Shown here: positions 1-22,999 of the stretch, one piece after another | Position numbering within the stretch: position 1 is the stretch's first letter | Layout of the letters: each line of letters starts with the position of its first letter | Origin: a virus | IMG/VR virus record: IMGVR_UViG_3300036715_000394 | Location: 1 to 22,999 of that record | Strand: one strand, 5' to 3' | Length of the DNA: 22,999 bases | Position numbers and translations under genes: made by a program | The notes under the pieces: model-generated | What the model saw: the letters and a program-made list of their open reading frames with translations, nothing else | The model's database searches: none | Told to the model about the DNA's origin: nothing

Positions 1-2
1 AT

Positions 3-1796
3 GGGTACGGCGGGAAGCTGCTGCCGGGGACTGCGTTTGGGCATGTCGATTCTGAGCACACTACGACCTATGCGGTGTACTCACAAATAGAGTCACGAAC
101 GGTCAGCACGACTGCAAGCGTCAGCGCAGCGTGGACAGATGAGACCGCCGGGCAGCGGCTGAGACTGTTCACGTTCGCAATTTCGCCTGCCGTGACGAAC
201 CCGACGATCAACACCCACCCGGCGAACGCCACCGCCAACGTCGGCGGCAGCAGCCCGACGTTCACTGTCTCAGCCACCGGCACCGGCGTCCTGCACTACC
301 AGTGGAAGGACGACGGCACCAACGTCGGCACCGACTCGGCGAGCTACAGCCCGACCGTCACCAGCGCGATGCAGGGCGCGCAGATCACCTGCGTCGTCAC
401 CGACGACAACGGCAATACAACCTCGAACGCGGCAACGCTGACGGTTGCGTGGACGGTCACCGGCACAGGCCCTCGCGTTGTGCCGATCATGGGCGGCGGG
501 CCTCTGGCTGCGGGCGCGCTGTCGTCGTGGGTTCGCAGTGTCGCAGCGTCTGGCCCGGGGACAGGGGCCGTCACCGAGGCTGCTTCGGCATCAGATTCGA
601 CCTCCGCCACAGCGGTTTTCTCTGTTGCGAGAACCGAGGCTGCGGCCGCCTCCGACGCTACTTCCGCAGCGGCTGTCTTTGGCGTTGCGCCAGCCACAGA
701 GGCCGCTGCCGCCGCTGACTCTCAGTCGGCTGTCGATCTGCGTCCGGCAACGCAAACAGAAGCGACGAGCGCAGCAGACTCACAGGACGCACCTGTCACT
801 CGTGCGGCATCTGTTACAGAATCCGCCGCGTCTACAGATGCGCCGTCGGCCACAGCGGTCTTCGGTGTCTCGCGCACAGAAGCGACAGCTGCGACCGACG
901 CGTCTGATGGCTCTGTCGCTGGCGGTCTCTCCGACTCCGTAACTGAGGCGACGACAGCAACAGACTCGCCGTCCGCGACTGGCGTGTTCGGGCTCTCGCT
1001 TTCCGAGCCAACTTCCGCAGCCTCGACGGAGAGCGCCACAGGCGTGTTCGGTCGTGCGGTCACAGAGCCTGGTAGCGCGGCGGCAACCGAGTCGGCGGTG
1101 ACGAACCTCCCGGTGTCCGCGACCGAGCTGGCATCGGCCACAGACGCCACATCTGCAACTGGCGTGTTCGGACTCGCGCGCGTCGAGGCTACGACAGCAA
1201 CCGACGTGTCGGACGGTGGCGTGTCGAGCGGCCTGAGCGACGGTGTGTCAGAAGCCGCGACCGCGACCGACACGCCCTCGGCCATCGGCAGCTTCGGCCT
1301 GACGATGACGGAGCCGACCTCCGCGACCGACTCTGCCTCGGCCTCTGCCCTGTTCAACAAGGTGGTGCCAACCGAAGCAGCCTCGGCTAGTGACTCAGCC
1401 TCGGCGCAGCAGGTGAAGGCTGTCTCGCGCGACGAGCCAACAACCGCAAGCGATTCGTCGTCCGTCACTGGCGTGTTCGGCCAGACCATCGTTGAGCCCG
1501 CATCAGCGGCAACCGTGCAATCGACCACCTCAGTCTCCGGCGCCGCAGTGGTGGAGCCTGCATCGGCCACAGAGACGCAGGTGGCCTCGGCTGGGATTCA
1601 GTACGTTGTCGAGGCTGCGGTGGCGACCGACATCGCTGCGTGGCTGCGCGCGCTCGTGCCTGGATCGCCTCGGGTGCTTTCCATTGACGCAGAAGACCGA
1701 ACACGGACAATCGAGACGGAGAATAGGGGGCTTGGGGTGGAGGTGGAAGACCGCACCCTCACGCTTGACGCAGAAAACAGAGGGATTGAACCATGA
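3..1796 (+). CDS. Ig-domain and repeat-rich phage virion protein, 5' partial
   Basis: The reading frame is open from the left edge, so the true start lies outside the window; the GTG at 75 is internal. About 597 residues are visible. Counting from codon 3, residues 66-149 form an Ig-like domain with the expected Trp (YQWKDDG) and Cys (ITCVV) positions. From 570 to about 1656 I count 18 degenerate units of roughly 20 residues, built on [VT]E-[AP]-x-[ST]-A-[ST]-[DE]-x-x-SATGVFG. The last 36 residues are four 9-residue units with an E-[DN]-R core (for example DAEDRT, ETENRG). No enzymatic motif is seen. Its place just before head-tail connector genes suggests a head decoration, collar or fibre-like protein. 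Ig domains on phage virions often mediate weak carbohydrate adhesion; applying that here is inference. It overlaps the next gene by ATGA. Confidence 0.72.
   Translation, partial: GYGGKLLPGTAFGHVDSEHTTTYAVYSQIESRTVSTTASVSAAWTDETAGQRLRLFTFAISPAVTNPTINTHPANATANVGGSSPTFTVSATGTGVLHYQWKDDGTNVGTDSASYSPTVTSAMQGAQITCVVTDDNGNTTSNAATLTVAWTVTGTGPRVVPIMGGGPLAAGALSSWVRSVAASGPGTGAVTEAASASDSTSATAVFSVARTEAAAASDATSAAAVFGVAPATEAAAAADSQSAVDLRPATQTEATSAADSQDAPVTRAASVTESAASTDAPSATAVFGVSRTEATAATDASDGSVAGGLSDSVTEATTATDSPSATGVFGLSLSEPTSAASTESATGVFGRAVTEPGSAAATESAVTNLPVSATELASATDATSATGVFGLARVEATTATDVSDGGVSSGLSDGVSEAATATDTPSAIGSFGLTMTEPTSATDSASASALFNKVVPTEAASASDSASAQQVKAVSRDEPTTASDSSSVTGVFGQTIVEPASAATVQSTTSVSGAAVVEPASATETQVASAGIQYVVEAAVATDIAAWLRALVPGSPRVLSIDAEDRTRTIETENRGLGVEVEDRTLTLDAENRGIEP
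570..1656 (+). repeat. 18 degenerate ~60-bp coding repeats in the virion protein
   Basis: The repeats are visible mainly in the protein: Thr/Ser/Ala/Asp-rich units of 18-22 residues that often end in SATGVFG or SATAVFG. At DNA level the units are diverged, apart from short shared strings such as ggcgtgttcgg, which recurs at several units. This points to old internal duplication under protein-level constraint rather than recent slippage. The low-complexity composition suggests an extended, flexible or beta-solenoid stalk. Confidence 0.75.
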
Positions 1797-2107
1797 CCGC
1801 ATTCGTGCTCGTTGGCAGCAAGTGGCAGATCGACAAAGACCCAGACGCAGTGCTCGACTACATCGAGGACTGGTCGGCATGGCTGACTGGAGTCGGTGAC
1901 TCGCTGCAATCCCACACATGCGTCGTCACCGGGTCGGTCGCTGGCAGCAACGTGACGAAGAACTCTTCGATCATCAACGGTGCGACCGTTGTCGCGTGGA
2001 TCAGCGGCGGCATTGCCGGCGAGACTGTGACGGTCGTGATGCACGTCGTCACCACAGGCGGCCGACAAGACGACCGTACTTTCTACCTCAAAATCCGAGA
2101 TAGGTGA
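1793..2107 (+). CDS. Small phage structural protein, fibre-tail-adaptor-like
   Basis: A 104-residue protein whose ATG overlaps the preceding stop (ATGA). It begins with a short strand-rich stretch, then DPDAVLDYIEDWSAWL, and ends in GGRQDDRTFYLKIRDR. This pattern (D-P-x-x-x-L-D-Y-x-x-D-W-x-x-W-L, a small beta domain, then T-x-x-G-R-x-D-D-R-T) is one I recognise from small proteins in head-tail junctions of siphoviruses, sometimes labelled fibre-tail adaptor. It would act in the assembled virion, probably beside the repeat protein encoded just upstream, to which it is translationally coupled. The family name is from memory and should be treated as tentative; a small structural role is more secure than the exact partner. 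Confidence 0.6.
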   Translation: MTAFVLVGSKWQIDKDPDAVLDYIEDWSAWLTGVGDSLQSHTCVVTGSVAGSNVTKNSSIINGATVVAWISGGIAGETVTVVMHVVTTGGRQDDRTFYLKIRDR

Positions 2108-2110
2108 CGA

Positions 2111-2302
2111 GTGCGCAACTATGCAGCGACTGACAAACGGGACGAGTTTGGGCGCCTTCTGCCGAGACATGGGCAGTCTTCATGGGCGGAAGAGTTCGGG
2201 CTTTCGTTAGGTACAGTTTCTCAGAGGTGGCTCCGCGGCCTGCGTGACGAGGCTTTGTTTGTCCCGAAGAATCAAGGAGGTCGAAATGTCGCTCATCACT
2301 GA
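2111..2302 (+). CDS. Small helix-turn-helix-like protein in the structural operon
   Basis: A 63-residue ORF with a GTG start preceded by AGGTG five bases upstream. Residues from about 23 (SSWAEEFGLSLGTVSQRW) form a convincing helix-turn-helix pattern followed by a basic, DEALF-containing helix. This resembles the small DNA-binding repeat found beside HNH and homing-type endonucleases (W-A-x-x-x-G-[IL]-x-x-x-T-[IV]-x-x-R). No HNH catalytic motif is present, so it may be a stand-alone DNA-binding protein or a remnant of an endonuclease gene. It overlaps the start of the connector gene by 17 bases. It is very short, so a chance ORF is possible, but it fills the gap exactly and has its own ribosome site. 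Confidence 0.5.
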   Translation: MRNYAATDKRDEFGRLLPRHGQSSWAEEFGLSLGTVSQRWLRGLRDEALFVPKNQGGRNVAHH

Positions 2303-2804
2303 GAACGGTCAAGGACTCGCGAACGCAGAGAGCTACTGCTCTGTCGCCGATGCGACGACGTACCACGGCGGCCGCGGCAACGCAGACGCATGGGATGCGA
2401 TCGACGACAAGGAGGCGGCGCTGCGCAAGGCCACCGACTTCATGCTGCAACGCTACCGAGCGCAGTGGAAGGGCCAGCGCAACAGCACGACGCAGGCCCT
2501 CGACTGGCCGCGCCAGCTGGTCGTGATCGACGACATGCCGAATGGCTACGGGGCCTACGCCTACTACCTGCCAAATTCGCTGCTGCCTGTCCCCGTGGCG
2601 AACGCCTGCGCGGAGCTGGCCCTGAAGACGGCATCGGGCGCGCTGATGGCCGATCTGGGGCGGGAAACGCGCTCTGAGAGCGTCGGGCCTATCTCGGTGA
2701 CGTATGAGCCCGGGTCGAGCCGGCAAACCGCCTACGCGGCCGTCTACGGCATCCTGAGGCCCTACCTGAAGCCGGCGGGCCAGCTGTCGGTCGCGAGGGC
2801 CTGA
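2286..2804 (+). CDS. DnaT-like head-tail connector protein
   Basis: 172 residues. I chose the ATG at 2286 over an upstream GTG because AAGGAGG lies at 2274-2280, ideally spaced. The N-terminal ESYCSVADATTYHGGRG and the central LRKATDFMLQRYRAQWKGQR and QALDWPRQ are hallmarks of the phage DnaT-like ssDNA-binding family. In siphoviruses this family sits at the first connector position, between portal/capsid genes and the head-closure protein. The family name refers to sequence similarity; the likely role is a ring protein below the portal, not replication priming. The C-terminal AVYGILRPYL fits the helical end seen in gp6-type connectors. The neighbours on the right are the expected head closure, gp10-like and terminator genes. 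Confidence 0.75.
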   Translation: MSLITENGQGLANAESYCSVADATTYHGGRGNADAWDAIDDKEAALRKATDFMLQRYRAQWKGQRNSTTQALDWPRQLVVIDDMPNGYGAYAYYLPNSLLPVPVANACAELALKTASGALMADLGRETRSESVGPISVTYEPGSSRQTAYAAVYGILRPYLKPAGQLSVARA

Positions 2805-2805
2805 G

Positions 2806-3168
2806 ATGGACTACGTTTCGCTCAAGGCCATGGCCACGCGCATGCTCGGCGGCGCTGGCATGACGATGACCCACACGCGGCGCATCACGGGCGCCTATGA
2901 CCCAGCTACGGGCTCCGTCGCCCTGACCGAGCTGACGCAGACCGCGCAGGGTGTTGTCGTGTCTGGCAGCGAGAAGAACCGCAAGGGCGACGCGACGACG
3001 CTCGCGCTGACCCGCGTCTACGTTGACGCGACCGGCATGGCCACCCCTCCCAACATCGGCGACGAGCTGACATTCTCCGGCCTGAAGTACACGATCACGG
3101 TAGTGGACAACGTTGCCCCGGGCGGGGTCGTCGTCGTTTGGGACTTGATGCTGTCGAGCGGGAGTTGA
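2806..3168 (+). CDS. Putative head-closure (stopper) protein
   Basis: 120 residues, starting one base after the connector stop. It has the short helical N-terminus and the beta-rich body (ITGAYDPATGSVAL ... GVVVSG ... GDELTFSGLKYTITVVDNVAPGGVVVVWDLML) typical of small head-closure or head-tail joining proteins of the SPP1 gp16 / lambda gpFII type. The position between the connector and the gp10-like gene is the main support; the sequence itself has no diagnostic motif that I recognise. It would seal the DNA-filled head and dock the tail. Confidence 0.55.
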   Translation: MDYVSLKAMATRMLGGAGMTMTHTRRITGAYDPATGSVALTELTQTAQGVVVSGSEKNRKGDATTLALTRVYVDATGMATPPNIGDELTFSGLKYTITVVDNVAPGGVVVVWDLMLSSGS

Positions 3169-3169
3169 C

Positions 3170-3574
3170 GTGGCCGAGTGGAGCATCCCCTTCCCCGAGC
3201 TGGCGAAGGCGTGCCACAAGTCGCTGGAGCTGACGATCCAGAAGAGCTGCATCTTCATGTTCAACCGGGTGATCGCTATGTCTCCGGTTGATACGGGCAG
3301 GTTCCGCGGCAACTGGAATACGAGCATCGGAGCGATCGACGAGAACATCTCCGATCGCACAGACAAGACCGGCATGCTCGCGATGTCCGACATCAAGAGC
3401 AATGTGCTGAAGATGAAGCTCGGCGATTCGGTGTTTTTCGCCAACGCGCTGCCCTACGCGATGCCTCTGGAGTACGGTTGGAGCCAGCAGGCGCCGGGCG
3501 GCATGGTGCGGATCACGGTCGCAGAATTCCACGACACTGTGGAGAAGGCAATCTCGGAGACGAAGCATGAGTAA
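3170..3574 (+). CDS. HK97 gp10-like neck/tail completion protein
   Basis: 134 residues from a GTG start one base past the previous stop. It contains the family signature: SPVDTGRFRGNWN at residues 38-50 and PYAMPLEYG followed by SQQAPGGMVR at 95-114. This is the HK97 gp10-like group, which also covers minor tail protein Z-like proteins of lambda-type phages, and which works at the head-tail interface during tail completion. The motif order and the length match the family. It overlaps the terminator gene by eight bases, indicating coupled translation. Confidence 0.82.
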   Translation: MAEWSIPFPELAKACHKSLELTIQKSCIFMFNRVIAMSPVDTGRFRGNWNTSIGAIDENISDRTDKTGMLAMSDIKSNVLKMKLGDSVFFANALPYAMPLEYGWSQQAPGGMVRITVAEFHDTVEKAISETKHE

Positions 3575-3971
3575 TCCACTGATTCGCAAGCTGCTCGAAA
3601 CGCAGCTGAACACCGTCACGCCGGCCGTCCCCACTGCCTTCGAGAACATGCCGTTCACGCCGACGCAGCGCACGCCATGGCAGCGCGTCACGATGATGCC
3701 CGCCGCCACTGGCAACCCGACCATGGGCGACTCGTTCAAGCGCGAGCAGGGCGTGTTTCAGGTCTCGTTGTTCTACCCGACGAATGAGGGCGCGCACAAC
3801 GCGGAGGCCCGCGCGGAGCTGGTGAAGACCGCGTTCAAGCGCGGCAGCACTTTCGTGAGCGCGAACGTGTCCGTGAAGATTCTGGAGCACCCCTACGCGA
3901 GCTACGCGATCCCCGGAGATGGGTGGTTTCATGTGCCTGTGACGATCCCGTATGTGGCAGATGTGACTTGA
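3567..3971 (+). CDS. Tail terminator protein (DUF4128-like)
   Basis: 134 residues. The sequence LLETQLNTVTP...TAFENMPFTPT, then WQRVTMMPA, YPTNEGAHNAEARAELVKTAFKRGSTF and a C-terminal GDGWFHVPVTIPYVAD, matches the phage DUF4128 / tail terminator pattern (lambda gpU functional class). The terminator ring caps the finished tail tube and provides the surface that joins the head. It is the last gene before a 102-bp gap that separates the neck genes from the abundantly needed tail tube gene. Confidence 0.78.
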   Translation: MSNPLIRKLLETQLNTVTPAVPTAFENMPFTPTQRTPWQRVTMMPAATGNPTMGDSFKREQGVFQVSLFYPTNEGAHNAEARAELVKTAFKRGSTFVSANVSVKILEHPYASYAIPGDGWFHVPVTIPYVADVT

Positions 3972-4073
3972 CCTATCGGTAGTCCACAGCTATGGCTACA
4001 CTCCTGCTCATAGGTTGACCGGCAGGGCCGGCGACAGTTCGGGCGAGAGCCCATAGTTACTTAGGAGCACACC
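3972..4073. promoter_or_regulatory. Leader of the tail tube gene with small hairpins
   Basis: This is the longest non-coding gap in the structural module. Seen directly: GGGC-GAGA-GCCC at 4041-4052, a 4-bp stem with a GNRA-type loop; an outer inverted repeat ACCTAT (3971-3976) / ATAGGT (4010-4015) enclosing GTAG/CTAC; and AGGAG at 4063-4067 before the ATG at 4074. A TACACT with an upstream TG (3997-4002) could be a weak extended -10, but no good -35 accompanies it. A structured leader that boosts or times tail-tube expression is inference; no terminator U-run is present. Confidence 0.35.
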
Positions 4074-5297
4074 ATGGCAATCGCGACCGGAGTTGCAAAA
4101 AAAGTGGCCTTCAAGAAGGAAACCTCCTTCGCACTGAACCCTCCCGGCACCTCGCTGACGCAGTACCTGCGCCGCGTCACCAGCGACCTCTCGCTGGCAA
4201 AGGCCACCTACCAATCGAATGAAATCCGTCCCGACTATCAGGTTGGCGACTTCCGCCACGGCGTTCGCTCTGTGGCTGGCAGCATTGACGGCGAGCTGTC
4301 TCCCGGCTCCTACGAGGCCTTCTTCGCTGCTCTGCTGCGCGCCCCGTTCGCGGCTGTCACCGCGATTTCGGCCGTCACCCTGTCCGTGGCGGCTGCGTCT
4401 GGCGGCGTGCAGGCGATCACCCGGTCTACCGGCGACTTCATGGCCGCCAACATCAAGGTCGGCATGGTCATCCGGGCGACCGCTGGCCTGAACGCTGCAT
4501 CGCTGAACCGAAACCTGTTCGTCGTCGCCGTGACTGCCACGATCGTCACTGTGATGGTGCTCGACGGCGGCGCTGCGCTGACGGTCGAGTCCACGGTTGC
4601 CGGCTGCACTCTCACCGTGCCCGGCATGCGAGCCTTCGCGCCGCTGACTGGTCACACCGATGATTCGTTCGCGATCGAGCACTGGTTCTCGAACATCGCT
4701 CAGTCGGAAATGTTCATCGGCAACAAGATCACGCAATGTGACCTCGCGCTGCCTCCGACCGGCATGGCCACGGCGAAGTTCGGCTTCATGGGCCAGAACA
4801 TCATCACGGGGACCTCGCAGTACATGAGCGCCGCGACTGCCGCCTCGCTGTCCGGCGTGACGGCCTCGGTGAACGGCGCTCTGTGCATCAACGGTGTCGT
4901 CGTGGCCCTGCTGACCGGCCTGTCGCTCGCGATCAAGGGCAACATGAGCGCAGAGCCTGTCGTCGGCTCGAACGTGTACCCGGCAATCTTCGCCGGGACG
5001 ATCGATGTCAGCGGCAGCGCGTCGGTGATGTTCCAAGACGCGGTGATGCGCGACTACTTCATCAACGAAACCGATCCCGTCTCGCTGGCCGCCGTGCTCA
5101 CCACGGGCAACACCGGCACGGCGGATTTCATTTCGCTCGCCATGCCGCGCGTGAAGTTCGGCGGAGCGGCGAAGAACGATGGCCAGAAGGGCATCATCCA
5201 GACCATGCCGTTCACCGCCCTGCTGCCCGTCAACGGTGGCGTCGCAGCCGATCACGAGCAGTCCACGCTCCTGATGCAAGACTCGCTGGCGTCCTGA
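4074..5297 (+). CDS. Major tail tube protein
   Basis: 407 residues, with AGGAG well placed before the ATG. The N-terminus has KKVAFKKETSFALNPPGT, and residues 57-92 contain GDFRHGVRSVAGSIDGELSP, as in siphovirus tail tube proteins where a beta-sandwich stacks as hexamer rings around the DNA channel. Residues about 96-183 look like an inserted beta module (FMAANIKVGMVIRATA), probably decorating the tube exterior. The C-terminal half repeats the tube-fold style (PVVGSNVYPAIFAGTIDVSGSASVMF). The neighbours (terminator before, assembly chaperones and tape measure after) make the assignment firm. The length is above that of the minimal lambda gpV type, consistent with an inserted domain. Confidence 0.82.
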   Translation: MAIATGVAKKVAFKKETSFALNPPGTSLTQYLRRVTSDLSLAKATYQSNEIRPDYQVGDFRHGVRSVAGSIDGELSPGSYEAFFAALLRAPFAAVTAISAVTLSVAAASGGVQAITRSTGDFMAANIKVGMVIRATAGLNAASLNRNLFVVAVTATIVTVMVLDGGAALTVESTVAGCTLTVPGMRAFAPLTGHTDDSFAIEHWFSNIAQSEMFIGNKITQCDLALPPTGMATAKFGFMGQNIITGTSQYMSAATAASLSGVTASVNGALCINGVVVALLTGLSLAIKGNMSAEPVVGSNVYPAIFAGTIDVSGSASVMFQDAVMRDYFINETDPVSLAAVLTTGNTGTADFISLAMPRVKFGGAAKNDGQKGIIQTMPFTALLPVNGGVAADHEQSTLLMQDSLAS

Positions 5298-5299
5298 CC

Positions 5300-5698
5300 A
5301 TGAAACTCAAATCGTTTGACACGAAGACCCTCTCGAACCGCGGCGTTGAAGTCGAGCTGAAGGATGTCAAGACCGGCAAGGGCTCAGGCACCTTCTTCAC
5401 GATCCTTGGCACTGACAGCGACAAGTTCCGAGAAATCAAGGCCCAGCGCTCGCGCGACATCATGGACATGGTGAAGAATCGAGGTGAGGGCTACATGCCT
5501 TCGGTCGATGAAATCGATCTGTCGTCGTGCGAGATGCTTGCTGACTGCACGACTGGCTGGCGCGGCCTCGAAGACGAGAGCGATCAGCCGATCGAGTTCA
5601 CTCGCGACGCGGCCGTGAAGCTCTACGTTGACTACCCGCGCATCCGCGAGCAGATCAACGTCGCCATGAGCGAATACGGAAATTTTTTGGCGGGTTGA
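5300..5698 (+). CDS. Tail assembly chaperone, G-frame product
   Basis: 132 residues when read to its own stop. The protein (MKLKSFDTKTLSN..., GTFFTILGTDSDKFREI, DLSSCEMLADCTTGW, PIEFTRDAAVKLYVDYP, REQINVAMSEYGNFLAG) has the strand-then-helical layout of lambda gpG-type chaperones that bind the tape measure and recruit tube subunits. Near the 3' end, codons gga-aat-ttt contain the heptamer A AAT TTT (5680-5686). A -1 slip there joins it to the following frame. The position between tail tube and tape measure is diagnostic. Confidence 0.85.
   Translation: MKLKSFDTKTLSNRGVEVELKDVKTGKGSGTFFTILGTDSDKFREIKAQRSRDIMDMVKNRGEGYMPSVDEIDLSSCEMLADCTTGWRGLEDESDQPIEFTRDAAVKLYVDYPRIREQINVAMSEYGNFLAG
5680..5686 (+). 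promoter_or_regulatory. Programmed -1 ribosomal frameshift site, A AAT TTT
   Basis: In the zero frame the codons are gga aat ttt ttg; the heptamer A AAT TTT fits X-XXY-YYZ, allowing both tRNAs to re-pair as AAA and TTT. The -1 frame is open from here to 6054, and the zero frame stops 10 bases later (TGA 5696-5698). Only a weak downstream stem (5690-5694 with the TTCGC near 5727) is seen, so the stimulatory element is unresolved. Confidence 0.8.
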
Positions 5699-6054
5699 CG
5701 CAGGACATGCTCGTGTTCGCAAAAAACGAATTCGAGCTGTCAAAGAGGCAGGATGACGGATGCACTCTTCGCGATCACTTGAGGGCTGCCGAGAGATCGC
5801 TGCGTAGGCCCATTGAGCGGCTGCACCTTGAGTGCCCACAGATCGCTCGATACCTGTGGGACTGGTTTCTTGAAATCTCGAATGGAAGAACAGGCAGCGG
5901 CTCAGGCCCAAACCCGATCGCGTACTCGGAAATCGAGTCGTGGTCACGACTGTTCGGCGTCTCTCTTCGGCCGTTCGAGCTGACCGCAATCAAGCACCTA
6001 GACATGACCTATTTGAGCGTCATGAGCATGAAGAAAGAGGCCCCAAGTGAGTAA
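5686..6054 (+). CDS. T-frame extension of the tail assembly chaperone (GT fusion)
   Basis: This frame continues the G gene after a -1 slip at 5680-5686. The fusion reads ...SEYGNF then FGGLTQDMLVFAKNEFELSK and would be about 251 residues (129 from G, 122 from T). No strong independent ribosome site precedes the TTG at 5695 or the ATG at 5707. In lambda-type phages the T domain of gpGT binds the tail tube protein while the G domain coats the tape measure; the fusion is absent from virions. That role is family knowledge. The T-domain region is rich in charged helices (RAAERSLRRPIERLHLECPQ). The frame overlaps the tape measure start by eight bases. Confidence 0.8.
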   Translation, partial: FGGLTQDMLVFAKNEFELSKRQDDGCTLRDHLRAAERSLRRPIERLHLECPQIARYLWDWFLEISNGRTGSGSGPNPIAYSEIESWSRLFGVSLRPFELTAIKHLDMTYLSVMSMKKEAPSE

Positions 6055-8317
6055 CGTCACCACGCTCGGGATCGAAGTCGAATCGTCCGGCGTGCGCAAG
6101 GCCACTGACGACCTCGAAAATATGGCAAAGTCAGGCAAGGCCGCAGAGATGTCTGCGTCTGAGCTTGAGCATGCCATGGCCAGAGCCACCGCAGAAGGGC
6201 ATGTTCTTGGCGAGACGATCACGGAAGGGATCAAGACTGTTTTTGAGTACACAAAGCAGTTTGTCGAGCTTGGGCTGGCTGTTGGCCGATACGCAGACTT
6301 GGCAATTTCCGTTGGCTCGTCAGACCCAGTTGGTCTCGCCACTCTTCGCACCGCCGCCGACATCGCCGGAACGTCCGTCGAATCTGTTGTTGGCAGCATC
6401 AACCGCATGGCGCTGCAACTGAGCCGGGCCGAATTCGGTGGCCAGCAAAACCGCGCCGCTGTGGCTTTGAAATCAATCGGGCTTGAGATTGCGGAGTTCA
6501 GGAAGCTGGACGGCCCGGAGCAGTTCCGAGCCCTTGCTGTCGCACTGAACGGATACGCCGACACTCAGCAAAAGGTTCAGGTCGTGCAGGCAATCACCGG
6601 CCGCGGCGACGCCGACAGGCTGGTGATGCTCAAGGAGCTTGGGAAGGAGACAGAGCACCACTCCCTCTATACGATAGAGCAGATCAAGGCCATCAAGGAG
6701 CAAGAGGACGCGATGCGCAAGTCGCGCTCCGAAATGTTGCAGACCGTCGAGTACATAGCGACCGGAACAATTCCTGCGCTGGAGACGGTCACGAAGGCAG
6801 CGAACGACTTCATCAAGGAAATTGTCGGAGTCGGGTCGGAGGCGAACAAACTTAAAGCGAACAACGCAGTTGAAGATTTCGCCTTTGGCGCGGCAAAAGC
6901 ATTGGCCTTCGCTGTAGATCAGATCGATCTGTTCACGAGAATCTTCATTGCCAGCGGCAAGACAATAGGTGCCTCATTGGCAATGACGAAAGAGTTCTAT
7001 TCTGGCAACTTCAAGGCGTCATGGGACATCGCGAAGGACTGGGAAAAGGACATGACCAACATTGTCAACAGAGGTACTTTTGGCGATGCTGTAGACAAAA
7101 GAATCGAAGAGCTGAAGGCGAAGAGAATAGCCGCCGCGGCGGCAGCAGACGCCGCATGGGGCGGGGAGGGGCATGATCGGTCAAAAAGAGAGATCAACTT
7201 CGGCGGAGATGCCAAGGGATCGAATAAGAAGGAGGAAATCGACAAAGAGCTTGAGGCTCTGAACAAACTGCAAGACGAGGTTCTCAAGCTGAACATGTCG
7301 GCCGAGGACAAGCGTCTATTCGACTTCATCGAGCTGGTAACGAAGGCCGGGAAGCAGGAGTACATCCCTGCCGCGACCGAGGCCATGGTGCAGCTGCGCC
7401 TCGCGGGGGTTGACAAGCTCATCATCTCCATGGGCGAGGCGAACCAGATGATCGGGAAGAACGCCGAGCAGATAAATCTGGAGAAGGCCGCCCTTGCCGG
7501 CGCCACAGAAGAGCAGAAGAAAACGATCGCGTACCTTGGCCAAATGGCAGAGATTCGCAAGATGATCGCGTCCGCAACAGAGGCGTCGCTCACGCCGATG
7601 GAGCAATACCTCGAAGTGCTCAAGAAAACTGATGCAGCAGTGGCCGCTGGGCTTGAAACGTGGGATACGGTTGCGGTCGTTCGATCGCACGCATTCGACG
7701 TGTACGAAAAGTCTCTGCCGAAGGCCAAGAAGGCAATCGATGAAATGGACGAGTTCGCGAAGCAGGCATCGCGGAACATTCAGGATTCTCTCGGCAGCAC
7801 TCTCGAAGACATGATGGGCGGCCACTTCGAGAACATCGGCCAAATGTGGGGGAAGATGATCGAGAAGATGATCGCTCAGGCTCTGGCTGCGCAGCTGAAC
7901 CATGCGCTGTTCGGAGACATGGGCGTCAGTGGAGGAATAGGCGGCTGGATCGGCCAGCTATTCGGCGGCAGTGGCAAGGGCATGGCTGGTGGAGGACTCG
8001 GCGGCGCAGCCGGTGCTGGGAACGATTTCGGCCTAGGCGCCGGCGCTGCGGCAGAGATTCCGCTGGCAACTGGAGGCGCTGCATACGGCGGGAGTTCGTA
8101 TGTTGTCGGCGAAAAGGGGCCGGAACTATTCGTGCCGACAAGTAGCGGCACTGTTGTGCCCAACGGGCAAGGTGGCGCGTCGGTACACATGCCCGTCACC
8201 GTCAACATCGACTCGCGCGCTGACGTTGCGCAAGTCACCCAAAACGTGCAGGCCGCGATTCGCGAGAGTCAGAAGGCCATGCTCAACGAGCTGCGCGCTC
8301 AGGGGTCACTGCGATGA
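6047..8317 (+). CDS. Tail tape measure protein
   Basis: 756 residues from a GTG start overlapping the T frame by eight bases. It is long and largely helical, with charged coiled-coil stretches (EEIDKELEALNKLQDEVLKLN), a glycine-rich segment at about 640-668 and the lambda-type C-terminal signature ending in SYVVGEKGPELFVP and SGTVVPN at about 684-706. That signature is the best single marker of the family. The protein sets tail length as a ruler. At roughly 1.5 angstrom per residue, 756 residues imply a tail near 110 nm; this is a rule-of-thumb inference. The central hydrophobic parts could insert into host membrane at DNA ejection. Codon use looks like that of its neighbours. Confidence 0.9.
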   Translation: MSNVTTLGIEVESSGVRKATDDLENMAKSGKAAEMSASELEHAMARATAEGHVLGETITEGIKTVFEYTKQFVELGLAVGRYADLAISVGSSDPVGLATLRTAADIAGTSVESVVGSINRMALQLSRAEFGGQQNRAAVALKSIGLEIAEFRKLDGPEQFRALAVALNGYADTQQKVQVVQAITGRGDADRLVMLKELGKETEHHSLYTIEQIKAIKEQEDAMRKSRSEMLQTVEYIATGTIPALETVTKAANDFIKEIVGVGSEANKLKANNAVEDFAFGAAKALAFAVDQIDLFTRIFIASGKTIGASLAMTKEFYSGNFKASWDIAKDWEKDMTNIVNRGTFGDAVDKRIEELKAKRIAAAAAADAAWGGEGHDRSKREINFGGDAKGSNKKEEIDKELEALNKLQDEVLKLNMSAEDKRLFDFIELVTKAGKQEYIPAATEAMVQLRLAGVDKLIISMGEANQMIGKNAEQINLEKAALAGATEEQKKTIAYLGQMAEIRKMIASATEASLTPMEQYLEVLKKTDAAVAAGLETWDTVAVVRSHAFDVYEKSLPKAKKAIDEMDEFAKQASRNIQDSLGSTLEDMMGGHFENIGQMWGKMIEKMIAQALAAQLNHALFGDMGVSGGIGGWIGQLFGGSGKGMAGGGLGGAAGAGNDFGLGAGAAAEIPLATGGAAYGGSSYVVGEKGPELFVPTSSGTVVPNGQGGASVHMPVTVNIDSRADVAQVTQNVQAAIRESQKAMLNELRAQGSLR

Positions 8318-8937
8318 GCATCATTGCCATGCCTGCCACGCTCGTGATCGGGGACTTCTCGATTGGGCAGCGCCGTTTCGACATGACCGAAATGAGCGGC
8401 GAGACTGGCAACACCAAAGCTCGACTCAAGGGGCCGCCGCGCTGGCAGCTCTCGATGGCCGCGCCGAGCAATGGCCTACAGCTCGCGAATGCCTCGATCT
8501 GGGAGGCCCTGCTGCTGCAACTCCGTGGCGGAGTGAACCACATGTCGGCGTGGGACATCGCGCGGCCGCTGCCTCGCGGGTCGTGCCGTGGCACCATGAC
8601 GCTGAACGGCGCCCACTCGGCCGGCGCCGTATCGCTGAGCATCTCCGTTACCGGGCAGACCGGACTGACCCTGCTGATGGGCGACTGGCTGCAAGTCGGA
8701 ACCGGCCTCACTGGGCAGCTGTTCAAGGTGATGGCCGACGCTACCGCGGGAGCCTCGACAATCGTCGTCACCGTCGAGCCGCCGATGCGCATCGGGATGT
8801 CCGACGCCACTGCTGTGAATTACACCAACGCGCTGTGCCACTACAAGATGGTGTCGCCGACGGCGCAGTGGAGCGTGAACCCCGGGTTCAACACGATCAG
8901 GGGCTTTGCCGCTGACTTCATTGAGCAGTGGGCCTGA
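8314..8937 (+). CDS. Distal-tail-like minor tail protein
   Basis: 207 residues, ATGA-coupled to the tape measure. The segments PPRWQLSMAAPSNGLQLANA, WEALLLQLRGGVNHMSAWD and a beta module at about 103-160 (GAVSLSISVTG ... LLMGDWLQVGTG ... STIVVTVEPP) match a protein I know from tail-tip operons of betaproteobacterial siphoviruses, always directly after the tape measure. The position corresponds to lambda gpM or Dit proteins, which start the tail tip and connect the tube to the hub. The specific Dit assignment is inference from position and beta-rich content. Confidence 0.65.
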   Translation: MSIIAMPATLVIGDFSIGQRRFDMTEMSGETGNTKARLKGPPRWQLSMAAPSNGLQLANASIWEALLLQLRGGVNHMSAWDIARPLPRGSCRGTMTLNGAHSAGAVSLSISVTGQTGLTLLMGDWLQVGTGLTGQLFKVMADATAGASTIVVTVEPPMRIGMSDATAVNYTNALCHYKMVSPTAQWSVNPGFNTIRGFAADFIEQWA

Positions 8938-8940
8938 TCT

Positions 8941-9546
8941 ATGCTGACCCTCGACTCAGGATCGAACACCCAGATCGCCAGTGACGCGCGAGGCATCCCC
9001 CTGCTCATCGAGCTGGACTTCACGACTGGCACGCTCTACTACACGACATGGGGTGACAACATCACGACGGCGGGCCACACGTACATCGGGATCGGCGACC
9101 TCGTGGGCATTCAGGGCCTGAGCGAGAGCGACGACTTCGCGGCGAGGTCGTTGACCTTCGTCCTCTCTGGCGCGAACAGCGCGATCATCGCCGCCGCCAC
9201 GGGTGCATCGAACACCTACCGACGCAAGCGAGCCCGCATCTACGCAATCGTCACGAACGGCACGTATCAGGCCGCAGGGGCGCGCGTACAGCGGTGGGAG
9301 GGGTACATGGATCAGGTGAGCATCGAGCGCTCTGACCCGGCTACCGTGACCGATGACATGGGCTCAGCGAAGGTGATGCTGAAATGCACGCGCGCCGGAG
9401 TCCCGATGTCGCGTCGAAGTGTCGGGCTTCGGTCAACACACCAGCAGCAGATCAGCGTCTACCCGACCGACCGAGGTCTGGAGTATCAGCAGGGCCTCGT
9501 CGAAGTTCCTGTGATGTGGCTGTCGAAGAGGTTTCAGCAGATATGA
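8941..9546 (+). CDS. Tail-tip hub-like minor tail protein
   Basis: 201 residues, starting three bases after the previous stop. Features include LLIELDFTTGTLYYTTWGDNI, TYIGIGDLVGIQGLSESDDFAARSLTF, RRKRARIYAIV and a C-terminal GLRSTHQQQ ... YPTDRGLEYQQGL...MWLSKRFQQI. This is a tail-tip protein type that occupies the lambda gpL position, probably part of the baseplate hub on which the J protein is mounted. Lambda gpL carries an iron-sulfur cluster in its C-terminal part; here only one Cys (LKCTRAG) is seen, so that feature is probably lacking. It is coupled to the next gene by ATGA. Confidence 0.62.
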   Translation: MLTLDSGSNTQIASDARGIPLLIELDFTTGTLYYTTWGDNITTAGHTYIGIGDLVGIQGLSESDDFAARSLTFVLSGANSAIIAAATGASNTYRRKRARIYAIVTNGTYQAAGARVQRWEGYMDQVSIERSDPATVTDDMGSAKVMLKCTRAGVPMSRRSVGLRSTHQQQISVYPTDRGLEYQQGLVEVPVMWLSKRFQQI

Positions 9547-9947
9547 ATAAGGCCGCACTTTTGGAAGAGTACGTCGCGCAATGGCGCGAGCGGGCATTCG
9601 ACTGGACGACTTCGACATGCATCGACTTCGCGAATGGTTGGCTGAAGGAGGTGGAGTCGATCGACACGCTTGCCCGCCTGCCGAAGTGGGAGGGTCGCAC
9701 TGGGGCTATCCGTGCAATTGCCGAGTACAAGACGCTCGACAGGGCGATCACCACGGAGCTTCGCCGAGACCCGATTGACCCTCGCATGGCGCAGCTTGGT
9801 GATCTGGTCATGTACCCAGAAAGCGGCATTGGATTCATTGGAATTTGCAACGGAATGAAGGCCTTCATGCTTCACAAGACTGTAGGCATCGGCACGCTCT
9901 CGATGGAAGACGCCGTGTGGGCATGGCGCACTGGAGCCCGGCCATGA
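9543..9947 (+). CDS. DUF6950-like tail-tip protein (NlpC/P60-like position)
   Basis: 134 residues. I chose the ATG at 9543, which overlaps the previous stop, over upstream in-frame starts lying inside the hub gene. The N-terminal W-x-x-x-x-FDWTTSTCIDFANGWL places Cys26 in the context expected of an NlpC/P60-type fold, and the end (QLGDLVMYPESGIGFIGICNG ... LSMEDAVWAWRTG) matches the DUF6950 family found in tail-tip operons at the lambda gpK position. Such proteins may open peptidoglycan during DNA entry, but DUF6950 members can lack an obvious catalytic triad; here no His in the usual GHVG-type motif is visible (the segment reads GFIGICNG), so the enzyme may be inactive. Confidence 0.65.
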   Translation: MNKAALLEEYVAQWRERAFDWTTSTCIDFANGWLKEVESIDTLARLPKWEGRTGAIRAIAEYKTLDRAITTELRRDPIDPRMAQLGDLVMYPESGIGFIGICNGMKAFMLHKTVGIGTLSMEDAVWAWRTGARP

Positions 9948-12900
9948 AGCGCTTCGTAAAGCTCTCGATTGCGCTGGGGCTGTCGGCCGCCGTTTTCCCA
10001 GCTAATGCAACAGGCATTGAAGAGGCTATCGCGGCTTGGCTCGCGGCCGCTGCCGCGTCCGGTATCAATTGGTACTACGTGGCCTTCGTGGTCATCTCCA
10101 GCGTCGTGTCGTCGTCTGACGCGCGCCGGAAAATGACCCACCAGTCCGAAGATGCGCGCAACAACTTCAACGCATCGCTGCAAGACCGATCGGCGACGAT
10201 GCTGCGGGCGCTTCCTCCGGTTCGCACCGTCTATGGCCGATGCATTGGTGGCGGAGACGTGCGCGCGATCTTCTCCAGCGACAAGAATGGCTCGCGCCCA
10301 GACGGCTCCGGCTACGTCAAGGCCGATGGATACAAGCATCTCGTCATCACGTTCGCAGACCACCAGTGTCAAGCATTGAACGAGGTCTACATTGGCGGCG
10401 TTCCGATTGGGCTCGCCAACGTGGACGCGAATGGGTGGGTGCAGGGCGGAGTCTTCGCCAACTCGATCCCGAATGGGCAGGTGCTGACACAGCTCATCAA
10501 CACAGGCAGTTCGTACACGGCGCCAAGTCCTGTGACAGTAATCTCGGCTCAGTACGGAAGTGGCGCTGGCCTAGATGCCGAAATGGTCGATGGAAGCTAC
10601 ACGATTACCGGCACTGGTGGCGTCACGATCAACAACACCAGCGGGGCTCCGCTCTATGTCGCGTACACGATCAAGTTCGGCGAACCGTGGGTTCGCGTGA
10701 CCTATGTTCTCGGAACGAACTCGCAGAGCGCAGACGCAAATCTGGTGTCGTATTCTGGTGGCCTGTGGACATCGAATCATCGGCTCCTTGGGCACGCCAC
10801 AGCGTTCATCACGCTCGATCTTGAGCAAGCGCAATTCCAAGGTGGCCCGCCCGCCATCACCTTCGACGTGAGCGGGAAGCTCTGCTATGACCCGCGCACA
10901 ACGCTGACGGTCTACACGCGCAACCCGGCGCTGCATGCTCGCGACTTCCTGCTCGGGGCTCATGGCTATGACCTGACCTCGGCAGACATCGACGACACGT
11001 ACCTGATCGCTGCGGCGAACGCATGCGATGCGCAGCTCACCTTCTGCGACCTCACAACTGGCGGCCTAATCACGGCGTTCAACACAGACGGGAATCTTGA
11101 GGGCTGGACAGTCTCTGGGGCGACTGCATCAGTCGCGACTGGTGTGCTGACACTCAACTCGACCGGCATCGACCCGAATCTGCGCAAGGGCAGCTTGTCG
11201 TTCCCGGGGAGGTCGGGAACGGGGGCTTCCTCCTACACATCGAATGCCGCAGGCTACGCGATTGGCGCGACCTCGATCGCGCTTATCAGCGGCTCTGGCA
11301 CCGTCCTCGCTGGCGACAAAGTGACGTTCTCGTCTGACCCGAATATCTACACGGTCACGGTCGGAATCGCGGCTCCGGGAACTATTACGATCGCCTCTCC
11401 GGGGCTCATCAAGGCATTGCCCGCATCAGCACAGCCAATGCAGGTTGTCGCGGCCGACAACACGGCAGTGCGTGCGCGCATCAAGCGCGTCGCGGGGAGC
11501 GGATGGGAGGGCACCTGCTACTACACCACCGGAGGCCATGTTGAGTCTGCCTCATTCCTGAAGACCATCGTGCAGCCCACATACGACCCTGTGACCGGCT
11601 ATGCAGAGGCGCTGTTCGACATGAGCGCGCTCACAGTTGGCGGAACGGACTGGACAACGAACACGATCACCGGGATCAGAATCGACCTCGGAACCACAGC
11701 GAGCGACCAATTCCTGATCGACTGGGTTGTCGTCGGCCCGATGACTGCCGCAACGTATGTGTGCGATGGCCAGTGCACGACCGACGACGACAAAGAGCAA
11801 ACCCTGCGAGAGATTCTCGGAACGATGGCCGGGAGCGCTACCTATGGCGCGAAGTGGATGGTCAGCGCAGGCGTATGGACGGCATCGGTCATGGACTTGA
11901 GCGATGATGATTTGCATGGGCAAATCTCCATGCCGCAGTCTGACGAGTCGCTGGAGGCAATCTACAACGGAATCCGCGGAACGCTGATTCTCGACAATGC
12001 TTCGCAGCCATCAGAGTTCGATCCGTTCTCTGTTCCGTCTCTCGTCACAGACGATGGGCAAGCGTTGTGGGAAAACCTGACCTTCCCGTTCACAAACAAC
12101 AAGACGCGAGCGAAGAACCTATGCGCGATTCGCGTCCAGCTGAATCGCAATGGGACGATCATCAGCTACCCGGCAAAGCTGCGCGCATGGCCGCTGCAAG
12201 TCGGCGACCGCGTGCGCGTCACGTCGTCAGAGTACGGCTACTCGCTCAAGTATTTCCGAATCACTGACTGGCAGTTCGACATCAACTCGGCGGTAGTGCT
12301 GACGATGCGAGAGGACTACCAGATCACCTACGATCCGCCGACGGCAGCGAGCTTTGACCCGAAGACTGACCCGGGCCTTCCTAGCCCATTCGTGATCGGG
12401 AAGCTGCTGACTCCTGCCGCCAGCAGCGGCTACTCCGACCAGTTGACTCGATCGACCACCCTGCGCGCGCGTGTTGTTTGGTCGGTATCGACAGATGCCT
12501 ACATGGTCAACGGAAAGGTGATCGTCAAGTGGCGTCGACTGCGCGTAGATCAGGACGGAATCTTCAACGTCGTCGAGGTGCCAGGCACAGACAATCAGGC
12601 CTACATCGGCCCCTTCGCTCCGGGCGACATGCTCATCATCGGGATCGCCGCGAGAAACGAGCTTGGGCAAACCGGCCCATGGAATTGGTTTAACCACAAG
12701 TCGGAGACGCTCCAGCTGACTCCGCTCGACTCGACCAATATGGTCAACAAGCCGACGTTCGACACACCCGCCAATGTGGGGTCATGGTCGTACCCCGCCC
12801 AGACAGCAACATCTGGCGGGACTGCATGGGCGTACTGCCTGTCCGTGTCTGGCGCGCAGAGTGTCATTGAGCAGGGGAACTGGTCGCCGGTCACCGCTGG

Positions 12901-14803
12901 CGAGAAGCTGTTTGTGTGCTCTGACATCAACGCGAACATAGCGGGGTTCAGTTGCTATTTCGGGTACGACTGGCAGCTCGGAGACGGCTCTGTTGGCGGG
13001 AGCGTCTACACCTACTATGGCGCAACGAATGGGACTATTGGTTGGCAACACATCGAAGAGTGGACGACAGTGCCAGCCAACGCAGTCGGAATCCGGCCGA
13101 AGCTGCTGAACAATGGCGGCTCCGGGTGGGGCGTGCTTTTCGCAACGAACCTATACATCGGCCGCACAGTTCGCGGCGCGACCGCAGGCACAACCGACAC
13201 ATCACTCGTTGCCTCGTCCGGAATTCGACTTGTCGGGAATGAGGCCACGAAGACTTCTGGCTCGGCGGGCTGGGGTGAGCAGGTATACAGCAAAGAGTCA
13301 TACGTCGGCGGAGCGTTCGCAAAAATGACTCCCGTCAGCGGATCGACCGACATCATGTTTGGTCTGAACTCAGACCCGCTACTTGACGCGGACTATACGT
13401 CGCTCGATTACGCAATCCAATTCGGCGGAGCTGGTGGTGTTTACATCTACAACAATGGCTCATATGCGCCCGGATTGTCCGGGTCGATTGCAACATGGGC
13501 CGCTCTCACAACTTACCAGATCGTCTACGACGGTCAGTTTGTGCGCTATCTAGCCGATGGCGCTGAGCTTTATAAGCAGGCCGCCCCTCCGGGGCTTCGG
13601 TTGTACTTTGACTCTTCGTTCTACACGAGCGGGGCCAAGGCATCAGGAATCTCCTTCGGGCCATACCAGAACAGCTTCAACAGCCGTGCCGGCAACCTGA
13701 TCGACGCGAGCTGGTGGGCGCCCGGAGTTACGCCCACCTCGAAGTGGTCGACGAACCAGGGGTCTGGCTCCGACTCCTTTGTCATCACGACACTTCCTGA
13801 TGGTTCATCCGGCGTGGTTTGGCGCGCTGTGTCCGACAACACAAGCGGCCTTGGCGGAGGCTGGAATCCATCTTCCGACGTGACGAACAATTTCCCTGTA
13901 GACAAGAGCAAGCCGTACATGCTCGTCTCTTTCGTCAAAGGGGTCAGCGGCGGAAACGGAACGGCAGTCACGCGCCAAGGCTACCTAGGGGTGAAGCCCA
14001 ACACTGTCTGCACGATCAACACAACAACGCCAGACGGGAATCCGTATGTCGCCACCGCTCCGCCTACAAACGGCAAGTGGTACATGCACGTCGGTTGGGT
14101 GTATCCATACGGCACGACAGGACACGGGGCAGGCAAGGCTGGCGTCTACGACTGTACGACTGGCGCGCTGGTGGCTGCGGGGACTTGCTACAGCTGGGCC
14201 AATGTGTCTGCTTCGAGCGTTCGATGCTTCCAATACTACGCAAACAACGGTGCGCAGATGGACTTCGCGTGGCCTCAAGTCTGGGTCTGCGATGGCAGCG
14301 AGCCGAGCCTTGATGATCTGCTGTCGATGGTGGTTCCGACTTCGCGGATTGCGGATGGGGCGATCACAACTCCTAAGATCATCGACAACGCAGCAACCGA
14401 TGTTGTGTACGCAACTTCTGCAAGCGGCAGCTGCACAGACACGACAGGTGCGACTGCATTCGTGGATGCATGCACGTCTACTTGGACAAACACTGACTCG
14501 GTAACAAGATCGGTTCAGCTTGAATACAGCGTTTGGTGCACGAAGACACAAGCTGGCGGAGGCGTTGGCTATGCGTACATGTTCGCAAAGTGGAACAACA
14601 GCGGAGTGGCAAACTGGCAAGAGACCAGCGATCTGGAGCAGGGACTGAACGAAGTTCATTTCGTAGCGCTCTTGAGTGCCAACGTCCCTGCTGGCGAGAC
14701 GATCACGGTTAAGTTGCGCGTCGTTGCTCTGAGGGGGTCAGGCACATCGACAACCAACACCTACAGAGAGGCAACCCTTCGGGTGACTGCCATCAAAAAA
14801 TGA
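9944..14803 (+). CDS. Tail tip attachment / receptor-binding protein, J-type
   Basis: 1619 residues from the ATG coupled to the previous stop. Residues 1-22 look like a signal peptide (MKRFVKLSIALGLSAAVFPA, Ala-Asn-Ala end), followed by a second hydrophobic stretch (WYYVAFVVISSVVSS). The J core begins near residue 90 (PPVRTVYGR, then YKHLVITFADHQCQALNEVYIGG), continues with DPRTTLTVYTRNPALHARDFLL and IDDTYLIAAANACD at about 350, is interrupted by an inserted beta-rich region (378-600), and resumes at CDGQCTTDDDKEQTLREILGTMAG through to about 796 (phage-tail_3 type). A fibronectin-like part (about 812-935), several ConA- or carbohydrate-binding-like beta modules (940-1455), a hinge with IADGAITTPKIIDNAATD (about 1465-1485) and a 130-residue terminal domain follow. 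It should form the trimeric tip that recognises the host surface. Confidence 0.85.
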   Translation: MKRFVKLSIALGLSAAVFPANATGIEEAIAAWLAAAAASGINWYYVAFVVISSVVSSSDARRKMTHQSEDARNNFNASLQDRSATMLRALPPVRTVYGRCIGGGDVRAIFSSDKNGSRPDGSGYVKADGYKHLVITFADHQCQALNEVYIGGVPIGLANVDANGWVQGGVFANSIPNGQVLTQLINTGSSYTAPSPVTVISAQYGSGAGLDAEMVDGSYTITGTGGVTINNTSGAPLYVAYTIKFGEPWVRVTYVLGTNSQSADANLVSYSGGLWTSNHRLLGHATAFITLDLEQAQFQGGPPAITFDVSGKLCYDPRTTLTVYTRNPALHARDFLLGAHGYDLTSADIDDTYLIAAANACDAQLTFCDLTTGGLITAFNTDGNLEGWTVSGATASVATGVLTLNSTGIDPNLRKGSLSFPGRSGTGASSYTSNAAGYAIGATSIALISGSGTVLAGDKVTFSSDPNIYTVTVGIAAPGTITIASPGLIKALPASAQPMQVVAADNTAVRARIKRVAGSGWEGTCYYTTGGHVESASFLKTIVQPTYDPVTGYAEALFDMSALTVGGTDWTTNTITGIRIDLGTTASDQFLIDWVVVGPMTAATYVCDGQCTTDDDKEQTLREILGTMAGSATYGAKWMVSAGVWTASVMDLSDDDLHGQISMPQSDESLEAIYNGIRGTLILDNASQPSEFDPFSVPSLVTDDGQALWENLTFPFTNNKTRAKNLCAIRVQLNRNGTIISYPAKLRAWPLQVGDRVRVTSSEYGYSLKYFRITDWQFDINSAVVLTMREDYQITYDPPTAASFDPKTDPGLPSPFVIGKLLTPAASSGYSDQLTRSTTLRARVVWSVSTDAYMVNGKVIVKWRRLRVDQDGIFNVVEVPGTDNQAYIGPFAPGDMLIIGIAARNELGQTGPWNWFNHKSETLQLTPLDSTNMVNKPTFDTPANVGSWSYPAQTATSGGTAWAYCLSVSGAQSVIEQGNWSPVTAGEKLFVCSDINANIAGFSCYFGYDWQLGDGSVGGSVYTYYGATNGTIGWQHIEEWTTVPANAVGIRPKLLNNGGSGWGVLFATNLYIGRTVRGATAGTTDTSLVASSGIRLVGNEATKTSGSAGWGEQVYSKESYVGGAFAKMTPVSGSTDIMFGLNSDPLLDADYTSLDYAIQFGGAGGVYIYNNGSYAPGLSGSIATWAALTTYQIVYDGQFVRYLADGAELYKQAAPPGLRLYFDSSFYTSGAKASGISFGPYQNSFNSRAGNLIDASWWAPGVTPTSKWSTNQGSGSDSFVITTLPDGSSGVVWRAVSDNTSGLGGGWNPSSDVTNNFPVDKSKPYMLVSFVKGVSGGNGTAVTRQGYLGVKPNTVCTINTTTPDGNPYVATAPPTNGKWYMHVGWVYPYGTTGHGAGKAGVYDCTTGALVAAGTCYSWANVSASSVRCFQYYANNGAQMDFAWPQVWVCDGSEPSLDDLLSMVVPTSRIADGAITTPKIIDNAATDVVYATSASGSCTDTTGATAFVDACTSTWTNTDSVTRSVQLEYSVWCTKTQAGGGVGYAYMFAKWNNSGVANWQETSDLEQGLNEVHFVALLSANVPAGETITVKLRVVALRGSGTSTTNTYREATLRVTAIKK

Positions 14804-15450
14804 AGACACACTCACTCTACGATGCAGAAACAGGTTTGTTTTTTGGGAAAACAATCAGTTGCACCGACAATCTGCTCGGAATAAACACGCCTGCTGGATC
14901 CGTCCCTGCGGAGGGGCTCCACGACCACCTGAGCAAGCGCGTCGATCTGGAGGCCACAGCCGCTGCGCAAGCGCTGCTCGATGCAGAGCAACATGTCTAC
15001 GTCCCTGTCCCGCAGCAAGATGGCATGCCGCCGATGCTGTCGCAGGCGATCTCGACTGCGCGCAAGATCGCCGACCCGGTGATCGTTGACTATCAGCCCC
15101 CAAGCCCCGGCGACGACAAGTGGCTGACGTGGGCATGGAACGACACGACGAAGCGATGGGTTTCGACGAGAACCGAGGCGTCGATCGCGCGCGAGGCTCG
15201 GGCAGCCCGCGACGCGCTGTTGGCAACAACGGATTGGACGGTCATCAGGGCCATCGAGTTGTCTCAGGCCACCCATGCCCCAGTTTCGGAGAACGCGGCC
15301 TCCGTGGGCCTGCCTGACGCGCCAGCGGCCGCCCCTGAGGTCACGGCGGCATTCGACTGGCCGGCCTACCGTCAGGCCCTGCGCGACATTCCCACGCAAC
15401 CCGGGTTCCCGACGACAATCTCGTGGCCCGATCTGCCCCCGGAGGCTTGA
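14800..15450 (+). CDS. Tail fibre assembly chaperone-like protein
   Basis: 216 residues, ATGA-coupled to the J gene. The C-terminal third has REARAARDALLATTDWTVIRA and WPAYRQALRDIPTQPGFPTT followed by WPDLPPE, the signature of phage tail assembly chaperone proteins (Phage_tail_APC type) that follow fibre or receptor-binding genes. The N-terminal part (YDAETGLFFGKTI ... LLGINTPAGSVPAEG) resembles the start of such proteins that repeat a structural stretch of the host-recognition gene product. It likely assists folding or trimerisation of the J C-terminus. The role is family knowledge; the partner is inferred from adjacency. Confidence 0.75.
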   Translation: MKTHSLYDAETGLFFGKTISCTDNLLGINTPAGSVPAEGLHDHLSKRVDLEATAAAQALLDAEQHVYVPVPQQDGMPPMLSQAISTARKIADPVIVDYQPPSPGDDKWLTWAWNDTTKRWVSTRTEASIAREARAARDALLATTDWTVIRAIELSQATHAPVSENAASVGLPDAPAAAPEVTAAFDWPAYRQALRDIPTQPGFPTTISWPDLPPEA

Positions 15451-15452
15451 AA

Positions 15453-15797
15453 ATGAAAATCCCGCTGCTGCCCCAAGACAAGGCGAACCACTACTTCTAC
15501 GGCTCTCTCGCGTCCCTTGTGACGCTGATCGCCGCGAAGCTGCTGCTGTTGGCCATCGCGTTCTTTGGCGTCTCGTCTGCATGGCACGCGAGTGTGCTGC
15601 TGGTCTATGTCGTCGCCTTTCTTGCGTCCGTTGCTGTCGGCAAGGCGAAGGAAATCATGGATCAGCGAGCGAACGATCAGGCTATTGCCGAAGGCCGCGA
15701 CCCAGAGCATAGCGTCGAGACGAATGACGTTCGCGCAACTGCGGCCGGTGGATTTATCGTCTCGGCAGCATTCCTCTTGGGGGCGCTGTGGACATGA
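15453..15797 (+). CDS. Small membrane protein with DKxxH / KExxD motifs
   Basis: 114 residues; the ATG at 15453 follows GGAGG at 15441 (upstream in-frame GTG rejected). Hydrophobic segments lie at about 19-40, 46-62 and 98-112. Conserved-looking polar residues are DKANH at 9-13, KEIMD at 66-70 and D92 with RATAAGG at 94-100. This H-x-x-x-G and K-E-x-x-D arrangement is shared with the YfiM / DUF2279 and VanZ-like groups of small envelope proteins, and similar proteins sit next to holin genes in related phages. It could be a lysis or envelope-modifying protein; I cannot decide from sequence. First of three overlapping membrane-protein genes. Confidence 0.6.
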   Translation: MKIPLLPQDKANHYFYGSLASLVTLIAAKLLLLAIAFFGVSSAWHASVLLVYVVAFLASVAVGKAKEIMDQRANDQAIAEGRDPEHSVETNDVRATAAGGFIVSAAFLLGALWT

Positions 15798-16099
15798 GAG
15801 ACGACATCGCCACCAACCCATTCGTCGCGTCTTTCATGGGCGCTCTGGTGGGCCTGAAGGCATGGCCGGGAACATCATGGCTCGACAAGGCCTCGAACCT
15901 GACGCTTGGCTTCCTGATTTCGATCATTGCAGGGCCTGCGATCGTGGACTATCTTGGGGTATCGTCCCCTCGAATCGGTGCGGCCATTGCGTTCGTCTGC
16001 GGCGCGACCGGGCTAGTGCTCTACGCATCCGTTATCGAAGGGATCAGACAGACGAAGTTCGCCGAGATCGTTACTCGGTGGCTTGGGGGCTCGAAATGA
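15794..16099 (+). CDS. Putative holin-like membrane protein
   Basis: 101 residues with the ATG coupled to the previous stop. Hydrophobic segments at about 9-23, 36-55 and 61-81 are separated by short polar turns (PGTSWLDKASN; LGVSSPR), and the C-terminus is amphipathic and basic (RQTKFAEIVTRWLGGSK). The opening NPFVASFMGALVGLKAWPG is a pattern I associate with holin-type proteins in betaproteobacterial phages. A holin would make the membrane lesion that releases the endolysin. No endolysin gene is within the window, so the lysis role remains inference. Confidence 0.55.
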   Translation: MRDDIATNPFVASFMGALVGLKAWPGTSWLDKASNLTLGFLISIIAGPAIVDYLGVSSPRIGAAIAFVCGATGLVLYASVIEGIRQTKFAEIVTRWLGGSK

Positions 16100-16398
16100 A
16101 GGACTTATCGATCTGGATCGACATCATCGTTGTGGCGCTGTGTGCTTTCTCCGTGTTCAGCACTCGCGTGCAGACGGGCTTCTTCGTGTCCGCTGGCTAC
16201 GGTCTGTTCGCCATTGCTGCAATCGCAGACCTTGACCCCACGATCGACGATCAGCGACTGCTGACGGTCGTGCTGGCCGGAGCTGTCTGTGTCGTCGTCG
16301 CGAACCTGATGCGAGCCTTCGGAATCGACACGATCGTTCCGCGAGCGCTCCGCAACGCCCACCCGCAGCACCAGCACCGGAGGGCGACTGACGCCTAG
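16096..16398 (+). CDS. Putative membrane protein, second holin/antiholin candidate
   Basis: 100 residues from an ATG overlapping the previous stop. Three hydrophobic segments at about 6-22, 28-45 and 54-72 are followed by a basic, His-rich tail (PRALRNAHPQHQHRRATDA), giving an N-out/C-in class I holin-like layout. An in-frame ORF extends upstream to 15565, but its residues there are the out-of-frame shadow of the two preceding genes. The stop (TAG 16396-16398) shares bases with the stop of the ASCH gene on the opposite strand. Its partner function with the gene before it (holin plus antiholin) is inferred only from pairing and size. Confidence 0.55.
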   Translation: MKDLSIWIDIIVVALCAFSVFSTRVQTGFFVSAGYGLFAIAAIADLDPTIDDQRLLTVVLAGAVCVVVANLMRAFGIDTIVPRALRNAHPQHQHRRATDA

Positions 16399-16850
16399 CT
16401 GATGACGGGGCAGCGCGCGGTGTACTTCACCTCGCCCTGCGGGAGCGGGTAATCGAACAGCCACTCTTTGTCGATGTCCGTGTCGAGCATCACGACACCC
16501 TCCGCCGGAACATCGAACAAGCGCAGCCGCGAGACGATCGGCGTCGGCCGGCAAAAGCCCACCGGCTTCATCACCCAAGCGAATGAGCTGGCCACATAGT
16601 TGCCCATGGAGGCCCCATCGTCGGCGCGCGTCATCGGTCGGCAATCGACGACCTCGACGACCCCGATCATGCAACCCGCGTGCAGCAGGCGCATCTCTTC
16701 GCGATCCTGCCAGAAGGCATTGTTCGGCGCCGAGCTGGCGCAGATCAGCAAGAACCCCCTGTGCGTGGTCGGCCACGACCTGACCTCGATCGTCTTCGCG
16801 CCATCGACGAGCGCGTAGGCCCACGGCTGGCGCACTGCTAGAGCTTTCAT
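16395..16850 (-). CDS. ASCH-domain protein
   Basis: 151 residues on the minus strand. I chose the ATG at 16850 over a TTG two codons upstream because AGGA lies six bases before it. The start MKALAVRQPWAYALVDGAKTI, then EVRSWPTTHRGFLLICAS, is the classical ASCH opening (hydrophobic-x-x-R-Q-P-W-A, G-x-K-x-x-E-x-R-x-W, R-G); IGVVEVVDC and SSFAWVM match later strands. ASCH proteins adopt a PUA-like fold and bind RNA or modified nucleosides; some hydrolyse N4-acetylcytidine. Whether this one is an enzyme is unknown. It is the only leftward gene in the window, tail-to-tail with the membrane genes, with a palindrome and a divergent promoter region behind its start. Confidence 0.83.
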   Translation of the reverse strand: MKALAVRQPWAYALVDGAKTIEVRSWPTTHRGFLLICASSAPNNAFWQDREEMRLLHAGCMIGVVEVVDCRPMTRADDGASMGNYVASSFAWVMKPVGFCRPTPIVSRLRLFDVPAEGVVMLDTDIDKEWLFDYPLPQGEVKYTARCPVIS

Positions 16851-16888
16851 AGGCAATCCTCACGCTCACAATGAGCGCATCTTTCGAT

Positions 16889-16903
16889 GGTATCACAGAT
16901 ACC
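16889..16903. promoter_or_regulatory. Palindrome GGTATC-ACA-GATACC
   Basis: A perfect 6-bp inverted repeat with a 3-bp spacer, 39 bp upstream of the ASCH start codon. Its left half, extended to GGTATCAC, is also found in the spacers of both rightward promoters (16955-16962 and 20532-20539), just before the -10. It looks like an operator half-site shared by three places; the binding protein is unknown. Confidence 0.45.
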
Positions 16904-16912
16904 GCCACAGAA

Positions 16913-16930
16913 TTAGAGAGGTGACTCTAA
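16913..16930. promoter_or_regulatory. Operator-like palindrome TTAGAG-N6-CTCTAA, copy 1
   Basis: Six-base inverted arms TTAGAG and CTCTAA with spacer AGGTGA, ending nine bases before the -35 of the first accessory promoter. The same palindrome is repeated at copy 2 with spacer AGGTCA. The position upstream of -35 suits an activator or a looping repressor. On the minus strand it includes TCTAAT, a possible -10 for the ASCH gene, though no matching -35 was found. Confidence 0.6.
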
Positions 16931-16939
16931 AATACCGGG

Positions 16940-16968
16940 TTGTCAAACGTCTCAGGTATCACTATCAT
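16940..16968 (+). promoter_or_regulatory. Promoter P1 of the first accessory operon
   Basis: TTGTCA at 16940-16945, a 17-bp spacer and TATCAT at 16963-16968 form a good sigma70-type promoter. The start would be near 16975, giving a leader of about 25 bases to the ATG at 17000, which is preceded by GGAG. The same arrangement, almost base for base, recurs at 20517-20545. Confidence 0.75.
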
Positions 16969-16999
16969 TGCATCATCAACTCAACGAACGGAGCAGAGA

Positions 17000-17284
17000 A
17001 TGCAAGCATCTAACAGATTCGGCCGAGGCTCTCCTGTGTACGCGTGCCGATGCTGTGGCCGCAATACCCGCCAGACGGGTCGCGGCGACAACGAGAACGT
17101 CAACCTGTGCGCGAACTGCTTCGACCTCGCCGGAGAGGAAAACAGCTTGAGCGATACGGGTGACTTTTACGAGTCGCCGGCCTACGTGCTCCAGCTGATC
17201 GAAGGGGTCGCGAAGCTCGGCGGCAACGCGGCATGCTGGCGAGACCTGAAGGCGGCGGCACAGAAGGCGGTGGCGGCGAGCTGA
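17000..17284 (+). CDS. Small zinc-ribbon protein
   Basis: 94 residues. The ATG at 17000 is chosen because GGAG at 16990-16993 is well spaced and promoter P1 lies upstream; a longer reading from the promoter is rejected. C16-x2-C19 and C37-x2-C40 form a treble-clef or zinc-ribbon pair around GRNTRQTGRGDNENVNL, followed by FDLAGEENSLSDTGDF, an arrangement common in small phage and plasmid proteins of unknown role. It would bind one zinc ion and may bind nucleic acid or protein. The last 40 residues form a helix-rich region. First gene of the P1 operon. Confidence 0.72.
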   Translation: MQASNRFGRGSPVYACRCCGRNTRQTGRGDNENVNLCANCFDLAGEENSLSDTGDFYESPAYVLQLIEGVAKLGGNAACWRDLKAAAQKAVAAS

Positions 17285-17291
17285 TTCCAGC

Positions 17292-17312
17292 AGCAAGGGT
17301 TCGGCCCTTGCT
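17292..17312 (+). terminator. Stem-loop after the zinc-ribbon gene (attenuator-like)
   Basis: AGCAAGGG (17292-17299) pairs perfectly with CCCTTGCT (17305-17312) around TTCGG, eight base pairs, starting eight bases after the stop. There is no U-run (CTTGAGATC follows), so it is a poor intrinsic terminator. It more likely protects the 3' end of the first message or reduces read-through. Confidence 0.4.
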
Positions 17313-17335
17313 CTTGAGATCACAACGGAGGTTCT

Positions 17336-17584
17336 ATGTCGAAGGCACAGAAGTGCTACCTGCGCATCGGAAGCGACGCGCTGGAGCAGGCGGAATTTTG
17401 CGGCTCGATCGGCGATGCGCTGGCCGAGTTCGGCGAAGTCGCCCGCGAGCTTGACCGCTACGGCCAGAGCATCGATGCGTCGATTCACTTCGTCGATCGG
17501 CGCAATGACCCGGAGTTGACCGAATACCCTGACCGCGTGCTGAGCCTCGGGCCGCGCGGTGGAATCAAGATGGAGGCCTGCTGA
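17336..17584 (+). CDS. Hypothetical protein
   Basis: 82 residues with GGAGG five bases before the ATG. I do not recognise it. It is a mixed alpha-beta sequence (CYLRIGSDALEQAEFCGSI, ALAEFGEVARELDRYGQ, ASIHFVDRR, PDRVLSLGPRGGIKMEAC). Two strands and an amphipathic helix suggest a small ferredoxin-like domain, but this is only a fold guess. It sits between the stem-loop and the next small gene, overlapping that gene by one base. Confidence 0.6.
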   Translation: MSKAQKCYLRIGSDALEQAEFCGSIGDALAEFGEVARELDRYGQSIDASIHFVDRRNDPELTEYPDRVLSLGPRGGIKMEAC

Positions 17585-17820
17585 TGGCTGCCGAGATCAA
17601 AACCCTGCGCGAGTTCAAGGCGCGCGCCGAGGCGCTCTTCTGGAAAGCAAACCCGCAAGCTGCGCACGCATATCTGCGCTGGGTTCGTGCGAACCCTGTG
17701 AAGCGCTGGGCGAACGGTAAGCCGGGGTTTTCCGGCACGATCGAGGTGCGCGCGGCCGGCTACAGGCCCACGAACATGATCGCGACCTACGTGCGCGGCG
17801 ACGGGCTGGGGGTGCGGTGA
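17584..17820 (+). CDS. Hypothetical protein
   Basis: 78 residues; GGAGG lies 7 bases upstream and the start shares one base with the previous stop. The N-terminal half is helical and aromatic (LREFKARAEALFWKANPQAAHAYLRWVRAN), and the C-terminal half is basic and strand-rich (FSGTIEVRAAGYRPTNMIATYVRG). No family recognised. The net positive charge would allow nucleic-acid contact. Confidence 0.58.
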   Translation: MAAEIKTLREFKARAEALFWKANPQAAHAYLRWVRANPVKRWANGKPGFSGTIEVRAAGYRPTNMIATYVRGDGLGVR

Positions 17821-18026
17821 TGGCTGCCGAGAACTACATCAAGCGCATGGAGCGCGAGCTGCGCGAGGCGAACGATCGCATCGCGCGCGCCGAGATGCAG
17901 ATCACCTCATTCCGCGAGCACCTGATGCTGCCGAAGTTTCGGGCAGAGAGTGAGCTGCAAAACTACATCAATACGTCAGACGTGAGCCGCTGGCTCGATG
18001 ACATCAGCAAGGAGCTTGTCGAATGA
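17820..18026 (+). CDS. Hypothetical coiled-coil protein
   Basis: 68 residues. The ATG at 17820 shares one base with the previous stop, and a GGGGGTG run precedes it. Residues 1-35 form a charged heptad-like helix (NYIKRMERELREANDRIARAEMQI), then LPKFRAESELQNYINTSDVSRWLDDI. The closing part, with LQNYINTSDVSRWLDDI, resembles linkers in small phage proteins, but no function is known. It likely oligomerises. Overlaps the next gene by four bases. Confidence 0.6.
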   Translation: MAAENYIKRMERELREANDRIARAEMQITSFREHLMLPKFRAESELQNYINTSDVSRWLDDISKELVE

Positions 18027-18220
18027 AGATTGCCAGCAGACCATGGTCGCAGACCATCCCGGTTTTCTATGTCGAGTCGGTCAAGGGCCGAGTCGGGGAC
18101 TGGGGTTATACGACCGACTACCAGAAGGCTATTCCGTTGACCGATCGGCAGCAGGCGCGATTCGCCTCTGACTGCCGGCACGTCGGCGTGGTCGCCCGCT
18201 TTATCGAGGTGCCGAAATGA
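18023..18220 (+). CDS. Hypothetical protein
   Basis: 65 residues, ATGA-coupled on both sides. It is beta-rich (TIPVFYVESVKGRVGDWGYTT) followed by YQKAIPLTDRQQARFASDCRHVGVVARFIEV. The sequence pattern 'T-x-x-x-K-A-x-x-L-[ST]-x-x-[QE]' recurs in small proteins of phage accessory operons that I cannot name. No catalytic motif. Confidence 0.58.
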   Translation: MKIASRPWSQTIPVFYVESVKGRVGDWGYTTDYQKAIPLTDRQQARFASDCRHVGVVARFIEVPK

Positions 18221-18393
18221 TTACCGCGCAGGAATTGAAGCATGCGCGTGCGGCCGTCGCCACTGGCAGCCGCATCGCAATCCAAGAGGCCCTGAACGTG
18301 CTCAAGCGCGAAGGCGGCCGACTCACACAGCAACAGTTGGACGAGGCCAAGCGTCTCGGGTACGACATCACCGGAATTGGAGTGAAGTCATGA
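18217..18393 (+). CDS. Hypothetical small helical protein
   Basis: 58 residues: starts MITAQELKHARAAVATGSRI, continues AIQEALNVLKREGGRLTQQQ and ends LDEAKRLGYDITGIGVKS. It is found by following the unbroken ATGA chain between the genes at 18023 and 18390, filling that interval exactly. Two or three helices are predicted by eye. No family recognised. Confidence 0.58.
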   Translation: MITAQELKHARAAVATGSRIAIQEALNVLKREGGRLTQQQLDEAKRLGYDITGIGVKS

Positions 18394-18794
18394 AGTACGC
18401 AGTGCATCAGATCGACGGCCAAGGCATCAGTTTCGGGACGAAGATCAAGTCAGGCGCGACGATTCAATTCGAGGTGCGCCACGTCGATGGAGGCCCGCGA
18501 GCCTTCGCGACCGGCTGCTTCATGCTCGATGGTCTGAGCAAGCAGAAGCTGGCCGGCATGCGCCGATCGGCCGCGAGCCAGTGCGAGGCCTATGAGCGCT
18601 ACCTTGAGCGCACCGGCAACCGATGGGAAGTGCTCCAGAAGGAGAAGGCGGACGCGGCGGCGGCCATCAAGAAGCGCGACGCGCGGATCGAGCAGCTCAC
18701 AAAGCGCATCCCTGAGCTGGAAGCCGAGCTGGAGCAGCTGCGCGGCGAGAAGTCCATGGCCGAGATGGTTCGTCTCGGCAAGGTGCCGGCATGA
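18390..18794 (+). CDS. Hypothetical protein with C-terminal coiled coil
   Basis: 134 residues, coupled on both sides by ATGA. The N-terminal ~55 residues are strand-rich (YAVHQIDGQGISFGTKIKSG, TIQFEVRHVDGG). Residues about 56-130 form a long charged helix, with KEKADAAAAIKKRDARIEQL and LEAELEQLRGEKSMAEM showing heptad spacing. It could be a dimerising or scaffold-like accessory protein. No known family. Confidence 0.62.
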   Translation: MKYAVHQIDGQGISFGTKIKSGATIQFEVRHVDGGPRAFATGCFMLDGLSKQKLAGMRRSAASQCEAYERYLERTGNRWEVLQKEKADAAAAIKKRDARIEQLTKRIPELEAELEQLRGEKSMAEMVRLGKVPA

Positions 18795-18997
18795 GCGTGC
18801 AGCAGGCCTTCGACGTGTACCTCGGAAAGCGGTGCATCGACACCGTATTCGCGACCGGCTACACCGAGGACGAGATGCGTCGCAGCCTCATTGGCCATGA
18901 CGGCTACGATTCCCGGATCACCGTGCGCCTCGCTCGGCCGCGCGCCGCTTCCCCGGCAGTCAGCGGCCGCACCACGCGCGCCGCGAGAGGTCAATGA
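18791..18997 (+). CDS. Hypothetical protein
   Basis: 68 residues, ATGA-coupled. The first 50 residues (QQAFDVYLGKRCIDTVFATG, YTEDEMRRSLIGHDGYDSRI, TVRLAR) resemble the small beta-alpha-beta arrangement of phage accessory proteins with a 'VYLxxxxIDxVFxxG' start. The tail is basic and disordered (RPRAASPAVSGRTTRAARGQ). No function assigned. Confidence 0.6.
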   Translation: MSVQQAFDVYLGKRCIDTVFATGYTEDEMRRSLIGHDGYDSRITVRLARPRAASPAVSGRTTRAARGQ

Positions 18998-19416
18998 TGG
19001 CCGCCGCCCCGACTGCCCCGCGCTGGGCCGCCCTGCGCATCATCGCCCGGCCGCTCCGCGATCACGGGTGGCCACACTCGCACGCCATCATGCAGTCCGG
19101 CGTGCTACTCGACGCAGAGGTGGACGCGGAAAATGGCCTTCTGAGGGCCGCCAGTCTGCCGCAGGCACCTACCCCATTGCCGGGAGAGCCCGTGCTCAGC
19201 AGGGGCGCCTCTGACGCCTTCGCTGAGCGCTTCGCGGCAGACAAGGCGCAGGCGAAGCCGAAGCTGCATCTGGTTTGCGGCCTCTGGGTCTACTCGACAA
19301 GCTCGCAATACGGGCACGACGACGATCGGCACAAGCTGGCGCGGATCGAGTGCCTCCGCAGGAACCAAGTCGAGGGACGGTTCGGCCAATTCTCCGGCGG
19401 AAGGATATTCCGATGA
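18994..19416 (+). CDS. Hypothetical protein
   Basis: 140 residues. Two adjacent ATG codons (18994 and 18997) follow GAGAGG; the first overlaps the previous stop. The middle is Ala/Pro-rich and low in complexity, while the end is more structured (KLHLVCGLWVYSTSSQYGHD, DDRHKLARIECLRRNQVEGR). The composition of the middle suggests a linker. No family recognised. Confidence 0.55.
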   Translation: MMAAAPTAPRWAALRIIARPLRDHGWPHSHAIMQSGVLLDAEVDAENGLLRAASLPQAPTPLPGEPVLSRGASDAFAERFAADKAQAKPKLHLVCGLWVYSTSSQYGHDDDRHKLARIECLRRNQVEGRFGQFSGGRIFR

Positions 19417-19664
19417 GCGACTCGCGCGAAGAGGTGCGCCGAGCGCATGCCGCGCTCTTGGAACTGGTCTGCGTCAAGGAGCTGCGCGAGGAAGTCTCGC
19501 GACGCAAACAGCGCCGACTGTGCTCGATCAAGCGGGACATGACCGAGGTTCAAGAGATTGCCCGGCTTCATGCCGAATGCAAGGTGCGCGAGACTCGCGC
19601 ATGGAAGGAGGCGCGCGCAGTGCTCGCGGCCGCCATCATCAAAGAAGGAGAGCTTCAATCATGA
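19413..19664 (+). CDS. Hypothetical charged helical protein
   Basis: 83 residues; the ATG at 19413 overlaps the previous stop and is preceded by GGAAGGA. Almost entirely helical and charged (REEVRRAHAALLELVCVKEL, REEVSRRKQRRLCSIKRDMT, RLHAECKVRETRAWKEARAV), with a basic centre. DNA or RNA contact is possible. An earlier in-frame reading beginning at 19275 is the shadow of the preceding gene. Confidence 0.58.
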   Translation: MSDSREEVRRAHAALLELVCVKELREEVSRRKQRRLCSIKRDMTEVQEIARLHAECKVRETRAWKEARAVLAAAIIKEGELQS

Positions 19665-19912
19665 CAACCCAGAAAGAAATCGACGACTGGTTCGAGGCCG
19701 GCGTCAAGCATGGCGCAACGCACATGATCGTCGCTTGCGACACGTTCGATCACGAGGACTACCCGATCTACACGACCGGGGCCGAAGAGACGAATCGCGA
19801 GTACCTCGGCAACCTCGGGCAAAACATGCAGCGCGTCATGGAGGTCTACGACCTGAAGGCCGACAAGCACGAGCAGCTCAACGAGAGGCGCACGATGCGT
19901 CTGCCGTCATGA
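19661..19912 (+). CDS. Conserved phage hypothetical protein (DTFDHEDYP type)
   Basis: 83 residues with AAGGAGAG upstream and ATGA coupling. The sequence DDWFEAGVKHGATHMIVACD followed by TFDHEDYPIYTTG and NREYLGNLGQNMQRVMEVYDL is a pattern I recall from many unrelated phages' small ORFs (W-x-x-x-G-x-x-x-G-A-x-H-M-[IL]-V-x-x-D-x-F-D-x-[ED]-D-Y-P-[VI]-Y). The function is unknown. Confidence 0.68.
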   Translation: MTTQKEIDDWFEAGVKHGATHMIVACDTFDHEDYPIYTTGAEETNREYLGNLGQNMQRVMEVYDLKADKHEQLNERRTMRLPS

Positions 19913-20223
19913 GCTACGCGCCCGGCAACGATCGCTTCTACGACCCCGCGGCGATGCGCGGCGTAGTCCCGAGCGAAGGCAAGACGGCCGCCATCAAGCG
20001 CGTCATGCGCAACCGAAGGCATCACTGGCGCGTGGTGCTCGGGTTCAAGTCTCGCGTCATCACGACCCCGAAGCTGCCCTGCGACCCGTTCGAGATTTTC
20101 ATCACCGGCCTGCCCATGTATGCGAAGGAAGGCTGGAAGTCCCTGCCCGTGACGATCCGCGGCAAGAGCGGCCTGTTCAAGCTGGTGGGCACGAAGCTGG
20201 TGGTCTGGGAGCCTGCGCCATGA
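19909..20223 (+). CDS. Hypothetical basic protein
   Basis: 104 residues, start coupled to the previous stop by ATGA. It is strongly basic (KTAAIKRVMRNRRHHWRVVL, GKSGLFKLVGTKLVVWEP), with a central PKLPCDPFEIFITGLPMYAK segment. The C-terminal strands may form a small barrel. I do not recognise a family; the frame upstream of 19909 is a shadow of other genes. Confidence 0.58.
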   Translation: MSYAPGNDRFYDPAAMRGVVPSEGKTAAIKRVMRNRRHHWRVVLGFKSRVITTPKLPCDPFEIFITGLPMYAKEGWKSLPVTIRGKSGLFKLVGTKLVVWEPAP

Positions 20224-20489
20224 GGCGAGAGACTCGGTACGGCACAAGCCCGGAGCTGTCCGCCTTGATGCGCCGCGCGATGGTCGAGCTGCCGCCCGTC
20301 AACTGTCATATGCCTGCGGCCGTGAGCGAGAAGGTACGCGGCCACAAAGTCCGCATCACGGCGAGCTGGGTCGGCCGCAATGGGCACAACGGACTCGCCC
20401 ACACGATTCAGCTCACATGCATGCTCGACGGCCGCCGCGTGAGCCGCGCGCTGCTGTACCGCTACTGCGGAGATGAGGTCAAGAAATAA
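20220..20489 (+). CDS. Hypothetical protein, last of the P1 operon
   Basis: 89 residues, ATGA-coupled to the gene before it. The C-terminal part (HKVRITASWVGRNGHNGLAH, TIQLTCMLDGRRVSRALLYR) is strand-rich. The stop codon (20487-20489) directly abuts the second palindrome, so the P1 operon may end or be attenuated here. No family recognised. Confidence 0.58.
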   Translation: MRRETRYGTSPELSALMRRAMVELPPVNCHMPAAVSEKVRGHKVRITASWVGRNGHNGLAHTIQLTCMLDGRRVSRALLYRYCGDEVKK

Positions 20490-20511
20490 ATTAGAGAGGT
20501 CACTCTAATTT
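20488..20511. promoter_or_regulatory. Operator-like palindrome AAATTAGAG-N6-CTCTAATTT, copy 2
   Basis: Nine-base perfect inverted arms around AGGTCA, a longer palindrome than copy 1 (six-base arms). It begins in the stop codon of the previous gene and ends five bases before the -35. Because it is AT-rich and lacks a GC stem plus U-run, it is not a good intrinsic terminator; an operator is more likely. Confidence 0.62.
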
Positions 20512-20516
20512 ACCTC

Positions 20517-20545
20517 TTGTCAAACGTCTGGGGTATCACTATCAT
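20517..20545 (+). promoter_or_regulatory. Promoter P2 of the second accessory operon
   Basis: TTGTCA (20517-20522), 17-bp spacer, TATCAT (20540-20545). The spacer differs from P1 at only two positions, and the leader shares AACGAACGGAGCAGAGAA with P1, with one extra AACG unit. The expected start is near 20552 and the first gene starts at 20583. Confidence 0.75.
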
Positions 20546-20582
20546 TGCACTATCGAATCAACGAACGAACGGAGCAGAGAAC

Positions 20583-20858
20583 ATGGCAACAGTAGAGCAA
20601 GTAGCCCGTGCCTTTGTGCAGGGCAAGGCGATGAAAGCCGGCAATGCGGCTACCGACGGCAAGGTTTACACGCTGTTCGGCAACGTGATCGCCCGGCACG
20701 GGGACGCGCAACGGCGCGGCATTCAAGGCGATTGGTGCGGCTGGTATTCGGTTTCGACGGCGCGGCACCTGAACGAGATCGCCGACGCGATCGGCAACGG
20801 CCGCCGCTACAGCTACGCGGCGGCGCGCCAGCAAGCGGTAAACACTTTCGACTTCTAA
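20583..20858 (+). CDS. Hypothetical protein, first of the P2 operon
   Basis: 91 residues from the ATG at 20583, GGAG eight bases upstream. Contains QVARAFVQGKAMKAGNAATD, then GKVYTLFGNVIARH and WYSVSTARHLNEIADAIGNG. This looks like a small conserved phage accessory protein ('...LxGNVIARH...TxRHLNxIA...'); the biological role is unknown. It replaces the zinc-ribbon gene at the first position of an otherwise identical promoter unit. Confidence 0.65.
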   Translation: MATVEQVARAFVQGKAMKAGNAATDGKVYTLFGNVIARHGDAQRRGIQGDWCGWYSVSTARHLNEIADAIGNGRRYSYAAARQQAVNTFDF

Positions 20859-20867
20859 GGGGTGAAC

Positions 20868-21083
20868 ATGAAAGCCTATACAACAAAAAGCGGCGCGACC
20901 CAGTTCAAGCCATCGATCGAGCAGCTCAAGCGCGGCGCGAGCGCATACCGAGGCTTCTGCCTCGCATGCGGCAAGTCGCAGGGCGGAACCGAGCCAGACG
21001 CGCGCAAGTACACCTGCGAGCACTGCGGCGCAGAAAAGGTCTACGGCGCTGAAGAGCTGATGCTGATGGGGCTGTACCACTGA
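20868..21083 (+). CDS. Small zinc-ribbon protein
   Basis: 71 residues. The ATG at 20868 follows AGGGG by five bases (a GTG two codons upstream is less well placed). C31-x2-C34 and C50-x2-C53, with ARKYTCEHCGAEKVYGAEEL, form a zinc ribbon. Unlike the P1 zinc protein, the knuckle sits in the middle and is followed by a short helix ending GAEELMLMGLYH, a pattern seen in small phage proteins. A nucleic-acid or transcription-related role is possible but unproven. Confidence 0.68.
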   Translation: MKAYTTKSGATQFKPSIEQLKRGASAYRGFCLACGKSQGGTEPDARKYTCEHCGAEKVYGAEELMLMGLYH

Positions 21084-21090
21084 GAAGGCC

Positions 21091-21215
21091 GGCGCGAGAG
21101 ATCGCGCCAGTCGATAGGGCATGGCACTGGGCTGGGTTCGATTCCCGGCGCGCGCCCGGGAGTGATCGCCCGGGTTCGTAACTGGAGCAGCTGCACCAGT
21201 GCCATGCCCTATCGA
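21091..21215. other. Structured element: 20-bp perfect inverted repeat with tRNA-like T-arm
   Basis: In the 150-bp gap after the zinc-ribbon gene: GGCGCG (21091-21096) / CGCGCC (21103-21108) makes a first hairpin; 21111-21130 is perfectly complementary to 21196-21215; inside, GCTG/CAGC (21131-21134 / 21188-21191) and TCCCGG/CCGGGA (21143-21148 / 21156-21161) extend it. The inner part contains GGGTTCGATTCCC (21134-21146), the classic T-arm, followed by a CGCGCGC stretch that could pair with 21092-21098 in acceptor-stem fashion. No anticodon stem or CCA is found, so it is not a working tRNA. A structured RNA, a decayed tRNA or a recombination relic all fit. Confidence 0.55.
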
Positions 21216-21233
21216 AACAGCCAAGGGGGCAAC

Positions 21234-21425
21234 ATGGATTTTCGTTTCAGCAATCACGGCAGCATCTGCCTGCTCAAGCCGACGAGCGAGGCCGGCAAGG
21301 CGTGGGTGGACGAACACCTGACTGGCGACGAGGTGCAAACCTATGCCGGCGCCGTTGTGATCGAGCCGCGCTACGCGCAGCCGATTCTCGACGGGATCAT
21401 CAATGACGGACTGGAGGTCGGTTAA
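21234..21425 (+). CDS. Conserved small phage protein (MDFRFSNHG type)
   Basis: 63 residues; AAGGGGG at 21223-21229 sets the ATG at 21234, so an upstream GTG inside the hairpin is rejected. MDFRFSNHGSICLLKPTSEA, then GKAWVDEHLTGDEVQTYAGA and VVIEPRYAQPILDGIINDG match a very widespread phage protein family of unknown function (M-D-F-x-[VF]-S-N-H-G-[ST]-I-x-L-L-x-P). It directly follows the structured element, whose 3' arm ends eight bases before its ribosome site, so folding could affect its translation. Confidence 0.78.
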   Translation: MDFRFSNHGSICLLKPTSEAGKAWVDEHLTGDEVQTYAGAVVIEPRYAQPILDGIINDGLEVG

Positions 21426-21427
21426 TC

Positions 21428-21799
21428 ATGCTTGCATTCACTTCAGCGAAGGAGCTGCGCGAGGCTGTATCAGAAGCGCGCAGCATTGCCAAGGTCGAGG
21501 CCGAGCGCAGCTGTGGCCGGGGCTTCCTGTCATCGCGCGGCGCATGGTTCATCGCGACGCGCGACAACGGCGCCGAGTCGAATGCGACCGACGGCACGAT
21601 CGAATTCAAGGGCACGCAGAAACAGCTCGACGACGAGATCGCGCGCCTGCGCCTCGACTGCCCGGACATCAATGCCATCTACATCGAGGGCGGGTTCAAC
21701 TTCGCCGAAACGATGGCCGACTTGCGCGACCATGTCTATGAGCCATGGGTGAGCGAATGGTCGGTGCTCGCGTGGTCGCGTGATCGGGATGCGTCATGA
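21428..21799 (+). CDS. Hypothetical protein
   Basis: 123 residues with GGAGG upstream (in the end of the previous gene). Features: SAKELREAVSEARSIAKVEA, a glycine-rich turn, RGAWFIATRDNG, then TQKQLDDEIARLRLDCPDIN and AIYIEGGFNFAETMADLRDH. Alternating helices and short strands suggest a small globular domain. No family is recognised. Confidence 0.6.
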   Translation: MLAFTSAKELREAVSEARSIAKVEAERSCGRGFLSSRGAWFIATRDNGAESNATDGTIEFKGTQKQLDDEIARLRLDCPDINAIYIEGGFNFAETMADLRDHVYEPWVSEWSVLAWSRDRDAS

Positions 21800-22008
21800 G
21801 CGACTTCGCCTACACCCCATGGCGGCATGGGGGCTGGTACGTGCATGGCGTGCGCTATCCGGGCGGCGCGTGTGGCTGCGTCAGTCGCAACTACGTGGAC
21901 AAGAAGTGGCGCATCGTGTGCGACTCTCGGCCGGGCGACATCACCTACCCGAGCCGCGATGCCGCGGCCCGAGCTGAGCGAGAGATCGCGCAAGGGGCGC
22001 CCGCATGA
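21796..22008 (+). CDS. Conserved small phage protein (TPWRHGGWYV type)
   Basis: 70 residues, ATGA-coupled. TPWRHGGWYVHGVRYPGGAC followed by GCVSRNYVDKKWRIVCD and YPSRDAAARAEREI is a recognisable pattern in many proteobacterial phages, where the protein is annotated only as hypothetical. Beta-hairpins and one helix are likely. Its conservation argues for a real gene; its role is unknown. Confidence 0.72.
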   Translation: MSDFAYTPWRHGGWYVHGVRYPGGACGCVSRNYVDKKWRIVCDSRPGDITYPSRDAAARAEREIAQGAPA

Positions 22009-22226
22009 AGACCCCGCAACAGGCCGAATTCGTCTCCGATCTTGTCGGCGCCGTGCTGGCCGACATCCTGAAGAAGCTGGTCGATGGCCGCATACCCGAA
22101 GAGTGGGACGGCATCGAGCTGCGCCAGTATCTCGCCGATCAATTCGGTCACTGCGTCATCGTCGGCACCATGGGCCGCAGGCGCTCGGCCGAGTACCGCA
22201 ACGAAGTCATCGTGAGGAATCTATGA
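22005..22226 (+). CDS. Hypothetical protein
   Basis: 73 residues, start overlapping the previous stop. Helical first half (QQAEFVSDLVGAVLADILKK), then GRIPEEWDGIELRQYLADQF and a C-terminal GTMGRRRSAEYRNEVIVRNL. The pattern 'R-I-P-E-E-W-D-G-x-E-L-R-x-x-[LI]-A-D' is common in phage accessory ORFs, but I know no function. Confidence 0.65.
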   Translation: MKTPQQAEFVSDLVGAVLADILKKLVDGRIPEEWDGIELRQYLADQFGHCVIVGTMGRRRSAEYRNEVIVRNL

Positions 22227-22507
22227 GCACGCATGCAATGTCCGCAGAAGAGATGCTCGATCGCCTGATCGCGCCTGAGTCGGTCGCGTATCTGAGCCCG
22301 AGTCATGCCCGCGCATGCCGATGGGCCGTAGAAGAAATCAAGCGACTGCGCGCCGTGCTCTACCCCGAGCCGGCCGCGCCGCAGTCGATCAACGAGCGGC
22401 AGTTGGCGCAAGCGCTGCGCGCGTTCAAGCAAGACCCGACCCCGCGGCTCGCGACGGCAATCGCGCAGCTGAACAAAGCCATCCGAAAAGAAGGAGCCAG
22501 ATCATGA
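22223..22507 (+). CDS. Hypothetical helical protein
   Basis: 94 residues from the ATG at 22223 (GAGGA six bases upstream; ATGA with the previous gene). Helix-rich: AEEMLDRLIAPESVAYLSPS, ARACRWAVEEIKRLRAVLYP, then RQLAQALRAFKQDPTPRLAT. The frame upstream of this ATG, back to 21827, is a shadow. No family is recognised. Confidence 0.58.
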   Translation: MSTHAMSAEEMLDRLIAPESVAYLSPSHARACRWAVEEIKRLRAVLYPEPAAPQSINERQLAQALRAFKQDPTPRLATAIAQLNKAIRKEGARS

Positions 22508-22929
22508 AGTACAGGCTCGCGCTCGCCCTGCTGCTGTCCGCTTCAGCGCACGCGCAGACGGTCGGCATCCACACAGTCAGCGTTCACGAGAATGAGGGCT
22601 ACAACAACGTCAACCCCGGCCTGTACCTGCGGCTCGACAACGGCGTGACTCTAGGGACTCTGCGAAACAGCGAGTCGCGGCAGAGCGTCTACGTCGGATA
22701 CACGGCAGAGACGCCGGCATGGCATGCCCTGCGCGCGGCCGTGACGGTCGGCGGCATCACTGGGTACAGGGCCGCGCCCGTCATGCCACTCGTCGTGCCG
22801 AGCGTCGCCTACGAGTTCGCGCCGACGTTCCGCGTGCGCCTTGGGTACATCCCCCGGCCGCCCGTGAAGAACTCGTCGTCAGCGCTGAGTCTGATGTTTG
22901 AAATGGACTGGTCAAAGGAGTGGTCATGA
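22504..22929 (+). CDS. Exported, probably beta-barrel-like phage protein
   Basis: 141 residues; AAGGAG upstream fixes the ATG at 22504. A clear Sec signal peptide (MKYRLALALLLSASAHA, cleavage A-H-A before Q18) is followed by about 124 residues of alternating strands: YNNVNPGLYLRLDNGVTLGT, QSVYVGYTAETPAWHALRAA, VGGITGYRAAPVMPLVVPSV, FRVRLGYIPRP, and a final SLMFEMDW with an outer-membrane-type hydrophobic/aromatic alternation. I recall similar short phage-encoded exported proteins without assigned function. Surface alteration, such as superinfection exclusion, is a plausible but unproven role. It is coupled by ATGA to a following gene that leaves the window. Confidence 0.66.
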   Translation: MKYRLALALLLSASAHAQTVGIHTVSVHENEGYNNVNPGLYLRLDNGVTLGTLRNSESRQSVYVGYTAETPAWHALRAAVTVGGITGYRAAPVMPLVVPSVAYEFAPTFRVRLGYIPRPPVKNSSSALSLMFEMDWSKEWS

Positions 22930-22999
22930 AGAAGCCAAAGCAAACGAAGCAAGTGCAGCACCACCCGGCCCACCGAGCGCCCCACGGACTGCCCGAGCA
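22926..22999 (+). CDS. Hypothetical basic protein, 3' partial
   Basis: ATGA-coupled to the exported-protein gene; 24 complete codons are visible before the right edge. The start is very basic and His/Pro-rich (MKKPKQTKQVQHHPAHRAPH). Too little is visible to assign a family. Confidence 0.5.
   Translation, partial: MKKPKQTKQVQHHPAHRAPHGLPE

Follow-up and report, generated by a model that had tools for sequence, protein, structure and literature searches.

A perfect 20-bp inverted repeat enclosing a T-arm-like hairpin in a phage operon: a candidate intercistronic RNA-processing or insulating element

RNase III cuts the transcripts of phages lambda, T7 and T3, as well as many intergenic sites (PMC5371410). 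The RNase III hairpins of these phages have a long intercistronic stem, lie on the coding strand and lack a terminator U-run, and the element described here resembles them in each of these respects. Unlike theirs, its stem is perfect and closes a three-way junction that includes a T-arm-like hairpin, and its cleavage is a prediction. The element also resembles MITEs and REP/BIME-like mini-elements in being an intergenic unit of about 105 bp with 20-bp inverted repeats, whereas it is present as a single copy, shows no target duplication and is without relatives in the phages, plasmids and viral contigs searched. With the mascRNA-menRNA family (RF01684) and the T-arm of tRNAs it shares a T-stem of 5-6 bp, a UUCGAUU loop and a preceding GGCAC. 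In contrast to mascRNA, which has no long inverted repeat, it has neither an acceptor stem in its favoured fold nor a CCA, and its 17.5 bits fall short of the gathering score, 42.5.

The DNA that was analysed (here called the window, meaning the whole stretch) is a fragment of 22,999 bases from an uncultured tailed phage. Its genes for neck, tail-terminator, tape-measure, tail-tip, tail fibre assembly and holin proteins precede an operon of small genes, and the element was found in this operon. Judging from the sequence, the promoter at 20517 should drive the genes at 20583, 20868, 21234, 21428, 21796 and 22005. Intergenic distances in this operon are mostly 0-10 bases, the only large gap being one of 150 nt at 21083-21234. 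The element (21091-21215, 125 bases) fills this gap, beginning 7 nt past the stop codon of the upstream gene and ending 18 nt ahead of the next ATG. The upstream protein is 44-63% identical to its relatives, and its CxxC...CxxC motif is invariant in their alignment. The downstream gene has 19 relatives in viral contigs and is preceded by a purine tract, AAGGGGG (21223-21229). Near-identical promoter blocks are present at 16911-16990 and 20489-20567 (51 bp plus 26 bp, 88% identity), each consisting of the palindrome TTAGAG..CTCTAA and then TTGTCA-17-TATCAT; they head two gene clusters 3.58 kb apart and are probably sites for a common regulator.

Table 1. Features of the element and its surroundings, in window coordinates.
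Feature	Position	Strand	Sequence or description	Basis or remark
Operator-like palindrome	about 20489-20510		TTAGAG..CTCTAA	just upstream of the 20517 promoter
Sigma-70-like promoter	20517-20545	+	TTGTCA-17-TATCAT	promoter scan; one of only two matches in 16000-22999
Upstream gene	20868-21083	+	71-aa four-cysteine (zinc-ribbon-like) phage protein	related proteins occur in many phage contigs
P0 hairpin	21091-21108	+	GGCGCGA-GAGA-TCGCGCC; 7 bp, GAGA loop	RNA fold
P1, 5' arm	21111-21130	+	TCGATAGGGCATGGCACTGG	perfect inverted repeat
P2, T-arm-like hairpin	21131-21149	+	GCTGGG-TTCGATT-CCCGGC	pattern search and RNA fold
P3 hairpin	21150-21179	+	GCG.GCCCGGG-AGTGATCG-CCCGGGT.CGT; near the element centre	RNA fold
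P1, 3' arm	21196-21215	+	CCAGTGCCATGCCCTATCGA	perfect inverted repeat
Downstream gene	21234-21425	+	63-aa phage protein of unknown function	homologues begin at the same residue

The two arms of P1 are 100% complementary over 20 bp and are separated by a 65-nt spacer. P1 is the longest perfect inverted repeat in the window for spacers up to 150, the runner-up having 10 bp, and its arms occur once within the window. From base composition, about 8e-6 perfect 20-bp arms would be expected with spacers up to 150, and among 200 Markov-1 simulations of the window no perfect arm was longer than 16. The original prediction that this stem lies far beyond chance is thus borne out.

The 105-nt element folds with a predicted energy of -70.6 kcal/mol, compared with a mean of -42.5 for shuffled sequences (z = -8.0); none of the 200 shuffles was as good. 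The minus strand gives -63.8, so that the better strand is that of the operon direction. These fold statistics, the exact fit to the intergenic gap and the lack of coding signal all support the earlier description of a non-coding structured element, and a search for alternative coding on both strands yielded mechanical ORFs only. Pairing probabilities are about 1 for P1, except at two end pairs, and about 0.57 for P2, and a 16-base stretch just 5' of the P1 3' arm is largely unpaired. The hairpin that had been noted ahead of the repeat (GGCGCG/CGCGCC) is indeed present, as P0, with 7 bp rather than 6. An acceptor-like pairing between 21092-21098 and 21149-21155, also part of the original prediction, is not predicted to form: it contains one A-G mismatch and would require P0 to break.

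Within the P1 loop lies GGGTTCGATTCCC (21134-21146), and what had been recognised as a tRNA T-arm motif inside the inverted repeat is a canonical T-arm hairpin, GCUGGG-UUCGAUU-CCCGGC in RNA letters. The T-arm pattern GGGTTCRANYCCC, with a three-pair G-C stem, is expected about 0.01 times per window. A looser pattern, GGTTCRANYCC, has one further occurrence in the window, inside a tail gene; because the T-loop pattern recurs there, we regard the match in P2 as notable, not decisive. The minimal site of TruB is GUUYRANYC in a 17-nt T-arm (PMC7912444), and GUUCGAUUC (21136-21144), with a stem of 5-6 bp, fits this pseudouridine-55 site. Since the motif is satisfied, P2 could be pseudouridylated, which we offer as a prediction only.

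A tRNA-related interpretation is not supported beyond this one hairpin. ARAGORN, which had been proposed as a check, called no gene at its default threshold, and with the score threshold halved its sole output was a spurious tRNA-Ser. Neither the tRNA model of Rfam (RF00005) nor any other Rfam family at its gathering score matches the element, and the relaxed Rfam matches were dismissed as chance microRNA-type hairpins. A tRNA or tmRNA is rejected on these grounds, the T-arm being the sole tRNA part; the anticodon stem and CCA are missing, as first described. Readings as tRNA-Sec or mascRNA reached 17 bits, where the gathering scores are 47 and 42.5, and an anticodon-less RNA of the mascRNA type, with its acceptor coaxial with the T-arm, fails at the 17.5 bits given above. 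A tRNA-like fold that uses 21091-21096 as the acceptor strand, with a D-like arm and the T-arm, has an energy of -21.5 compared with -34.6 kcal/mol for the best local fold, and the suggested tRNA mimic is thus disfavoured by about 13 kcal/mol. A substrate of RNase P is likewise rejected: in the favoured fold, P3 and not an acceptor stem follows the 3' strand of the T-stem, so that the coaxial acceptor/T helix required by RNase P is absent, and there is no CCA. In sphingomonad plasmids (L129, L130 and L132, at about 290-330) a perfect hairpin capped by a T-loop-like sequence, GCGCGCGCCGGG-TTCGATG-CCCGGCGCGCGC, is conserved ahead of a DUF2493 gene and is unannotated. As GC-rich T-loop hairpins exist outside tRNAs, the T-arm motif alone is no proof of origin.

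Within the searched collections, which may lack close relatives of the window, the element is an orphan. Neither the T-arm element nor an enclosing inverted repeat comparable to P1 is present at the corresponding place in any of 80 phage loci with a relative of the upstream gene or in any of 19 loci with a relative of the downstream 63-aa gene. The exact arms and the T-arm extension were absent from 2.9 million viral contigs in a pattern scan, and blastn against phages and plasmids returned short matches only, with no full-element match. A covariance model built on the single sequence gave no convincing homologue when run over loci totalling 520 kb and over 22 phage records; its one weak match, at locus L098, is to the T-arm only. 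A relaxed pattern of GGCACT plus T-arm matched 15 loci, none with the inverted repeat; these were tRNA-His genes of the ordinary kind, two protein-coding genes and several phage tRNA-likes of non-canonical form. No close relative of the whole phage was found by megablast with the window, or by searches with the 997-aa tail protein (against viral contigs) and with the 123-aa neighbour.

An intercistronic RNA element is the best single interpretation, given that the fold is stronger on the operon strand, that the element fits the gap exactly and that no terminator is present. An intrinsic terminator was rejected: there is no U-run, CCCUAUCGAAACAGCC ends and follows the stem, and a terminator scan was negative. 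We tentatively propose that the element is a phage-specific intercistronic hairpin with a predicted function as an RNase III-type processing site or an insulator. The 20-bp stem of P1 would form on the polycistronic mRNA from the 20517 promoter, where P2 would be able to stack on the 5' strand of P1, giving about 26 bp of helix, with P3 alongside. The long duplex of P1 could be a site for RNase III-type cleavage, or a hairpin that stabilises and insulates; it would keep the two-gene segment on its upstream side apart from the segment downstream and set the mRNA ends of both. P2 may be incidental, or may be a TruB-type modification or docking motif that the element carries. The stem provides the length of double-stranded RNA expected of an RNase III hairpin (about 20 bp or more), in an intercistronic region that should be transcribed. 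Natural RNase III sites often contain internal loops, and the lack of these in P1 counts against RNase III-type processing. An RNA element is also made less likely by the absence of a homologue beside either flanking gene or elsewhere in the searches, and a perfect repeat may equally come from the DNA level. If the element is an RNA-processing site, it would be a further example of how phages with few promoters set separate gene levels within one transcript, and if its T-loop is functional, it would represent an uncommon phage messenger RNA that displays part of a tRNA. We consider the predicted structure real and unusual, its simplest interpretation being a hairpin for RNA processing or insulation.

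The main rival to an RNA element is a DNA-level origin, which we consider rather unlikely: a small cassette or MITE-like element inserted with 20-bp inverted repeats at its termini, or a quasi-palindrome perfected by template switching in replication, in either case with little or no RNA function. The orphan state of the element, with no relative having one at the same place, is consistent with such an origin, as is the ordinary 25-nt gap, with its purine tract ahead of the ATG, that would remain if 21091-21215 were excised. TCGA, present on both outer ends, could belong to the repeat or represent a palindromic target that was duplicated; no target duplication was found outside the arms, however. 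MITEs and mobile elements are recognised by such duplications and by multiple copies or empty sites, and the element exists in one copy in the window. Moreover, the arms are missing from the 2.9 million viral contigs and the full element from phages and plasmids, unlike known repeated elements, and P0 falls outside the repeat. Long perfect repeats with spacers of 50-90 nt do occur sporadically in phage loci, with unrelated sequences, which favours a DNA-level origin; one at locus L064 has 23 bp and a spacer of 51. Others were seen in phages with a zinc-ribbon-like gene, namely 22 bp with a spacer of 71 in Bdellovibrio phage phi1422 (L010, 4543-4657) and 20 bp with a spacer of 83 in L029 (4846-4968). 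If the element is a palindrome only, it shows how easily a motif-rich hairpin is mistaken for a tRNA mimic.

Descent from a tRNA is doubtful. The 3' part of a tRNA (T-arm and the start of the acceptor), gained as the attachment core of an integrase or remaining from a phage tRNA gene, would later have been caught in the repeat. The canonical T-arm, with its 5-6 bp stem and UUCGAUU loop, points in this direction, and the D-arm-like GGCAC ahead of it can be compared with several non-canonical phage tRNA-likes. Positions 21112-21148 weakly resemble an anticodon-less tRNA-like element of phage LfeSau (86% over 37 nt, E 0.01), a match that consists mostly of T-arm letters. The negative ARAGORN and RF00005 results and the low tRNA-Sec and mascRNA scores (17 bits, far under the gathering scores) argue against a remnant, as do the acceptor partner, which requires P0 to be broken, the missing CCA and the existence of GC-rich T-loop hairpins outside tRNAs, for example in sphingomonad plasmids. 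No integrase was identified among the genes of the window scanned against PHROGs, the contig being a fragment.

The element of Lactobacillus phage LfeSau (KP027015; L008/L104, 32-80) is an unannotated 49-nt anticodon-less tRNA-like RNA that scores 30 bits to mascRNA. It has an 8-bp acceptor, a short GTG..CAC D-like arm and a canonical T-arm; a terminator comes next, with a terminase small subunit gene downstream. At L098 (5743-5793, minus strand) a compact tRNA-like cloverleaf without an anticodon arm, with the acceptor GCCCGCC/GGCGGGC, lies directly 3' of a gene that, by its place in the gene order, probably encodes the major capsid protein; the fold of this cloverleaf is no better than shuffles (z -0.7). 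Further tRNA-likes that ARAGORN does not call are present in Klebsiella phage Menlow (L009, about 486-626) and at L092, L093/L099, L094, L095, L101 and L105. These have T-arms and apparent acceptor strands, and several belong to phage tRNA arrays or adjoin them. In Menlow, about 130 nt separate GGGTGCG from CGCACTC.

There is a slighter chance that a discrete small RNA, a mimic or decoy of the tRNA elbow, is freed from the operon transcript and acts in trans. Its predicted fold is compact, with the T-loop and a second capped hairpin, and the T-loop fits the minimal TruB site GUUYRANYC (PMC7912444). On the other side, neither a promoter nor a terminator of its own was found, no Rfam family matches and the covariance-model search detected no conservation. 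Very improbable is a new kind of phage RNA, in which the three-way junction and 20-bp stem would combine with elbow binding through the T-loop, the RNA being modified by, or sequestering, host tRNA enzymes (TruB, RNase P or others) as the mRNA is co-processed.

Least likely, and barely credible, is a cis-acting translation switch for the 63-aa gene, as once suggested, or read-through of the TGA at 21081 into the frame open to 21425: the element does directly adjoin this gene on its upstream side, and the reading frame stays open from 21084 to the end of the gene, with a hairpin 7 nt past the stop, but a 51-codon open run is not unusual at 64% GC, the ATG and much of the purine tract are largely unpaired and mostly outside the stem, the homologues of the 63-aa protein share approximately the same starting residue, with no such leader at any of 19 loci, and the relatives of the upstream protein either lack a C-terminal extension or carry an unrelated one. 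Selenocysteine incorporation or read-through was rejected, no homologous extension having been found.

Several other features of the window were observed. A minus-strand gene with an ASCH domain (16395-16853) lies, on the opposite strand, between the holin and the small-gene operon. The gene at 22504-22929 resembles PagP (lipid A palmitoyltransferase/antimicrobial peptide resistance, phrog_3600) and is likely a moron. A tail protein encoded at 576-1480 contains eleven degenerate repeats of ~60 bases, corresponding to 20-aa units rich in Ala, Ser and Thr.
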